A DNA stretch of 64,000 nt from Lacinutrix venerupis. Its GTDB lineage: Bacteria > Bacteroidota > Bacteroidia > Flavobacteriales > Flavobacteriaceae. The stretch spans positions 186,001-250,000 of the forward strand of contig NZ_RCCH01000006.1 of assembly GCF_003663945.1 (NCBI RefSeq), read 5' to 3'. The first letter of the stretch is position 1; every line of letters begins with the position of its first letter. Under the pieces are notes generated by a model. It searched no databases and was not told the DNA's origin. It worked only from the letters and a program-made list of their open reading frames with translations. Of this stretch, positions 1 through 64,000 are shown piece after piece. Position numbers and translations under genes: made by a program.

Positions 1-1
1 A

Positions 2-157
2 GAATTTGAAATTGGTAAAAAAACCTACATAGATAATATTGGAAAAGATGAGGTTTTAAGCTTACGCTATAACGGAAAAGTATTAAAACCAGGAACCTTG
101 TTGCCTAAGCACTCTAAAATTGATGTTGTTTTAGGAAACGGAAATCGTGCAAACTAA
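2..157 (+). CDS. PASTA-domain protein, C-terminal fragment
   Basis: An open frame enters from the window edge and ends at TAA 155-157. The visible 51 residues contain a segment of the type GKVLKPGTLLPKHSKIDVVLG, which fits the end of a PASTA domain (a small extracytoplasmic domain that in other proteins binds peptidoglycan fragments). In Flavobacteriia a PASTA protein commonly precedes rluD. The stop lies 4 nt before the rluD ATG, so the two are probably cotranscribed. Only the C-terminus is visible, so the full domain layout is unknown. Confidence 0.7.
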   Translation, partial: EFEIGKKTYIDNIGKDEVLSLRYNGKVLKPGTLLPKHSKIDVVLGNGNRAN

Positions 158-161
158 TATA

Positions 162-1208
162 ATGGCAGATTACACACCGCAATTACCCGAAAAAAACGAA
201 GAAGGAGAAACGCTTTACGAGCATCATGCCTTTACAGCAGATAAAGGTCAAGCACCTTTACGCATCGATAAGTGGCTAATGAATAAAGTAGAAAATTCTA
301 CAAGAAATAAAATTCAAGCAGCTGCTAAAGATGGTAATATTTATGTAAACGATGTTGTTGTAAAATCTAATTATAAAGTAAAGCCTTTAGACGAAATTCG
401 TGTGTTGTTTTCTCATCCACCATTCGAGAATTTATTGGTTGGAGAAAACATGCCTTTAGACATTGTTTACGAAGACGATACACTTTTGGTAGTTAATAAA
501 CCAGCAGGTATTGTAGTGCATCCAGGACATGGAAACTATTCTGGAACACTAATAAATGGTTTAATTTATCATTTTGATAATTTACCAAAAAATTCTAGCG
601 ATAGACCAGGTTTAGTGCATAGAATAGATAAAGATACTAGTGGTTTATTAGTAGTTGCAAAAACCGAACATGCCATGGCACATTTATCTAAACAGTTTAA
701 AGATAAAACCAGTGAGCGCGAATATGTGGCTATTGTTTGGGGAAATATAACTGATGATGAAGGTACCATTGAAGGCAACATTGGTAGGCATCCTAAAAAC
801 CGATTACAAAACACTGTATTTTTTGATGATGAAGCAGATAAAGGAAAACCTGCTGTAACACATTACAAAGTATTAGAGCGTTTAACCTATGTAACCTTAG
901 TAAGTTGCAAGCTTGAAACAGGAAGAACACACCAAATTCGTGTACACATGAAACATATTGGGCACACGCTTTTTAACGACGAGCGTTATGGTGGTGAGCG
1001 TATTTTAAAAGGTACAACCTTTACCAAATACAAGCAATTTGTAGAAAACTGTTTTAAAATTTTACCAAGACAAGCACTGCATGCAAAAACTTTAGGTTTC
1101 GAGCACCCTAAAACAGGAGAATTTATGCGTTTTGAAACGCCTGTTCCAAAGGATATGCAAGATTGTATAGAGAAGTGGAGAGGTTATAGTACGCACTTAG
1201 AATCTTAG
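162..1208 (+). CDS. rluD: RluD-family 23S rRNA pseudouridine synthase
   Basis: Probable pseudouridine synthase of the RluA/RluD family, which isomerises uridines in 23S rRNA helix 69. An N-terminal S4 RNA-binding domain (about residues 27-85, LRIDKWL onward) is followed by the catalytic domain with the signature HRIDKDTSGLLVVAK near residue 153; the Asp of HRID is the expected catalytic residue. The motif GRTHQIRVH is also present. The 348-residue length is normal. The ATG at 162 is preferred over a GTG at 147, because the GTG lies inside the upstream PASTA gene and would add only five residues. The REP-like repeat starts 3 nt after the stop codon. Confidence 0.93.
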   Translation: MADYTPQLPEKNEEGETLYEHHAFTADKGQAPLRIDKWLMNKVENSTRNKIQAAAKDGNIYVNDVVVKSNYKVKPLDEIRVLFSHPPFENLLVGENMPLDIVYEDDTLLVVNKPAGIVVHPGHGNYSGTLINGLIYHFDNLPKNSSDRPGLVHRIDKDTSGLLVVAKTEHAMAHLSKQFKDKTSEREYVAIVWGNITDDEGTIEGNIGRHPKNRLQNTVFFDDEADKGKPAVTHYKVLERLTYVTLVSCKLETGRTHQIRVHMKHIGHTLFNDERYGGERILKGTTFTKYKQFVENCFKILPRQALHAKTLGFEHPKTGEFMRFETPVPKDMQDCIEKWRGYSTHLES

Positions 1209-1210
1209 TT

Positions 1211-1293
1211 GGGCGTTACCTAAAGGTCGGGCTTTCCGCTATATCTTTTTTTTACGTGCCTCAAAAAAAGGATGCCGCATCAATCCCTAACGC
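1211..1293. repeat. REP-like imperfect palindrome, copy 1
   Basis: The segment begins GGGCGTTACC and ends CCCTAACGC, so GCGTTA and TAACGC form the outer pairing. The middle holds ATATC plus T8, a 9-nt loop, and A7 plus GGATGCC, which fold into a long imperfect hairpin. The same outer sequence recurs at 8421-8529 behind guaA. Both copies start shortly after a stop codon. No transposase gene is nearby; it may be a non-autonomous REP-type element or a rho-independent terminator-like hairpin. Confidence 0.75.
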
Positions 1294-1395
1294 AATTAAC
1301 CTATAATCAATATTTATAATTGTATAGAACAATTCATTTTTATTGAGTTAATTTTTATAAGGTAAATTGTAAATTCGTAATAGAAAAAAGAATTT

Positions 1396-2154
1396 ATGAA
1401 ATTAGTATTATCACCAGCAAAATCTTTAGATTTTGAAAGCAAATTACCAACAGAGAATTATACAGAAGCTCAATTTTTAAATCAGTCTGAGAAAATTAGC
1501 AAAATACTTAAAAAGAAATCTGCTAAAGGAATTTCAGAATTAATGCATGTTAGTGATGCTTTAGGGCAGCTTAATTACGAGCGTAATCAAGACTGGCAAT
1601 TGCCATTTACTACAGAGAATGCAAGGCAAGCAGCTTACGCATTTAGTGGTGATGTTTATAAAGGATTAGATGCTTATACTATTTCAAAAGATAAAATAGA
1701 CGTTTTACAAGAAAAAGTAAGAATACTTTCAGGTTTGTATGGTATTTTAAAACCCTTAGATTTAATTCAACCATATAGATTAGAAATGGGAACTAAATTA
1801 CCTATTGGCACCAAAAAGAATCTTTATGAATTTTGGAAAAAAGACGTTGTAAAAGCACTTAATGAAGAATTACAAGACGATGAGGTTTTTGTAAATTTAG
1901 CCAGTAAAGAATACTTTAAAGCAATAGATGTTAAGGCGTTAAAAGTACCAGTTGTAACTGTAGACTTTAAAGAGTTTAAAAACGGAAAATATAAAATTGT
2001 AGCCTTTTATGCTAAATTAGCAAGAGGCTTAATGGCTAGATATATTGTAGATACAAACGCAAAAACAATAGACGATTTAAAAGGATTTAAAACCGAAGGT
2101 TATGGTTTAAGCGATGAGTTGTCTAGTAAAAACCACTTGGTATTTACAAGATAA
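1396..2154 (+). CDS. yaaA: Peroxide stress protein YaaA (UPF0246)
   Basis: The start MKLVLSPAKSLDFESKLPT is the hallmark N-terminus of the YaaA/UPF0246 family. E. coli YaaA lowers free intracellular iron during peroxide stress and binds DNA. At 252 residues the protein is full length. Motifs such as SGLYGILKPLDLIQPYRLEMG (about residues 116-136) and the conserved C-terminal GYGLSDELSS are present. A TAAATTCG box (1370-1377) upstream resembles the Bacteroidota -7 element. The stop codon directly abuts the end of the convergent bTHX gene. Confidence 0.93.
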   Translation: MKLVLSPAKSLDFESKLPTENYTEAQFLNQSEKISKILKKKSAKGISELMHVSDALGQLNYERNQDWQLPFTTENARQAAYAFSGDVYKGLDAYTISKDKIDVLQEKVRILSGLYGILKPLDLIQPYRLEMGTKLPIGTKKNLYEFWKKDVVKALNEELQDDEVFVNLASKEYFKAIDVKALKVPVVTVDFKEFKNGKYKIVAFYAKLARGLMARYIVDTNAKTIDDLKGFKTEGYGLSDELSSKNHLVFTR

Positions 2155-2286
2155 TTATGGCTTAATTTTTTTATTAATTTCAATTTTAGTTTCAGGGCGT
2201 ACTCGTTTTTTAATTTTTGGTCGTCTAACACCAAAAGTTCCTCTGCTAATTTTGCCGCGTTTTGTTTTTTTATCTCCTCTTCCCAT
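2155..2286 (-). CDS. 30S ribosomal protein THX (bTHX)
   Basis: A 43-codon reading frame on the minus strand begins at ATG 2286-2284 and ends with TAA at 2157-2155. The product starts MGRGDKKTKRGKISRGTFG, then VRRPK, and is extremely basic (Lys/Arg rich). It matches the small ribosomal protein THX of Bacteroidota and Thermus, which sits in the head of the 30S subunit. It is too short for ordinary ORF cut-offs and is easily missed. The stop lies directly against the yaaA stop codon (2152-2154) with no spacer, so the two genes are convergent. Confidence 0.88.
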   Translation of the reverse strand: MGRGDKKTKRGKISRGTFGVRRPKIKKRVRPETKIEINKKIKP

Positions 2287-2374
2287 AGTTCTATATAATA
2301 TTGAATTCATTAAAGATAGCAAATATTTTAGGAGTTACTTTAGTATATTTATCACTTTAAATTAATTTTAACTA

Positions 2375-3100
2375 ATGTATTATTACTTAATTTTTGCTTT
2401 ACAAGCTTTTTGTATTTATCATGTTATAAAATATAGAAATCAATATTACTGGATTTTTTTAATCCTTTTTATTCCTGTAATTGGTTGTTTAATATATTTA
2501 GTAACTCAAGTTTATAATAAGCGCGATGCTAATATTATTAAAGAGAATTTAACTTCGGTTTTAATACCAACAAAAAAGGTTAAAGATTTAGAGAAAAGAC
2601 TTCAATTTTCAGAGACATTTCAAAATAGATTAGATCTAGCAGATGCTTTTTTTGAAATGAAAGATTATAAAAATGCCATAACGCATTACGAAGTGGCTTT
2701 ACAAGATAAAAGCCAGAACAACTATTTTATATTAGAAAAATTAATAGCAGCATATTATAACTTAAAAGATTATAATAATACCATTTCTTACGGTGCAAAG
2801 CTTAAAAGTCATCCGGAATTTACACAATCGAAATCAGAATTTATTTATGGTTTGGCATTACATAAAACAGGACAAACCAATGCTGCCGAAAAACATTTAC
2901 AATCTATAGACCAGCGTTATTCTAATTACACCGAGAGATTAGTATTAGCAAAATTTTATATAGAGAATAATAAACTAGAAGCAGCAAAAGATATTTTAAA
3001 TGAAATATCTACAGAGTCTAAGCACATGACTAAGCCTAACAAAAACAAATACAGGTCAACTATTAATGAGGTAGAAAAGCTTTTAAAAAGTATGTATTAA
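2375..3100 (+). CDS. TPR-containing inner-membrane protein
   Basis: This is a 241-residue protein. Residues 1-45 form two hydrophobic segments (YYYLIFALQAFCIYHVI and YWIFLILFIPVIGCLIYLV), like the N-terminal membrane hairpin of PLDc_N-type proteins. Residues 80-225 look like tetratricopeptide repeats, with motifs such as ADAFFEMKDYKNAITHYEVAL and an AAKDILNEI-type helix. The TPR part should face the cytoplasm as a protein-protein scaffold, but no partner is evident. The stop codon is followed immediately by the ATG of the next gene, suggesting cotranscription and translational coupling. The function is unknown. Confidence 0.7.
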   Translation: MYYYLIFALQAFCIYHVIKYRNQYYWIFLILFIPVIGCLIYLVTQVYNKRDANIIKENLTSVLIPTKKVKDLEKRLQFSETFQNRLDLADAFFEMKDYKNAITHYEVALQDKSQNNYFILEKLIAAYYNLKDYNNTISYGAKLKSHPEFTQSKSEFIYGLALHKTGQTNAAEKHLQSIDQRYSNYTERLVLAKFYIENNKLEAAKDILNEISTESKHMTKPNKNKYRSTINEVEKLLKSMY

Positions 3101-3787
3101 ATGTTTAAGCACAAGCATCCATACAAACCATTTATTAAACACGATACTAAAAAACTTATTGTTGGAACATTACCACCTCCAAGATTTACTACTGGCAATT
3201 TACTAGAAAAAGATGTCGATTTTTGTTATGGTAGTTATTATAATAATTTATGGTTGTTTATAGATAAAATACACAATCTCAATTTACATTACGATAATTC
3301 TCAAGAAGCGATACAACAAAGAAAAAAATTTTTAATTAATAATAAAATAGGTGTTTGCGACATTGTGGAAAGTTGCGAGCGTGAAAAAATTGATGCTTCA
3401 GATTTAGGAATGAAAAATATTAAACTTAGAGATATTATTGGGTATTTAAAAAAATATCCAAATATAGAAACGCTTCTTTTTATTGGTGGACGTTCTAAAA
3501 ATGGTCCAGAGTACTTTTTTAGAAAGCATATAAAAGCATATAATTTAAAGCTACAATTAATATCTAACAATACTCCTAAAATTCATGAATTTGTTATCAA
3601 TAATGAAAATAAAGACTCAAAAAAAGCATTAAAAAATAGAGTTGTTAAAACAGTTTCTTTAACATCTTCTTCTGGCGCTGCTAATATTTCAATAGGTAGT
3701 AATCCTTTATACAAACAACTTAAAGCTAGCAATCCTAAGTTTAATACTTTCGATTTTAGAGTGCTTCAATACCGTGAGTATTTATAA
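3101..3787 (+). CDS. Uracil-DNA glycosylase-superfamily-like protein
   Basis: The 228 residues carry VGTLPPPRF near residue 22, then YYNNLWLF, a RKKFL...IGVCDIVESCERE region (about 74-95), and a C-terminal LTSSSGAANISIG (about 184-196). Together these resemble the UDG superfamily layout (motif I GxxPP, an aromatic pocket, motif II with Ser/Gly near the C-terminus). The family removes uracil or mismatched bases from DNA. The exact class is not clear, and activity is not shown because the usual motif II histidine is not obvious. The ATG directly follows the preceding TPR gene's stop codon. Confidence 0.6.
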   Translation: MFKHKHPYKPFIKHDTKKLIVGTLPPPRFTTGNLLEKDVDFCYGSYYNNLWLFIDKIHNLNLHYDNSQEAIQQRKKFLINNKIGVCDIVESCEREKIDASDLGMKNIKLRDIIGYLKKYPNIETLLFIGGRSKNGPEYFFRKHIKAYNLKLQLISNNTPKIHEFVINNENKDSKKALKNRVVKTVSLTSSSGAANISIGSNPLYKQLKASNPKFNTFDFRVLQYREYL

Positions 3788-3800
3788 TAATTTAAGATTT

Positions 3801-5054
3801 TTATAACTGCCTGCTTATTTTCTTAATAGCAGATTCTATAGATTTTTCGGGTTCTATAATATTGTATTCTCCCCAAAACTCAGAATCAGCAAAACCAGAA
3901 GCCTCATCTGCTAAAATGCTGTATCTTTTTAACCTATTTTTTGGTTTGCCTACATCTTCTGTAATATTTCTATTCCAATCTGTAATAGCCATTTCACTTT
4001 GTAAAGTATAACGACTATTAAACCATTTGTTTTCCCACTTCACTTTAAATGAAAGTTCTATATTACTATAACCATAATACCATTTTCCATCTTTTACTCT
4101 ATAATTTACACGAAAAGATGCATTTGTAGGATATACAGTTGCTTTATTAGGTTTTTTTCTAACAAAAAGTTGGCTTGATAGTTCTCTGTTGCTTACGTTT
4201 AAATTATATATAGCACTTGTTAGTGCATAATTTTCTGCATCTATATATAATTTACCATAATACATTGGTTTGTATATGTTTTCTTTTTGTTTAAAATTAA
4301 CCACAAAAACCAGTTTATTATTTATTTGTGTAGATTTATTAAAACTAAAGTTATAATCATTAATATCTGTATCGTTAAAAACAAACTCTGGATACTTTAT
4401 TAAATCTGTGCTTAATGCACTATAAGGACCACCTTGTAGTTTAAGGGCTAGAGTATCTAATCTGGAGTAATCTGTGTTTTTTCTGGCTTTTACAAGTTCA
4501 ATAACGTCTTTTCTACCAGATGTGTAAGGTTGTTTGTAAATTTTTAAAACAGCTTCAGATAGTGATGCATTTCTATTTCCTTTTTTTATAGTTTCTCTAT
4601 AAAAGCTAGTCATTACAGTTTCGTTATTTAAGTAATTTTCTGCTTTAAGACTTAATGTTTTTTTTACCAAACTTAAGGCGTCTTTTGGTGCGTTAACATC
4701 TACTTGAGCAAGCACTGTAGCAGCAATAACTAGTTCAATTTTAGTATTATTTTCTTTAAATTTAGAAAGCGGTATTTGTAGTTTTTTATAGCCTAAATAA
4801 GATACCAAAACAGATTTGTCTATATATTCTGTAGGTACTTTTAGTAAAAACTCTCCCTCACTATTTGTAATCGTACTAATGTTTGTGCCAATAACAATTA
4901 AATCGGCTAGAGCTAAAGCATTATTAGTATCTGTATCAACCACTTTTCCTTTAAACTCAACTATGTTTTGTGCAAAACCAAAAGAAAAGATTAATAAAAA
5001 AAAAGAAATTAAAATATAAAGTTTATTTGCTGTAAAATATTTGTTATTCATCAT
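3801..5054 (-). CDS. Secreted carboxypeptidase-regulatory-like domain protein
   Basis: This is a 417-residue protein. An N-terminal signal peptide (LYILISFFLLIFSFGFAQ) is followed by a CarboxypepD_reg-like beta-sandwich at about residues 33-115 (FKGKVVDTDTNNALALADL, then SEGEFLLKVP and SYLGYKKL). This fold is common at the start of Bacteroidota outer-membrane proteins. The remaining 300 residues, with many Tyr and Asn beta-strand patterns, are shared by a family often annotated DUF5686-like or hypothetical. No TonB-dependent barrel follows. It is probably periplasmic or attached to the outer membrane. Two adjacent ATG codons (5054, 5051) are possible starts. Confidence 0.7.
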   Translation of the reverse strand: MMNNKYFTANKLYILISFFLLIFSFGFAQNIVEFKGKVVDTDTNNALALADLIVIGTNISTITNSEGEFLLKVPTEYIDKSVLVSYLGYKKLQIPLSKFKENNTKIELVIAATVLAQVDVNAPKDALSLVKKTLSLKAENYLNNETVMTSFYRETIKKGNRNASLSEAVLKIYKQPYTSGRKDVIELVKARKNTDYSRLDTLALKLQGGPYSALSTDLIKYPEFVFNDTDINDYNFSFNKSTQINNKLVFVVNFKQKENIYKPMYYGKLYIDAENYALTSAIYNLNVSNRELSSQLFVRKKPNKATVYPTNASFRVNYRVKDGKWYYGYSNIELSFKVKWENKWFNSRYTLQSEMAITDWNRNITEDVGKPKNRLKRYSILADEASGFADSEFWGEYNIIEPEKSIESAIKKISRQL

Positions 5055-5181
5055 GCTATAGCGTAATTATATACCATTTAAAGTTAAGGAAACCAAAGGA
5101 GATTATCTTCATTTTTTATGTTAATTTTAAGACTATACTTCGTCTAAAGAGTCTTATATTTACACCGAATTACCTTTTTTT

Positions 5182-6777
5182 ATGCCAGTACAAAATATTT
5201 CGTTTAAAGACACAGGATATTTTTCTAAACTTATTTGTGATTATTTAGCTGAAGCTGAAACACTAAAGCCTTTTTATAATCGTTTTCCAAAACTTGAAAA
5301 TTTTCAGGCTCAAATTAAAGAAAAAAGCACTGCTTTTAAGCAAGAAACTAGAGACGTTTTAGTAAATGTTTTAGAAGAACAATATAAAAGTGTTGAAACA
5401 TCTAAAACTACTTTTAGTAATATTAATAATCTGCAAAGTAGTAATACGTTTACTGTAACAACAGGACATCAATTAAATTTATTTACAGGACCGTTATATT
5501 TTTTACATAAAATTGTATCTACAATAAATTTAGCTAAACAATTAAAAACAGAATTTCCAGACCATAATTTTGTACCAATATATTGGATGGCATCCGAGGA
5601 TCATGATTTTGATGAAATAAATTATTTTAATTTCAAAGGAAAAAAAATACAATGGAACCTTGAAGCTTCAGGTGCCGTTGGAGATTTAAAAACCGAAGGC
5701 TTAGAAGATGTGTTTAATATTTTTTCTAAGGAATTAGGTGTTGGTAAAAATGCCGAAACTCTAAGGACTCTATTTAAAAAAGGTTATTTAGAGCATAATA
5801 CGTTAGCAAAAGCTACATTTTACATAGCAAACGAGTTATTTAAAGACTATGGATTAGTAATTGTAGAAGCTAATAATACAGCGCTAAAACGATTATTTGT
5901 TCCGCATATGCAAAAAGAATTGTTGGAGCAAATTTCAGAACAAAATGTATTAGAAACTAATGCTAAAATTGAAGCGTTAGATTTTGGAATACAAGTAAAC
6001 CCAAGAGCAATAAATTTATTTTATATTGGAGAAGGTATTAGGGAGCGTATTGTTTTAGAAAACAATGTTTATAAAGTATTAAATACAAACATAAGCTGGA
6101 GTAAGAGTGAGTTGTTAAAACATCTCGATGAGGTACCAGAGCGTTTTAGTCCTAATGTAATATTAAGACCATTATATCAAGAAGTTATTTTACCAAATCT
6201 ATGCTATATTGGAGGAGGAGGAGAACTAGCGTATTGGTTTCAATTAAAATCTAATTTTAAAGCACATCATGTAGTTTTTCCTATGTTGTTGCTACGTAAT
6301 TCTGTTTTAATAAAAACAAAACAACAAGCTCAAAAGCTCGAAAAATTAAATATATCAAACAAGGATATTTTCTTAAAACGAGAATCTTTTATAAACAAAA
6401 AGGTAAGAGAAATTTCTAATATAGATATCGATTTTTCGTCACAAATAAAACATCTTAAAAATCAATTTAAAGATTTATATAATTTAGCTAAGCAAACCGA
6501 TGAGTCTTTTGTTGGAGCAGTATCTGCACAAGAAAAAAAGCAAATAAATGGTTTGCAGAATTTAGAAAAACGTTTATTAACAGCGCAAAAGAGAAAACTA
6601 AAAGATCATGTTATGCGAATAACAGATTTGCAAAATGAGCTGTTTCCGAATAAAAGTTTACAAGAGCGTAATACTAATTTTAGCGAATTGTATTTAGAGT
6701 TTGGAGAAGATTTAATACCAGAATTAATAAAAAATTTAAAACCTTTAGACGGCGAGTTTACTGTGTTAACAATTTAA
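5182..6777 (+). CDS. bshC: Bacillithiol biosynthesis cysteine-adding enzyme BshC
   Basis: This probably catalyses the last step of bacillithiol synthesis, adding cysteine to GlcN-malate. The 531-residue length and sequence are typical of BshC, with TTGHQLNLFTGPLYFLHK near residue 93, PIYWMASEDHDFDEINYF, and CYIGGGGELAYWFQLK near 340. The C-terminal part (about 415-490) is a Lys/Glu-rich coiled coil, as expected for the family. Bacillithiol is the low-molecular-weight thiol of many Flavobacteriia. It is transcribed toward guaA, 55 nt away. Confidence 0.93.
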   Translation: MPVQNISFKDTGYFSKLICDYLAEAETLKPFYNRFPKLENFQAQIKEKSTAFKQETRDVLVNVLEEQYKSVETSKTTFSNINNLQSSNTFTVTTGHQLNLFTGPLYFLHKIVSTINLAKQLKTEFPDHNFVPIYWMASEDHDFDEINYFNFKGKKIQWNLEASGAVGDLKTEGLEDVFNIFSKELGVGKNAETLRTLFKKGYLEHNTLAKATFYIANELFKDYGLVIVEANNTALKRLFVPHMQKELLEQISEQNVLETNAKIEALDFGIQVNPRAINLFYIGEGIRERIVLENNVYKVLNTNISWSKSELLKHLDEVPERFSPNVILRPLYQEVILPNLCYIGGGGELAYWFQLKSNFKAHHVVFPMLLLRNSVLIKTKQQAQKLEKLNISNKDIFLKRESFINKKVREISNIDIDFSSQIKHLKNQFKDLYNLAKQTDESFVGAVSAQEKKQINGLQNLEKRLLTAQKRKLKDHVMRITDLQNELFPNKSLQERNTNFSELYLEFGEDLIPELIKNLKPLDGEFTVLTI

Positions 6778-6821
6778 TTTAAAATTCACAAGTCTACATT
6801 CGTAAATTAAAAATCTATTAC

Positions 6822-6829
6822 TATTTTTG
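6822..6829 (+). promoter_or_regulatory. Promoter -7 box of guaA, almost touching the start codon
   Basis: TATTTTTG matches the Bacteroidota -7 consensus TAnnTTTG. A TTC sits 20 nt upstream at the -33 position instead of TTG. The box ends 3 nt before the guaA ATG (6833), so the start of transcription would fall on or next to the start codon and give a leaderless mRNA. Confidence 0.5.
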
Positions 6830-6832
6830 CGC

Positions 6833-8365
6833 ATGCAACACGATAAAGTACTTATTTTAGATTTCGGATCGCAATACACACAGCTTATTGCGCGCAGAGT
6901 TAGAGAGCTTAACATCTATTCCGAAATAGTCCCTTTCAATAAAATTCCAGAAAATATTGATGATTACAAGGCGGTTATCCTTTCAGGAAGTCCAATGTCT
7001 GTAAGATCAAAAGATGCTTTTCATCCAGATTTAAAAAGTATCCGTGGAAAAAAACCAATGCTCGCTGTTTGTTATGGAGCGCAATATTTGGCTCATTTTT
7101 CAGGAGGTGAGGTGGCAGAATCTAATACTAGAGAATATGGCCGAGCAAATTTAAGTTTTGTGGAAGATGATGCATTTTTAAAAGGCATTTCATCAGGAAG
7201 CCAAGTTTGGATGAGCCATAGTGATACTATAAAAAGTTTACCAGAAAACGGAAAGCTTTTAGCAAGTACACACGATGTTAAAAATGCAGCATATAAAATA
7301 GAAGGCGAAACCACATATGCAATACAATTTCATCCAGAAGTATACCACTCAACAGATGGAAAACAATTACTATCAAATTTTCTTATAGATATTTCTAATG
7401 TTAATCCAGATTGGACACCAAACGCATTTGTGGGAGAAACAGTAGAAGCACTTAAAAATAAAATAGGAAACGATAAAGTAGTTCTTGGTTTATCTGGAGG
7501 TGTAGATTCTTCTGTAGCTGCAATGTTATTGCATAAAGCTATAGGTGAAAACCTGTACTGTATATTTGTAAATAACGGCTTATTACGTAAAAACGAATTT
7601 ACCGATGTCTTAGAGCAGTACAAAGGTATGGGCTTAAATGTAAAAGGTGTAGATGCTTCGGCACGCTTTTTGGAGGCACTTGCAGGAAAGAGTGATCCAG
7701 AAGAAAAACGTAAAGCAATAGGTCGTGTATTTATAGAAGTATTTGATGATGAAGCACACGAAATAGAAAACGTTACTTACTTAGCACAAGGCACAATCTA
7801 TCCAGATGTAATAGAAAGTGTAAGTGCAACAGGAGGACCAAGTGCAACAATTAAAAGTCATCATAACGTTGGTGGATTGCCAGACTTTATGAAACTTAAA
7901 ATTGTAGAACCACTTAAACTCTTATTTAAAGACGAAGTACGTAGAGTAGGAGCATCAATGGAAATGGACAAACAACTGTTAGGGCGTCATCCTTTTCCAG
8001 GACCAGGTTTAGCCATAAGAATCTTGGGAGATATTACTCCAGAAAAAGTGCGTATTTTACAAGAAGTAGATGCCGTTTTTATAAACGGATTAAAAGATGC
8101 TGGCTTATACGATAAAGTTTGGCAAGCAGGAGCAATTTTATTGCCAGTTAATAGTGTTGGTGTTATGGGAGATGAGCGTACATACGAAAAATGTGTAGCA
8201 CTTAGAGCAGTAGAAAGCACAGATGGAATGACTGCAGATTGGGTAAATTTACCATACGAATTTTTGCAAAAAACCAGTAACGATATAATAAATAAAGTAA
8301 AAGGTGTTAATAGAGTAGTTTACGATATTAGTAGTAAACCACCAGCAACAATAGAGTGGGAGTAA
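6833..8365 (+). CDS. guaA: GMP synthase (glutamine-hydrolysing)
   Basis: Converts XMP, glutamine and ATP to GMP. The N-terminal class I glutamine amidotransferase domain starts [17 protein letters not shown]. It carries the nucleophile region [10 protein letters not shown] (Cys near residue 81) and HPEVYH for the His/Glu pair. The ATP-pyrophosphatase domain starts near residue 218 with [16 protein letters not shown], and the dimerisation domain ends the protein with KPPATIEWE. Its 510 residues are full length. ATG 6833 is chosen because it gives the family-typical [12 protein letters not shown]; a TTG two codons upstream is less likely. A REP-like element lies about 55 nt behind the stop codon. 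Confidence 0.97.
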
Positions 8366-8420
8366 TACACTCTTTTATTATTAATAACATTATAATATAT
8401 AGAAATTAGTAATAATTTTT

Positions 8421-8529
8421 GGGCGTTACCACAAGGGTCGCGTTTTCCGTTATATCTTTTTTGCAAAGTAATCCCAAACTAGTTTTGGGATTACTTTGCA
8501 AAAAAGGATGCCACTGCAACCGCTAACGC
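8421..8529. repeat. REP-like palindrome, copy 2, with internal perfect 22-bp inverted repeat
   Basis: The outer sequences GGGCGTTACC (8421-8430) and CGCTAACGC (8521-8529), plus the flanking TTTTCCGTTATATC and AAGGATGCC, match the copy at 1211-1293. The centre differs: 8457-8478 and 8484-8505 are perfect 22-nt inverted copies with a 5-nt loop (CTAGT). The core arm is GCAAAGTAATCCCAAA. The centre of the element therefore varies while the shell is conserved. It lies between guaA and the LysM gene and could also act as a strong terminator. Confidence 0.8.
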
Positions 8530-8552
8530 AACTTTTAACGTATAATAAACAT

Positions 8553-10517
8553 ATGAAAAAAATAATATATATACTTAGCCTATTATTATTCTTTACTTGT
8601 GCCTCTGTAAATGCACAAAAGTATAATACACATAGAGTTAAATCTGGAGAAACATTAGAGACAATAGCTAAAGATTATAAAGTATCTACTACAGATATTT
8701 TAAAACTAAATCCAGATGCTAAAGAAAAATTGAGACCTAATGCTATTTTAATTATCCCAAACGAAAGTAGTGAAGCAGTTACGTCTGTAACACCAGTACA
8801 AACAGCCCAAGATACCATTGTAGAAAAAACTTTCGACCATTACATTAAGCATAAAACAAAACGAAAAGAAACCTTGTTTAGCATCTCAAAAGAGTATAAT
8901 GTAGAGATTGAAGATATTAAAAAGCACAATACATTTTTATATGCCAATAATCTTAGAAAAGGAGACAAACTTCAAATTCCAGTTTTTAAAACGGTAACTA
9001 AATATGTAAAATCAAAAAATGCTACATATGTTGTACAACCTAAGGAAGGAAAATGGAGAATAGCATATAAATATGGTATAACAGTACAAGAACTAGAAGC
9101 ATTAAATCCAAACATGCCTAGCATGTTAAAGCCAGGTCAAACAATAAATGTTCCAAATTTAGAGAGCAATAAAGTAAAAACTTTCGATGAGCAATACAGT
9201 TATTATAAAGTATTACCAAAAGAAGGCTTTTATAGATTAAAAGTAAAATTAGGTTTAGAACAAGCCGATTTAGAACGTTTAAATCCTGAACTTACCACAA
9301 CAGGATTAAAAGAAGGTATGATTTTAAAAGTACCTTTAGATACTATTGCAAATAATACAACTATAGATAACTCACAATTTAATGGCATTGATAATGTTTC
9401 AGAAATTGTACAATTATCTAATAATGTAACAGATAGTAGTACTAAAAATATAGCTGTAATGTTACCTTTTACGCTTAATAAAATTAATACAGATTCTGTT
9501 TTCGATTCAAAATCAAAAATTAAAAATGATAGAACATTAGGTGTTACTTTAGATTTTTACTCTGGTGTATTAATAGCTTTAGACTCTGTTAAAAGATTAG
9601 GTGTAAATTTAAAAGTAGATGTTTACGATACGCAAAATAGATTAAGCGAAGTAAGTTCTATTATAAGAAATAACGATTTCTCTAACACGCATGCAGTTAT
9701 AGGACCTTTATTACCAAATAATTTTAATACAGCGGCAAGTGCTTTAGAACAAGATAATATTCCAATAATTTCGCCAGTTGTTAAAACTGTAAATATTGGC
9801 CGTAATGTGTTTCAGTCTAGACCAAATGATGCCGATTTAAAATCTAAAATTATAGATTATTTTAAAGCAGATTCTACTGCTCAAATTATAATAGTTTCAG
9901 ATTTAAAAAGAAAAGCCTCAAGTACAAACCTTAAAAATAAATTTGCTAATGCAAAACTAGTAAATTCTCGTTTAGACAAGAAAACACAAAAGGATGAATA
10001 TTTTGTAGTAGAGCAAGATTTAGTAAGCGTAATAAAGCCTGGTAATAACGTTGTGTTTTTAGAAACCGATAATGCTGGTTTTGTGTCTAATGTATCAAGC
10101 TTACTTAATGGATTACAAGTAGAAGGCACAAAAATTACTTTAGCAACTACCAACGAAAATAAAGCTTTTGAGCATGATGAGGTAGATAACTATCATTTAT
10201 CTAATTTAAATTTTACTTATCCTTCAATTTCAAAAATGTTAAACTCAGAAACTAGTAATTCATTTGTAAAAGAGTATAAACAGAAATATAATATTTCTCC
10301 AAATGCTTATGCCATTCGTGGTTTCGATTTAACAATGGATGTGGTATTACGTTTGGCAACCTCTCAGGATTTATACCAATCTGTAGAAGACGCTCCAATG
10401 ACATCTTATATAGAGAATAAATTTGCTTACAAAAAGAAATTGTTTGGAGGCTATTACAATGAGAGCGTGTATTTAGTACGATATAAAGACTTAGTAATTG
10501 AAGAAGTTAAGCAATAA
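8553..10517 (+). CDS. LysM-repeat protein with periplasmic-binding-protein (type 1) domain
   Basis: This is a 654-residue exported protein. A signal peptide (IIYILSLLLFFTCASVNAQ) precedes four LysM-like units at about residues 24-70, 98-147, 158-206 and 216-264, each ending in an xxIxVP or LQIP strand. LysM binds N-acetylglucosamine-containing peptidoglycan. From about residue 300 (IAVMLPFTLNK) to the end is a type 1 periplasmic-binding fold resembling amino-acid ABC substrate-binding or LpoA-like proteins. Such proteins regularly sit behind guaA in Flavobacteriia. The ATG at 8553 is chosen because it starts the signal peptide; the frame runs 57 nt further upstream into the repeat. Confidence 0.85.
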   Translation: MKKIIYILSLLLFFTCASVNAQKYNTHRVKSGETLETIAKDYKVSTTDILKLNPDAKEKLRPNAILIIPNESSEAVTSVTPVQTAQDTIVEKTFDHYIKHKTKRKETLFSISKEYNVEIEDIKKHNTFLYANNLRKGDKLQIPVFKTVTKYVKSKNATYVVQPKEGKWRIAYKYGITVQELEALNPNMPSMLKPGQTINVPNLESNKVKTFDEQYSYYKVLPKEGFYRLKVKLGLEQADLERLNPELTTTGLKEGMILKVPLDTIANNTTIDNSQFNGIDNVSEIVQLSNNVTDSSTKNIAVMLPFTLNKINTDSVFDSKSKIKNDRTLGVTLDFYSGVLIALDSVKRLGVNLKVDVYDTQNRLSEVSSIIRNNDFSNTHAVIGPLLPNNFNTAASALEQDNIPIISPVVKTVNIGRNVFQSRPNDADLKSKIIDYFKADSTAQIIIVSDLKRKASSTNLKNKFANAKLVNSRLDKKTQKDEYFVVEQDLVSVIKPGNNVVFLETDNAGFVSNVSSLLNGLQVEGTKITLATTNENKAFEHDEVDNYHLSNLNFTYPSISKMLNSETSNSFVKEYKQKYNISPNAYAIRGFDLTMDVVLRLATSQDLYQSVEDAPMTSYIENKFAYKKKLFGGYYNESVYLVRYKDLVIEEVKQ

Positions 10518-10563
10518 ATAGTATAATTTATTCGTTTTCAATTGGTTATATGTAACTAAGTTT

Positions 10564-11103
10564 ATGGGTAAATTTCTTTTTATTATTGGTTTTTTATTAT
10601 GTTTTCAAAGCGACCGTTCAGAATTTTCATGGCAAGAAAGCGATAAATTAAAATGGTCCGATTTTAAAGGTGAGCCAGATATAAGTTCTCATGCAGCAGC
10701 TGTAACAGCATCTGGCATAACGTTTAGTTACTCTATAGAAAAAAGCAGTATTCGTGGTGTTACAGGCTTTAAAGCAAAGGTTTTTGCTCATTTTTACCCA
10801 GAACATTCCTGGTGTAAAAAAGAAGTTATTAACGACCACATATTAAACCATGAGCAGTTTCATTTTAATATAACCGAATTACATGTAAGATACTTACGCG
10901 AAGATATTTCAAAATTAAAAGTATCAAATACTGTCGCTAAGGATTTGGATAAATTACACAAACAAGCCAATATAGATTTATCTAAAATGCAAAATTTATA
11001 CGATACAGAAACCAATTATTCTATTAACAAAGAGGAACAAGCAAAGTGGGTGACTTTTGTAAATACAGAATTAAAACGCTTAGAAAAGTTTAAAAGCAAC
11101 TAA
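10564..11103 (+). CDS. DUF922-family secreted putative metalloprotease
   Basis: This is a 179-residue protein with a short hydrophobic N-terminus (FLFIIGFLLCFQS). It carries HEQFHF near residue 96, a zincin-like HExxH variant that is the hallmark of the DUF922 family. KLKWSDFKGEPD near residue 30 is also typical. It is presumed to be a periplasmic zinc-dependent hydrolase, but its substrate is unknown. Its TAA overlaps the ATG of the next gene (TAATG), indicating coupling. Confidence 0.75.
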   Translation: MGKFLFIIGFLLCFQSDRSEFSWQESDKLKWSDFKGEPDISSHAAAVTASGITFSYSIEKSSIRGVTGFKAKVFAHFYPEHSWCKKEVINDHILNHEQFHFNITELHVRYLREDISKLKVSNTVAKDLDKLHKQANIDLSKMQNLYDTETNYSINKEEQAKWVTFVNTELKRLEKFKSN

Positions 11104-11339
11104 TGCAACTACAACCCGATAAAACCTTCCTTATTAAATTAGCACATACTAAAATGCCTTTTGGTAAATACGAAGGCAGGTATTTAATAGATTTGCCAGA
11201 ATATTACGTGGTTTGGTACCATAACAAAGGTTTCCCAAAAGGAAAATTAGGCGAAATGCTTGAAACCGTTTATATGCTTAAATTAAATGGTTTAGAAGAA
11301 TTGGTTAGAAATATACAACGTAATTTCAATAAGATTTAG
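11103..11339 (+). CDS. DUF3820 family protein
   Basis: This is a small 78-residue cytoplasmic protein. The string KMPFGKYEGRYLIDLPEYYVVWY is typical of DUF3820 proteins, once labelled putative quorum-sensing-regulated virulence factors. GFPKGKLGEML is also conserved. The biochemical role is unknown. The start overlaps the stop of the DUF922 gene by one base. Accessory array A begins within a few bases of its stop codon. Confidence 0.8.
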   Translation: MQLQPDKTFLIKLAHTKMPFGKYEGRYLIDLPEYYVVWYHNKGFPKGKLGEMLETVYMLKLNGLEELVRNIQRNFNKI

Positions 11340-11344
11340 ATTTT

Positions 11345-11492
11345 TTTTGAATTTCGTCTATCGGTTTTGGCTATGGTTTCGTTGCGTGAAAATCCGCGAG
11401 GATTTTCCGCCGTAAACCAAATATAGTAAAAGAGAAAGGATTTTCCGATAGGAAAATCCGTAGCAATGAATTATAGCCGGTGTTGTATGCAG
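11345..11492. repeat. Array A, left half-repeat
   Basis: This is a nested palindrome. GGCTAT (11369-11374) pairs with ATAGCC (11473-11478). Inside are two small hairpins built on GGATTTTCC/GGAAAATCC sequences. It ends in TTGTATGC (11483-11490), which is exactly inverted as GCATACAA at 11893-11900 on the other side of the enclosed gene. Its counterparts are the right-hand part of the spacer at 11889-12123 and the repeats in array B (23605-23722, 25350-25563). Confidence 0.7.
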
Positions 11493-11498
11493 TTTTTA

Positions 11499-11882
11499 TT
11501 ATTCAAATTTTTCTTTCCACTCACGTTGTTTTAATTCAGTCAGCGAGTCAATTTCGTTTAGATAGTCCGCTTTCCAGTCAGTTCCGTTTTTATTGGTCAA
11601 ATATTTATCAATTTCAGCGTTATACATTTCTATTCCGTTTAATTCAGTTCCGCTTACGATGCATCCAAATCCGACATTTGTGAATCCATATTTCTGGCTT
11701 ATTTTGTCCATTTCCATTGGTGAAATCATTAACTCTCCAACTAATACTTTGTGAGGTGAATTTTTATTAATGTCAGATTTAGCAGTTAAGTAATTAAATC
11801 GGTTAAAAAATCCATAATTCCACAACCCAATTCCGATTAGAATTAATATTATTCCACTAAATATTATCGTTTTTCGGTTCAT
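11499..11882 (-). CDS. Single-pass membrane or exported protein, array A gene 1
   Basis: This is a 127-residue protein with an N-terminal hydrophobic segment (IIFSGIILILIGIGLWNYGFF, about residues 6-26), so it is probably anchored in the inner membrane with its C-terminal part outside. The part from about residue 65 (YGFTNVGFGCIVSG) to YLTNKNGTDWKADY and a Glu/Lys-rich end resembles the Bacteroidota FEKKY-domain family, but I am not certain. It is flanked on both sides by array A repeats. A promoter-like TTG-N20-TAACTTCG sits upstream in the right repeat. The function is unknown. Confidence 0.65.
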   Translation of the reverse strand: MNRKTIIFSGIILILIGIGLWNYGFFNRFNYLTAKSDINKNSPHKVLVGELMISPMEMDKISQKYGFTNVGFGCIVSGTELNGIEMYNAEIDKYLTNKNGTDWKADYLNEIDSLTELKQREWKEKFE

Positions 11883-11888
11883 TTCTCA

Positions 11889-12123
11889 AATTGCATACAA
11901 TGTTCCGCCTGATATGAAATCGTTTTAATGTTTTATATCAGACGATAGACGAAGTTAGTGTATTTTTTTAACCAAGTCAAGTATATAAAATTTAATGTTT
12001 GTGTATAGGAAGTTACGTGTTTAAGTAGCTGATTTAGCAAATAAAAAACCGAATAGAAAATCTGTGAGGATTTTCAGAAGTAGGTGAGAACAAGTAGCTA
12101 CTTATAGTCATTGTTGGCTGTCA
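11889..12123. repeat. Array A, full spacer repeat between two cassette genes
   Basis: Right half (about 11893-11975): GCATACAATGTTCC, then the imperfect hairpin TGATATGAAATCG...GTTTTATATCA, then CGAAGTTA (TAACTTCG on the minus strand). Left half of the next unit (about 12030-12123): A-rich CGAATAGAAAATC, GAGGATTTTCAGAAG, TAGCTACTTATAGTC and TTGTTGGCTGTCA. Both halves align with the array B spacer at 25350-25563 in the same order and orientation, more than 13 kb away. Confidence 0.75.
11950..11980 (-). promoter_or_regulatory. Repeat-borne promoter reading into array A gene 1
   Basis: On the minus strand TTG (11980-11978), exactly 20 nt, then TAACTTCG (11957-11950). This fits the Bacteroidota consensus TTG-N19 to N21-TAnnTTTG with one change. 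The resulting leader of about 60 nt would contain the repeat hairpin before the ATG at 11882. The same arrangement with identical spacing occurs at 12705-12735. Confidence 0.55.
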
Positions 12124-12127
12124 GGCT

Positions 12128-12622
12128 TTATTTACTTTTACCTTTAAATTCAGTTTCAAGAAATTTTTGTTTCCATTCTCCATTTTCATAAACTCCTACA
12201 ATGAAGTCGTATGTTTTTTCATCTTTATAAATCCACATTTCCGTAACAAATGTTCCTTCGTAATTATACATGTATTTCAAGTTTTTTTCTTCGCTTTCCA
12301 CAGTTCCTTCTGTTAGATTGCCAAAAATATCGAACTCCCAAAACCTTATTTTTTTAAATTTTTCGTCATATTGTCTGATTCCGTGATTTCTTAAACCGAA
12401 TTCAGTTTGTTCTTTATTCGTGAATCCCAAGGATTCAACTATAACTATTTTGTTGTCTAATGAAAATTTCAAACTTATCTCTTGTTTGAATTTGCTTCCA
12501 TCTCCCCAAGTTCCTTCTGCTTTCCATGTGTAATTTTCCAATGATTTAAATATTGTCAAAGAATTATCTTGTGCCATTAATACAACTGGCATAAGAAAAA
12601 GTAGAATGATTAAATTTTTCAT
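12128..12622 (-). CDS. Exported lipocalin-like protein, array A gene 2
   Basis: This is a 164-residue protein. It has a signal peptide MKNLIILLFLMPVVLMAQ, then a beta-rich body with alternating aromatic strands (YTWKAEGTWGDGSKFKQEI and TYDFIVGVYENGEWKQKF). The pattern resembles small beta-barrel proteins of the DUF1579/lipocalin kind, but I do not recognise a specific family. It is a periplasmic or outer-membrane-facing protein of unknown function. It stands alone between two array A repeats and has its own promoter-like box at 12705-12735. Confidence 0.65.
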   Translation of the reverse strand: MKNLIILLFLMPVVLMAQDNSLTIFKSLENYTWKAEGTWGDGSKFKQEISLKFSLDNKIVIVESLGFTNKEQTEFGLRNHGIRQYDEKFKKIRFWEFDIFGNLTEGTVESEEKNLKYMYNYEGTFVTEMWIYKDEKTYDFIVGVYENGEWKQKFLETEFKGKSK

Positions 12623-12647
12623 AAGGTTCTTTCAATTGTTTCAGCTT

Positions 12648-12735
12648 GCTGTCAATGCTCCGCCTAATATGAAATCATTTTAATGTTTTATATGTGACTA
12701 TAGACGAAGTTAGTGTATTTTTCTAATGATATCAA
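12648..12735. repeat. Array A, right half-repeat with promoter-like box
   Basis: The order GCTGTCAATGCTCCGCC, AATATGAAATCATTTTAATG, TTTTATATGTG, ATAGACGAAGTTAGTG matches the first half of 11889-12123. On the minus strand it carries TTG (12735-12733), 20 nt, TAACTTCG (12712-12705), pointing at the gene at 12128-12622. GCTGTCA at 12648-12654 repeats GCTGTCA at 12117-12123 on the other side of the gene. The TTG lies 12 bases from the stop codon of the next gene, so the array edge abuts a gene end. Confidence 0.72.
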
Positions 12736-12746
12736 GTCACTGCAAT

Positions 12747-13862
12747 TTAAAACCGCTTTTCAACCAAGCGTTTTGGTTGTAACGATTTATCGGTAATAAT
12801 TTCAAAATCTATAACACCTAAAACTAATTCTTCTTCGGTAATAACTTCTACTTTCCAAAGGCCTTCTTTTACATTGCTTTTGTAAGTATAACCACGGAAA
12901 CCATGATCTCTTCCTCCTGTAATATTGTAGTCAATATCTTCCACAGTTTCCCAAGTACTTGTGTTTTTGTTATACCATTTCCACCTGTGTAATACTTGCT
13001 TTTTTAAATGGGTTGGAGCAAAAATAGAAGCAAAAATATAAACTTTATCGTTTGGTTTGTGTATATACTTTTCTCTGTGTTTTCGCCAGAAAATATACCA
13101 TTCTTCTGCTTCGTATGTAACAATATATTTATTATTCCTTTTAATAACACTGTGTGCTACAACACCGTTAGATAATGCTAAAGGTACTGGAGGAATAAGG
13201 TTTAAAAAGTAAAATGAATTAATAAATATGTAAATAGATATAATTATGCCAACAAGTTTTGCATAGTGTACTTCTAAACGTGTGCTTGGGCTTGAGCCAT
13301 AAATAAATGTTATAAATGCTAAAGTAATACCTAAACTAACAAAGCCAGAGAGAAGAAAAATAGAAGTATTCATTTCTTTTATAAACACTGGAATTATAAA
13401 AGAAAAGAATGTAAAACTTATAAAAAAATACACACTAAATTGTAGATACTTATTTGCAATTCGTTTTTTAAAAAACTCATTAGCAAACAGCAATAAAAGC
13501 AATAAAATAAAAAAGGAAACCGTTTTAGAAACCGAAACACTTCTAAAAAAATAAATAACATATGCGCTAGAAAGGCCACCAAAAAAAAACTGTATTGCCA
13601 GTGGTAAATAGAGTTCGTAGCGTCCTAACAATGTGTTTTGCCACTTACCATCATCTGCTAAATTATACAAATAAATTGTAACAGTAAGCAAGGTCATGTG
13701 TAGACACAATACTACGGTATCGTAAAGCCTATCTACACGGCCAAGTGTTAAAGTATCGAAAATAAAACCAGCTATAAAAAAAAATATTGGTGCATATTTT
13801 TTATGCTCCATTATAAACATTCTAAATTTACTGTCTTTGTATTTGGCAATTATTTTTTTCAT
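12747..13862 (-). CDS. Multi-pass membrane protein with C-terminal DUF2914 domain
   Basis: This is a 371-residue protein. Residues 25-235 hold about seven or eight hydrophobic segments, for example YAPIFFFIAGFIFDTLTLG near residue 23. The C-terminal 70 residues (RWKWYN, then GRDHGFRGYTYKS and EGLWKVEV) are the DUF2914 beta-domain, which follows membrane segments in this family. The role is unknown. It probably belongs to the core genome, since the array A repeat ends at its stop codon and its codon usage resembles neighbouring core genes. Confidence 0.78.
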   Translation of the reverse strand: MKKIIAKYKDSKFRMFIMEHKKYAPIFFFIAGFIFDTLTLGRVDRLYDTVVLCLHMTLLTVTIYLYNLADDGKWQNTLLGRYELYLPLAIQFFFGGLSSAYVIYFFRSVSVSKTVSFFILLLLLLFANEFFKKRIANKYLQFSVYFFISFTFFSFIIPVFIKEMNTSIFLLSGFVSLGITLAFITFIYGSSPSTRLEVHYAKLVGIIISIYIFINSFYFLNLIPPVPLALSNGVVAHSVIKRNNKYIVTYEAEEWYIFWRKHREKYIHKPNDKVYIFASIFAPTHLKKQVLHRWKWYNKNTSTWETVEDIDYNITGGRDHGFRGYTYKSNVKEGLWKVEVITEEELVLGVIDFEIITDKSLQPKRLVEKRF

Positions 13863-14014
13863 AAAAAGTTAAGCGAAGTGTAAATATAAACTAATAAACA
13901 AAATGTAAAGGGCAGTTTTTTGCTGTATTAAATTATTAAGGTTTTAATAATGTTAAAAGAAACTTGTAATGCTTAATTTAATAAAATATATAAAAGTAAT
14001 CTTTAGCTTTTTCT

Positions 14015-14022
14015 TAGTTTTG
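14015..14022 (+). promoter_or_regulatory. Promoter -7 box for the ABC-F gene
   Basis: TAGTTTTG matches TAnnTTTG and lies 29 nt before the ABC-F ATG. There is no clear TTG at the -33 position. The surrounding divergent intergenic stretch (13863-14050) is very A/T rich, with no other recognisable feature. Confidence 0.45.
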
Positions 14023-14050
14023 CAGCTTAAAATTTTACAAAATATTACAC

Positions 14051-15682
14051 ATGATTACAGTAGATAATTTAGCAGTAGAGTTTAGTGGTACAACTTTATT
14101 TAGCGATGTTAATTTTGTTATAAACCCTAACGATAAAATTGCACTAATGGGAAAAAATGGTGCAGGAAAATCTACTATGATGAAGATTGTTGCAGGAGTA
14201 CAAAATGCTACTCGAGGCAAAATAAGTCATCCAAAAGATACTGTAATCGCTTACCTTCCGCAGCATTTGTTAACCGAAGATAATTGTACTGTTTTTGAAG
14301 AAGCATCTAAAGCATTCGCTCACATTTTTAAAATGAAAAGCGAAATGGACACGCTAAATAAAGCACTTGAAACTAGAACAGATTACGAGAGCGATGAGTA
14401 CATGTCTATTATAGAAAAGGTAAGTGAGTTAGGTGAGCAATACTATGCTTTAGAAGATGTAAATTACGATGCAGAAGTAGAAAAAGCTTTAAAAGGTTTA
14501 GGTTTTAAACAAGAAGATTTTACAAGGTTAACAAACGAGTTTTCTGGAGGTTGGCGTATGCGTATTGAATTAGCCAAAATACTACTTCAAAAACCAGATT
14601 TAATTTTATTAGATGAGCCTACAAACCATATTGATATTGAATCTGTAATTTGGTTAGAAGACTTTTTAGTTAATAAAGCTAATGCGGTTATGGTTATTTC
14701 TCACGACCGTGCGTTTATAGATAATATTACAAATCGTACTATAGAAGTTACTATGGGACGTATTTACGATTATAAAGCAAATTATTCTCACTATTTACAA
14801 TTACGAGAAGATAGAAGAAGCCACCAGATAAAAGCTTACCAAGAGCAGCAAAAGTTTATTGCAGATAATATGGCTTTTATAGAACGTTTTAAAGGCACTT
14901 ACTCTAAAACAAACCAAGTATCTTCTCGAGAGCGAATGCTAGAAAAACTACAAATTATTGAAATTGATGAAGTAGATAATTCTGCATTAAAACTTAAGTT
15001 TCCACCAGCACAACGTTCTGGAGATTATCCTGTAATTGTAGAAGGTTTATCTAAAAGCTATGGCGATGTTTCTGTTTTTAAAGATGCTAGTTTTTCTATA
15101 GCTAGAGGCGAAAAAGTTTGTTTTGTTGGTAGAAATGGAGAAGGAAAGTCTACAATGATTAAATCTATTTTAGGCGAAATTGAAGTAGAAGGGAAGTGTA
15201 GTTTAGGGCATAATGTGCAAGTAGGTTACTTTGCGCAAAATCAAGCCGCTTTATTAGACACAGACTTAACTGTTTTTCAAACTGTGGATGCAGTAGCAAA
15301 AGGAGATGTAAGAACTCAAATAAAAAATATCTTAGGTCGTTTTATGTTTAAAGGTGACGATATAGATAAAAAAGTAAGTGTACTTTCTGGTGGTGAAAAA
15401 ACAAGGCTAGCAATGGTAAAACTATTATTAGAGCCTGTTAATTTGCTTATTCTGGATGAGCCAACAAACCATTTAGATTTAAGAAGTAAAGATGTTTTAA
15501 AAGAAGCGCTTCAAAGTTTTGATGGTACTTTAATTTTAGTATCTCACGATCGTGATTTTTTACAAGGTTTATCTCAAAAAGTATTCGAATTTAAAGATCA
15601 ACGTGTTATAGAACATTTTGAAACTATCGATGCCTTTTTAGAAAGAAACCGTATTAAAAGTATTAAAGAAATGAATCTTTAA
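14051..15682 (+). CDS. ABC-F family ATP-binding protein
   Basis: This is a 543-residue soluble protein with two ABC ATPase domains and no membrane segments. Walker A motifs are GKNGAGKST (near residue 34) and GRNGEGKST (near 361). Signature motifs are FSGGWRMRIELA (near 163) and LSGGEKTRLAMVK (near 446), each followed by a Walker B/D-loop LLDEPTNH or LILDEPTNH. The linker between domains is rich in Arg/Lys/Gln (DRRSHQIKAYQEQQKF), as in ABC-F translation factors that bind the ribosomal E site. The general layout is closest to the housekeeping YbiT/EttA-type members. Resistance activity is not suggested. Confidence 0.9.
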   Translation: MITVDNLAVEFSGTTLFSDVNFVINPNDKIALMGKNGAGKSTMMKIVAGVQNATRGKISHPKDTVIAYLPQHLLTEDNCTVFEEASKAFAHIFKMKSEMDTLNKALETRTDYESDEYMSIIEKVSELGEQYYALEDVNYDAEVEKALKGLGFKQEDFTRLTNEFSGGWRMRIELAKILLQKPDLILLDEPTNHIDIESVIWLEDFLVNKANAVMVISHDRAFIDNITNRTIEVTMGRIYDYKANYSHYLQLREDRRSHQIKAYQEQQKFIADNMAFIERFKGTYSKTNQVSSRERMLEKLQIIEIDEVDNSALKLKFPPAQRSGDYPVIVEGLSKSYGDVSVFKDASFSIARGEKVCFVGRNGEGKSTMIKSILGEIEVEGKCSLGHNVQVGYFAQNQAALLDTDLTVFQTVDAVAKGDVRTQIKNILGRFMFKGDDIDKKVSVLSGGEKTRLAMVKLLLEPVNLLILDEPTNHLDLRSKDVLKEALQSFDGTLILVSHDRDFLQGLSQKVFEFKDQRVIEHFETIDAFLERNRIKSIKEMNL

Positions 15683-15686
15683 GCTA

Positions 15687-16643
15687 TTATTTTTTTACTT
15701 TTTCTTTTATCCAATCTACTTGTTTTTTTACTGAAGCTGGTGCATTAAATCTATAGCCAAAATAAAGCTTAGCATAACTTCTATCGCTTATAATATTAGT
15801 TTTCGTTTTGGCATTAGACGCTTTAGAGTCGAAATTAAAGTTAGCTCCAATAACCATATTTGGAGAAGTATAACCAAAGTATAATCCTAAATTTAAAGCG
15901 GTGGTAAATAAAGTGTTTTGCTCATTAAATTTATCTAAATTATAATCTGTAAAACGTAAACCTATACCTGGAGAAATTGCAGGAGTAACAAACCAATTGT
16001 TTTCTATAACCCAAGTGTAATAATAATCTGTAGCTAGAGAAATACTATAAATATTTTGTACTTCTTTTAAACTATCTATACGATCTGTAATACGTTGGTA
16101 GCCATACCGTAAATTTGGTATTAAACTTCCTGCGCTTTTTCGTTGCCATTCTGTATTAAATAAAACATGTTTTAAAGAGAAATTTGGATTTAAAACATAA
16201 GATGTTGTACCATTCCAACTTATGGTTTTAAAATATGGAAATTGTTCTTGAACGTTTTCTAAAATTTCTCCATCTCTATAAAAACCACGAACACGTCTGT
16301 ATTGAAAACTCTGTATCCATTGCTTTACAAATAAGCGCATTTTAATATCTTGAAAAGATGTTTTGTAAGGTAGGTTTCTAGCTTTAGGAGAAAAGCCAAT
16401 ACTTAGCCCAAGAAATTCGTAATTAGCAGATAGTGTAAACTTAAAATTATTATTTGCGGTTAAGCTAAAATTCTCCGTATCGTTTTTTTGTATAGAATAC
16501 GATTCGGTTTGTGTATTTATATTTGCTTTTAATATTATTTTGTGTTTAAATGAAGTAATATATGTAGAATCCTTATCCACTGTTTCTTGGCAAAAACCAT
16601 TAAAAGTTAACCCAATACAAAAGAAGAAAAAGATATATTTCAT
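15687..16643 (-). CDS. DUF4421 family outer-membrane-type protein
   Basis: This is a 318-residue protein with signal peptide YIFFFFCIGLTFNGFCQ. The body is made of alternating amphipathic, aromatic-rich strands (LSANYEFLGLSIGFSP and YAKLYFGYRFNAP), consistent with a small outer-membrane beta-barrel of the DUF4421 family. VKQWIQSFQYRRVRGFY near residue 105 is typical. The function is unknown. It lies 5 nt behind the sirtuin gene on the same strand and may share its transcript. Confidence 0.72.
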   Translation of the reverse strand: MKYIFFFFCIGLTFNGFCQETVDKDSTYITSFKHKIILKANINTQTESYSIQKNDTENFSLTANNNFKFTLSANYEFLGLSIGFSPKARNLPYKTSFQDIKMRLFVKQWIQSFQYRRVRGFYRDGEILENVQEQFPYFKTISWNGTTSYVLNPNFSLKHVLFNTEWQRKSAGSLIPNLRYGYQRITDRIDSLKEVQNIYSISLATDYYYTWVIENNWFVTPAISPGIGLRFTDYNLDKFNEQNTLFTTALNLGLYFGYTSPNMVIGANFNFDSKASNAKTKTNIISDRSYAKLYFGYRFNAPASVKKQVDWIKEKVKK

Positions 16644-16648
16644 TTTAA

Positions 16649-17320
16649 TTATAACAGATTTATAAATTGTTTTACACCTTTTGTTGCTGTGCTTTCTATA
16701 ACAGTTAGGTTGCTATTGCTACCAATAGAAGGTTTTGGGTCTATAAAGTATGTTGGTGTATTTTCTGGTACATAGTGCATTAAACTAGCAGCTGGATACA
16801 CTTGCATTGAAGTGCCAATAATAAGTAAAATATCTGCTGTATTACATATTTCTATGGCTTTATCAATCATTGGTACAGCTTCACCAAACCATACAATATG
16901 CGGTCTTAATTGATGGCCATTTTCGTCTAAAGTTCCAATATATACATCTTTAGTCCATGGTTTTACAAGTGTTTCATTCTCAACAGAGCGTACTTTTAAT
17001 AATTCGCCATGTAAATGAATAATGTTGCTGCTACCGGCACGCTCGTGTAAGTCGTCTACATTTTGTGTTATAATAGTTACTTTATAATCCTTTTCTAAGG
17101 ATGCTAAATCAAAATGAGCTGCATTAGGCTTAACCTGTAAAAGCTGTTTTCTACGTTGGTTATAAAAATCAAGAACTAATTCAGGATTATTTTTAAATCC
17201 TTCTGGAGAAGCAACCTCCATAACATTGTGGCCTTCCCATAAACCATTAGCATCACGAAAGGTTTTTAAACCACTTTCGGCACTCATTCCTGCACCAGTT
17301 AATACGACAATGTGTTTCAT
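16649..17320 (-). CDS. Sir2-family NAD-dependent protein deacylase (CobB-like), zinc cysteines absent
   Basis: A 223-residue sirtuin. GAGMSAESGLKTFRD (9-23), TQNVDDLHERAG (85-96), the catalytic His of HLHGEL (H104), PHIVWFGE (140-147) and GTSMQVYPA (169-177) are all present. Y53 and R56 in FYNQRR match the Tyr-x-x-Arg pair that marks desuccinylase/deacetylase (class III) sirtuins. The region 108-139, where other members have two Cys-x-x-Cys zinc pairs, contains no cysteine; the only Cys is at 159. The structural zinc is thus probably lost, while the NAD site is intact. Confidence 0.88.
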   Translation of the reverse strand: MKHIVVLTGAGMSAESGLKTFRDANGLWEGHNVMEVASPEGFKNNPELVLDFYNQRRKQLLQVKPNAAHFDLASLEKDYKVTIITQNVDDLHERAGSSNIIHLHGELLKVRSVENETLVKPWTKDVYIGTLDENGHQLRPHIVWFGEAVPMIDKAIEICNTADILLIIGTSMQVYPAASLMHYVPENTPTYFIDPKPSIGSNSNLTVIESTATKGVKQFINLL

Positions 17321-17434
17321 TCAAAATTAAAATTAAAAATATAAAGTTAGTATTATTTATTTTATGGTTGTTAGACTTGCGATTAATCTGTAATTTTGTT
17401 TTCGCTATGCATTCAATATAAAAAACCAAATAGA

Positions 17435-18262
17435 ATGAAAACACTTTTTAAATTCCTAATATTATTACCGTTAGTATTAATATCTAGTTGCCGATCAGAC
17501 GATGCCGAAACCGACCAAGTTTTAGAATTAGCGTCTAAAAGTTATGTGCTTACTATGGTAGATAATTCTGGAATTTCTGGAACAGCCAGAATTATTAGAA
17601 ACTCGAACTTTACTTTAAGTATAGAGCTAAACCTTAATGGTACAAGTAATAACGATTTTCATTCTGCTTTTTTATATATGGATAATGTAGCTAATAATGG
17701 AGAAGAGGTTGCTTTAACTTTAGATACAGTGGTAGGCGAAACAGGAAGAAGCGTTACTGTTTTTACTGCTTTAGATGATGGTACACCAATTTCTTATGAT
17801 GCATTATTAAATTTCGATGGACATATAGAAGTAAAGTCTAACGATGTAAATTTAAATACGCCAGTTGCAAATGCAGATATAGGGCAAAATGAATTAACAG
17901 CAAATCAAATTACTTACACTTTAGAAGAAAGAGATTTAACAGACTGTTTTGGAGATATAACTTTTAAAGAGCGTAAAAATGGCGAAGCATTAGCCGTTTT
18001 TAACCTTACAGGAACACCTTCAGGCGGAGAGCATCCAGCATTTATACGTTCTGGAGATATGGCAACAGCTTCAGGAGTTAATATTTTTACTTTTAATTTA
18101 ATTAATGGTACAACAGGATCTAGTGATACAAATGTAGAAGAGTTAAACGATGGTACTCCTTTTTTATATAATGATGTTTTAACTGTAGATGGTTATATTG
18201 ATGTAGAATTAAGCACAAGTAATACATTGTTAATTTCTCAAGGAAATATAGGAGCAAATTAA
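17435..18262 (+). CDS. CHRD-domain-like lipoprotein
   Basis: This is a 275-residue lipoprotein with a lipobox LISSC (Cys19). Two similar halves follow (about 30-145 and 150-275), each with a His-Ser/Pro-Ala-Phe motif (DFHSAFLY, EHPAFIRSGD), a DDGTPISYDALL or NDGTPFLYNDVL motif, and a closing ADIGQNE or GNIGAN. These features resemble CHRD (chordin-like) domains in bacterial extracellular proteins. ATG 17435 gives a normal lipoprotein signal; an in-frame ATG 13 codons upstream does not. A TTG-rich stretch upstream may hold its promoter. The role is unknown. Confidence 0.72.
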   Translation: MKTLFKFLILLPLVLISSCRSDDAETDQVLELASKSYVLTMVDNSGISGTARIIRNSNFTLSIELNLNGTSNNDFHSAFLYMDNVANNGEEVALTLDTVVGETGRSVTVFTALDDGTPISYDALLNFDGHIEVKSNDVNLNTPVANADIGQNELTANQITYTLEERDLTDCFGDITFKERKNGEALAVFNLTGTPSGGEHPAFIRSGDMATASGVNIFTFNLINGTTGSSDTNVEELNDGTPFLYNDVLTVDGYIDVELSTSNTLLISQGNIGAN

Positions 18263-18284
18263 ATAAAGAAGATATAGATTTTTT

Positions 18285-18315
18285 AAAACCTGATGCTGTT
18301 GCGTCAGGTTTTTTT
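18285..18315 (+). terminator. Rho-independent terminator after the CHRD lipoprotein
   Basis: AAAACCTGA (18285-18293) pairs with TCAGGTTTT (18304-18312) around a 10-nt loop, followed by more T. It lies 23 nt behind the stop codon and just before trmH. Confidence 0.8.
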
Positions 18316-18326
18316 ATTTTTACAAA

Positions 18327-18983
18327 ATGATTGATATAAAACTTCTAGAACACCTTGAAACTTATCTTACCGAAAGCAGGTTACATCGTTTCCAAAAAGT
18401 ATTAAATGAAAGAACAAAGCATTTTACTGTAGCTACAGAAGATGTTTACCAATTACATAACACTAGTGCTGTAATGCGCAGTTGCGATGTGTTTGGAATT
18501 CAAGAAGTAAATATTATTGAAGAAACTAATAGCAAGAGTATAGATAGAGAGATTGCTATGGGAGCTCAAAAATGGGTAGACTTAAATCGATACCATTCTG
18601 TAAAAGATTGTATAAAAGATATAAAGAAAAAGGGATATCAAATTGTTGCAACAACACCGCATACAAATGATTGCGAGTTATACGATTTTGATGTTACTAA
18701 AAAATCTTGTTTCTTTTTTGGAAGAGAAACCGAAGGACTTAGTGATGAGGTTTTAAAAGAAGCAGATGTTTTTTTAAAAATACCAATGGTAGGTTTTACA
18801 GAGAGTTTAAACATATCTGTATCTGCAGCTATAACACTTCAACATGCTACATCAAAACTTAAAAAAACTACTATAGATTGGCAATTAACAGAAGCAGAGA
18901 AATTAGAAAAACGATTAGACTGGTGTAAAAAAACAATTAAAAGCCATGACGAAATTGTGAAACGATATTATGAAGAGCAATAG
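18327..18983 (+). CDS. trmH: tRNA (guanosine-2'-O-)-methyltransferase, TrmH/SpoU family
   Basis: 218 residues. SPOUT-fold methyltransferase motifs are NTSAVMRSCDVFGIQEV (motif 1, Asn and Arg conserved), FFFGRETEGLSDEVL (motif 2) and IPMVGFTESLNISVSAAI (motif 3). The family 2'-O-methylates guanosine, typically G18 of tRNA. The C-terminal Lys/Glu-rich helix (LEKRLDWCKKTIK) resembles the TrmH tail that binds tRNA, supporting TrmH over other SpoU enzymes. It is a monocistronic unit between two terminators. Confidence 0.88.
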   Translation: MIDIKLLEHLETYLTESRLHRFQKVLNERTKHFTVATEDVYQLHNTSAVMRSCDVFGIQEVNIIEETNSKSIDREIAMGAQKWVDLNRYHSVKDCIKDIKKKGYQIVATTPHTNDCELYDFDVTKKSCFFFGRETEGLSDEVLKEADVFLKIPMVGFTESLNISVSAAITLQHATSKLKKTTIDWQLTEAEKLEKRLDWCKKTIKSHDEIVKRYYEEQ

Positions 18984-19030
18984 CGATTTGCAGTTTTATT
19001 TTCTAGTTAAGCTATAAGTGAGTCTTTATA

Positions 19031-19068
19031 AAAAAAACAGCCTAAAAATATTTTTAGGCTGTTTTTTT
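19031..19068. terminator. Bidirectional terminator between trmH and the convergent gene
   Basis: This is an 18-nt perfect inverted repeat (19031-19048 with 19051-19068) around a 2-nt loop. The core is ACAGCCTAAAAA/TTTTTAGGCTGT, with A- and T-runs at both ends. It can terminate trmH on the plus strand and the gene at 19090 on the minus strand. Confidence 0.88.
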
Positions 19069-19089
19069 GTGATTATATAATCTTACTAT

Positions 19090-19887
19090 TTACTTTCTGT
19101 CGCGGCTTAACACTTTGTATTCCTCGTAACATTGGCTAATAGCATCTAACATTTGTAAATCGTTAGCTCTATTAATAAAATCTTTAGAGTAGTTGCATTG
19201 CGATACAATTTCGTCTAAATCTACTTTTGTAAGTTGCAATAATACCATAAGTGTTTCTCTATCGAATCTAGACGCTAAAAGATTTCTAATTTCATCGTCT
19301 TTTTTCATTTGTTTAAGTTTCTTTAACTCTGTACCTTTTCTACTAAATGTATTATAAAGAAAATCTAACGGATTAAATATAGAACCTAAAACTTTACTAA
19401 TTTTACTAGGAGATTTGTTATTTCCTGCTTCGTAACCTGTACTTAATCCAGAAATACTATAACGATAATTAGTGTTTACTTGTACTTGTTTAATGTCTAA
19501 TTCTAAATAGCCAGTAAGTTGTAACTCGTTAACAACTACTTCTTCTAAGGCAAGTGCCAATTCTGTTAATATAATATCCGAACTTCCAAATTTAAGCCAA
19601 TCGTTAGTTACACGTACTTTAATAGATTTGTAACCAACATAAGTTAAATGTAAAGTATCGTTTGCTTTAGCCTTAAGTTTAAACTCTCCCTTACTGTTAG
19701 TAGATGTTCCAATAACTTGATTAAGGTTTACAATATTAACACTCTCTATAGGATTTCTTGTTTGAGAGTCTATTATCACACCTTCAACAGTATTTTTTGC
19801 TACTACAGTTGCTGTTTTATCCTCTTCTTGTGCAACAGCATAGAAGGAACTAATTATTATAAAAAAAAGAGTTAAAAAGTGCTTCAT
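19090..19887 (-). CDS. Secreted carboxypeptidase-regulatory-like domain protein
   Basis: This is a 265-residue protein. Signal peptide FLTLFFIIISSFYAVAQ is followed by a CarboxypepD_reg-like domain (VEGVIIDSQTRNPIESVNI to SKGEFKLKA and LTYVGYKSIKV, about residues 32-110). The remainder is helical and polar. ATG 19887 is preferred over one 11 codons upstream because the signal peptide starts there. It is probably periplasmic. Paralogous in its N-terminal domain to the protein at 3801-5054, but with a different C-terminal part. The function is unknown. Confidence 0.7.
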   Translation of the reverse strand: MKHFLTLFFIIISSFYAVAQEEDKTATVVAKNTVEGVIIDSQTRNPIESVNIVNLNQVIGTSTNSKGEFKLKAKANDTLHLTYVGYKSIKVRVTNDWLKFGSSDIILTELALALEEVVVNELQLTGYLELDIKQVQVNTNYRYSISGLSTGYEAGNNKSPSKISKVLGSIFNPLDFLYNTFSRKGTELKKLKQMKKDDEIRNLLASRFDRETLMVLLQLTKVDLDEIVSQCNYSKDFINRANDLQMLDAISQCYEEYKVLSRDRK

Positions 19888-19981
19888 TGTAAACATATAT
19901 GCTATAAAAGTACTAAACAAATTTTATTTAGTACTCTTGCAGCTTTTTATTTGACTAAATATTAACACAAAGGTTTAATTT

Positions 19982-21850
19982 TTATCTTCTAGAACGTCTT
20001 GGTCGAGAATGTGTTGTTTTAAATTCACTTTTATCTCTATCGCCACTATCGCTTCTTCTAGAGCGTGATGGTTTATCGTCATTTCTTCTTTTTCTATCAC
20101 CTCTGTCAGATCCTTCGCTACGTCTGCTGCGTCTGTCGTCATTTCTTCCTCCAGAACGTCTTTCGCTACGTCTTCTATCGCCACCGTTTCCGCCATCGCG
20201 TCTTCTTCCGCCACCAGAGCGACCGCGACCACGACCACCACGATTTGGTTTATCTTCGGTTACTTCAACATTTACAAAGCGACCTTCGTGTTTAAACTCA
20301 TTAAAATGTGCTAAAACTTTTTCTTCGTGTTCTTTTTCTGTGTTGAAGAAAGAGAATGTATCTTTTGTATCTACTTTAAATAAATCGTCTTTAGTTAAAC
20401 CTAGTTGTTCCTTTAAAAAGTCTTTTAAAGTCATCCAGTTAAAACCATCTTTTTCTCCTACGTTAATAAAGAAACGTGTTGCATTACCACTTGAAACACG
20501 ACCACCATCGCGGTTTGGATCTCCAGCCGATATGTTTAAGTCTTTTGCTTTTTGGTAGTAGTTAAAGAAACGTGTAAACTCTACAGAGAAGAATTTTTTA
20601 ATTAACTCATCTTTAGAAGTATCTTCAAACATCGTGTTTATGTCTTCTAAATACTTGTCTATTTCGTGATTAATTTCTGTATTATGAATTTTGTTTGCTA
20701 AAGACATTAATTGTACTTCGCAAATTTCCATACCATTTGGTATGTCTTTCTTTTCAAATTTCTTATTAATAATACGCTCAATACTTCTAAGTCTGCGTAC
20801 TTCACTTTTAGAAACAATTACCATAGAAACACCTGTTTTTCCTGCACGACCAGTACGACCGCTTCGGTGTGTGTATGTTTCTATTTCGTCACTTAATTGG
20901 TAGTTAATTACGTGTGTAACATCGTCAACATCAATACCACGAGCGGCAACATCTGTTGCTACAAGCATTTGTATTTGGCGTGTTCTAAATTGTTTCATTA
21001 CAATATCACGCTGGTTTTGACTTAAATCACCGTGTAAAGCTCCTGCGCTATAACCATCTTCAATTAATTGCTCGGCAACTTTTTGTGTGTCACGTTTTGT
21101 TCTACAAAATATTACCGAAAAAATATCTGGATTAGCATCTGCCAAACGTTTTAAAGCTTGGTAACGATCACGAGCATTTACTAAGTAGTATTCGTGAGTT
21201 ACGTTAGAGGTACTTTCGTTTTTATGACCCACAGTAATTTCTTGCGGTTCGTGCATGAAATTTTTAGCTATTCTAGCAACTTCTTTTGGCATAGTTGCAG
21301 AAAATAACCATGTACTTTTGTCTTCTGGTGTTCCAGAAAGAATATCTGTAATATCTTCTTTAAAACCCATGTTTAGCATCTCATCAGCTTCATCTAAAAC
21401 CGAATATTGAATTTTAGTAATATCTACTAATTTTCTGCTAATCATATCTTTCATACGACCTGGCGTTGCTACAATAATTTGTGCGCCACGTTTTACTTCG
21501 CGTGCTTGCTCTGTAATACTAGAACCACCATAAATTGCAACAACATTTAAACCTTTACAGTATTTACCGTAAGCTTTCATTTCGTTTGCAATTTGTAAAC
21601 AAAGTTCACGCGTTGGCGATAAAATTAAACCTTGAGTTGTACGACTGTTAACGTCAATTTTTTGAAGCATAGGGAAACCAAAGGCTGCGGTTTTTCCTGT
21701 TCCTGTTTGTGCTAAAGCGACTAAATCGCCTTCGTCTTGTAATAAAATTGGGATTGCTTTTTCTTGTACTTCAGATGGTGTTTCAAAACCTAAATCTGTA
21801 ATACCTTGTAATAGGTCATCGTTAAGACCTAATTCTTGGAATGTGCTCAT
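19982..21850 (-). CDS. DEAD-box RNA helicase with basic RG-rich tail (DeaD/CsdA-like)
   Basis: This is a 622-residue helicase. Motifs are AQTGTGKTAAFGFP (motif I), PTRELCLQIA (Ia), VLDEADEMLNMGF (II), SATMP (III), ARGIDV and HRSGRTGRAG (VI). A DbpA-like RNA-recognition domain follows at about residues 460-530 (RFFINVGEKDGFNWMTLKDFL). The last 85 residues are a disordered Arg/Gly/Asp/Ser tail (RGGRGRGRSGGGRR and similar), which probably binds RNA. Family members unwind rRNA and mRNA structure in cold growth and ribosome assembly. A long structured leader (21851-21980) precedes it. Confidence 0.92.
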   Translation of the reverse strand: MSTFQELGLNDDLLQGITDLGFETPSEVQEKAIPILLQDEGDLVALAQTGTGKTAAFGFPMLQKIDVNSRTTQGLILSPTRELCLQIANEMKAYGKYCKGLNVVAIYGGSSITEQAREVKRGAQIIVATPGRMKDMISRKLVDITKIQYSVLDEADEMLNMGFKEDITDILSGTPEDKSTWLFSATMPKEVARIAKNFMHEPQEITVGHKNESTSNVTHEYYLVNARDRYQALKRLADANPDIFSVIFCRTKRDTQKVAEQLIEDGYSAGALHGDLSQNQRDIVMKQFRTRQIQMLVATDVAARGIDVDDVTHVINYQLSDEIETYTHRSGRTGRAGKTGVSMVIVSKSEVRRLRSIERIINKKFEKKDIPNGMEICEVQLMSLANKIHNTEINHEIDKYLEDINTMFEDTSKDELIKKFFSVEFTRFFNYYQKAKDLNISAGDPNRDGGRVSSGNATRFFINVGEKDGFNWMTLKDFLKEQLGLTKDDLFKVDTKDTFSFFNTEKEHEEKVLAHFNEFKHEGRFVNVEVTEDKPNRGGRGRGRSGGGRRRDGGNGGDRRRSERRSGGRNDDRRSRRSEGSDRGDRKRRNDDKPSRSRRSDSGDRDKSEFKTTHSRPRRSRR

Positions 21851-21994
21851 TCTTTTTTATGTATTTCAATGTCAATCTGTTTGGTGTTACAAATAGAAGT
21901 GCATTGAACATACTTAACCTAAAACTTCTAGTAACACATCCTCACTCTGAGGAGTCAATTAAACGCCATTTTGCGTTTTCAAGGTGCAAAGGTA
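21851..21994 (-). promoter_or_regulatory. Promoter and long structured 5' leader of the DEAD-box helicase gene
   Basis: The minus strand carries a perfect -7 box TACCTTTG (21994-21987). This predicts a leader of about 130 nt before the helicase ATG at 21850. In transcript order the leader can form AAACGC/GCGTTT and TCCTC/GAGGA stem-loops (about 21976-21938). Long structured leaders are typical of cold-induced RNA-helicase genes, but a regulatory role here is inference. The divergent region 21995-22152 is A/T rich and holds an inverted GCGGAA/TTCCGC pair around 22059-22092. Confidence 0.5.
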
Positions 21995-22152
21995 CATATA
22001 TTTTACGATTTGTAACTATCTTATTTTTATTACTTAATATATATTTATTTTCTTTATTGCGCGGAAAGTGCTTTTTTAAAAAAGATTCCGCGTATTATAA
22101 TTTTATATTACGCTGAAAGTTGTATATTTACATAGATTCCGCTAAGTATAGT

Positions 22153-23583
22153 ATGAAAATTATAGGTAGAAAAGACGAACGTAAAACCATGCAAGCTATG
22201 CAGCGCGATACAAAAGCACACATGTTGGCTATTATTGGTCGTCGTCGTGTTGGTAAAACATTTTTAATACGCGAAGTATATAAAAACGACAAGGTTTTTG
22301 AAATGACTGGTTTAAAAGATGCTAATCTTCACGACCAGTTAATGAATTTTACCATACAAATGAATTTGTATTTTAAAGCTGAAAAACCTTATACAAAGCC
22401 CGAAAGTTGGTTAATGGCTTTTAGTGAGTTAAGTGCAGCAGTGAGCAATAGTAGTTTAAAAAAGCCTGTTGTTTTTTTAGATGAATTGCCATGGATTGCC
22501 AGTAAGCGCTCTGGTTTTATGGAAGCTTTGGCACACTGGTGGAATAATTGGGCGTCGCAACAAAACATAATTGTAGTGGTTTGTGGCTCTGCCGCATCAT
22601 GGATGCTTCAGCATGTGGTAAATGCAAAAGGTGGTTTGCATAATCGAATTACCAAACTTATTACATTAATGCCTTTTACATTACATGAAACCGAAGCTTT
22701 TTTAAAGGGAAAAAATATAGTAATGAGTCACTACCAAATTATACAGCTATATTTAGCATTAGGTGGCATTCCGCATTACTTAGATCAAGTAGAAAAAGGT
22801 AAAAGTGCTGCACAAAACATTAACGATTTGTGCTTTAAAAAGGATGGCTTTTTAACTACAGAGTTTAATAACCTTTATCCTGCTTTATTCGATAATGCAG
22901 GAAGCCATATTAAAATTGTAAAAGCTTTGGCTAGTAAGGCTAGCGGATTAAACAGACAAAGTATTTTAAAATTAACAAAACTGTCTGATGGTGGTTATTT
23001 TACAAACATTTTAAACGAGTTAGAGGCTTCAGGATTTATTTCAACCTTCGAGCCTTTAGAAAAAAGTAAAAAAGACACACTTTTTAGGTTAACCGATGAG
23101 TACTCGTTGTTTTATCTCACCTTTATGGTAGGACAAAATAAGCTTAACAAAAGTGATTGGCTACGTGTTAGCGAAACACAACCGTATAAAATTTGGTGTG
23201 GTTATGCTTTCGAGAATTTATGTATTAAACATATTGAAAACATTAAAGCGGCTTTAGGTATTTTGGGTGTAGAAACTAAAGTGAATAGTTTTTTGCACAG
23301 AAAGGATGCTAACTACCCAAAAGGCTTCCAGATTGATATGCTTATTGATAGAAAAGATAACATAATAAACATTTGCGAAATGAAGTTTTATGCCGATGAA
23401 TTTGCTATTACTAAAGATTATGCACAAAAACTACGTACCAAACGCGAAGGTTTAAAAACGGTTACAAAGTCTAAAAAAATGGTACATATTACTTTTATAA
23501 GTGCCTACGGTGTTTTAGAGAATATGCATAAAATGGATTTGGTAGAGAATGACTTTACAACTTCAATATTTTTTGATTCGTAA
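22153..23583 (+). CDS. AAA-family ATPase with C-terminal PD-(D/E)xK nuclease-like (DUF234) region
   Basis: 476 residues. Walker A is GRRRVGKTF (29-37), Walker B VVFLDELPW (about 104-112), and the sensor region CGSAASWM. A winged-helix-like segment follows (LTKLSDGGYFTNILNELEASGF). The C-terminus has GFQIDMLID then ICEMKFY, matching the D...ExK core of a restriction-like nuclease. This is the archaeal-type ATPase/DUF234 layout common in Bacteroidota. The function is unsettled; it may be a mobile-element or defence-associated ATPase. ATG 22153 is chosen because it starts the conserved KIIGRKDE. Array B begins about 20 nt behind its stop codon. Confidence 0.8.
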   Translation: MKIIGRKDERKTMQAMQRDTKAHMLAIIGRRRVGKTFLIREVYKNDKVFEMTGLKDANLHDQLMNFTIQMNLYFKAEKPYTKPESWLMAFSELSAAVSNSSLKKPVVFLDELPWIASKRSGFMEALAHWWNNWASQQNIIVVVCGSAASWMLQHVVNAKGGLHNRITKLITLMPFTLHETEAFLKGKNIVMSHYQIIQLYLALGGIPHYLDQVEKGKSAAQNINDLCFKKDGFLTTEFNNLYPALFDNAGSHIKIVKALASKASGLNRQSILKLTKLSDGGYFTNILNELEASGFISTFEPLEKSKKDTLFRLTDEYSLFYLTFMVGQNKLNKSDWLRVSETQPYKIWCGYAFENLCIKHIENIKAALGILGVETKVNSFLHRKDANYPKGFQIDMLIDRKDNIINICEMKFYADEFAITKDYAQKLRTKREGLKTVTKSKKMVHITFISAYGVLENMHKMDLVENDFTTSIFFDS

Positions 23584-23604
23584 TTTAAACTATCGTTTAT
23601 GTAT

Positions 23605-23722
23605 AAGAATAGTTGCGGGTTTGTATGCGAGGATTTTCCGAAGGAAAATCAGATGTAGCAAATACGCAACTACCTTTATTTAAGCACAAAATAGCAATTA
23701 TTTTTATACTTTGTTGTGTGTA
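23605..23722. repeat. Array B, left half-repeat, overlapping the 3' end of a gene
   Basis: AGTTGCG (23610-23616) and CGCAACT (23665-23671) enclose a perfect GATTTTCC-GAA-GGAAAATC hairpin (23632-23650). AGCAATTATTTTTATA and GTTGTGTGTA (23713-23722) then match the end of the spacer at 25350-25563. GTTGTGTGTA is exactly inverted as TACACACAAC at 25351-25360, beyond the three-gene module. The last 47 bases lie inside the nucleotidyltransferase reading frame. Confidence 0.72.
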
Positions 23723-24002
23723 GTTTTATTTTTCTGCTATTCGTCTTATCGATAAAATTTAACTCCAGTTCCTCATTCTTAGTGAGACAAGTCAAATGTG
23801 GCAGTTTGTATTGGAATTCCTTATTTATTGAATCTTTAACTTTTTTTAATTCGTTAAAATCTGAATAAATAATCAGTATATCAACATCATTATAATGTTC
23901 ATTTTTTAAGAATGAACCAAATAAATAGAATTCAAATTCAGACTTTAATTTTAAAGTGTTTATAAAGCTAATAAACTTTTCTATAAATTCGGTTAACTCC
24001 AA
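23676..24002 (-). CDS. Minimal nucleotidyltransferase (MNT/pol-beta fold), third gene of the HNH module
   Basis: 108 residues. LFGSFLKNEHYNDVDILII (27-45) has the G-S...D-x-D signature (S30, D39, D41) of pol-beta-type nucleotidyltransferases. NFIDKT further on could supply a third acidic residue. Family members AMPylate or nucleotidylate proteins or RNAs, often as antitoxins to HEPN toxins; no HEPN protein is beside it here. The only start is TTG at 24002, overlapping the upstream gene by 10 nt, so translation is probably coupled. Its last 15 or so codons and stop are formed by the array repeat, so the C-terminus may depend on the cassette junction. Confidence 0.7.
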   Translation of the reverse strand: MELTEFIEKFISFINTLKLKSEFEFYLFGSFLKNEHYNDVDILIIYSDFNELKKVKDSINKEFQYKLPHLTCLTKNEELELNFIDKTNSRKIKLHTTKYKNNCYFVLK

Positions 24003-24649
24003 GACGTATTTAATTTACCTAGCAACTCTCCCCATTTACAAATATCAATATTTAAAGACTTTGCAATTGTGTATGCTTCAGTTGATATCCTTGCGTTGGG
24101 ATTAGTCGAAATCATAACTTTAAAATCATTAAATCTAGCTTTATATGACCTGACAGATTCTGCTCCAAGCTCATAGTCGTTGTTCATAACAGCGATGACA
24201 TCTTTTAGTACAACTCTTTCAATTTTTATTCTTTTGTTATCTAGTCGTTCAATTGATTTTACCTTGTCGTGCTGATTTAAGCCTCGATGGACAAAACCAA
24301 ATTCTTTATCTAATTGCAATGAGTTATCTTCTTTATTAGCAAATCTCATTAGGTCTCCCATTCCACCAAACGAAATCTTTTTACTGTTCAAAAAATTCAT
24401 TGCAGAACCACTAATTTTATATTCCTTTTTAATATTTGTAATGAATTTAATGTCGCTCTTGTAATTTACAATTTCCTCAATGTCATTTAATTTGATTGAT
24501 TCTAATGACATTGTGAAAGTTAAAAATGATGCACCTTTTTTTCTTTCTATTTTTAAAAGGTTATTATCACTTGGGATTATTGTTTTAATACTATCAAAAT
24601 CTTTTAATTTATCTTTTAAAAAATTACTTGACCAATTGTCATTATACAT
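23993..24649 (-). CDS. Unrecognised protein, middle gene of the HNH module
   Basis: 218 residues with no signal peptide or membrane segment. It has a Lys/Asp/Asn-rich N-terminal half and a C-terminal block (SYKARFNDFKVMISTNPNAR, then STEAYTIAKSLNIDICKWGELL). The block resembles the end of nuclease- or Rossmann-like domains in which a Lys-containing strand is followed by an alternating helix, but no catalytic motif can be assigned. The ATG overlaps the HNH stop by 8 nt, and its own stop overlaps the TTG start of the nucleotidyltransferase by 10 nt. The overlaps indicate one operon and a joint function. Confidence 0.65.
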   Translation of the reverse strand: MYNDNWSSNFLKDKLKDFDSIKTIIPSDNNLLKIERKKGASFLTFTMSLESIKLNDIEEIVNYKSDIKFITNIKKEYKISGSAMNFLNSKKISFGGMGDLMRFANKEDNSLQLDKEFGFVHRGLNQHDKVKSIERLDNKRIKIERVVLKDVIAVMNNDYELGAESVRSYKARFNDFKVMISTNPNARISTEAYTIAKSLNIDICKWGELLGKLNTSWS

Positions 24650-25331
24650 ACGTTTCTGTTATTTTTATTGGAAATTGAATTCCATTGGATTCTTCGTTAT
24701 AAATATGCTTTGATTCAAAATCGTGTAAATGATGCTTGAAACTTTCAAAAACAATTTTCTCATCACTATTTAACAAGTCGTAGTTAGAATCAATTATATT
24801 TAATATTTTTCGATTATTAGGTATTATAAATTCTCTGATTTTCTTTAACCATAAAACTGGCATTGTACTTTCTGGATTATACCTTTCATCTGTATTTGGT
24901 CCATAAGTTTCAAAAATCATTCTGTTTTCTAGTAAAATTGGCTCTATATGCTTTCTTGCTTCATTTCTATTTTTGTATTTTTTTATCCCAAATACATTAT
25001 TAAGTTTATTTTTATGTTCACTTTTCCATTTGAGAATTAGTTCTGTAGGGAAGTCATCTTCTGCTTTGTCGATTGTAGTATGGCAATTAGGACATAGTAA
25101 TATTAAATTTTCATAACTACCCTTTTCTTCAGGTGTTAATTTGCTGTTTTTTCTAGCTCCTTTATTAACACTAATAATATGTGCAATTTCAGCAATATGA
25201 ATTTCTTTTTCTTCAAAAGTTTTGAATAGATTTTCGTTGCAATCTGGATTTTGACAAAAACCACCTGAATTTGCAAATAATTTAGTTTTAGTAAATGGAT
25301 TTGGTGATGCTTTTCCTCTTTTACAACTCAT
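24642..25331 (-). CDS. HNH endonuclease, first gene of the HNH module
   Basis: 229 residues. Cys26 and Cys31 (FCQNPDCNENLF), His51 (IAEIAHIISV), Asn75 and C80-P-N-C83-H84 (LLCPNCHTTID) form a zinc-ribbon HNH (beta-beta-alpha metal) nuclease at about residues 20-90. The remaining 140 residues are helical with no known domain. HNH proteins cut DNA in restriction, retron, CBASS and other defence systems. The protein starts 19 nt after the right half-repeat end (TACACACAAC, 25351-25360), which encodes the upstream leader. It is the first gene of a three-gene overlapping operon on the minus strand. Confidence 0.8.
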   Translation of the reverse strand: MSCKRGKASPNPFTKTKLFANSGGFCQNPDCNENLFKTFEEKEIHIAEIAHIISVNKGARKNSKLTPEEKGSYENLILLCPNCHTTIDKAEDDFPTELILKWKSEHKNKLNNVFGIKKYKNRNEARKHIEPILLENRMIFETYGPNTDERYNPESTMPVLWLKKIREFIIPNNRKILNIIDSNYDLLNSDEKIVFESFKHHLHDFESKHIYNEESNGIQFPIKITETYV

Positions 25332-25349
25332 TCGGTTGGTTAGTTTAAA

Positions 25350-25563
25350 TTACACACAACGTGTTGACTGATATGAAAACGTTTAAATGTTTTATATTAA
25401 GCGATAGTTTATGCTGCGAAGGTAATTTTTTTTAATAAATAATTATATGCTTTTGCATAGGTACTCTTGGAATTTTAGCAAATAAAAACTGAATAAAAAC
25501 TTCGTTAGGATTTTCAAAAATAGTTGAGAATAAGCAATTACTTATAGCTGTTGTTGTGTGGCT
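25350..25563. repeat. Array B, full spacer repeat between the HNH module and trkH
   Basis: Right half: TACACACAACGTGTTGAC, TGATATGAAAACG, GTTTTATATTAAGCGATAG, and a minus-strand TACCTTCG box (25424-25417). Left half: AAATAAAAACTGAATAAAAAC, GTTAGGATTTTCAAAAATAG, GAGAATAAGCAATTACTTATA, GTTGTTGTGTG. The order and spacing match the array A spacer (11889-12123). The minus-strand box could drive the HNH module; no TTG is found 20 nt upstream of it. Confidence 0.75.
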
Positions 25564-25585
25564 TTTTTTCTTATCATTAATTTTT

Positions 25586-26965
25586 TCATACAGCCAAATC
25601 ATCAGTTCTTATTTTTTTAGAATCGTTCTCTTTTTGTTGCAACAAAGCAAATCCAAAAGTTAGAACTCCAACTCGTCCAATAAACATTAAAATAATTATC
25701 AATATTTTACCAATATTAGATAAATCTCCTGTAATTCCTGTGCTTAATCCAACAGTTCCTAAAGCGGATGCTACTTCAAATAATATACTGTCAAAAGAAA
25801 AGTTTTCAAAGTAAGAAAGTAAAAATGAAAACAAGAAAATTAAACTTGTGTAAAGCATAAAAGTAGATGTCGCAACATATATTCTCTCAAATGGAATGAG
25901 TCTGTTTAAAAATGTGATTTTTTTCTGACCAAACAATCTGCTTTTCAATATCGATAGCATTGCCGTCAATGTTGTTATTTTCATTCCACCTGCTGTTCCT
26001 GAAGGCGAAGCTCCAATGTACATAAGAAAGGTTATAAGCAATAATATTGGCAAGGATAATTCACCAATAGGTATTGAGTTAAACCCAACTGTTGTCATAG
26101 CTGACATTGCTTGAAAGAAAGATGTCATTAGTGAACTACTTGAACCAAGAATAGATGTTGACTCTGTTGTGTAAATGAGTAAAGTACCTAAAAAAAGTAA
26201 AAACAAAACCCCATAGATAATGATTTTAGTTGTGAACGATATTTCTTTTGATTTACCTCTAATTCGATACCACAAATCTGTAATTACAATAAAACCCAAA
26301 GAACCAGAAATTGCTAATACAGAAATAATTGTGTTTATAAAAGTATTGTCTTGATAGCTTTCGAAACCATCATTAAACAATCCAAATCCAGCTGTGCAAA
26401 ACGATGAAATACTATGAAAAATTGAAAACCAAATTGCTTTTAAACTGCCCATTCCTGAATTGGTAAAGGCAAAGTAGAAAAGTATAGCTCCAATAGTTTC
26501 CATTATTAGGGTAAAAACAATAACGCTTTTGATGAAATCTTTTATCTGAATTGTATTGGGTAAAGTAAATTCCGTACCTATTAATTTACTATGCCAATGC
26601 GTTATTTTTTTGGTAGTAAATAATAAATAGTATGTTGTTAGTGTCATATATCCAATTCCGCCAATTTGTATTAACGCCATAATAACAAATTGACCAAAAA
26701 AATTATAGGAATCGAAAACGCTTATAGTTACAAGTCCAGTAGTTGAAATAGCTGAAGTTGAAATAAACAAATTATCTAAAAAGTATATATCGGTTTTGTG
26801 GAATAAAGGAATAGACAGTAAAAGAAATCCAATTAGCGTATACAAAAAGAATCCCCAAACTAAATTCATTTGAGGTGATTTACTAATTTGAAATTTACGA
26901 TACCAATTAGATATTTTCTTGTATGTTTTATTTTTCATTCTTTGTATTTCGTTTTTTAATGACAT
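25586..26965 (-). CDS. TrkH/KtrB-family potassium transporter subunit
   Basis: 459 residues with eight or more membrane segments. Four P-loop-like elements each keep the filter glycine: STSAISTTGLV, SSFCTAGFGLF, SAMTTVGFNSI and SALGTVGLSTG. LMYIGASPSGTAGGMKITT is also conserved. This subunit forms the K+ (or Na+/K+) channel in the inner membrane. It normally works with a TrkA/KtrA RCK subunit, which is absent here. The start ATG 26965 lies in the array repeat; ATG 26938 is an alternative that would give MKNKTYKK. A transporter as a single cassette gene is unusual. Confidence 0.9.
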   Translation of the reverse strand: MSLKNEIQRMKNKTYKKISNWYRKFQISKSPQMNLVWGFFLYTLIGFLLLSIPLFHKTDIYFLDNLFISTSAISTTGLVTISVFDSYNFFGQFVIMALIQIGGIGYMTLTTYYLLFTTKKITHWHSKLIGTEFTLPNTIQIKDFIKSVIVFTLIMETIGAILFYFAFTNSGMGSLKAIWFSIFHSISSFCTAGFGLFNDGFESYQDNTFINTIISVLAISGSLGFIVITDLWYRIRGKSKEISFTTKIIIYGVLFLLFLGTLLIYTTESTSILGSSSSLMTSFFQAMSAMTTVGFNSIPIGELSLPILLLITFLMYIGASPSGTAGGMKITTLTAMLSILKSRLFGQKKITFLNRLIPFERIYVATSTFMLYTSLIFLFSFLLSYFENFSFDSILFEVASALGTVGLSTGITGDLSNIGKILIIILMFIGRVGVLTFGFALLQQKENDSKKIRTDDLAV

Positions 26966-27183
26966 ACAACGTGTCGACTGATATGAAAACGTTTAAATGT
27001 TTTATATCAAACAATAGTTTAAAATACGAAGTTAATTGATTTTTAATAGATAGTTACTTGTTTTCTACATAAATACTTATTGTATTTAAGTACCTAATTT
27101 TGTAACATTTAAAAACCAGATGTGATTTTTAAAGTATTTAGAATTAGGCAAGAGTGATGCAATTATTTATATGCGTTGCTGTA
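26966..27183. repeat. Array B, spacer repeat between trkH and the DUF6090 gene
   Basis: CATACAACGTG (from 26963), TGATATGAAAACGTTTAAATG, GTTTTATATC, ATAGTTTA and CGAAGTTA (27027-27034; TAACTTCG on the minus strand) repeat the right half. A more diverged left half follows (AAAAACCAGATG, GATGCAATTATTTATA, GTTGCTGTAC). CATACAAC (26963-26970) is the near-inverse of GTTGTGTG at 25553-25560, on the other side of trkH. Confidence 0.68.
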
Positions 27184-27188
27184 CTTGG

Positions 27189-27882
27189 TTATTTATCTAT
27201 GCGTTGATTAATTGATTTCTTTATATTTTCCAATTCTACAATACCATATTCTAAATTTGGAAGATAAGCATTGTATATTTTCTGGTAATTACTTATTACA
27301 TAACGCCTATATTCTTGACTATTTACAAAATAATCTTGTAGCTCTTTACTACTATTGTCTTTTGTTATTGTTTTACTTATCCACTCTGGATACCAACTGT
27401 AATTATCTCTAAATGTAGTTACAAGTAGCCAAGTTTCATTAGAAATTTTTTCCTCTAAAGTTTTAAGAAATGTACCAGTATCATATATTTCAATTAAATG
27501 CAATGATAGGCTATCTTTAGAAGCGACAGATTTTAAGCGTTCAATACCACCTTTATTCATATTAGTTATTGGACCTCCAGCCATTAATCGAGATAATCCA
27601 TCGTCTAATAAATCTATAGTTCTAGTGTCTGAAATGACAGCATCGTAAACAGGTTTTATAGAGTCGTAATATTTTATAGTGTTTGAAAACTCGTCGATAT
27701 CGTTATCTAAATCTAATTCAATTTGGGTGTAAATATCAGTAATTTCAGCTTGTTGTTTTCGGTTTTCATTCCAATTGTTAATTTGTAATGCAATTAAAAT
27801 TCCAATAACCACAAGTACAATCTCGCCAATGGCATAAATTAAATATTTACTAAACTTATTTTCGGAGAGTAAATTTTATCAT
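27189..27882 (-). pseudogene. DUF6090 family membrane protein, N-terminus frameshifted
   Basis: The frame ending at 27189 encodes SKYLIYAIGEIVLVVIGILI followed by ALQINNWNENRKQQ, the conserved N-terminal membrane segment of DUF6090 proteins, and a typical helical C-terminal part. The expected start MIKFF... is out of frame. ATG ATA AAA TTT at 27882-27871 is followed by ACT CTC CGA AAA TAA, while the conserved frame has a TAA at 27878-27876. This fits a short deletion between two AAAATTT copies. The longest intact frame needs GTG 27812, which removes half of the membrane helix. It is probably inactive, or makes a shortened product. Confidence 0.6.
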
Positions 27883-28473
27883 TTAATAGCGATTTTTAAT
27901 AATAAAGTATTTTGTGTTAATTCTTTAAAACGTTTAAATGTTCTCTAGTTTAAATTTTTAGTTTCTTTCTATTTTATAGAATGCCAATTAATGTAATAGA
28001 CTTAATCCAAATCCAACGTCATTATAATTTTAGAATTTTTGGAGTACATGATAATAGCTTTTTGTTGTTATTAATTATGTGGTTGTAATGGTATGATAAT
28101 TATTGTTTTAAAATTATTTAAAACTAAGTTAATAAATAAAATATAAACATTTAAGCATGACTAAATTATTACAAATGGTAGGAGAAGTTTAAATAAGCTA
28201 TGAGCTTTGTTTTAAGTTATGGTTATAAGTATTATTACTTTAAATTTTCACTTATTGTTTGTTACCTTCTATATTTTAAAAATGTCAATTTGACATTTAT
28301 TTAAGTTAAAATGCGTGTTTATTGTGAAAAATTGACAACTAAATATGTGTTTTAAATATAATTTTAATGATATTTTTTGTTTAATAGATTTTGGTATTTT
28401 TTTTGTTTTATATAAGTCGAAATCAATAAGGATTTCAAATTTGAAACATTGTTTAATTTAAAATTTTGTAATT
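27883..28473. other. Gene-free A/T-rich region between array B and hsp20
   Basis: No plausible gene is seen in these 590 bases. About 27925-27960 holds AAAACGTTTAAATGTT, a degraded copy of the array right half-repeat, so the array probably ends here. An 11-codon frame at 28157-28192 (MTKLLQMVGEV) may be a gene remnant. The palindrome at 28280-28298 is listed separately. The rest shows nothing recognisable. Confidence 0.5.
28280..28298. promoter_or_regulatory. Palindromic operator-like site upstream of hsp20
   Basis: AAATGTCAA-T-TTGACATTT is a perfect 19-bp palindrome 176 bp before the hsp20 start. A further ATTGACAAC lies about 40 bp downstream. It could bind a dimeric repressor, for instance a MarR- or TetR-type, but it is not a CIRCE or HAIR element, and no regulator gene is adjacent. 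Confidence 0.35.
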
Positions 28474-28950
28474 ATGAGCAATTTAGTTAGTGTTCCTAAA
28501 AACGGAAGTTTAGCAAACAGCAATTCAAATCAAAACTTCCCGACTTTGTCAAATTGGTTAGATGACATATTTAATCGAGACCTACCATCGGTATTTACCT
28601 CAAACTTTAATACAAGTATTACTTTACCCAAAGTAAATATTAAAGAAACTGCCGATGCTTTTATTGTTGAAATGGCAGTTCCAGGTCTAAAAAAGTCTGA
28701 TTTCTATATTGAAATCGATAATCAAGCCTTATCAATTTCTACAGAGACAAAGGAAAAAAATGAACATAAAGAAGAAAATTACACACGAAGAGAATTTGGT
28801 TACTCTTCATTTAAAAGAACTTTTACTTTGCCTGAAACTGTAAATGAAGAAAAAATTAATGCAAGTTATAACGAAGGTATTTTAAATATTCTTTTACCCA
28901 AAAAAGAAGAGGCAAAACAAAAGCCTCCACGAAGCATTAAAATTTCATAA
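28474..28950 (+). CDS. Small heat-shock protein Hsp20/alpha-crystallin
   Basis: 158 residues. The alpha-crystallin domain (about residues 45-140) runs from LPKVNIKETADAFIVEMAVP through KKSDFYIEIDNQALSIS and ends with INASYNEGILNILLPKKE, the A-x-x-x-G-I-L motif. The C-terminal RSIKIS supplies the I-x-I/V anchor. It is an ATP-independent holdase that binds unfolding proteins. The gene sits alone behind array B, with a conserved-looking hairpin after it (28985-29018). Confidence 0.93.
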   Translation: MSNLVSVPKNGSLANSNSNQNFPTLSNWLDDIFNRDLPSVFTSNFNTSITLPKVNIKETADAFIVEMAVPGLKKSDFYIEIDNQALSISTETKEKNEHKEENYTRREFGYSSFKRTFTLPETVNEEKINASYNEGILNILLPKKEEAKQKPPRSIKIS

Positions 28951-28984
28951 TTTAATCACTACATTTTTGTTTAAATAATGAATA

Positions 28985-29018
28985 TATAGAGGATATCAAT
29001 TTACTGGTATCCTCTATA
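28985..29018. terminator. Hairpin between hsp20 and the following lipoprotein gene
   Basis: TATAGAGGATA (28985-28995) pairs perfectly with TATCCTCTATA (29008-29018) around a 12-nt loop. There is no clear T-run behind it, so it may be a weak terminator or an mRNA-stabilising stem rather than a classical one. Confidence 0.5.
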
Positions 29019-29053
29019 CTTCTATACATGTCTAACTTTTAAAGTTTATAGCT

Positions 29054-29542
29054 ATGAAAAAATATATTTTATTATTAATAATTGGCTTTTTAAGTGTTAG
29101 TTGTAATAGCCAAAATGATGACATAAAAAACACAGAAAAAAAAGAGGAAGACAAAACGACTGTTAACGAGCCGCAAGGCGCTTGGAAAGTAGATAAAGAA
29201 TTTGACGAAAACGGAAATTTAATTAGATACGACAGTATTTATTCTTGGTCTTCTAACAATACATATAATAACCTATCATTATCAGACCGTGATAGTTTAA
29301 TACAATCTTTTAAATCAAACTTTTTTAAAAATTTCTCTGGTTTTAAAAATAATGGTTTCGACGATGTTTTCTCTAAAGATTCTCTTTTTAGCAATTATTA
29401 CTTTAATGATGATTTTTTTAAAAGTGATTTTGGCTCAGATTTTATGGATATAGATAAAATAAGGCAACAAATGATTAAACGGCAGAAACAATTTTTAGAA
29501 AAATATCATTCAGAATTTATTAAACCAGAAGACGAAAACTAA
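29054..29542 (+). CDS. Small acidic lipoprotein, function unknown
   Basis: 162 residues with lipobox LSVSC (Cys17), so the product is probably attached to the inner face of the outer membrane. A charged linker (NTEKKEEDKTT) is followed by PQGAWKVDKEFDENGNLIRYDSI, then a Phe/Asp/Ser/Asn-rich segment (about 85-135) with repeated DSLF and FFKS motifs. The C-terminal helix is RQKQFLEKYHSEFIKP. I recognise no family. The position behind hsp20 suggests, but does not prove, an envelope-stress role. Confidence 0.65.
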   Translation: MKKYILLLIIGFLSVSCNSQNDDIKNTEKKEEDKTTVNEPQGAWKVDKEFDENGNLIRYDSIYSWSSNNTYNNLSLSDRDSLIQSFKSNFFKNFSGFKNNGFDDVFSKDSLFSNYYFNDDFFKSDFGSDFMDIDKIRQQMIKRQKQFLEKYHSEFIKPEDEN

Positions 29543-29562
29543 ATAGTTTTCGTCTTTTTTTT
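29530..29562 (+). terminator. Rho-independent terminator overlapping the lipoprotein stop codon
   Basis: AGACGAAAACT (29530-29540) pairs perfectly with AGTTTTCGTCT (29545-29555) around AAAT, then T8. The stem includes the last codons and the stop codon of the lipoprotein gene. Confidence 0.88.
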
Positions 29563-29645
29563 ATAGAAAGATAAATACATAATACGTTTACAGTCGCTTA
29601 TCGCACGTATTTATACCTTTCTAAAAAACACGTATTTACACTCTA

Positions 29646-29674
29646 TTGTGTTGGTTTTAAGTTATTTACATTTG
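29646..29674 (+). promoter_or_regulatory. Promoter of the alpha-PFT-like operon
   Basis: TTG (29646-29648), 18 nt, TACATTTG (29667-29674) matches the Bacteroidota consensus. The predicted start of transcription is near 29681, about 34 nt before the first toxin-like gene. The upstream terminator isolates it from the lipoprotein gene. Confidence 0.55.
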
Positions 29675-29714
29675 TTTTGTTGTAGTCTGTTATTTTAATT
29701 AAAACCACAATATT

Positions 29715-30566
29715 ATGAGTTTTGCAAAACTTGCACCACCTAAAGACTTTACAGTAAGCTTTAAAAATATAAATAGGTTGTCTACCAATATTCAAACCTT
29801 TAATAAAAATATTGAGATGAAAGCTAAAATCAATTCGCTTTCGGGAACGGCCTTTAATTTTGCTGTAGATATTAGAGATAATCTTGTGCCAAAATTAAAA
29901 AGTATTGGGTTGGATTTAGCTGCATGTATAAATATAGCAGAGAAGGAAATTAAAACTTTTGGTGAAAATATGGTTAAAATATGTGAAGCTTTAAAAGTCT
30001 CTAATGTAGATGTTAATGAGTTAAAAGGAGCTTTAAAAACTGCTCTTGCTCAATCGCAATTAGTACAAAAAATAATTAACGAAGGTATTACTCCAGATTT
30101 AGATTTGTATGAACAAAAATTAAATGGATTAATATCAGAATTATCCAGTGAAAAATTAGCGATTAAAGATAATGATGGAGTATTAAAAAGGCATAGAAAT
30201 GAAATACTCCAGAAAATAAAAGCGAGAACACATACAGTATCTGGCGTTGTTGAAACAATTTGGGATGCCATTACTTTCCAGTTACAAGATAAATTAGAAA
30301 AAGATGAGAGAGATTTAGCGCAAATACAATTGCAATTTAATGCAAACTCAATTGCTATTGGAGCAGCTTCTAGTATGATTGGAACTCTAACGTCATTTGA
30401 CGCAGAGATGGATAGTCAAAGTCGATATTGGGTTGTTTTTTCAACTTTATTACATGCGTTAGACACAGACATTAAAGAACTATTAAATACACATGATAAT
30501 GATATAGAAAGTCTATATATAGAATTGGTAGAATCTGATTGGACAGCTATAAAAAACGCCAAATAA
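29715..30566 (+). CDS. Putative tripartite alpha-helical pore-forming toxin component 1
   Basis: 283 residues, almost wholly helical, without a signal peptide. Long amphipathic helices (about 60-110, 120-175, 185-208 and 230-275) flank a mildly hydrophobic stretch NANSIAIGAASSMIGTLTSF (about 208-228). YWVVFSTLLHALDTDIKELL near the C-terminus recalls the W-x-x-L/V helix of XaxB, Mak and Hbl/Nhe components. I infer a ClyA-type alpha-PFT subunit with a weak membrane tongue, not a proven toxin. It is the first gene of a three-gene operon with its own promoter. A coiled-coil surface or structural protein is the alternative. Confidence 0.6.
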   Translation: MSFAKLAPPKDFTVSFKNINRLSTNIQTFNKNIEMKAKINSLSGTAFNFAVDIRDNLVPKLKSIGLDLAACINIAEKEIKTFGENMVKICEALKVSNVDVNELKGALKTALAQSQLVQKIINEGITPDLDLYEQKLNGLISELSSEKLAIKDNDGVLKRHRNEILQKIKARTHTVSGVVETIWDAITFQLQDKLEKDERDLAQIQLQFNANSIAIGAASSMIGTLTSFDAEMDSQSRYWVVFSTLLHALDTDIKELLNTHDNDIESLYIELVESDWTAIKNAK

Positions 30567-30602
30567 TTTGTAATTAATATTAATCAAAACCAAAAAATAA
30601 TT

Positions 30603-31874
30603 ATGGAAACTTCAACAAAAAAAGGGTTTAAAGCTCTATTACCAGGAAAAGAATTTGTAAAAGGTACTTTTAACACAGTTTCATTTCAAAAAATCATACA
30701 ACATTTTATTAACTATGTCCAACAATGTGGAATACCATCAATTAATACAAATTATGCAAAAGGAAAAGTAGAACAAAAAGTGATTGATGATTTAAATGCA
30801 ATTAACATAAGTTTAAAAACACATTTCAATAAAATTCAAAATGATGCACAAAAAGAACTTGCTCAAGTAGAAAACACAAATACTATACTTGGTAAAATTT
30901 GGCATTTTTCTCGTACTGGAGAAGTTTCGGTAAAAGCTATTTATACCGCTGTAAAAAATAATCCAAATCCTTTAAGTCCAGAAACAAAAACAAAAATAAC
31001 TAAGTATTTAAATTTAATAGATAAATCACTTGCAGATTTAGAAAGTAGTATTCCAGCAGATGCTTTTGATGTTATCCATAAAGAACTAAACAAGGATATT
31101 AGTAATTTAAATACAGATTTTACTAACATGCAAGCAGCAATTCCCGATGGCGATGGTAGTAAATTAGATTTAACCAATTTAACAGAAGCAGAGGCTAAAA
31201 GTAAATTAGATAAACAAATTAATTCTTTAAATAATAATATTAGCACGCTACAACAAGAAATAGCTTGGGAAACAGTAGGTCAAGTTGGTATTGGAATTGT
31301 TGGAGGTTTAATTGCTATAACTAATTTTTGGAATCCAATAGGTTGGGCCGCCGCTGCTGGAACTGCTGTTGGTGAGGCTGAATTAGCAGTAGATAAAGCA
31401 GATAAAATAACAAAAGTTGCTACAGATCAAACCAATGTTTTTATTTCTGAAGCTGAAGAAAGTATTCTTCAACCTTATTATGCAACGAAGCATTATGCTA
31501 CACAAATTAAATCTATGGTGGCAGGATTAGAAAGTTTGTCTCAAGGTATTGGCGCAATTAGAACCTATATAGATGCTAGTTTAACAGATATGGAAAGTTT
31601 TATAGCAGATCTTGGTGATTTAGATAGTTTAGATTTAGATTACGAATTAATAAGTGGTGATTTTAAAGATCTTACAGATTGTGTACACACTTTAATGGGA
31701 CCAGTTTTTGATAATGAAACATTAGAAGATCCAAAATGGTCTGCTATGGCTAGTGATGGTAAATGGGCAAAAATTTTAGAAGATCCAGATTCTCCTTTTT
31801 ATATTAAATTAATGAAAGAAATGAACGCCGAAAGTCAAGCATCATCAACACCAATACTTAACTCTGTAGCATAA
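30603..31874 (+). CDS. Putative tripartite alpha-helical pore-forming toxin component 2 (membrane-inserting)
   Basis: 423 residues, helical, no signal peptide. A strong hydrophobic hairpin lies at about residues 222-258 (VGQVGIGIVGGLIAITNFW, then NPIGWAAAAGTAVG), set between long coiled-coil helices. This is the hallmark of the beta-tongue/hydrophobic head in ClyA, HBL/Nhe, XaxA and MakA-type toxins. The C-terminal region (SLSQGIGAIRTYIDASL, then LMGPVF) is helical again. The gene lies 36 nt after component 1. Its TAA overlaps the ATG of component 3 (TAATG), so the three are made together. Confidence 0.65.
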   Translation: METSTKKGFKALLPGKEFVKGTFNTVSFQKIIQHFINYVQQCGIPSINTNYAKGKVEQKVIDDLNAINISLKTHFNKIQNDAQKELAQVENTNTILGKIWHFSRTGEVSVKAIYTAVKNNPNPLSPETKTKITKYLNLIDKSLADLESSIPADAFDVIHKELNKDISNLNTDFTNMQAAIPDGDGSKLDLTNLTEAEAKSKLDKQINSLNNNISTLQQEIAWETVGQVGIGIVGGLIAITNFWNPIGWAAAAGTAVGEAELAVDKADKITKVATDQTNVFISEAEESILQPYYATKHYATQIKSMVAGLESLSQGIGAIRTYIDASLTDMESFIADLGDLDSLDLDYELISGDFKDLTDCVHTLMGPVFDNETLEDPKWSAMASDGKWAKILEDPDSPFYIKLMKEMNAESQASSTPILNSVA

Positions 31875-32983
31875 TGAAAGGAATAGATTTTTTACCTCAG
31901 GACGACATTATTGAATTAATTCCTTCTATGGCAACAATTCAATTTACAAGAAATTTTTCAGATTATGTAGAGCAAATGCCCATTCCAAAATTGTATATTG
32001 ATAAAGTTGATGATATACAGATAGTAGGAGAAATTAAAATGCTACAAAGAAAAATTGATATAGAATATCCACACATCCAAAGTTTGTCTGGTGAGTGGTT
32101 TGGTATTACAGAAAATAATATCACATCAATTTTTATAGATTTACAACATTTTGCTAATGTAGAATTTCATAGCTATTATGATTATATCTGCCATCATAAT
32201 AAATCAAAAAACGCCAAATTATTACTTGCAACTTTAAATAGATTGAAAGATTTATTAATGGCTAAACATTTAAATGCAAAAAAAGCTTTAAGTGCTTTGG
32301 TTGTTTATGAAGGAGACCTTTCTAATTATAGAGTAATTTTAAAAAACACATACGAAGAGGCAAAAAACTCTTTAAGTAATTTAACAAATTATACAGATGA
32401 GTTAGAAACTAAAAGAGAACAACTTCAAGAAAAACTTAAAGCAAATAACAAAGCGATTTCAAAATTAGCTTTAGAAGAGGCCAAGGATGTGGTAAAAAAT
32501 GGTGTAGCTATTGCGGTTAGCGTTGGCTCAGAAAAGTATACAGACGCCATTAAAACTGGAGCTATTTTGGCAATGAATGCTGCCGAAGCAGGAGTTAAAA
32601 TAATAGCTTTAGATGTTGAGTCTATAAAATTAATTAACGAAATTCAAAAATTAACCCAAAAGCTTAGTGGAGTAGAGCGTGATCTACAAGTTCTAAATAA
32701 TGCTGTAGCGCAAATGGCATCTATTAGTGAAAGTCATGAGTTTTCAAAAACAATAGTTACTACACTTGAAAATTATTGGAAAAGTTTACATGAATATGTT
32801 TCTAATCTTATAAAAGATGTAAATAATAACAAAACGTTGGATTTGCCAGAGGCTAAAGTGTTAGATAAATCATGGGTAGATACAATAGCTAAACCTTTAA
32901 AACATGTTATGAGTTTTAGTAATTTATCAACTCTTGAAGAATGGGATTTAAATGATATTGACTTTAAAAGTATAAATGCTTAA
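31874..32983 (+). CDS. Putative tripartite alpha-helical pore-forming toxin component 3
   Basis: 369 residues, helical, no signal peptide. Coiled coils at about 160-205 (NYTDELETKREQLQEKLKAN) and 250-275 flank a moderately hydrophobic region at about 205-245 (VVKNGVAIAVSVG, GAILAMNAAEAGVKIIAL). The C-terminal TTLENYWKSLHEYVSNLI helix is shared in style with component 1 and with XaxB/MakB-type subunits. It overlaps component 2 by one base. A membrane-inserting component with two weaker ones matches the tripartite pattern (Hbl, Nhe, Ahl, Smh). A perfect-stem terminator follows 18 nt later. Confidence 0.6.
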   Translation: MKGIDFLPQDDIIELIPSMATIQFTRNFSDYVEQMPIPKLYIDKVDDIQIVGEIKMLQRKIDIEYPHIQSLSGEWFGITENNITSIFIDLQHFANVEFHSYYDYICHHNKSKNAKLLLATLNRLKDLLMAKHLNAKKALSALVVYEGDLSNYRVILKNTYEEAKNSLSNLTNYTDELETKREQLQEKLKANNKAISKLALEEAKDVVKNGVAIAVSVGSEKYTDAIKTGAILAMNAAEAGVKIIALDVESIKLINEIQKLTQKLSGVERDLQVLNNAVAQMASISESHEFSKTIVTTLENYWKSLHEYVSNLIKDVNNNKTLDLPEAKVLDKSWVDTIAKPLKHVMSFSNLSTLEEWDLNDIDFKSINA

Positions 32984-33000
32984 AAAATTTATAAGCTATC

Positions 33001-33036
33001 AATAAAACCTCTTTAATTAATTATAGAGGTTTTATT
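33001..33036. terminator. Bidirectional hairpin terminator after the alpha-PFT-like operon
   Basis: AATAAAACCTCT (33001-33012) pairs perfectly with AGAGGTTTTATT (33025-33036) around a 12-nt A/T loop. It separates the operon from the convergent TPR gene at 33099. Confidence 0.75.
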
Positions 33037-33098
33037 AATTTAAAAACTATAATTAAGCTCAAAACCTATATTTTTTATGCAAGCAATATTTGTAGTTA

Positions 33099-33965
33099 TT
33101 ATTTATCCCAATTCTGTTCAAAATAGTCTATATATTGAGCATATTTTGAGTTTTCTTTAGCATAGCTTCTAGTTAATTTGGCCCATTCGTCAAATTTTTT
33201 CTTATTTTTTAATTTAAAATAAGCTTGAGACATATTTACAGACATTTCACTTTTCTCAAAATTATTATCAGACATTTTAATTCCTTTACGGTATGTTTTC
33301 TCAGCTTCTACAATTTTATTTAATCCTAAATATGAATATCCCAATTCTCTGTAGAAATAAAAATTCTTTGAATTATTTTTAATTGCTTTTTCTAATATAG
33401 GAATCGCTTCTTCAAACTTTCCTAAATGATTATAAGCATAAGCCAATTCAAATTCAAGTCCTTCAAAATGAGGTTCAATTTTATAAGCCTTTAACAATGG
33501 TTTTAGTGCTAATTCGCAAGCGCCAACGTGGTTATAGTGATAGCCTTCTTGTTTTAAATAAGATACTTTATTGGAGCCTTCTTTATAAAGAGATAACCAT
33601 TCTGGTTCTTTAGGTAATTTTAATGCAGAAATTTGTTTTTCGGTTAAAACAGAAACAGGACTTGTGTTAGGTTCAAGTCGATATTTTATAAATCCTATAT
33701 TAGAATCTGATTTTATATTAATTAATTCCTGCTCTTTTATTTGGAAATTGGTTTCGTAATTAAATGTAAAACCTGCTTGATTGTCTATATAAATAAAGCC
33801 ATAGGCATAAGTGGAATCTGTATCTTTTTTAGGAAAGGCAACCCATTTATCAATTGCGTTATAAAATTTTGTGTCGAATTTTAATTCAGTTAAATTATTT
33901 TGTGAAAACCCAATATTTGAAATTAATATTAGAGATAAAATTGTAATTTTTAAAGTTTGTTTCAT
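33099..33965 (-). CDS. Secreted TPR protein
   Basis: 288 residues from ATG 33965, which starts a signal peptide (LKITILSLILISNIGFSQ). Residues 30-140 have a beta-rich part; residues 150-275 contain four or so tetratricopeptide repeats (YKIEPHFEGLEFELAYAYNH, then EEAIPILEKAI and AEKTYRKGIKM). TPR domains bind partner proteins. A start four codons upstream is possible but less likely. It is a periplasmic protein of unknown function. Confidence 0.75.
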   Translation of the reverse strand: MKQTLKITILSLILISNIGFSQNNLTELKFDTKFYNAIDKWVAFPKKDTDSTYAYGFIYIDNQAGFTFNYETNFQIKEQELINIKSDSNIGFIKYRLEPNTSPVSVLTEKQISALKLPKEPEWLSLYKEGSNKVSYLKQEGYHYNHVGACELALKPLLKAYKIEPHFEGLEFELAYAYNHLGKFEEAIPILEKAIKNNSKNFYFYRELGYSYLGLNKIVEAEKTYRKGIKMSDNNFEKSEMSVNMSQAYFKLKNKKKFDEWAKLTRSYAKENSKYAQYIDYFEQNWDK

Positions 33966-34110
33966 AATTATACACAATTGTATTATTGTTTTAAAAGTAA
34001 CAATTTTATAGAGATTACAGGTTGTTTCTTTAAAAATTAATGGTTTTTTAAAATGGTCTTAAATGTTTGTGTGCGTTTTTTTGTTTAATATTTTTATAAA
34101 AAGTTAATAC

Positions 34111-34686
34111 TTACAAACTATTTAAAAACGCTACTAATTTTAAAACAGCATTACCACGATGCCCAATTTTATTTTTCAAGTTTAAATCTATTTCGGCAAA
34201 AGTTTCAGTATAGCCATTTGGCATAAAAATAGGATCGTATCCAAAACCTTTTTCTCCTTTTTTTATTTGCGTAATTTCGCCTTTGCAAATACCTGTAAAG
34301 GTTTCTAGTTTGTTGTTTAAATGTAATGCGATTACAGTTTTAAATTGGGCGTTTCGGTTTGTTTTTTTTGCTAAATTTTTAAGTAATAAATCCATATTAT
34401 CTTTAGCATTACGTTGTGGTCCTGCATAACGTGCGCTAAAAACACCAGGTTCGTTATTTAAACTTTCAACTTCCAAACCCGTATCATCTGCGAAACAGTC
34501 GTAGCCATAATGTGTTTTAATGTATTCGGCTTTTTGTATAGCATTACCTTTAATAGTATTTTGTGTTTCTGGAACATCTTCAAAACAGCCAATATCTTTT
34601 AAGCTTAATAGTTTTATATGCTTTGGGATTAAAGATTGTACTTCTTTTAACTTATTAAGATTGTTTGTTGCGAATACTAATTGCAT
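34111..34686 (-). CDS. rdgB: Non-canonical purine NTP pyrophosphatase (RdgB/HAM1)
   Basis: 191 residues. It hydrolyses ITP, dITP and XTP to monophosphates, keeping deaminated purines out of nucleic acids. Signature motifs are LVFATNNLNKLKEV (N-terminal), DCFADDTGLEVESLNNEPGV, SARYAG and GFGYDPIF, with the C-terminal KNKIGHRGNA. It is full length. It is transcribed divergently from the secreted gene at 34736 with only about 50 bp between them. Confidence 0.95.
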   Translation of the reverse strand: MQLVFATNNLNKLKEVQSLIPKHIKLLSLKDIGCFEDVPETQNTIKGNAIQKAEYIKTHYGYDCFADDTGLEVESLNNEPGVFSARYAGPQRNAKDNMDLLLKNLAKKTNRNAQFKTVIALHLNNKLETFTGICKGEITQIKKGEKGFGYDPIFMPNGYTETFAEIDLNLKNKIGHRGNAVLKLVAFLNSL

Positions 34687-34735
34687 AGTGTGATATAATT
34701 AACTTATTTTAGCTTAAATGACAAAAGTAATTTTA

Positions 34736-35434
34736 ATGAGGCAATTAGTATGTGTTTTAGTGTTCCTTTTTTCTGTATTAAGTTTTTCTCAAAACACTAA
34801 AAAAGAAAAAATTTACGAGTTTAATTATCTTTTAGAGTATTCTAGTACAGGAGGAGAATGTTTTGATAAAAAATGTAAATTTTTTAAATTAATAAACTCT
34901 AATGACAATACTTATAATTTAACTTTTTATAATAAAGGTAAGGATTCGTTTAATTTATATTTTAAGGATTTATATAATTATTTTTCTAATGCCGAGATAT
35001 TAAAAACAGATTTTGTTAAGCCCGATACATTAGATTTTAAATGTGGTTATAAAAACATTTCTAGAAATGGTTATGCAAATGAAATTGTAGAATTAGACGA
35101 TAGTTATAAGCTTAATTACCATAAGTTAAAAGATACTGTAATTAATGGAAAAGCAGCAGTTAAATTTGCTCCTATTAGAAAAAGAAGGTTAAAAAGAGGA
35201 AAAATAGATGTTGATGATTTTGTAGTAATAGAAAATAATCCAGAATTTAAAAAAATAAATTTTAATAACTATTTTGAGTTAGAACAATGGAATAAAAGTA
35301 AGTTAGATTTTGAAGGTTTATTAGTATTTAGAAAAATAAAAGTAACTAATAGAAACTTAAAAAACTTTAAATTAAAACTTGTTAATACGGTTAAGTTTAA
35401 AAAAGTGCTTAAACTAACTGTTGATTGCGAATAA
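34736..35434 (+). CDS. Secreted protein of unknown function, intact member of a tandem pair
   Basis: 232 residues from ATG 34736, which begins the signal peptide RQLVCVLVFLFSVLSFSQ. An ATG at 34718 is also in frame, but would leave almost no leader behind the -7-like box near 34702-34709. The body is Lys/Asn-rich, with KEKIYEFNYLLEYSSTGG and NSNDNTYNLTFYNKG, motifs repeated in the pseudogene at 35502-36171. I recognise no family. Tandem duplication suggests a lineage-specific envelope protein. Confidence 0.65.
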   Translation: MRQLVCVLVFLFSVLSFSQNTKKEKIYEFNYLLEYSSTGGECFDKKCKFFKLINSNDNTYNLTFYNKGKDSFNLYFKDLYNYFSNAEILKTDFVKPDTLDFKCGYKNISRNGYANEIVELDDSYKLNYHKLKDTVINGKAAVKFAPIRKRRLKRGKIDVDDFVVIENNPEFKKINFNNYFELEQWNKSKLDFEGLLVFRKIKVTNRNLKNFKLKLVNTVKFKKVLKLTVDCE

Positions 35435-35501
35435 GTTAATTTTATACTTGCTTTTATTTAAATGGTTTATAATTATTAACGACATATATATTATAATTTT
35501 A

Positions 35502-36171
35502 ATGAAAAAACTCACTAACCTTATTAATGCTAGTTTTTTATTTTCTAAGTTTTGGTCAAGAAACTAAAAATGAAAGAATATATAATTTTGATTATGTTTT
35601 AGAATACGAAAATGCAACCGAAGATTCATTAGGCTTATCTAAGGCTTATGTTTTTGTAAATTCAAAAGATAACTCCTATAATTTAACTTTCTCTAAAATT
35701 AGGGATAATGGTTATATGAAGTTTATTCATCACAATATAGCAAATATGAATTCTACTATAGAAAACGACTTGTTTTTTAAAGCAGAGACAATTACGCTCG
35801 ATTGTAATTATAGTTTTTAACCGGCAAATTATTTTAAGAAGTATAGTTTTAAAATAGAAAAAGATACAATTATACATAATGATACACTTAAGTATTATTC
35901 TTTTAATAGGTATAATAAAAAACGCAAGAATAAAATGTTATCTCATCATTTTATTATTCAACCTGATACAGAATATATTTTACCTTTTTTCTTTATAACA
36001 GATGAATATGAAAAATGGAAATCTTCGGAGTATTTACCTAAAGGTATATTTAGAAGAATTTATTTTCAAGATAAAAACAATAAAATAGTAGAAATGGATT
36101 ATAGACTTTTATCCATATATAAGTACAAAAAACAAATTATTTTGCCTAAAAAATCTTGTGCTGAAGAATAG
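35502..36171 (+). pseudogene. Decayed tandem copy of the secreted gene at 34736
   Basis: The frame MLVFYFLSFGQETKNERIYN (from 35527) and NSKDNSYNLTFSK parallels the intact gene (QNTKKEKIYEF, NSNDNTYNLTF). Two lesions are visible. ATG 35502 is out of frame by one base; removing one A from the run 35505-35510 would restore a signal peptide starting MKNSLTLL. An in-frame TAA at 35818-35820 then splits the body. The frame stays open behind it to 36171. It is probably non-functional; if the two lesions were sequencing errors it would be a normal gene. Confidence 0.75.
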
Positions 36172-36176
36172 TCTAT

Positions 36177-36650
36177 TTACCTGTGGTGATAAGGTTCGTT
36201 TCTTAAAATAGTAAATCCACGATACAATTGTTCAATTACAAATAATCGTACCATTTGATGAGAAAACGTCATTTTAGACAGTGAAATTTTTCCTTTTGCC
36301 TGATTGTAAATAGCTTCGCTAAACCCATAAGGGCCACCTATTACAAAAACAAGTTGTTTTATACCAGAATTCATGTGTTTTTGTAGATAGTTAGAAAAGC
36401 CAACACTGTCGTGTTGTTTGCCGTTTTCGTCTAACAAAATTAATACATCGGTATTAGCTAATTTTCCTAGAATAAGTTCGCCTTCTTTTTGTTTTTGCTG
36501 TGCTTCGCTTAAGTTTTTAGAATTTTTTATATCTGGAATAATTTCCAATTTAAATTTAATATAAAAGCCTAAACGCTTTTGGTATTCGTCTATTAGAGCT
36601 TGAAGTTGCTTATTATCTGTTTTGCCAATGGCAAGGAGTTTAATAGTCAT
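36177..36650 (-). CDS. rlmH: 23S rRNA (pseudouridine-1915-N3)-methyltransferase RlmH
   Basis: 157 residues of the SPOUT family. Knot motifs are LILLDENGKQHDSVGFSNYL, FVIGGPYGFSEAI and the C-terminal HQMVRLFVIEQLYRGFTILR, ending NEPYHHR, which is conserved at the very end of RlmH. It methylates pseudouridine 1915 in helix 69 of 23S rRNA, the loop that RluD modifies (rluD is also in this window). It stands alone, with its 3' end five bases from the pseudogene end. Confidence 0.96.
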   Translation of the reverse strand: MTIKLLAIGKTDNKQLQALIDEYQKRLGFYIKFKLEIIPDIKNSKNLSEAQQKQKEGELILGKLANTDVLILLDENGKQHDSVGFSNYLQKHMNSGIKQLVFVIGGPYGFSEAIYNQAKGKISLSKMTFSHQMVRLFVIEQLYRGFTILRNEPYHHR

Positions 36651-36741
36651 ACGCCAAAGGTAAAACTTTTTGTAATTTGAGATTTAATATTTTCATTTTT
36701 TTGATTTGCAATCATTATTTTAGCTAAAACAATTTTTACAA

Positions 36742-37602
36742 ATGATTTCTCAAGAACAATTTAATAAAGAAATAGAATTAATAATCGCTAATGCCATTCG
36801 TGAAGACGTTGGAGATGGAGACCACAGTTCGTTATCCTGTATTCCAGCATCTGCTCAAGGTAAAGCTAAGCTATTGGTAAAAGACGATGGAATTATTGCT
36901 GGAGTAGAATTTGCAAAACAAGTGTTTGCTTATGTAGATCCAGAAATGAAAGTAGAAACCTTGATAGAAGATGGTAGTAAAGTAAAATACGGAGATATTG
37001 TATTTTATGTTACAGGAGCATCACAATCTATTTTAAAAGCCGAAAGATTAGTGCTTAATGCCATGCAGCGTATGAGTGCTATTGCTACTAAAACTAAAAT
37101 GTTTGTAGACTTACTTGATGGCACTGGAACTAAAATTTTAGACACTCGTAAAACCACTCCAGGCATTCGTGCTCTAGAAAAATGGGCTGTTAAAATTGGA
37201 GGAGGAGAGAACCACAGGTTTGCATTGTATGATATGATTATGCTTAAAGATAATCACATTGATTTTGCGGGCGGTATTACAAAAGCTATAGAAAAAACAC
37301 AACAGTATTTAAAAGATACCAATCGCGATTTAAAAATAATTGTAGAAGCAAGAAATTTAAATGAAATTGAAGAAATTCTTAAAAGTGATGGTGTATACAG
37401 AATTTTAATAGATAACTTTAACTACGAGGATACTAGAAAAGCTGTAAAGTTAATTGGAGACAAATGCTTAACTGAAAGTTCTGGTGGAATAAACGAAAAA
37501 ACAATTAGAGATTATGCGCTTTGTGGTGTAGATTATATTTCGTCTGGTGCATTAACGCATTCGGTTTATAATTTAGATTTAAGTTTAAAGGCTGTAGATT
37601 AA
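36742..37602 (+). CDS. nadC: Nicotinate-nucleotide pyrophosphorylase (carboxylating)
   Basis: 286 residues. It converts quinolinate and PRPP to nicotinate mononucleotide in de novo NAD synthesis. DVGDGDHSSLSCIP (N-terminal), NAMQRMSAIAT, DTRKTTPGIRALEKWAVKIG, GGGENHRFALYDMIMLKDNH and ESSGGINEKTIRDYA are all family signatures. Length is normal. It is followed 12 nt later by the BrkB-family gene on the same strand. Confidence 0.95.
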   Translation: MISQEQFNKEIELIIANAIREDVGDGDHSSLSCIPASAQGKAKLLVKDDGIIAGVEFAKQVFAYVDPEMKVETLIEDGSKVKYGDIVFYVTGASQSILKAERLVLNAMQRMSAIATKTKMFVDLLDGTGTKILDTRKTTPGIRALEKWAVKIGGGENHRFALYDMIMLKDNHIDFAGGITKAIEKTQQYLKDTNRDLKIIVEARNLNEIEEILKSDGVYRILIDNFNYEDTRKAVKLIGDKCLTESSGGINEKTIRDYALCGVDYISSGALTHSVYNLDLSLKAVD

Positions 37603-37614
37603 AATAAAATATAA

Positions 37615-38625
37615 ATGCCAGAAACAAGAGTCGATGAACTTATTGAAGAAATAGTTGTAGACGAGCAACTTAAAGAGCAGAATATAAAAGAAAAGCTGCT
37701 TAAAATTCCAGTGCTTAATATTATAATAAAATTTTTAAGCAAAATAAAGTTACCTGGTTTCGAAGGTTTATCGCTTTACGATTTGTTAGAATTATACGTA
37801 ATTGGTATTGCTAAAGGAGCGTTAACAGCTCGTGCAAGTGCAATAGCGTATAGTTTTTTTACAGCACTATTTCCATTTTTGCTTTTTATAATAATTATTA
37901 TTCCAAGTATACCAATGGATGGTTTTGAAACCGATTTTTTAGCATTTTTAGAATCTGTATTACCACCAACAACAACAGACTTTTTTCACGAAAATATTTT
38001 TGAAACCTTAAAAGGCAGTAATAATAATACAGGCTTATTATCTACGGTTTTAATTGTTGCTGTTTTTTTAATGGCAAATGGCGTAAATGCATTGTTTTCA
38101 GGTTTCGAAAACTCTTATCACGAGCAATTAACAAGAAATCCATTTAAGCAATACTTTTTTGCTATGGGTGTAGCATTAATTTTGTCTTTACTTTTAATTT
38201 TAACAGTTGCTGTATTAGGATATTTTCAAATATATGTAGTAGATAATACATTAGCTTTTTTTAGAGAATACGGTTATGAATCTAGACGTAAAACTGAGTT
38301 TTGGGCAAGTATAGCACAATATGCTTTTTTTGTAATTGTTACTTTTTTAGCTACAGCAACGTTATATTATTTAGGAACACGAGAAGGTAGAAAAGCTAAA
38401 TTTTTCTCTGTAGGAGCATTTTTTACTACAATATTAATTATGCTAACTTCGTATTTGTTTGGTGTTTATATTGAAAACTTTTCTCGATACAACGAGCTTT
38501 ATGGTTCCATTGGCGCATTGTTAATATTATTGTTTTATCTCTGGCTTAATGCTAATATTTTATTGTTGGGTTTTGAATTAAATATGTCTATAATGAATTT
38601 AAAAAAACAACATAGTTATGAGTAG
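37615..38625 (+). CDS. YihY/BrkB-family membrane protein
   Basis: 336 residues with about six membrane segments. The family-typical ARASAIAYSFFTALFPFLLF (about 76-95) is present, as are LLSTVLIVAVFLMANGVNALF and a C-terminal SRYNELYGSIGALLILLFYLW. A polar N-terminal extension of about 60 residues precedes the membrane part. BrkB proteins were once called ribonuclease BN, but their true role is unknown. Its last 8 nt overlap the next gene. Confidence 0.88.
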   Translation: MPETRVDELIEEIVVDEQLKEQNIKEKLLKIPVLNIIIKFLSKIKLPGFEGLSLYDLLELYVIGIAKGALTARASAIAYSFFTALFPFLLFIIIIIPSIPMDGFETDFLAFLESVLPPTTTDFFHENIFETLKGSNNNTGLLSTVLIVAVFLMANGVNALFSGFENSYHEQLTRNPFKQYFFAMGVALILSLLLILTVAVLGYFQIYVVDNTLAFFREYGYESRRKTEFWASIAQYAFFVIVTFLATATLYYLGTREGRKAKFFSVGAFFTTILIMLTSYLFGVYIENFSRYNELYGSIGALLILLFYLWLNANILLLGFELNMSIMNLKKQHSYE

Positions 38626-39034
38626 AATATTATTAGTGTTTTTTTTATTTTCCTTTTCCGGATTTTCTCAAGGTGTTTTGGGAAAATGGAAAACAGTTAA
38701 TGCTAAAGATGGAGAGTCTAAATGCATTGTAGAGATTTATGAGAAAGAAGGAAAAGTATTTGGGAAAATTATTGAAATACTAAATCCTGAAGATAAAAAT
38801 GCAATATGCACAAAATGTACAGGCGAAGATAAAGATAAGCCTATTCTAGGTTTTGAGCTTATCAAAAATATGACTAAAAGTGGTAAATACTACAAAAACG
38901 GTACTATTTTCGATCCAGAAAATGGTAAAGAATATAAGTGTAGATTAGCATTAACAGAAGATCCAAATGTATTACAGGTTCGTGGTTATATTTCTTTTTT
39001 ATATGCCACTCAATATTGGGTTAGAGAAAGCTAA
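38618..39034 (+). CDS. DUF2147 family secreted protein
   Basis: 138 residues. Signal peptide ILLVFFLFSFSGFSQ, then VLGKWKTVNAKDGESKCIVE near residue 20 and ICTKCTGEDKDKPILGFELI, typical of DUF2147. FDPENGKEYKCRLALT follows. The family is a small beta-barrel of unknown function in the periplasm. It overlaps the BrkB gene by 8 nt, and its end overlaps the convergent regulator gene by 4 nt. Confidence 0.85.
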   Translation: MSRILLVFFLFSFSGFSQGVLGKWKTVNAKDGESKCIVEIYEKEGKVFGKIIEILNPEDKNAICTKCTGEDKDKPILGFELIKNMTKSGKYYKNGTIFDPENGKEYKCRLALTEDPNVLQVRGYISFLYATQYWVRES

Positions 39035-39765
39035 TCAAACCGTTTTAAAAACTCTTCTTTTTTTCTAACAGAAATAGGAACTTGTGCATTGTTAGACATT
39101 ACAACATAACTGTGTTTTCCTTTGTAATATTTTTTAACATGATTAATGTTTATTAAATAGGATTTATGTGTTTTAAAAAACGACGTTTCATCTAATAAAT
39201 CTTCATAAAATTTAATAGGTTTTGAAACTACTGTTTTTTTATTTTTAGTGTAAATATGAGTAATACTTGTATCTGCTTCTAAGTGTACAATATCTTCTGT
39301 TTTAAGCGTTTCAAAGCCAGTTAATGATGGAATTGTAATTATTTTATTTTTATTAGGTTTTAAATTATTAAACAGGTGCTTTATTTGACTTTCAATTGTT
39401 TCATTATTTTTTTTGTTTTTTAACCTATTTACCGAATCGTTAAAGTCGTCAACATCAATTGGTTTTAATAAATAATCAAACGCACTAAATTTAAAAGCTT
39501 TTATAGCGTACTTATCAAAAGCGGTTGTAAATATTACTTTAAAATTTACTGCCTGCAAATTTCTTAAAAAATCAAAACCTGTTCTGTCATGAATTTTAAT
39601 ATCTAAAAAAACTAAATCTGGTTGCAATTTTGGTACGACATTTAAAGCTTCTTCAACAGTATTGCAAATAGCAATAACGTTAAAAGTATTTGGGTGTCTT
39701 GAAATTAAATCTTGTAAGCGAGTAATACAATGTTGCTCGTCGTCTATAAGTATTGTTTTAATCAT
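39031..39765 (-). CDS. LytTR-family response regulator, partner of the adjacent kinase
   Basis: 244 residues. The N-terminal receiver has acidic DDE, phosphorylation Asp55 (LVFLDIKIHD), TTAFDKYAIKAF and DYLLKPID. The C-terminal LytTR DNA-binding domain runs from about 145 to the end (IVHLEADTSITHIYTKNKK, then FKTHKSYLINI and the PISVRKKEEFLKRF end). It binds direct repeats in promoters. It starts one base after the stop of the kinase gene on the same strand, so it is a cotranscribed two-component pair. Confidence 0.93.
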   Translation of the reverse strand: MIKTILIDDEQHCITRLQDLISRHPNTFNVIAICNTVEEALNVVPKLQPDLVFLDIKIHDRTGFDFLRNLQAVNFKVIFTTAFDKYAIKAFKFSAFDYLLKPIDVDDFNDSVNRLKNKKNNETIESQIKHLFNNLKPNKNKIITIPSLTGFETLKTEDIVHLEADTSITHIYTKNKKTVVSKPIKFYEDLLDETSFFKTHKSYLININHVKKYYKGKHSYVVMSNNAQVPISVRKKEEFLKRFD

Positions 39766-41547
39766 TTAATATACAAGTTGTATTGGCAGCAATACTTCAA
39801 TTCTAGTGCCTTGAGATTTGTCAATAATTTTAATATCGCCTTTGGTTTTTTTTACTTTATTAATAATATCAATTCTACTTTTTGTAATAGCCATTCCCAT
39901 AGATTTTTTGTTTTCTAAATAAGTTATGCTATTTGTTTTTTCTCGCCCTACACCATTATCATCTACACTACAAAGAATCATTTTATTCTGCTTTTTAAAA
40001 GTAATAATAATACTGCCTTTTTTGTTAGTTTGAGATAAGCCATGAATAATACTGTTTTCTATAAACGGTTGTAAAATCATAGGAGGAATCATTATATTCT
40101 CTGGGTCTAGGCTTTTTTCAACTTCAATAGTATAATCAAATTTTTGTTCAAATCTTTTGCGTTCTATATCCAAATACATTTTTAAAAGTGCAATATCTTC
40201 GGATAATAAAATTTCACTTTTTTCAGAGTTTTCTAAGGTTAACCTCATTAATTTTGCAAACTTACCTAAGTAATCGCTAGCAGATTTTGTATCATTTTTT
40301 AAAATATAATCACCAATAGAATTTAAGGAATTAAATATAAAATGAGGATTCATTTGCGAGCGTAAAGCTTTAAGTTCTGTATCAGATACTTTAGCATTAA
40401 ACTCGGCTTCTTTGGTTTTTGTTACAGCTTCTTGTTTTCTTCGGTATAATATAAATCCAATTAAGGATGCAAAAATTAGAGCACTACCTCCTATAATAGA
40501 TGTGTTTTTAATTGATTTTTGCCTTTCAATTTCTACTTGGGAAATAGCTCTGTCTTTATCTGCTTCGTATTGAATTTCTTTTCTTGAAATTTCAAGTTTT
40601 CTATCTGCATTAATAACACTATCTCTTAAAACAATATGTTCTTTAAAGGCAGTGAGTGCTTTTTTGTAATCGCCTTTACTTTCATAAACGTTTGCTAACG
40701 TTGCTAAAGCACTATTTTTTGTGGCCATATTATTTAATGCTTTATTTAGTTCTAAAGCATGTGTGGCATAATATTCGGCTTTTTCAATTATATTATTTTT
40801 TAAATAAACTTCAGCAGCATTTACATATGCCGATACTCGTAAAACTTCTAGTTTGTGGTTTTCAACAAGTTCTAAACTTTGGTTTGTGTTATTTAAACCG
40901 TCTACCATATATCCGCCATTGGTTTGTACTAAACCCAAATTACTTTTAATATTAGCTATGTGTAGAATTTGCTTTACTGTATCTGCAACTGCAATAGCTT
41001 TTTTATAGTAAAAAATTGAGGAGTCGATTTTTTTTTGATGACCATAAATATTGCCAATATTAAAATAGGTATTGGTTCTGTGTATAGGATATTTTAATAA
41101 TGCTTTATAGCTAGTTAATGCTTTTTTATAATCTTGTTGTTCGTAATGAATAAGTCCAATGTTTGTAAGTACTCCCACCGAATATTTATCGAGTTCTGGA
41201 TGTTTTTCTATAATGGTATAAGCATCTTGATAATGATCTAAAGCTTTTAATGGATTAGATTTAAAATAATGCTCAATAATACCAATACTATTAAGAGCAA
41301 GTACCATTCCTTTACTATAATCGAGTTTTTTTGAGATTTCTAAAGTTTTAAGATTGTAATCCATCCAAGTAGAATCTGTTGGAGTTAAAAACATCTTTCT
41401 AGCCACAAGTTTTGTCCTTAAATCTATATAAGTAGTGTCTTCGGTTTTGTAGTTTTTAATAACGTTTTCAAGAGAATCAATGGTCTTGTTTTGAGAAAAA
41501 CATATCAAGGATACCATGAAAAAGAGTGTTGGTAGTACTTTTTTCAT
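39766..41547 (-). CDS. LytS-type sensor histidine kinase with TPR sensor part
   Basis: 593 residues. Signal peptide/N-terminal MKKVLPTLFFMVSLICFSQ, then a periplasmic TPR region (about 30-330: YSKGMVLALNSIGIIEHYF, ALTSYKALLKYP and more), one membrane segment (IIGGSALIFASLIGFILYRR, about 350-370), the phospho-acceptor LRSQMNPHFIFNSLN (near 402), and a HATPase_c domain with SVDDNGVGREK. It phosphorylates the LytTR regulator encoded downstream. This TPR-HK layout is common in Flavobacteriia. The stimulus is unknown. Confidence 0.92.
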   Translation of the reverse strand: MKKVLPTLFFMVSLICFSQNKTIDSLENVIKNYKTEDTTYIDLRTKLVARKMFLTPTDSTWMDYNLKTLEISKKLDYSKGMVLALNSIGIIEHYFKSNPLKALDHYQDAYTIIEKHPELDKYSVGVLTNIGLIHYEQQDYKKALTSYKALLKYPIHRTNTYFNIGNIYGHQKKIDSSIFYYKKAIAVADTVKQILHIANIKSNLGLVQTNGGYMVDGLNNTNQSLELVENHKLEVLRVSAYVNAAEVYLKNNIIEKAEYYATHALELNKALNNMATKNSALATLANVYESKGDYKKALTAFKEHIVLRDSVINADRKLEISRKEIQYEADKDRAISQVEIERQKSIKNTSIIGGSALIFASLIGFILYRRKQEAVTKTKEAEFNAKVSDTELKALRSQMNPHFIFNSLNSIGDYILKNDTKSASDYLGKFAKLMRLTLENSEKSEILLSEDIALLKMYLDIERKRFEQKFDYTIEVEKSLDPENIMIPPMILQPFIENSIIHGLSQTNKKGSIIITFKKQNKMILCSVDDNGVGREKTNSITYLENKKSMGMAITKSRIDIINKVKKTKGDIKIIDKSQGTRIEVLLPIQLVY

Positions 41548-41713
41548 TTTAAACTTTAATAATTAATAGCTGTATAAAAATAGCAATTAATTGTTAGAAG
41601 TAACTTACAAAAGCAACGTTAATGTGTTTAAAGTCAACGATAATAAGTTTGTTGTAGTTTTTTTGATAAAAATAGGATTGCTTTATAAAGGCTTAATCCA
41701 AATAAAAAAAGAA

Positions 41714-42853
41714 ATGAAAGCAAAATTACTTTTTATTTTTATTCTTATCATTTCAAATGCAAACGCACAACTGCAAGCACCGCCAGTTCCAGAGACTTGG
41801 GAAACAGATCTTTGGTTTGTAGACGATTGGTTACATGTAGCTACTGTAAATTATAGTTTTAATTCAGATTGTCTGCCAGATTATGTTTTACAACAAACAT
41901 TAGATTTTTCAACAAGTATTTTTGGAAATAGTACACAATTAAGCATTAGTTATAATGCTAATTCCCAAATGACGACGAGTACAAATGAACTTTGGAATGC
42001 CAATCTTCAAGTTTGGGAGAACGAAAGGCGTACAGATTTTTCATACCTAGGTAATAATTTAAGTTTAGTAGAAGTTTATATTTGGGAAAATAGTAATTGG
42101 GAAATTAACGAAACCATTGAAAACGCTTATAATGGCAGCGATTTATTAATAGAGTCTCTTTATAAAGAATGGAGTATACCTTTAAATAGTCTTGTTAATA
42201 GAGATAAAAGTAATTACACGTATACTGCATTTTCTCAAATAGATACAATTATAAATAGTAATTGGGATGCGGTTAATTCAATCTGGATAGATAGTTCAAA
42301 AATAACTTATGTATATAATTCAAATAATGTAGTAGTTTCTAAAATTTCCCAAAATTGGGATGGCAACCAATGGGTAAATAATAATATTGAAGTTTATAGT
42401 TACGATAGTAATGGTTTTTTAATAGAACTGTTACAATCAAATTGGAACTTAAATACAGGCGTTTACGATGAGACTCAAAGAAAGCTTTACACAAATAATA
42501 GTGATGGTAACCAAATTATAGTGGTAGATCAAACTAATGTTTTAGGAACTTGGACTAACACTACAAGAGATCGCCGTACGTATCCAAACTGTCAAACTCT
42601 TAATGCGGAAGATGTCGTTTTTTCAAGTTTAGAAGTTTACCCAAATCCAGTACAAAATCAACTAATTATAGAAATAGAAGGCAATACTACAGGTGTCATT
42701 AGGATATGCGATGTTAATGGGCGCAAAATTTTTACTCAAAACATATTAAACAGAATTAATAAAGTGGATGTTTCAACATTAAAAACAGGAATGTATTTGT
42801 TACAAATTACTAAAGACAATAAAACAAGTACAAAAAAAATAATTAAACAGTAG
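41714..42853 (+). CDS. Secreted protein with T9SS type A sorting domain
   Basis: 379 residues from ATG 41714, which starts the signal peptide KLLFIFILIISNANAQ. A frame extends 123 nt upstream, but has no signal peptide. The middle holds repeated Trp/Asn motifs (WNANLQVWENERR, WENSNWEINETIE, NWDGNQWVNNNIE), each about 30 residues, resembling a beta-repeat adhesion region. The last 75 residues (SLEVYPNPVQNQLIIEIEG to YLLQITKDNKTSTKKI) are a type A T9SS sorting domain. It is exported through the PorSS and may be anchored on the cell surface. Confidence 0.85.
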   Translation: MKAKLLFIFILIISNANAQLQAPPVPETWETDLWFVDDWLHVATVNYSFNSDCLPDYVLQQTLDFSTSIFGNSTQLSISYNANSQMTTSTNELWNANLQVWENERRTDFSYLGNNLSLVEVYIWENSNWEINETIENAYNGSDLLIESLYKEWSIPLNSLVNRDKSNYTYTAFSQIDTIINSNWDAVNSIWIDSSKITYVYNSNNVVVSKISQNWDGNQWVNNNIEVYSYDSNGFLIELLQSNWNLNTGVYDETQRKLYTNNSDGNQIIVVDQTNVLGTWTNTTRDRRTYPNCQTLNAEDVVFSSLEVYPNPVQNQLIIEIEGNTTGVIRICDVNGRKIFTQNILNRINKVDVSTLKTGMYLLQITKDNKTSTKKIIKQ

Positions 42854-42892
42854 CTTAATTTATGTTTTAAAAAAAGTTCTAAATAAAAATTT

Positions 42893-43342
42893 ATGAAAAC
42901 AAAAAGAATATTACAACAACGCATATGTATAGTTATGGCTCTATTATTTTTAATACCATTGCTAGGTTTCTCTCAGAAAAAAAGATTAAAACCACCAAAA
43001 CGAGTCTCGAAAATTGAAAGTGTAGATCAATTTGTAGAAAACTCTTTTGATTTATATCATAAGGTATTTGTGTACGATAGTTTAACAACAGTTGGAGTAG
43101 AGGTACCTGCTGAAATTGAAGATACTTTAATTGAACGGGCAGAACGAGATGTAGATAGTTTGTGGCAAATTTTACCAACAATTTTAGATGATATGACTAG
43201 TGGAAACGCTAATATTATGAAAAAAGGAAAAGCAACCATTAATTTAAATAAGTCTAAAAAAGCACTTAAATACTGTATGCAAACGGTTAAAATGTATTTT
43301 AAAGGTGAGGAAGAAGAGAGTGTTGATGACAATAAAAATTAA
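42893..43342 (+). CDS. Small secreted protein of unknown function
   Basis: 149 residues. The signal peptide is IVMALLFLIPLLGFSQ, followed by KKRLKPPKRVSKIESVDQF, then a helical body with an acidic C-terminus (KGEEEESVDDNKN). A MYFKGEEE segment and NSFDLYHKVFVYDSLTTVG are the only distinctive runs. I recognise no family. It lies 40 nt behind the T9SS gene and 14 nt before the TPR gene on the same strand, so the three may form an operon. Confidence 0.6.
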   Translation: MKTKRILQQRICIVMALLFLIPLLGFSQKKRLKPPKRVSKIESVDQFVENSFDLYHKVFVYDSLTTVGVEVPAEIEDTLIERAERDVDSLWQILPTILDDMTSGNANIMKKGKATINLNKSKKALKYCMQTVKMYFKGEEEESVDDNKN

Positions 43343-43355
43343 ACAATAATTAAAA

Positions 43356-44237
43356 ATGAATGTTTTAAAAATTATAGTTGTAACAAGTCTTTTTTTCTTA
43401 GTCAATTTGGTTAATAGTCAGTCGTATAAACCATCATTTAGAGTAGATATGTGCGATTGTTTAACATTAGAAATACAAAAACGTAAGCTTACAGAAAATG
43501 CATACAAAGCATGCTTTAGAGAAACATTACCAAAATATGCAACATTAATTGATGCTCAAATTGTTGAAGAAGATATTAATAAAAAAATGCTTTTAGGCCA
43601 ATTAGCTAGAAAGGATTTGCTTATTTCTATAAGACCAGAATTGGTATATACTTGCGAAGCTTATTTTAATCATTTAGAAAGCGAAAAATTAAGTAAGAAA
43701 CTTATAATTAGAGAACAAGCTAGAGAAAGTGATTTAGAAAAATTTAATCAGCTTGTTGCTATGTCTCCAAATACTTATAGTTATTTTTCTAGAGCACAAT
43801 TGCATTATAATTTAGGAAATTTAGATGCAGCAGAAACAGATATTAAATCTTGTATAGAAATTAACCCAAATAAAGATAACATAAAATCAAGACGACACGA
43901 ACTGCTTTTAATGGCACTAATACATGAGGAAAGAAATAATTATACAGAAGCTATTACTTTATACGACCTAGCTTATTTTGGCGAGATGGATGTTGAAGTA
44001 GCTATTTTAAGAGCCGTAGCAGATAAAAATAATGGCGGCTCAATTGCTAATATTCCAAAACTTAAAGATAGCGCAGAAAATGTATTAAGTTCTAATAAAC
44101 CTAGTAGAAGACGCTCTACTACAAGCAATCAAACAAGAAGTCAATCTCAAAATAAAACGCAAACGACACAAAGCATACAATCTAAAAAGAAAAAAGATAC
44201 ATCGTCTTTAAAAAAACTATTTAAAATAGACGATTAA
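43356..44237 (+). CDS. Secreted TPR-like protein with basic Ser/Gln tail
   Basis: 293 residues. Signal peptide LKIIVVTSLFFLVNLVNSQ, then a cysteine-containing segment (DMCDCLTLE, YKACFRETL, YTCEAYF) and TPR-like helices (YSYFSRAQLHYNLGNLDAAE, then ALIHEERNNYTEAITLYDLA) at about 130-220. The tail from 245 on is Ser/Thr/Gln/Lys-rich and disordered. It is probably periplasmic. The function is unknown. It is the third gene of a likely transcript with the two genes before it, and is followed by a terminator. Confidence 0.65.
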   Translation: MNVLKIIVVTSLFFLVNLVNSQSYKPSFRVDMCDCLTLEIQKRKLTENAYKACFRETLPKYATLIDAQIVEEDINKKMLLGQLARKDLLISIRPELVYTCEAYFNHLESEKLSKKLIIREQARESDLEKFNQLVAMSPNTYSYFSRAQLHYNLGNLDAAETDIKSCIEINPNKDNIKSRRHELLLMALIHEERNNYTEAITLYDLAYFGEMDVEVAILRAVADKNNGGSIANIPKLKDSAENVLSSNKPSRRRSTTSNQTRSQSQNKTQTTQSIQSKKKKDTSSLKKLFKIDD

Positions 44238-44248
44238 ATTTTAACCTT

Positions 44249-44279
44249 AAAAACCATTACTTTTAGCAATGGTTTTTTT
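44249..44279 (+). terminator. Rho-independent terminator before priA
   Basis: AAAAACCATT (44249-44258) pairs with AATGGTTTTT (44268-44277) around 9 nt, followed by T. It ends the operon of the genes at 41714-44237. Confidence 0.85.
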
Positions 44280-44291
44280 GTGTAAACCTAT

Positions 44292-44299
44292 TACCTTTG
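44292..44299 (+). promoter_or_regulatory. Promoter -7 box touching the priA start
   Basis: TACCTTTG is a perfect TAnnTTTG match ending 4 nt before the priA ATG (44304). No TTG occurs 20 nt upstream. Transcription would start at or next to the ATG, giving a leaderless mRNA like that predicted for guaA. Confidence 0.45.
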
Positions 44300-44303
44300 G
44301 GCT

Positions 44304-46757
44304 ATGGGTTATTTTATAGACGTAATATTGGCAATTCCCGTAGAAAGGATGTTTACCTACAGTATAACACAGGCAGAATCTGAGTTTTTACAAGTAGGTA
44401 TGCGTGTGTCTGTGCCTTTTGGTAAATCTAAAATTCACACCGGATTAGTAGGAGCTATACATACTAACGCACCACAAATTTATGAAGCTAAAGAGATTCA
44501 TCAAATTTTAGACGAAACACCTATTGTTACTCAAAAACAACTTGAATTCTGGCAGTGGATTGCAAAGTATTACATGTGTACTGTTGGAGAAGTAATGAGA
44601 GCAGCTTTACCAAATGCATTTATTTTAGAAAGCGAAACACTAATTAGTAGAAATTTAAAAAAAGAAATAAAAGATACAGACTTAAAGGACGACGAATTTT
44701 TAGTTTTCGAAGCTTTGCACCATCAATCTACTTTAAAAATACAAGAAGTATCTAGTATTCTTGATAAAAAAAATGTGCTTCCAGTAATTAAGCGATTAAT
44801 AGATAAAGAAGTTATTTTATTGCAAGAAGAAATTTACGATAAATACAAACCAAAATACGTAAGGTATGTAAAACTTCAGGCGCAATATACAAGCGAAATA
44901 GGGTTACATCAACTCTTGCAAGATTTAAGTCGAGCCGAAAAGCAAAGACAAGTTGTTATGACTTTGTTTTCAATTTCAGCAAAAACAAAGAAGCCTATTA
45001 AAGTAAAAGATTTAATAGAAGAAAGTGGAGCTTCTGCTGCAATTGTAAAAGCGTTAATAGATAAAGAGATTCTAGAGGAATATCATATTCAAACCGATCG
45101 TGTTCAATACGAAGGAGAAGATAATGAGGCAACAAAAGCATTAAACCAATACCAAACAGAAGCGTTAAAACAAATAAAAAATAAGTTTGAAACTCAAAAT
45201 GTAATAGTATTGCACGGCATTACTTCTTCTGGAAAAACAGAAGTGTATGTTAAGCTTATAGAAGATGTTTTATTAAAAGGAAAGCAGGTGCTATATCTAT
45301 TACCAGAAATAGCATTAACTACACAATTAGTAACAAGGCTTCAAAACTATTTTGGAGAGCAGGTTGCTGTGTTTCATAGTAAATACTCTGCTCATGAACG
45401 TGTTGAGGTTTATAATAATGTATTAGAAAACACTAATACAGCTAAAATAATTTTAGGTGCCCGCTCTTCTATATTTTTACCATTTCACGATTTAGGATTA
45501 ATTATTGTAGATGAAGAACATGAACAATCTTTTAAACAATTTAATCCAGCACCACGATACCATGCAAGAGATGCAGCAGTAGTTTTGGCTCATTTGCACA
45601 AAGCTAAAACACTTTTAGGAAGCGCAACACCAAGTTTAGAAAGTTACAAGAATGCAATAGATAATAAATATGGTTTAGTAGAAATAAATAGACGTTATAA
45701 TAATGTGCAATTACCCGATACAGAATTAGTAGATATTGCAGATAAATATAAGAGAAAACTTATGAAAGGTCATTTTAGCGATAGAATGATTGAAGAAATC
45801 ACCGAGGCCTTAGAAGAAGGATATCAAGTTATTTTGTTTCAAAACAGAAGAGGTTATTCACCAATAGTAGAGTGTAATACTTGTGGTCATTCTCCACAAT
45901 GCCCAAATTGCGATGTAAGTTTAACTTATCATCAATATAGAAAACAATTACGTTGCCATTATTGTGGACATAACAGCGCAATGTTGCAAAAGTGTATGGC
46001 TTGTGGAACTTCAAATTTAGATACTAAAGGATTTGGAACAGAACAAATTGAAACCGAAGCAAAATCACTTTTTCCAAAAGCTAAAGTTGCACGAATGGAT
46101 TTAGATACCACACGCGGGAAACATGGCTACGAGAAAATAATAACAGCTTTAGAACAGCAAGAAATAGATATTTTAGTTGGTACACAAATGCTTACTAAAG
46201 GATTAGATTTTAGAAATGTAAAACTTGTTGGGATTATGAATGCAGATAATATGCTCAATTTTCCAGACTTTAGAGCTCACGAAAGAAGTTTTCAACTCAT
46301 GCTTCAGGTTTCTGGTCGTGCAGGAAGAACAGATAAAAGAGGGAAAGTATTAATTCAAACTTATAATCCTTATCATAAAATTTTACAACAAGTGTCTACC
46401 AATAATTATTTAGACATGTTTAAAGAACAGCTGCAAGAACGTCGTGATTTTAAATATCCTCCTTTTTTTAGACTTATAAAAATAACATTAAAACATAGAG
46501 ATTATAATAAAGTAGAAACAGCTAGCGACTGGTTTGCAAAGTCTTTAAGGCAAGTTTTTAAAACTAATATTTTAGGCCCAGAGTTTCCGCCGGTATCTCG
46601 CGTAAGAAATCAATACTTAAAAAACATTTTAATTAAAATTCCGCAACAGCAATCTTTAGCAAAAACAAAAGAAGCTATTAATAAAATTAATTCAAGTTTT
46701 GAGGCTGTTGGACCTTTTAAAGGTGTTCGCGTTATAATAAACGTAGATAATTATTAG
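44304..46757 (+). CDS. priA: Primosomal replication protein N', PriA helicase
   Basis: 817 residues; restarts stalled replication forks by loading the replisome. The N-terminal DNA-binding domain (YFIDVILAIPVERMFTY, RVSVPFGKSKIHTGLV) is followed by helicase motifs HGITSSGKTEVYVK (Walker A) and VDEEHEQSFKQ (DEEH). The cysteine cluster CNTCGHSPQCPNCD and CHYCGH...CMACG binds zinc. The C-terminal helicase part has VGTQMLTKGLDFRNV and QVSGRAGRTDKRGKV. Full length for Bacteroidota PriA. It is a single-gene unit with the terminator upstream. Confidence 0.96.
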   Translation: MGYFIDVILAIPVERMFTYSITQAESEFLQVGMRVSVPFGKSKIHTGLVGAIHTNAPQIYEAKEIHQILDETPIVTQKQLEFWQWIAKYYMCTVGEVMRAALPNAFILESETLISRNLKKEIKDTDLKDDEFLVFEALHHQSTLKIQEVSSILDKKNVLPVIKRLIDKEVILLQEEIYDKYKPKYVRYVKLQAQYTSEIGLHQLLQDLSRAEKQRQVVMTLFSISAKTKKPIKVKDLIEESGASAAIVKALIDKEILEEYHIQTDRVQYEGEDNEATKALNQYQTEALKQIKNKFETQNVIVLHGITSSGKTEVYVKLIEDVLLKGKQVLYLLPEIALTTQLVTRLQNYFGEQVAVFHSKYSAHERVEVYNNVLENTNTAKIILGARSSIFLPFHDLGLIIVDEEHEQSFKQFNPAPRYHARDAAVVLAHLHKAKTLLGSATPSLESYKNAIDNKYGLVEINRRYNNVQLPDTELVDIADKYKRKLMKGHFSDRMIEEITEALEEGYQVILFQNRRGYSPIVECNTCGHSPQCPNCDVSLTYHQYRKQLRCHYCGHNSAMLQKCMACGTSNLDTKGFGTEQIETEAKSLFPKAKVARMDLDTTRGKHGYEKIITALEQQEIDILVGTQMLTKGLDFRNVKLVGIMNADNMLNFPDFRAHERSFQLMLQVSGRAGRTDKRGKVLIQTYNPYHKILQQVSTNNYLDMFKEQLQERRDFKYPPFFRLIKITLKHRDYNKVETASDWFAKSLRQVFKTNILGPEFPPVSRVRNQYLKNILIKIPQQQSLAKTKEAINKINSSFEAVGPFKGVRVIINVDNY

Positions 46758-46830
46758 TAATAATTGTTGTTACAGCACTTTGCGAGATTTGTATAAAAAA
46801 GCACGCTTAAAAAGACTGTTTAAAAGTAAA

Positions 46831-46864
46831 AATCCTACTCGATAGAGTAGGATTAGTTTAGTTA
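46831..46864 (-). terminator. Terminator for the LytTR regulator gene (minus strand)
   Basis: AATCCTACTC (46831-46840) pairs with GAGTAGGATT (46845-46854) around GATA. On the minus strand the stem is followed by TTTTTACTTTT, giving a terminator just behind the gene at 46887. On the plus strand it could also end priA transcription. Confidence 0.8.
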
Positions 46865-46886
46865 ATTAAAATAAGTGCGGTTAAGT

Positions 46887-47582
46887 TTAAATATTATTTA
46901 GGGCATCAACAAGCAATGTTTTTTTATTTCTACTTAAAGGGATTTCGTAGGAACCAACTTCAACATTTTTACTGTTAAATCTATCTACTTTGTCAAGATT
47001 TACAATATAAGATTTGTGTATTCTTAAAAATTTACCGTCAGGTAATTCGCCTTCAAAAGCTTTCATTGTAGATAAAACAACAAGAGAAGTATCTTCGGTA
47101 ACTAATTTTACATAATCACCAAGAGCTTCAATCCATTTTATATCTTTAATATATACTTTACGTTTTTTAAGGTTACTTTTTACAAAAATATGTTCACCTT
47201 CGGTTTCGTTAAAATCTAATTTAAGTTTATGTTGTTCTAAAGCTTTTTCAACAGCTTGATTAAAACGTTCACGAGTAATAGGTTTTTGTAGGTAATCTGT
47301 AGCATCGTAATTAAAAGCTTTAAAAGCGTATTCAGTTTTTCCAGTAACAAAAATAATTTGTGGTCTGTTATTTAATACGTCTAAAAGCTCGAAACCATTA
47401 AGTACGGGCATTTCAATATCTAGAAATATAAGATCTACCTTGTGAGTATTTAATCCGTTTTTTGTTTCTAAAGCACTGCTGTATTCAGCAATAAGATTTA
47501 ATGAGTTATTGTTCTCAATCAATTTAACTATTGAAAGTCTTTGTATTGCTGAGTCATCAACTACTACACAATTTAGAGTCAT
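46887..47582 (-). CDS. LytTR-family response regulator without adjacent kinase
   Basis: 231 residues from ATG 47582; a TTG start 11 codons upstream is possible. The receiver domain has DD at 9-10, phosphorylation Asp55 (LIFLDIEMPV) and VTGKTEYAFKAFNYDATDYL. The LytTR domain (about 130-231) contains IKWIEALGDYVKLVTEDTS and the ending PLSRNKKTLLVDALNNI. This regulator sits alone; the partner kinase is not in the window. It is divergent from rpsF with 209 bp between them. Confidence 0.92.
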   Translation of the reverse strand: MTLNCVVVDDSAIQRLSIVKLIENNNSLNLIAEYSSALETKNGLNTHKVDLIFLDIEMPVLNGFELLDVLNNRPQIIFVTGKTEYAFKAFNYDATDYLQKPITRERFNQAVEKALEQHKLKLDFNETEGEHIFVKSNLKKRKVYIKDIKWIEALGDYVKLVTEDTSLVVLSTMKAFEGELPDGKFLRIHKSYIVNLDKVDRFNSKNVEVGSYEIPLSRNKKTLLVDALNNI

Positions 47583-47728
47583 AGCGTTTGTATATTTGGG
47601 TTTAATTATCGACAATGTTACAAAAAATTCGGATTAAAACCAAAAAACATCGCTTAAATGTAAAATTTAACATTTTTTTTAGATTTAAAATGAGCTTAAA
47701 AATTGTTTCAATTTAATTTTAAAAAGAA

Positions 47729-47759
47729 TTGTGAGTTATAATAAAAAGAGTTATTTTTG
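47729..47759 (+). promoter_or_regulatory. Promoter of the rpsF-rpsR-rplI operon
   Basis: TTG (47729-47731), 20 nt, TATTTTTG (47752-47759) is a textbook Bacteroidota promoter. The ATG of rpsF is at 47792, leaving a leader of about 27 nt. Confidence 0.7.
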
Positions 47760-47791
47760 CACTCATTTTTAACACAAATAAATAGATTTTT

Positions 47792-48130
47792 ATGAATCAT
47801 TATGAAACTGTTTTCATCTTAAATCCCGTTTTATCTGATACACAGATAAAGGAAACAGTAAAGAAATACGAAGATTTTCTTACTGAAAGAGGAGCAAAGA
47901 TGGTAGCCAAAGAAGATTGGGGCTTAAAAAAATTAGCTTACCCAATTCAAAACAAAAAAAGTGGATTTTACCACTTATTTGAGTACACTATAGATGGTGA
48001 ACACATTACTCCTTTAGAAGTAGAGTTTAGACGTGATGAGCGTTTTATGCGTTACTTAACTGTAGCTTTAGACAAGCACGCGATTTCGTGGGCAGAGAGA
48101 AGAAGAGTTAAATTAAACAAAAAAGCGTAA
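47792..48130 (+). CDS. rpsF: 30S ribosomal protein S6
   Basis: 112 residues. [39 protein letters not shown] and [19 protein letters not shown] are typical of bS6, which binds 16S rRNA together with S18 in the platform of the 30S subunit. It heads the conserved rpsF-rpsR-rplI operon, with 2 nt before rpsR. Confidence 0.97.
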
Positions 48131-48132
48131 TT

Positions 48133-48429
48133 ATGGCATCTATCGAACAACAAGCAAAAGGAAAAAAAGAAGGTGAAATTAGATATTTAACACCTTTAAA
48201 TATTGATACGAACAAGCAAAAAAAATATTGTCGTTTCAAAAAATCTGGAATCAAGTATGTAGATTACAAAGATGCAGATTGGTTATTAGGGTTTGTTAAT
48301 GAGCAAGGTAAAATTTTACCAAGACGTTTAACAGGAACTTCTTTAAAATACCAAAGAAAAGTATCTGTAGCAGTAAAAAGAGCACGTCACTTAGCTTTAT
48401 TACCATACGTAACAGATTTATTAAAATAA
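48133..48429 (+). CDS. rpsR: 30S ribosomal protein S18
   Basis: 98 residues, a slightly long S18 as usual in Bacteroidota. [39 protein letters not shown] and [14 protein letters not shown] are conserved. It sits in the 30S platform as the partner of S6. Cysteine in KKYCRF is the common zinc-type position, but no second cysteine follows. Confidence 0.97.
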
Positions 48430-48442
48430 AACTAGCATAACA

Positions 48443-48904
48443 ATGGAACTTATATTAAAACAAGACGTTGAAAACTTAGGATTTAAAGACGATGTTGTAA
48501 CGGTTAAGAACGGTTATGGTAGAAATTTTTTAATTCCTACAGGACACGCTGTATTGGCAACATCTTCTGCAAAGAAAGTATTAGCCGAAAACTTAAAGCA
48601 ACGTGCCTTTAAAGACAAAAAATTAATTGAAGAAGCGAATACTACAATTGAAGCTTTAAAACAATTAGATATTAAAATCGCTGCTAAAGCAACAGAAGGA
48701 GCTTCAGCTGGAGATAAATTATTTGGATCTGTAACTAAATTAGATTTAGTGGATGCTTTCGAAAAAGAAGGACACACTATTGATAGAAAGTTTATCACTA
48801 TTACAGGTGGAAACATTAAACGTTTAGGACAGTACACAGCAACTGTACGTTTACACAGAGAAGCAACAGCAGATATTGATTTTGAAGTTGTAGCTAAATC
48901 TTAA
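48443..48904 (+). CDS. rplI: 50S ribosomal protein L9
   Basis: 153 residues. MELILKQDVENLGFKDDVVT, VKNGYGRNFLIPTGHAVLAT and the C-terminal domain with AGDKLFGSVTKLDLVDAFE and IKRLGQYTATVRLH mark bL9, which binds 23S rRNA at the base of the L1 stalk. It is the last gene of the operon, with a terminator 20 nt later. Confidence 0.97.
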   Translation: MELILKQDVENLGFKDDVVTVKNGYGRNFLIPTGHAVLATSSAKKVLAENLKQRAFKDKKLIEEANTTIEALKQLDIKIAAKATEGASAGDKLFGSVTKLDLVDAFEKEGHTIDRKFITITGGNIKRLGQYTATVRLHREATADIDFEVVAKS

Positions 48905-48924
48905 GATTTTAAATCACATAATAC

Positions 48925-48958
48925 AAAACCGTTTGGAGTCTCTTCAAACGGTTTTTTT
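48925..48958 (+). terminator. Terminator of the ribosomal protein operon
   Basis: AAAACCGTTTG (48925-48935) pairs with CAAACGGTTTT (48945-48955) around 9 nt, followed by T. It ends the rpsF-rpsR-rplI operon. Confidence 0.9.
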
Positions 48959-48991
48959 AATTTTAAATTTTACGCTAACGCAGAATTACTA

Positions 48992-49891
48992 ATGAAAAAA
49001 CATTTACATTTTATAGTATTAATTGTCTTACTTGTTTCTTGCAAGAATGATGTTTCTAAAAATGAAACTTTACCTCAAACTAATACAGAAATTATAAAAA
49101 AGTCTGTTTTAATTGAAACTTTTAAATATAAGCCTAATGCAGCACCAATTATAAGTGTACATCGTGGAGGAAAGAGTATAAAAAACTACCCAGAAAATTG
49201 CTTAGAGACTTTACAATATGTAAACGATAGTATTCCTGCTATTTACGAAATAGACGTAGCTAAAACAAAAGATTTTAAACTTGTATTATTACACGATAAT
49301 ACTTTAGATAGAACAACTACAGGTTCTGGAAAAATTTTAGATTATACTTATCAAGAATTACAAGCCTTTAATATGGTTGACGATTTTGGTAACGAAACCA
49401 GTTTTAAAATTCCATTATTTACTAATGTTTTAAAATGGGCAAAGCAAAATAATGTAGTGTTAACAGTAGATATTAAAAGAAGTGTTAATGTTGAAACAGT
49501 AATAGATGCTATTAGAAAAGAACAAGCAGAAGATAACTGTATTATAATTACTTACGATTTAAAACAAGCACAGAAAGCTTATAAGTGGGCACCAGAACTT
49601 CTATTATCTGTTTCTGCAAGGAATGATAAAGAGTTAGACTGGTTATTGCACTCTAATATTCCTACCGAAAATATGTTAGCTTTTACTGGAACACGCCTAT
49701 CTCCAGATGCGTTTTATAAAAAAGTACAATCTTATGGTATAAAAACAATTTTGGGTACATTAGGAAATTTAGATAATCAAGCAAAATCTAAAGGAGAAGT
49801 GCCATACAGTGTTTGGAAAAATAAAGGAATAGATATTTTTGCAACAGACAGACCGTTTGCGGTAGCAAAAGCTTTAAATATTAAAAAATAG
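48992..49891 (+). CDS. Glycerophosphodiester phosphodiesterase family lipoprotein
   Basis: 299 residues. Lipobox LVSC (Cys17), then a GDPD TIM-barrel with SVHRGGKSIKNYPENCLET (active-site His/Arg/Glu), EIDVAKTKDFKLVLLHDNTL, DRTTTGSGKI, LTVDIK, and the C-terminal GIDIFATDRPFAVAKAL. It probably hydrolyses glycerophosphodiesters to glycerol-3-phosphate and alcohols. The lipid anchor places it in the periplasm or outer membrane. It starts about 34 nt behind the operon terminator. Confidence 0.88.
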   Translation: MKKHLHFIVLIVLLVSCKNDVSKNETLPQTNTEIIKKSVLIETFKYKPNAAPIISVHRGGKSIKNYPENCLETLQYVNDSIPAIYEIDVAKTKDFKLVLLHDNTLDRTTTGSGKILDYTYQELQAFNMVDDFGNETSFKIPLFTNVLKWAKQNNVVLTVDIKRSVNVETVIDAIRKEQAEDNCIIITYDLKQAQKAYKWAPELLLSVSARNDKELDWLLHSNIPTENMLAFTGTRLSPDAFYKKVQSYGIKTILGTLGNLDNQAKSKGEVPYSVWKNKGIDIFATDRPFAVAKALNIKK

Positions 49892-49905
49892 AATAAACAA
49901 TTAAG

Positions 49906-50373
49906 ATGAAATACGCTAGGTTAACAAAAGAGCAGTTTGAAGAGTTACATAAGGAGTTTATAAACTTTTTAGCAACACAATCTATAACAGCAGAAGAATG
50001 GGCAAATTTAAAAGCCAATAAGCCAGAATTAGCAGAAGTAGAATTAGATGTTTTTAGCGATTTAATTTGGGAAGGAGTACTAAATCAAACCAGATATTTA
50101 GAACACATTTCTCCAAACGATATTCATTTGTTTTCTTTAAACGAAGATAACATGCATTTAATTGGTATTAAAGTAAAAGAAGATGTCGATTTAACAACAA
50201 AAGAAGGCTTTAATTGGTTAAGAAATAACTTAATGCATGATAATGTAGAGTTTGTACAAGCTAAAAAGGACTACAGCGACGATAAAAACTTAGATAAATT
50301 TACACTTATTCAGCAAGGATCTAACATTACTAAGGGCGAATTGTATGAATATATGTTTAAACTTATAAATTAA
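49906..50373 (+). CDS. Conserved cytoplasmic protein, DUF6495-like
   Basis: 155 residues. It begins MKYARLTKEQFEELHKEFIN and carries FLATQSITAEEWANLKANKP, DLIWEGVLNQTRYLEHISP and EGFNWLRNNLMHDNVEFVQA. The pattern fits a small conserved Flavobacteriia family I associate with DUF6495, found beside hisS; the assignment is from memory. It has no signal peptide. The function is unknown. Confidence 0.65.
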   Translation: MKYARLTKEQFEELHKEFINFLATQSITAEEWANLKANKPELAEVELDVFSDLIWEGVLNQTRYLEHISPNDIHLFSLNEDNMHLIGIKVKEDVDLTTKEGFNWLRNNLMHDNVEFVQAKKDYSDDKNLDKFTLIQQGSNITKGELYEYMFKLIN

Positions 50374-50556
50374 CAAATTCCTGCGAATGCAGGAATCTCA
50401 TTAATTAACTTTCGTTATTTACAACTAAACGACTATTTTTGTCATTCCGCACTTGATGCGGAATCTAAATTTAAGAAAACGTCACTTCGAGTGATTTGTG
50501 AAGCATGAGCAAATTGTATCGAGAAGACATTAAAAAGATTCCTGCCTTCGCAGGAA
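50374..50556. repeat. Mosaic of small palindromes between the DUF6495-like gene and hisS
   Basis: Three perfect hairpins: ATTCCTGC-GAAT-GCAGGAAT (50377-50396), ATTCCGCA-CTTGA-TGCGGAAT (50444-50464) and TTCCTGC-CTTC-GCAGGAA (50539-50556). Between the last two lies CGTCACTTCGAGTGATTTGTG...GTATCGAGAAG (about 50480-50528). The first and third hairpins share ATTCCTGC/GCAGGAA. They look like fragments of several dispersed palindromic repeats. The last hairpin ends 6 nt before the hisS ATG. Confidence 0.65.
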
Positions 50557-50562
50557 GTTGAT

Positions 50563-51948
50563 ATGGCACAAAAACCAAGTATACCAAAAGGAACAAGAGA
50601 TTTTAATCCCGAACAAGTTGCAAAACGCAATTACATATTTAATACTATAAAATCTCAATTTAAAACTTTTGGATTTCAACCTATAGAAACACCAAGTTTT
50701 GAAAATAGTGATACTTTAATGGGAAAGTATGGTGAAGAAGGTGATCGCTTAATTTTTAAGATTTTAAATAGTGGTGATTATTTATCCAAAGTAAATGATG
50801 AAGAATACGCAGGTAAAGATTCTAATAAAATTACCGCTAAAATTTCAGAAAAAGCTTTGCGCTACGATTTAACAGTGCCATTTGCTAGATATGTAGTGCA
50901 ACACCAAAACGATATAGATTTCCCTTTTAAGCGTTATCAAATGCAACCAGTTTGGAGAGCAGATAGACCACAAAAAGGACGATTTAGAGAGTTTTATCAA
51001 TGCGATGCAGATGTTGTTGGCAGTGATAGCTTATGGCAGGAAGTAGAATTTATACAACTTTACGATAATGTGTTTACTGCTTTAGGTTTAAAAGGAACTA
51101 CTATTAAAATAAATAATCGTAAAATACTTTCTGGTATTGCTGAAGTAATAGGTGCTAGCGATAAACTTATAGATTTTACTGTAGCTTTAGATAAGTTAGA
51201 TAAAATAGGAGAGGAGAAGGTAAAAGAAGAAATGTTAGGTAAAGGAATTTCGCAAAGCGGAATAGATAAATTGCAACCATTGTTTTCTTTAACTGGAGAT
51301 TTTAATTCTCAAATAGAAAGTTTAAAAGACATTCTTAGTACTTCCGAAGAAGGAAAAAAAGGTATTGAAGAATTAGATTTTATTAATAAAGCAATTAGTG
51401 AGCTAGACCTAAAAACGGCTAATTTACAGTTAGATGTTACTTTGGCTCGAGGATTAAATTATTACACGGGCGCTATTTTTGAAGTGTCTGCACCACAAGG
51501 AGTAAAAATGGGATCTATTGGCGGTGGAGGAAGATATGCCGATTTAACTGGTGTTTTTGGTCTTAAAAATGTAAGTGGTGTTGGCATAAGTTTTGGGTTA
51601 GACCGTATTTATTTAGTGTTAGAAGAATTAGGATTGTTTCCAGAAACTATTGCTAAAAGTACAGAAGTTCTATTTATAAATTTTGGAGATGCCGAAGCAT
51701 TATTTAGTTTAAAAGCAATTAAATATTTAAGAGAAACTGGTATTAATGCAGAGCTTTATCCAGATAAAATAACAAATGGAAAGCATATGAAAAAGCAAAT
51801 GAATTATGCTAATAAACGTAATATTCCATTTGTGGTTTTAGTAGGTGAGGAGGAAATGAATAAGAATAGTTATACTTTAAAGAATATGAAATCTGGAGAA
51901 CAGAATAAAGTAGAGCTAAAAAAACTAATAAGTTTATTAAAAAATTAA
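50563..51948 (+). CDS. hisS: Histidyl-tRNA synthetase
   Basis: 461 residues. The class II motifs are all visible: [20 protein letters not shown] at the start, [11 protein letters not shown] (motif 2 region), [30 protein letters not shown], the histidine A motif [13 protein letters not shown], and motif 3 ([18 protein letters not shown]). The C-terminal anticodon-binding domain ends [11 protein letters not shown]. Full length. A terminator follows 20 nt after the stop codon. Confidence 0.97.
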
Positions 51949-51967
51949 TAGGAATATTATAATAATT

Positions 51968-52002
51968 AAAAAACCTGAGGACTTGTTGTTCTCAGGTTTT
52001 TT
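51968..52002 (+). terminator. Terminator of hisS
   Basis: AAAAAACCTGAG (51968-51979) pairs perfectly with CTCAGGTTTTTT (51991-52002) around 11 nt, with A and T tails. It lies about 20 nt behind hisS. Confidence 0.9.
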
Positions 52003-52029
52003 AGTTTTTATTTAGATGCAAGTAATAAA

Positions 52030-52887
52030 TTAATTAACTAATATTTTTTTTGATTTTGATTCTACATCCGAATTAACTCTTAAAATATATTGTCCAGACT
52101 TTAAGTTATTTGTCTGTATTACAATTTTTTCTTCTTTACCAATGGAATTATACTTTGCTTTTAATTTTCCAGAAAATGAATAAATTTCGACAGATGTAAT
52201 AGGAGCAGTATCAGGATTGTTAATACTAATTTGTTTTGAGTTGTTTAAAAACTGAATTTGAACACCAGCTTCAGCCTTTAATCCTAGGCTAATATCTATG
52301 TTTATGCCAAAACCGTCTTCGTCTTCTTCATCGGTATTATCTGTTGTAGAATTTTCTTCTTCTTCTTCTTCTGTGTTTTCATTTTCATTTATAAAACGTA
52401 ATTCAAACCGATTTACATAGTCTCCAGCATTTAAAGCTAAAGAAACTCCAGTGTTATTTTTTATGTTGTAATAAGTGTTGTCTTCTTTATCAAAAAGAAA
52501 AATCTCTCTATCCTCTGGTACATTTTGTAATTGGTCTATAACTATAGTGTAATCACCATCTATAGCAGTATGTACACCTATAGGTAAAATTGAATTTTCG
52601 TCTATATTGTCTATACCTTGAATATTAAATTTTCTATTATCTATTATCCAGTAAATATCATCTGGATTAGTGTTAAAAATTTCGGCATCGTAACCAAAAT
52701 CTATTCCTGCAGTCGCATTATTATCTACAGTAACTAAAATTTGTTTGTGAGTATTGGTTGTAGAGGTAAAGCCTAATCTAATTTTCATTCTATTATCATT
52801 ATTAGTCCCTTGTTGAGCAAATAAATTGATACAGAATAATGTAATTATAAACGTATATAATATTTTTTTTAGCGAAAAATTATTCAT
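52030..52887 (-). CDS. Secreted T9SS type A sorting-domain protein, short paralogue
   Basis: 285 residues from ATG 52887, which starts the signal peptide ILYTFIITLFCINLFAQ. The body (NDNRMKIRLGFTSTTNTHKQ, then PIGVHTAIDGDYTIVIDQL and NAGDYVNRFELRF) parallels the C-terminal part of the protein at 53099-59479 (NDNRLKIRLGF, NAGEYLNRFDLRF). An acidic linker (NENTEEEEEENSTTDNTDEED) follows, then the sorting domain (about 210-285: SVEIYSFSGKLKAKYNSI, then YILRVNSDVESKSKKILV). It is exported by the type IX system. Function unknown. Confidence 0.8.
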   Translation of the reverse strand: MNNFSLKKILYTFIITLFCINLFAQQGTNNDNRMKIRLGFTSTTNTHKQILVTVDNNATAGIDFGYDAEIFNTNPDDIYWIIDNRKFNIQGIDNIDENSILPIGVHTAIDGDYTIVIDQLQNVPEDREIFLFDKEDNTYYNIKNNTGVSLALNAGDYVNRFELRFINENENTEEEEEENSTTDNTDEEDEDGFGINIDISLGLKAEAGVQIQFLNNSKQISINNPDTAPITSVEIYSFSGKLKAKYNSIGKEEKIVIQTNNLKSGQYILRVNSDVESKSKKILVN

Positions 52888-53047
52888 GGTTAGCGATTTT
52901 AAAAAACAAAAAAAGTAAGATTTTGTTTCTCTCAAATTTATAGCAATAAGTAAGTTAAATTTTAAAAAAAGCTACAAAAAACTAATAAATACGATATACG
53001 GCAAGTTTGTGTTAATTTTTACGATTAACTACTTTTTACATAAAAAG

Positions 53048-53076
53048 AAAGCCTGAAACTTAATGTTTCAGGCTTT
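53048..53076 (-). terminator. Terminator of the 2126-residue T9SS gene
   Basis: AAAGCCTGAAAC (53048-53059) pairs perfectly with GTTTCAGGCTTT (53065-53076) around 5 nt. On the minus strand a T-rich stretch follows (CTTTTTA). It lies about 20 nt behind the stop codon. Confidence 0.85.
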
Positions 53077-53098
53077 AGAATTTTTAGATTTCTATATA

Positions 53099-56000
53099 TT
53101 ACTCAACTAAAACTTTTTTAGAGAGTTTTCCGTTTTCGGTATTAATTTCTATAATATATGCTCCAGTAGAAATATTATTAGTTTTTAATTCAATAATACT
53201 ATCATTTTCTATTTCGGTATATTTTATAATTGACTGACCTAAAATATTAAATAATTCTACAGATTTAATAATTTCGAATTCTGGATTATTAATAACAATA
53301 GTTTCGTTATTGTTTGCAAAATAATATTGTAAACTAGTTTCAGCTTCAAAATCTTGAGTGCTTAAAGTATTTGCGTTAGAGAACCTTAAGTCAAAACGGT
53401 TTAAATACTCACCTGCATTTAAATTAACGGTAAATTCTGGGTTATTTCTAATATCAAAATAAGTATCTGTAACGTTGTCATAAATGTATATTTCTAAATC
53501 ATTAGGAACATTTTCTAGAGCATCAATTTTAATACTGTTATCTCCGTTTTCATTAGTAATAATTCCTAATGGTAAAATTGTAGAAACATCTATTTGGTTT
53601 GTTCCTTGAATAAGATATTTTTTATCATCTATATCCCAAAACATGTCGGTAACTTGAGAATCGTTAGACTCTCCATCATATCCAAAATCTACTTGTGGTG
53701 TAGCATTTACATCTTGTGTTACTAGAATTTGTCTTGTATAAGTGTCATTAACAGAATTAAAACCTAATCTAATTTTTAATCTATTATCATTATATACAGT
53801 TTCGTTTGGTTGGTTATTGCTTTGTCTTATAAATACAGAGTTAGCTCCTTCTTTTTCAAAAACACGTTGTCCGTTATTAAAGTTTATAGTTCCAGAACTA
53901 GATCCTGTAATAAAGAAACTTTGTCCAACAGGAATATAACGGTCTGGAGTTTTTGTTGGTGTTCCTCCTGTTGTAGTTCCTCCTGTTGTATAGTCGTGTT
54001 GCATAGCTGGTATACCTCCCGAAAGATTATATGTTGCATAACCTCCTTCATATTGTGATACATAATGAGATCCTCCACCAAAGTGTTCCCAAAAATATAC
54101 TGTACCAGTAGTGTTTGTGTTATTTAATATAAATGTATTAGCGTCTAATGCTGATGCATATGGGTTACCAACTAAATAATCATAATTATTATCTATAGTT
54201 AAGTTAATATCACCATTATTAGGCTTTCCTCTAAAAACATAGTTTTGTTCTAAAGCAATATTGCCATTAGTGTTACTTACACCTTTCATTGTAAATCCTT
54301 CTCCTGCAGACATTGTTCCAGTACTACGTACATGTTGCCAGTTATAATAGTCTGTAGCTAAGTTTGCATACTTCCAAATCCAGTAATCTGCAATACCTAT
54401 AGGTGAGCCAGATGTTCCATCATAACCATTAATTATAAAATTAATAGCTTGTGGTGAAGCAGGATTAGTACCGTCTAACAATACATCTGGAATTGTGTAA
54501 TTATTGTTGTTAGTGGTCGTGTTACTAACACCAACTGGTGAAGACCAATAATTATATGTGTATAAATCTTGTGTACCTTGTTGGTCTCTTTCTAATAGTC
54601 CAGAACTTGTTACATCTAAATCTGAATCTATAGTTTGTATTAATTGAGATTCTCCTTCTAAATCTATTTTACCATCTAAGTTCAGATAGTGAGATATTGT
54701 TAAAGCATTCCCTGAGTTTGTAGCTGTATTTCCTGCTACAGATAAAGTGTTACCTATAACATTAAGAGATAATAAAACTCTATTGCTATTGTTTGCAGTA
54801 GGTAACGATGTATTATCCATAGTAATGTTGTGGTTTGTTTCTACAATATTCCAATCTACAGTAGTGTCGCTATTTACTATAGAAGCTGCACCAGGAATTG
54901 TTTGCACATCTCCGTTAAGCCATGTACTGTTTAAATTCCAATCTGTATTATTTGCCGTTTGGTAAGGTAATGGTGCAGTTTGAAAATCTACTGTGTTTAA
55001 GTTTCTTAAAGCACCTTGATTTCCATTCCCAGAAGCATCTTCTGTATTTGTATATGTATAAATAGACATTGGATAGTATGCAGCTAAAGCATTCCATGGT
55101 ATGGTTGCAACATCGTTTTTAGTTATAGACGATGGAATAACTTTACCATTAACAAAACCAGTGTTTTCTTGAATTTCTTGATTCATTATATACTGTAATT
55201 GTGCTTGAGTAAGTTCTGTATCCCAAATTCTAACTTCATCAATATTTCCTCTAAAGTATTGTGTAGGCGTGTTTTTTCCTGCAGCAGCAATATTAAAAGA
55301 CTCATCTGTATCTATAGGTGCATTTCTATTTGCAGATCGGTCTAATACACCATCAATATATAGGTAAACTCTTGTGCCGTTGTAGATGGCAGCAACGTGA
55401 TGCCACTCATCGTCTGGAATAGAAGTGTTAGATGTTAGGTTTTGGTTGGTTCCATTTATCCAACGCATTTGAATTCTGTTATCATTTATTATCCTAAAAT
55501 CATAACCTTCTGTATAAGCTACATCTCGTTTAGATATAATAGATGCATTACCAGTATCTGCGGCATCTCTTTTTATCCAAGCAGAAATTGTAAATCCAGA
55601 TGGATTTAAATTTAACTTATTAGACATATCGATATAGTCTTGCGAACCGTCAAAATAAACAGAACGTGTTACTTCTACTTGCGGTGCATAACCAAAAGTA
55701 ATATATTTAGTACCATTAAAATCGTAATCTGCTTCTAGATTAGATCCATTTATTTGCATTAATCTATAATCTGCAGTAGGATCGAATACTGGTGTATCTG
55801 AAATAAACATATAATAACTTCCAGGAGGACTAATATTTCTGATAGCATCTTGAGGAATACTTACTTTTACAGAACCTACATCTCCACCAGTTTCAACAAC
55901 TTTCCAGATACGTTGCATTCCTAAAAAGCTTACAGGAGTCGACAATCCAGAAATTCCAGAACTTAAATCTACAGCAACAGTTATTGGAGCAGCATCTAAA

Positions 56001-59000
56001 CTAGCATTGTTATTTCCCCAAACTAAGTAGTTTTTATCATTTAAAGTTTCAGTATTTGTTGAAATGTTTTCTGAATTAGTGTTATAAATGTCGTTTAATC
56101 CCATAGTAAGGATACCTTCAATTCTTCCAAAACCATCTACAGCATCATTTACACTTCTAGATTGTTTTTGGTTTAATTCTCCATCATCATCTCTACCAAT
56201 ACCAGCAATATCGTAATTGTATCCAATGTTTGCAGATTGATCCCAGATAACGCCTCCGTCACTATCTACATAGTCTTGCGAAGTACCGTTAACACCTAAT
56301 GTTATACCATATTTAATGGCAAGATAAGATTGTATTCTATTACGTTCTTGAGTAAGGTTGGCATCAGATTTTCTTGAGTTATATGTTATTACTTCTGCAA
56401 TACGACCATCAAAACTACCATTCCAGTATTGGCTTCTTCCTAACCAATATCTTCCATTGTTAATAGTAGCATATCTGGAAATGTCATTTGTTTCGTTTCC
56501 AACCTGGTTGGCGTTGAAATATAATTCCATATCAGTATCAGATGCATTTTGTCTAATATTTATTATTTGAATTTTATTATAATCGTTAGTTGAGTTTGTA
56601 TCTGCTCTTCCATATCCATTTTCGGCAGGATTTGAAGGTGTTTCGCTAGTTGTACCAATACAGAAAGTTAACCTTTCGTTATTAAACCTTGCAGTGTAAG
56701 ATCCATAACCAAAACCAGTAACATCTTCTGTATAACTTTCAGTTAAGGGATCTGAGCCTGTAAAAGTGTCTAAAGGAACCATTCCTGTAGTAATTGTAGG
56801 ATCTGGCATTAGTACCACAAACATATCATTTGTATTAAAACCTCCAGTTCCTTTTAGCTCATCTCTATTAGTAATATATGTCATATCAGCATATGCTGTA
56901 GTGTTGTCGTTTTCAAACTCAATAACAGGATTAAAGTTCATGTTTTTTACAGTATTGTTTCTAAATACTGGTTCTTGACCAGCAACAACAACTTCTGCAT
57001 TATTTCCTTTTCCATTATCTATCCATTGGCTTACAAGAGATCCATCGGTAGCAGTTGTAGTTCCGTTTACTTGATCTGCTTTTAACCATAAGTCTAAGCC
57101 AGATACTACTCCTCCAGGAGCTACTGTAGGTGTACAAAATGTAGTCGCAGAAATTTTAATATTATCTACATAAACTCTATCATTACTATTGTTAGCATTA
57201 CAACGTACTCGAAACCTACTATTGGTTGTAAAAGAATAATCTGTTGCGAAAATTGTAGATGTTTTAGAGTAAGCAAATGGAGTTTCTGTAGCTTCGAAAT
57301 CTGCATTTTTATTTACTATAGATCCACTTACAAAATTTCCAATTACTATCCAGTTTGTACCACCATCACTACTATATTCAATAAAAAAGCGTTCTCCGTT
57401 ATCCATTCCTTCAGGTTTGAAAAAGAATTTAAAATCTACTTTGTCATAAGTAAGTATATCGAAAATAGGAGAAATAAATGATGAAGTATTTCCAGTTGCA
57501 TCACTATTACTAACTCTTAAACTAAAGTTGCCATCGTAAGACCATGTCGCATTATTTTGACGAGATGCATTAGCACCGCCAGAAGTCCAGCCTTCTAAAC
57601 CGCTTTCAAAAGTAGCGTTGTGTATATCTATAGATCCACAAGGAGGTGGAATAAATCCTGTACCTTGAATGTTAAAATTATATGGGTCTTCGTCACTATC
57701 ATTATTATCAATACTAATACTAGCAGTTCTTAAGCCAACAGCACTTGGATCAAACGTGATAGCAAAAGTTGTACTATTACCTCCAGTAATTGGAGTAGTA
57801 GGTATTGTAGTAATTGTAAAGTCTGCTGCATTGGCACCAGTTATATTGACGTAAGGAGTGCCTCCTGTTAAATTTAAATCTGAAGAACCATTATTCATAA
57901 TTGTAAAAACATTTACATTGGTTCCTCCAGCAATATCGATTGTTCCAAAATCTGTATCATCTGAAAAATCCGGAGTAGTATCGCCATCTAAAATAGTAGT
58001 AGCGTTTCCTTGGATGTTTATTTCTGAAAACGGAGTAAAACCATTACCTTGAATATTAAAAGTGTATGGGTTCTCATCAGCATCATCATTAGTGATTTTT
58101 ACTGTAGCTGTTCTTAATCCTACATCACTTGGATCAAAATTAATAGTAAAGGTTGTGCTACTTCCTGCTGAAATTGAATTAGAAGGTGCTGTAGTTACCG
58201 TAAAATCACCAGCATGTAATCCTGATATAGTTATATAAGGAGCAGCTCCTGCTAAATTAAGTGTAGCTGAACCTAAATTTTCAATAGTAAATGTATTGTT
58301 TTGTGAACCAATTACAACATTTACAGTTCCAAAATCAGTATCATCTGCCACATCTGGTGTTGTGTCTCCATCTACAATATTTACAGCATTACCTTGAATA
58401 TTAATTTCTGGTTGTGGAGCAACACTTGTAACTAATGAAATATCATCAATAGCCATATCTCCTGTAAAGTTATTTTTTGTTTCTTCTCTAAAGCGAATTT
58501 TAACGGTTTGACCTACATAAGCGCTTAAATCTATATCAACTAAATTCCAATTTTGATTACTACTTGTTTGGTCTTGTCCTAACTGAGACCAAAGTGTTGA
58601 GAAATTTACACCATTATCTGTACTTAATTCTACAAAAAGGTCTCCCATACTATCACCATACATATGGTAATAAAATGAAAAATCTGCTGCGGTTTCAGAT
58701 GTTAAATCAAAACAAGGACTTGATAAAATAAAAGTATCATTATAATTAGGGCTACTAGACTCAGTAAACATATACCAACTCCCTCCATTAGCTGCAGATG
58801 GTCCTGTGTTGTTAGATGGTGTACCTCCACTTCTTCTAGTCCAATCATTATCATCATTAGTACTTTGTATCCAATTTCCTATACCAGATTCAAATCCTTC
58901 ATTGTAAGGAAAAGTGTCTACTGTAGTTTCACATGAATATCCAGTAATTACTATATCATCAAAAACGGCATATTCATCAGTTCCGTTACATTGGCCTGTA

Positions 59001-59479
59001 AATCGAAAGGCAGAATTTGCATTGAAATTATATGTTGCACTATTTAATGAAAAAGTGAAAGTTTGTTGAGTTGTACTTGAATTAGCAAACTCTACACCTC
59101 TTCTGTAATCTTCTAGTGTAACCCATGAAGTACCATCAAAATATTGCAAATTAAAACCTTCATTATTATCAATATTTAATGAAGTAAAACAAAATTGAAA
59201 ATCAACACTATCATAGGCTGTTAAATTTAGATTAGGAGATGTTATTCTACTAGAGTTATCCAAATTGTGCGAATAGTACACAAAAATAGCACCAACATTA
59301 GTACAACGGTAATTATTATTAGTAGTACGATTTGCATAAGTGCCACCACTTGTCCAACCTTGAAAACCGCTATCAAAAGTGTAATTTCCAATTGTAGTTT
59401 GCGAAAATGTTACATTAAAAAATGATAAGATAAAAAGTAGTAATGCATACTTTTTAAATGCGAGGGTAGAATTTTTCAT
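53099..59479 (-). CDS. Giant multidomain T9SS-exported surface protein
   Basis: 2126 residues. Signal peptide KKYALLLFILSFFNVTFSQ, then a MAM-like region at about 180-355 (PYNEGFESGIGNWIQSTNDD, SPCFDLTSETAADFSFYYH), two choice-of-anchor D units at about 360-610 (each with ATVKITNDDADENPYTFNIQ or similar), a second MAM-like part, a DUF8202-like region from about 796 (SGLDLWLKADQ), a LamG/concanavalin domain at about 1270-1430 (YIDMSNKLNLNPSGFTIS, WHHVAAIYNGTRVYLYIDG), and a T9SS sorting domain at about 2045-2126. It probably binds carbohydrates or matrix at the surface. No enzyme active site is seen. Confidence 0.88.
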   Translation of the reverse strand: MKNSTLAFKKYALLLFILSFFNVTFSQTTIGNYTFDSGFQGWTSGGTYANRTTNNNYRCTNVGAIFVYYSHNLDNSSRITSPNLNLTAYDSVDFQFCFTSLNIDNNEGFNLQYFDGTSWVTLEDYRRGVEFANSSTTQQTFTFSLNSATYNFNANSAFRFTGQCNGTDEYAVFDDIVITGYSCETTVDTFPYNEGFESGIGNWIQSTNDDNDWTRRSGGTPSNNTGPSAANGGSWYMFTESSSPNYNDTFILSSPCFDLTSETAADFSFYYHMYGDSMGDLFVELSTDNGVNFSTLWSQLGQDQTSSNQNWNLVDIDLSAYVGQTVKIRFREETKNNFTGDMAIDDISLVTSVAPQPEINIQGNAVNIVDGDTTPDVADDTDFGTVNVVIGSQNNTFTIENLGSATLNLAGAAPYITISGLHAGDFTVTTAPSNSISAGSSTTFTINFDPSDVGLRTATVKITNDDADENPYTFNIQGNGFTPFSEINIQGNATTILDGDTTPDFSDDTDFGTIDIAGGTNVNVFTIMNNGSSDLNLTGGTPYVNITGANAADFTITTIPTTPITGGNSTTFAITFDPSAVGLRTASISIDNNDSDEDPYNFNIQGTGFIPPPCGSIDIHNATFESGLEGWTSGGANASRQNNATWSYDGNFSLRVSNSDATGNTSSFISPIFDILTYDKVDFKFFFKPEGMDNGERFFIEYSSDGGTNWIVIGNFVSGSIVNKNADFEATETPFAYSKTSTIFATDYSFTTNSRFRVRCNANNSNDRVYVDNIKISATTFCTPTVAPGGVVSGLDLWLKADQVNGTTTATDGSLVSQWIDNGKGNNAEVVVAGQEPVFRNNTVKNMNFNPVIEFENDNTTAYADMTYITNRDELKGTGGFNTNDMFVVLMPDPTITTGMVPLDTFTGSDPLTESYTEDVTGFGYGSYTARFNNERLTFCIGTTSETPSNPAENGYGRADTNSTNDYNKIQIINIRQNASDTDMELYFNANQVGNETNDISRYATINNGRYWLGRSQYWNGSFDGRIAEVITYNSRKSDANLTQERNRIQSYLAIKYGITLGVNGTSQDYVDSDGGVIWDQSANIGYNYDIAGIGRDDDGELNQKQSRSVNDAVDGFGRIEGILTMGLNDIYNTNSENISTNTETLNDKNYLVWGNNNASLDAAPITVAVDLSSGISGLSTPVSFLGMQRIWKVVETGGDVGSVKVSIPQDAIRNISPPGSYYMFISDTPVFDPTADYRLMQINGSNLEADYDFNGTKYITFGYAPQVEVTRSVYFDGSQDYIDMSNKLNLNPSGFTISAWIKRDAADTGNASIISKRDVAYTEGYDFRIINDNRIQMRWINGTNQNLTSNTSIPDDEWHHVAAIYNGTRVYLYIDGVLDRSANRNAPIDTDESFNIAAAGKNTPTQYFRGNIDEVRIWDTELTQAQLQYIMNQEIQENTGFVNGKVIPSSITKNDVATIPWNALAAYYPMSIYTYTNTEDASGNGNQGALRNLNTVDFQTAPLPYQTANNTDWNLNSTWLNGDVQTIPGAASIVNSDTTVDWNIVETNHNITMDNTSLPTANNSNRVLLSLNVIGNTLSVAGNTATNSGNALTISHYLNLDGKIDLEGESQLIQTIDSDLDVTSSGLLERDQQGTQDLYTYNYWSSPVGVSNTTTNNNNYTIPDVLLDGTNPASPQAINFIINGYDGTSGSPIGIADYWIWKYANLATDYYNWQHVRSTGTMSAGEGFTMKGVSNTNGNIALEQNYVFRGKPNNGDINLTIDNNYDYLVGNPYASALDANTFILNNTNTTGTVYFWEHFGGGSHYVSQYEGGYATYNLSGGIPAMQHDYTTGGTTTGGTPTKTPDRYIPVGQSFFITGSSSGTINFNNGQRVFEKEGANSVFIRQSNNQPNETVYNDNRLKIRLGFNSVNDTYTRQILVTQDVNATPQVDFGYDGESNDSQVTDMFWDIDDKKYLIQGTNQIDVSTILPLGIITNENGDNSIKIDALENVPNDLEIYIYDNVTDTYFDIRNNPEFTVNLNAGEYLNRFDLRFSNANTLSTQDFEAETSLQYYFANNNETIVINNPEFEIIKSVELFNILGQSIIKYTEIENDSIIELKTNNISTGAYIIEINTENGKLSKKVLVE

Positions 59480-59676
59480 AAGTAGTTAGGTTAATTTAGG
59501 GAACCTAGTTTGTAATAGGTTGTAAAACTACAATATTAGTCCTTAAAAAGCAAAAATAATCGATGAAATGCATTTTGTGTTTTTAATATATTGATTTTCA
59601 GTGTTTTGCGATATAAAAAATCAGTGTATTTGAGCGTGTAATTGTGTATTTTGTCGATGAAAGATTGTTTGAAAAT

Positions 59677-59711
59677 AAAAAAGTTGAGCATGTTAATACC
59701 CAACTTTTTTT
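59677..59711 (-). terminator. Terminator of the repeat-containing T9SS gene
   Basis: AAAAAAGTTG (59677-59686) and CAACTTTTTT (59701-59710) pair perfectly around 14 nt. On the minus strand a T-run follows. It lies 19 nt behind the gene that ends at 59730. The rest of 59480-59729 shows nothing recognisable. Confidence 0.8.
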
Positions 59712-59729
59712 ATTAATTAAATAATTACT

Positions 59730-62700
59730 TTAGAATTTAATCATTTTTTGAGTATGAATAATTGAATTTTTAGAATTAGAAAGTCTTAAAAAATAAGGAG
59801 CTTGATCTAATCTTTCTAAACCATTAATTGTTAATTTTCTTAATGATGGAGTAGTAGCCTTAGTATAAACAACTCTTCCATTTAAATCGTAAATTGTTAC
59901 TGTTATTATTTCATTATTATAATTTAATGGTAATAAAATATTAATAGTTGAATTAAAAGGATTAGGACTAATACTAATGTTTTCATTTTCAAATTCTGTA
60001 GATCCTAAGGTTTCTTCATCATATCCATCACAATCTTCATCAATACCATTTTGAGGAATCTCAGTTGCTTCTGGATTTATTAAGTTGTTAGAATCATCAC
60101 AATCTGTATCGTTTGTAACGTAGCCCATTGGCTGAGTACAATCTTGAATTGAATTATTTGCATCACCATATCCATCATCATCTGTATCTGCATAATAAGT
60201 GATTGCTGTTCCGTTATTTGTTATTTCCCATGTACATGTAGTTTCGTTAAACGTTGCAGTTTCGTAACATTCTGTAGCAGGTTCAGGATCTTGAGTTCCT
60301 ATGTTTTCCCATTGGCATGTGCTATCGTTAAATTGGTAATTATCCCAACAATTAACAGCAGTTGGTTCAGGATCTTGAGTTCCTATGTTTTCCCATTGGC
60401 ATGTGCTATCGTTAAATTGGTAATTATCCCAACAGTTAACAGCAGTTGGTTCAGGATCTTGAGTTCCTATGTTTTCCCATTGGCATGTACTATCGTTAAA
60501 TTGGTAGTTATCCCAACAATTAACAGCCGTTGGTTCAGGATCTTGAGTTCCTATGTTTTCCCATTGGCATGTGCTATCGTTAAATTGGTAATTATCCCAA
60601 CAGTTAACAGCAGTTGGTTCAGGATCTTGAGTTCCTATGTTTTCCCATTGGCATGTGCTATCGTTAAATTGGTAATTATCCCAACAATTAACAGCAGTTG
60701 GTTCAGGATCTTGAGTTCCTATGTTTTCCCATTGGCATGTGCTATCGTTAAATTGGTAATTATCCCAACAGTTAACAGCAGTTGGTTCAGGATCTTGAGT
60801 TCCTGTGTTTTCCCACTGGCATGTACTATCGTTAAATTGGTAATTATCCCAACAGTTAACGGCAGTTGGTTCAGGATCTTGAGTTCCTGTGTTTTCCCAT
60901 TGGCATGTGCTATCGTTAAATTGGTAATTATCCCAACAGTTAACAGCAGTTGGTTCAGGATCTTGAGTTCCTGTGTTTTCCCACTGGCACGTACTATCGT
61001 TAAATTGGTAGTTATCCCAACAATTAACAGCCGTTGGTTCAGGATCTTGAGTTCCTATGTTTTCCCATTGGCATGTGCTATCGTTAAATTGGTAATTATC
61101 CCAACAGTTAACAGCAGTTGGTTCAGGATCTTGAGTTCCTGTGTTTTCCCACTGGCATGTGCTATCGTTAAATTGGTAGTTATCCCAACAGTTAACAGCA
61201 GTTGGTTCAGGATCTTGAGTTCCTGTATTTTCCCATTGGCATGTACTATCGTTAAATTGGTAATTATCCCAACAGTTAACGGCAGTTGGTTCAGGATCTT
61301 GAGTTCCTGTGTTTTCCCATTGGCATGTGCTATCGTTAAATTGGTAATTATCCCAACAGTTAACAGCAGTTGGTTCAGGATCTTGAGTACCTGTGTTTTC
61401 CCAAGAACAATTTGTATAGTTGTAAGTGTAATTGTCCCAGCAATTTACTGTAGGAGGTTCATCTTGTAGTGTTATTGTTACAACGGCTGTACAAGTGTCA
61501 GAATTTCCATTAGCATCCGTCACAGTTAAGGTTACATTATTTGCACCTTCATCTTCGCAAGTAAAACTTGTTTTAGATGCAGAAATACTAGCTATTCCAC
61601 AATTATCTGAAGAGCCATTATTAATTTGAGACGCTGTTATTGTTGCATTACCTGAATTATCTAATTGTACAGTTATGTTTTGGCAAACAGCGGTTGGATT
61701 TTCGTTGTCCGCTATTATGTTTACATTAAACGACGCTGTTTCCGTATTACCACTATCATCGGTTACTGAGTAGCTTATAGTTGTGTTTCCAGTAGGAAAA
61801 GTGTCTCCACTGTTTAATCCTGTAGCATCAGTTCTAACAACAGTTAAAGTGGTATCACAATTGTCTGTTGCTGTTGGGTCTGTCCATGTTGGATTATTGT
61901 TTCCACAGGTAAATGATTGGTCACTAGGTACATTAACGAATTCTGGGTTTACTTGGTCTACTACAGTAACAGTTGCGGTACAAGTATCGGTTTGAGATTC
62001 GGCATCTGTAACAGTAAGTGTTACGGTTACTGGAGTTCCAATATTAGAACAATCGAAAGTATCAATATCTATTGCGTAGTTTGTAATAGCTACATCGTCT
62101 GTAGAACCATTATCTATATCTGTTGCTATAATAGTTGCATTACCGGTATTATCTAATTGTACTGTAATGTTTTGGCAAGCCGCTACAGGTGGTGAAGAAG
62201 TGGCTACATCTGCTGTAAAATTAATATTGTCTACAGAGATATCACTTCTAAAACCAGAACCAGTAATACCATGAAAACGTAATTTAATTGTTTGGCCATC
62301 GTAATCAGATAAATCAATAGTTTCTGTTAACCATGGATTTGAATTAGCTGTTGTTTGAGAGTTTGGCTGACCAATTTGAGTAAAAACAGTATTAAAAGTT
62401 GCAAAATTATCTGTACTAACTTCTACATATAAATTTCCCATTGTTGCACCAAACATATGGTAGTCGAAAGAGAATTGAGAATTTTCGTAACCATCTAATT
62501 CAAAACATGGACTTGTGATATAAGCAACTTTGTTTGGATAACCTGTTCCTTCTCCTGATGCTTCAGTATAAATATAAAACGTGCCATCACTTGCTCCAGA
62601 AGGACCAGTAATATCTGGATTATTAGTAGTGTTTGTTGGTGTCGTTCCAGAGTTTCTTGTCCAATCTATATCGTCTCCACTTGTGTTATTTGTCCATAAA

Positions 62701-64000
62701 CCGAAATCTGCTTCAAAACTTTCAGAGTATGGAAATGAGACAACAGGAGTGCCTGTACAAGGAACAGCTGCCGGAGTTGTAAAATTTTCAATAGCGCTAT
62801 AACTAGAAGTGTTAGTTTCGCATCGTGTTCTTACACGTACATCGTAATCTGTATCTGCCGACAGTCCTGTAATAGTGTAGCTATTTGTAGAAAGGTTTGT
62901 AACAGTTGTCCAACCAGCTGCTCCAGATCCAGTTTCTCTATATCTTAAATCGTAAGTAGCAGAAGTTACTTCAAACCAATCTACTTGTGCAGAGAATGCT
63001 GAAATGTTTGAAAATGTAATATTTGTAGGAACAGTAGTTTGGCAAGCTACATTAACGCTAATAATTTTAAAATCGTCTATAAAGAAACCATCGTTTGTTG
63101 TAGAATAGTTTTCGTTTACGTTTAATGCATCTGTTCTAAAATTGAATCTTATTTTTACGTTGTTTGAGTTAATAAGAGAAGCGTAATTGCTGGCGTCTAT
63201 GGTAAATTCTTCCATAACCCAATTATCCATTCTGTCTCCGTCATAAACTTGCCCAGAACTATTAGCTTGAAAATTGGCATATGAAGAACTTTTATTATCA
63301 TGACTAGTTGTTGCACTAGTTGCATTTGGCTTTGTGTAATTTCCACAAAGTGACACCCAACTAGAACCACCATCTGGCGAACCTAAAACTTCAACAAAAT
63401 CATAATTTCTTTCTATATCCCATTTTGAATAAAACTGTATAAGGACTTCTTCTGAATTGGTAAAATCGTAACTATTTGTGGTAGTTAATGTTTTTGTAAC
63501 ATTATTATTATATGTTCCTGTGCTAATAGCGTTAGATCCTGAATATGCATCAGACGTTGTGTTAATCCAACCATTAGATTGTGTCCAACCTGTTAAACCT
63601 GTAGCATCTGGATCGTGGTCGAATAATAGTGTTGGTTGATAATATTTTTTATAGTTAGCTTCATAAATAATACCATCATCATTAGAAAGTTTAACATTGT
63701 ATTGAATTTCTTGATTAGTAGTAATACTTGGATCTAAATTTAAAGAAAATGAAACTGTTCTTTGAGAGAGTACAGGCATTCCTGTTTCTGTTACAGGAGA
63801 AGATATACTTGTTATATTAGAAGAAACAGGAGTTACTGTAACTGTAAAATCACTTGCAGTTTGCCCAATACGTTCAATACCAAACTCTATATTTTCAGTT
63901 AAGTTTGTTAGATTACTTTGTGTTAAATCGTGTAGTTTGGCATATTTTCCACCATAATAAGCTGTGGCTAAGCTAATTCGCATAGAGCGTTTAGCAATAG
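59730..64000 (-). CDS. Large T9SS-exported protein with 28-residue repeats, partial at the window edge
   Basis: The frame runs open to the window edge, so the N-terminus is missing; the visible part starts IAKRSMRISL. In order: a beta-sandwich near the N-terminus (SYDFTNSEEVLIQFYSKWDI), an FN3 domain (SATYDLRYRETGSGAAGWTT), a MAM-like domain (PYSESFEADFGLWTNN, SPCFELDGYENSQFSFDYH), HYR-like repeats (VAACQNITVQLDNTGNATI, CTAVVTI), about 14 repeats of the 28-residue type, a calcium-binding-like YYADTDDDGYGDANNS and EDCDGYDEE (MopE-like), and a T9SS sorting domain (FENENISISPNPFNSTINIL to RLSNSKNSIIHTQKMIKF). It could be an adhesin or the C-terminal part of a protease. Confidence 0.85.
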   Translation of the reverse strand, partial: IAKRSMRISLATAYYGGKYAKLHDLTQSNLTNLTENIEFGIERIGQTASDFTVTVTPVSSNITSISSPVTETGMPVLSQRTVSFSLNLDPSITTNQEIQYNVKLSNDDGIIYEANYKKYYQPTLLFDHDPDATGLTGWTQSNGWINTTSDAYSGSNAISTGTYNNNVTKTLTTTNSYDFTNSEEVLIQFYSKWDIERNYDFVEVLGSPDGGSSWVSLCGNYTKPNATSATTSHDNKSSSYANFQANSSGQVYDGDRMDNWVMEEFTIDASNYASLINSNNVKIRFNFRTDALNVNENYSTTNDGFFIDDFKIISVNVACQTTVPTNITFSNISAFSAQVDWFEVTSATYDLRYRETGSGAAGWTTVTNLSTNSYTITGLSADTDYDVRVRTRCETNTSSYSAIENFTTPAAVPCTGTPVVSFPYSESFEADFGLWTNNTSGDDIDWTRNSGTTPTNTTNNPDITGPSGASDGTFYIYTEASGEGTGYPNKVAYITSPCFELDGYENSQFSFDYHMFGATMGNLYVEVSTDNFATFNTVFTQIGQPNSQTTANSNPWLTETIDLSDYDGQTIKLRFHGITGSGFRSDISVDNINFTADVATSSPPVAACQNITVQLDNTGNATIIATDIDNGSTDDVAITNYAIDIDTFDCSNIGTPVTVTLTVTDAESQTDTCTATVTVVDQVNPEFVNVPSDQSFTCGNNNPTWTDPTATDNCDTTLTVVRTDATGLNSGDTFPTGNTTISYSVTDDSGNTETASFNVNIIADNENPTAVCQNITVQLDNSGNATITASQINNGSSDNCGIASISASKTSFTCEDEGANNVTLTVTDANGNSDTCTAVVTITLQDEPPTVNCWDNYTYNYTNCSWENTGTQDPEPTAVNCWDNYQFNDSTCQWENTGTQDPEPTAVNCWDNYQFNDSTCQWENTGTQDPEPTAVNCWDNYQFNDSTCQWENTGTQDPEPTAVNCWDNYQFNDSTCQWENIGTQDPEPTAVNCWDNYQFNDSTCQWENTGTQDPEPTAVNCWDNYQFNDSTCQWENTGTQDPEPTAVNCWDNYQFNDSTCQWENTGTQDPEPTAVNCWDNYQFNDSTCQWENIGTQDPEPTAVNCWDNYQFNDSTCQWENIGTQDPEPTAVNCWDNYQFNDSTCQWENIGTQDPEPTAVNCWDNYQFNDSTCQWENIGTQDPEPTAVNCWDNYQFNDSTCQWENIGTQDPEPTAVNCWDNYQFNDSTCQWENIGTQDPEPATECYETATFNETTCTWEITNNGTAITYYADTDDDGYGDANNSIQDCTQPMGYVTNDTDCDDSNNLINPEATEIPQNGIDEDCDGYDEETLGSTEFENENISISPNPFNSTINILLPLNYNNEIITVTIYDLNGRVVYTKATTPSLRKLTINGLERLDQAPYFLRLSNSKNSIIHTQKMIKF
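60282..61457. repeat. 84-bp tandem repeat array coding for a 28-residue motif
   Basis: Thirteen near-identical 84-bp units (60282-61373) plus a diverged unit at the N-terminal end (61374-61457). The protein motif is PTAVNCWDNYQFNDSTCQWE followed by NTGTQDPE. The two cysteines of each unit are conserved, and the only amino-acid difference is Thr or Ile in N(T/I)GTQ. The units differ by only a few bases, including silent ones, so the array is recently expanded. 84 is a multiple of 3, so all frames stay open and a long plus-strand frame is a shadow. Confidence 0.95.

Follow-up and report, generated by a model that had tools for sequence, protein, structure and literature searches.

A three-gene module of an HNH nuclease, a duplicated middle protein and a minimal nucleotidyltransferase as a probable, little-known bacterial defence system

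Three overlapping genes of Lacinutrix venerupis, encoding an HNH endonuclease protein, a middle protein of no named family and a minimal nucleotidyltransferase (NTase), probably constitute a little-known bacterial defence system, as judged from sequence, because the trio keeps its order in very different bacteria, often beside anti-virus genes. The genes lie in a stretch of 64,000 nucleotides that was analysed as a whole and is called the window here. We consider it likely that the trio acts as one mobile, NTase-regulated defence module, probably by abortive infection. Minimal nucleotidyltransferases are best known as partners of HEPN toxins; if our reading is true, they gain a role in controlling DNA-cutting and membrane effectors, and the trio becomes a compact and widespread defence system in which only the HNH and NTase domains are recognised by the libraries that we searched. 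A copy ready for experiments is present in Escherichia coli ATCC 8739, a common laboratory strain.

Organization of the trio in the window

The trio consists of three minus-strand ORFs that overlap by 8 and 10 nt, at the coordinates given in the original prediction, which had proposed a candidate defence or toxin-antitoxin module. The features are as follows:

24642..25331, minus strand: HNH endonuclease protein, putative effector; 229 aa, ATG start (Pfam, residue conservation)
25002..25331, minus strand: HNH nuclease domain, approximately residues 1-110 (PDB 9om4, CBASS Cap5-type and PADLOC PDC-M68A matches)
24645..24998, minus strand: C-terminal domain (CTD) of the HNH protein, approximately residues 112-229 (conserved residues; a relative is fused to an NTase)
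23993..24649, minus strand: middle protein, no named family; 218 aa, ATG start (tandem duplication of an alpha/beta unit)
24338..24637, minus strand: first unit of the middle protein, residues 5-104 (AlphaFold model, hhalign)
24014..24307, minus strand: second unit of the middle protein, residues 115-212 (AlphaFold model, hhalign); the better match of the clade II single-unit proteins
23676..24002, minus strand: minimal NTase; 108 aa, TTG start (GS...DxD...[DH])

An AAA ATPase gene next to the trio (22120-23583) matches the PADLOC candidate model PDC-S27, and no PADLOC model was matched by the other neighbouring window proteins (three scanned with Pfam, two with PADLOC).

Recurrence of the trio in other bacteria

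When the window middle protein was the sole query, no close relatives were found in genome contigs or viral contigs, and a 99-genome search returned its own genome as the sole match. The reading of this protein as an orphan was dropped once tblastn against plasmids revealed distant trios. Nine of 72,556 plasmid records matched the middle protein, at 20-26% identity, and in all five of the nine that were read the middle gene was flanked immediately by an HNH gene on its upstream side and by an NTase ORF on its downstream side; in one of them (L003) the NTase is an unannotated ORF with the GS...DxD motif. The other four records, from Ensifer and Rhizobium, had match figures equal to those of the records read.

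A scan with an alignment of HNH proteins (A2) yielded 224 relatives in genome contigs, the best 80 of which were kept, and 27 in viral contigs. These loci, together with those derived from the middle protein (six of the scored places), were scored for the trio using profiles of the three families, the scan covering the region downstream of the HNH gene. The HNH match extended past profile position 190 at 98 places, among which 97 had the middle gene directly downstream and 95 the NTase gene too; the 98 include seven search seeds (the window twice, and L002-L006), L007, to which the middle protein had led, and L067, a copy split into two reading pieces of which the rear one is counted here. In all three misses (L013, L026 and L096) the contig itself ends, after another 551, 399 and 6 bases, respectively. 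After removal of duplicates (the window counted twice; L007, L050 and L094, apparently one 81,089-base contig), 95 places remained, 94 with the middle gene and 92 with both partners. The profile was matched only at its front by 18 other rows, comprising 16 viral loci, L033 at a contig edge and the front piece of L067; none of the 16 HNH-domain-only viral loci (L099-L114) had the partners, two of them having fewer than 450 bases downstream. HNH, middle and NTase matches were also present on plasmids of Acinetobacter (L129), Klebsiella (L132) and Novosphingobium (L133), which were reached via the CTD.

The middle profile (A4) had exactly one match per genome in 39 of 39 whole trio-carrying genomes, a set without L046. 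In evenly drawn genomes, of which at most seven or eight candidates each were scored, it matched 2 of 385 in the class of a Mesorhizobium genome, 2 of 395 in the window's phylum and 1 of 369 in the class of a Proteus genome, the starting genome being included each time; with the starting genomes set aside, the figures were 1 of 384, 1 of 394 and 0 of 368. Both genomes thus found from the middle protein alone (L120 and L122) carried the HNH, middle and NTase genes. A tblastn search of 50,697 phage records with two middle proteins gave no match. Because matches in the genome draws were few and the new ones all had the trio, the trio is rare and patchy, yet tightly linked. The original prediction had called for a search for this synteny, naming a lack of co-occurrence, or HNH and NTase proteins found only apart, as evidence against a module; neither pattern emerged, and the conserved gene order excludes a chance grouping.

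Genomic neighbourhood of the trio

Complete E. coli genomes matched one query in 16 of 5,426 cases, 14 of them, ATCC 8739 included, over at least 80% of the query; another query matched 1 of 5,426. All three of the E. coli regions read (L115, L116 and L118) contained the trio, in each case within a P2-like prophage, where the portal gene lies on one side of it and replication endonuclease/DinI-like genes on the other. The old/tin locus of P2 (A-Q) is a hotspot of anti-phage systems, tested ones included, according to two reports (PMC9122126; PMC9519451). The copy of the E. coli strain I4 type is approximately 10 kb from a nucleotidyltransferase-ThiF-Mov34-SAVED gene set, which we read as CBASS. 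Among the plasmid copies, one adjoins a Shedu gene and one a DRT3 gene, both by annotation, and one adjoins a phospholipase D protein and is approximately 3 kb from an annotated ABC-three-component system (ABC-3C). Overall, copies were located in prophages, plasmids and islands.

We compared up to four of the nearest ORFs at 34 of 88 module loci (134 proteins) with ORFs from 34 stretches that we placed on the same contigs (135 proteins), ORFs shorter than 100 aa or longer than 4,800 nt being dropped. At E ≤ 1e-20, 108 PADLOC families were matched by the trio neighbours and 6 by the controls; because several models can match one protein, the excess in proteins is smaller than these numbers. The 25 listed of the 108 families include LmuA/LmuB, GajA/GajB, AbiEi/AbiEii, a type I specificity subunit and PDC-M68B, and Lamassu, Gabija and AbiE are among the systems matched by the nearest neighbours. 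Four control proteins matched mad3, and each of the other five models (two of PDC-M37B, DolB, BrxHI and QueC) was matched by a single control protein. A defence-island setting, which had been proposed as a check, is therefore seen in the comparison with same-contig controls, and the co-occurrence of the genes and their defence-gene neighbours together support the claim of a candidate defence or toxin-antitoxin module.

HNH and pol-beta folds occur in repair proteins, and the trio could in principle be a housekeeping or DNA-repair operon unrelated to phages. We regard this as very improbable, given that the trio is rare and patchy, is found in prophages, plasmids and islands, and has neighbours enriched in PADLOC families relative to the controls.

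Conserved residues of the HNH protein and the nucleotidyltransferase

The HNH protein exceeded the cut-off of two Pfam families, PF01844 (E 3.1e-5) and PF13391 (E 5e-5), and shared 28-57% identity with its aligned relatives. The nuclease core that had been read from the window alone recurred in a hand-picked set of relatives: C26, C31, H51, N75 and C80 were present in 59 of 59 rows and H84 in 58, while C83 was kept in 53 and was H in the other 6. Residues P145, W161, P171, H201 and P221 in the C-terminal half were invariant over the same 59 rows. The PADLOC matches, to PDC-M68A (E 1.1e-26) and to CBASS HNH effectors (E 2.1e-25), covered only approximately residues 10-120, and the best PDB match was another HNH endonuclease (9om4, E 2.6e-29).

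The NTase matched Pfam PF01909 (NTP_transf_2; E 6.2e-6, over the cut-off). Its proposed core residues S30, D39 and D41 were present in 45 of 45 rows, as were F28, G29 and E77, and the third metal-ligand position, residue 69, was D in 24 rows and H in 21. The best PDB matches were minimal NTases, with the Mnt-family antidote 5yep at E 1.9e-4, and the NTases scanned in PADLOC gave weak MNT models at most. The rows of these alignments (A5, 59 HNH proteins; A6, 45 NTases) and of the middle-protein alignment A4 (62 rows) were hand-picked, partly against redundancy, from the window and the 88 loci, leaving out L002-L006 and, from A5, L067, whose HNH gene reads as two pieces. Because the catalytic residues are conserved, the HNH protein and the NTase both look active.

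The middle protein is a duplicated alpha/beta unit

The original prediction that the middle gene belongs to no nameable family held: the window protein had no significant match in Pfam, NCBIfam or PADLOC, searches with middle proteins in these libraries and the PDB yielded at best matches at chance level, and the E. coli middle proteins and NTases matched none of the PADLOC families (PADLOC 2.0.0). An AlphaFold2 model built on the 62-row alignment (mean pLDDT 95.8, pTM 0.88) displayed the order helix, three strands, helix, strand, helix, strand, helix twice over, in residues 5-104 and 115-212, with one additional short strand in the first unit. In profile comparisons with hhalign, whose E-values are pairwise and involve no database, the two halves aligned with each other (probability 98.4, E 9.1e-15), and 19 shorter middle proteins, including those of L055, L056, L068 and L078-L087 and the middle-like protein of L123, aligned with the second half at E 3.9e-21 and with the first at E 1.1e-15. 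Because the halves align and the shorter proteins match each half, the middle protein is a tandem duplication of a unit of approximately 105 residues, and the clade II middle proteins are a single unit.

The helix/strand order of the units is that of restriction-endonuclease-like folds; by element order, the alpha-beta3-alpha-beta core of the PD-(D/E)XK fold fits the middle protein twice. At the strand-3 residues 45, 47, 153, 155 and 156, D, E and K are absent among the residues shown, which cover at least 60 of 62 rows at each position, and no D...(D/E)xK active site was found at the remaining positions, which were checked by eye in six rows. A plain Mrr/PD-(D/E)XK nuclease reading was rejected, as no active site was seen. 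Because no D, E or K occurs at the strand-3 positions counted, the model suggests that the middle protein is perhaps a dead restriction-endonuclease fold, a pseudo-nuclease, and probably a nucleic-acid-binding or scaffold protein.

This resemblance to duplicated restriction-endonuclease-like units in the model is consistent with a Type IV-like restriction system, in which the middle protein would read modified phage DNA, the HNH protein would cut it and the NTase would regulate the process; moreover, an HNH endonuclease of E. coli NILS69 is reported to act against phage and plasmid (PMC12409345). We judge such a system unlikely, as the trio comes without a modification or motor gene and a membrane-type locus without the HNH domain, described below, retains a middle-like protein.

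A membrane-type variant and fusions of the trio components

A phylum search with the middle protein revealed a second, weak match in the window's own genome, at locus L123 (E 1.2e-4). The ORF upstream of this match encodes 321 aa. Within its open frame, the CTD of the HNH protein is recognised in residues 76-213 (E 4.4e-18, at profile positions 115-230) and the NTase in residues 213-323 (E 8.1e-8), both profiles having been built without L123. A later CTD profile (A7) includes the L123 protein, and its match to L123 therefore adds nothing. With the L123 protein as query, the window HNH protein was recovered at E 7.7e-10 and is 33% identical over residues 97-208. Where an HNH domain would be expected, the first 80 residues contain two hydrophobic stretches, at approximately residues 24-42 and 53-71, with best 19-residue means of 1.84 and 1.71, and a 122-aa middle-like protein is encoded downstream of the CTD-NTase fusion. 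L123 thus represents, on sequence, an apparent effector swap, the HNH domain having given way to two predicted membrane helices. As one membrane-type locus was found, the effector-swap argument rests on one example: a search for more CTD variants in 246 genomes of the order recovered just the two copies of this genome, and a viral scan with the membrane-type fusion as query gave no match. A Comamonas protein (L128) that resembles the membrane part of L123 (E 1e-3) was set aside, its stretch matching none of the three profiles.

A second kind of fusion was observed at L060, where a middle unit and the NTase were matched within a single ORF. The CTD-NTase and middle-NTase fusions lead us to argue for contact or mutual action among the three parts. 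From the nuclease/membrane exchange, we argue that switching resides in the CTD-NTase-middle core and that the N-terminus serves as the weapon.

Comparison with known systems

The trio resembles CBASS Cap5 (HNH-SAVED) in its N-terminal HNH domain (PDB 7rwm, E 6.9e-23; 8fm1, E 4.8e-21), in the joining of a nuclease to a C-terminal domain and in the presence of a nucleotidyltransferase gene nearby. Unlike in Cap5, the CTD of the trio is unmatched as SAVED, the Cap5 and SAVED models stopping by approximately residue 140, in the HNH part; in addition, no ThiF/JAB genes are present inside the trio. The CD-NTase cyclase of CBASS has approximately 300-400 aa, whereas the NTase of the trio is minimal, with 108 aa, PDB matches to minimal NTases and no CD-NTase model in Pfam or PADLOC, and on these grounds membership of the trio in CBASS was rejected. 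We know of no CBASS counterpart of the middle protein.

A signalling reading would nevertheless have infection trigger the NTase to make a nucleotide second messenger, whose binding to the CTD would activate the effector in the manner of CBASS. The likeness of the HNH domain to Cap5-type effectors and the nuclease/membrane exchange point in this direction, an exchange of this kind being typical of CBASS-like systems. We think this reading rather unlikely: the NTase, of approximately 100 aa, is matched best in the PDB by minimal NTases, the Cap5 and SAVED models match the HNH part only, and the fusion of CTD and NTase in L123 favours action in cis. The minimal size of the NTase and this fusion both make a second-messenger role less likely.

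With HEPN-MNT (HepT/MntA) and the PADLOC candidate PDC-M63A, the trio shares a predicted minimal NTase with a GS...DxD core, but it has a three-part core and, as effector, either an HNH DNase or a protein of the membrane type; scans of trio proteins from the window, E. coli and plasmids gave no HEPN match. Minimal NTases known as the antitoxin partners of HEPN toxins (PMC3710099), together with the 5yep match, make it possible that the trio is a toxin-antitoxin addiction module for plasmid or prophage maintenance, with any defence as a by-product. The HNH DNase or the two-helix protein would be the toxin, the NTase a nucleotidylating antitoxin and the middle protein a chaperone or co-antitoxin, a reading with which the overlapping genes, mobile elements, patchy spread and CTD-NTase fusion agree. 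We entertain this alternative tentatively; against it, copies are found in defence islands and the P2 defence hotspot, and a classical pair would not need a conserved core of three parts in which the middle protein is duplicated.

The PADLOC candidate PDC-M68 is similar to the trio in the HNH domain of PDC-M68A, which matches residues 14-111. It differs in that the match ends with this domain, reaching at most profile position 112 of 253 (9-109 for the window protein), and PDC-M68B had no match in the trio proteins scanned, one trio neighbour matching it. Taken by sequence, the HNH domain resembles known families, whereas the CTD, the middle protein and the NTase do not match those systems.

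One system of the P2 hotspot consists of three genes and is named Rst_3HP in DefenseFinder. It is described as being without a clear predicted domain (Rousset 2022). Compared by description only, that system and the trio share the phage locus (gpA-gpQ) and the number of genes, and the homologues in E. coli ATCC 8739 are annotated as three hypothetical proteins; the trio may equal this system. Our literature search, which had preprints and most subscription papers outside its reach and covered parts of the sources, recognised no paper as describing the trio.

Proposed mechanism

For the defence module that we favour, we propose that the HNH protein is the effector, with an N-terminal DNase domain and a C-terminal regulatory domain, and that the NTase and the middle protein would form its control unit. 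The NTase most likely binds the CTD directly and may nucleotidylate the CTD or a partner, thereby setting the state of the effector, so that the DNase would be restrained or armed by the NTase through the CTD. For restraint by an NTase, the MNT antitoxin of HEPN toxins is a precedent (PMC3710099). The middle protein would sense or hold nucleic acid and couple infection to release of the nuclease, and the released nuclease would destroy DNA and stop the phage, probably along with the cell. In the sister version of the same genome, a two-helix membrane domain is carried on a CTD-NTase core, which would make the core a switch and the effector exchangeable. We see about even chances that the trio belongs to a new defence family, in which a compact switch (CTD, minimal NTase and duplicated pseudo-restriction-endonuclease) is combined with interchangeable DNase or membrane-disrupting effectors and no CBASS-type cyclase.

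The 5' element and the cassette setting

The original prediction had located the module in a cassette array of accessory genes. A repeated element is present in the window at two of the positions relevant here, with no strand assigned:

25344..25433: 90-nt repeated element on the 5' side of the HNH gene; 84% like 26954-27043
26954..27043: another copy of this 5' element, preceding a trkH-like gene (sequence match to the first copy)

By eye, the element holds a hairpin and the word TAnnTTCG, which we take, from Bacteroidota promoters, to be promoter-like. The repeated 5' element and hairpin-like ends, the latter judged by eye, agree in part with the array, but copies of the element are scattered over five contigs and no integrase was over the cut-off. 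In the 19-contig assembly, the integron integrase model TIGR02249 had nine matches, the highest of which scored 97.3 bits and fell short of the cut-off of 265, and sub-threshold matches to it were also present in 14 of 14 control genomes. Because the 5' element recurs and no integrase exceeds the cut-off, the module is in a cassette-like unit and the array is not a classical integron. Genome-wide, the element occurs at eight places on the five contigs, three of them within the window, and a related core of it also precedes the membrane-type locus L123.

A membrane-type variant of the module

A second system of the same family was found in the genome that contains the window:

G000:C1, about 230.0-231.3 kb (loci L123/L125): membrane-type system

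This system carries two predicted membrane helices in place of the HNH domain, and the C-terminal domain of the HNH protein is fused to the minimal nucleotidyltransferase (NTase). The N-terminus is similar to that of a Comamonas plasmid protein (L128:4962-5723; 33% across 63 residues, E 1e-3), which gave no match to the HNH, middle or NTase family profiles. The membrane domain may be a shared effector unit.

Altered copies of the module

On the Acinetobacter plasmid pMsp22 (L129:5734-6412), transposase genes come straight after a short NTase ORF of 70 aa; the module's third gene looks interrupted here. In a MAG labelled Actinomycetota (L060:8678-9199), one ORF was matched by both the middle unit and the NTase, and in a Methylobacteriaceae MAG (L067:373-1068) the HNH gene, as read, is in two pieces adjoined by middle and NTase ORFs.

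The module in the window adjoins a convergent gene:

22120-23583, + strand: AAA ATPase protein

Residues 12-485 of this protein matched the PADLOC candidate PDC-S27 (E 5.6e-187).

A repeated 5′ element

A 5′ element in which a word resembling TAACTTCG comes ahead of a hairpin (for example TATAAAACATTAAAACGATTTCATATCAG) recurs as follows:

25344-25433, 26954-27043, about 11888-11948 and 12640-12720: copies in the window
L143-L150: copies in the genome
L125: copy near the membrane-type locus

The genes behind this element are dispersed across the genome, and together with it they may constitute a cassette system that is dispersed and lacks an integron integrase.

Judged by eye, some 3′ ends also look hairpin-like.

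A repeat-containing ORF

One ORF lies at the end of the window:

59730-63983, − strand: 1417-aa ORF

It holds many near-identical repeat copies of about 28 residues each, and a 392-aa open frame runs through the repeats on the opposite strand.
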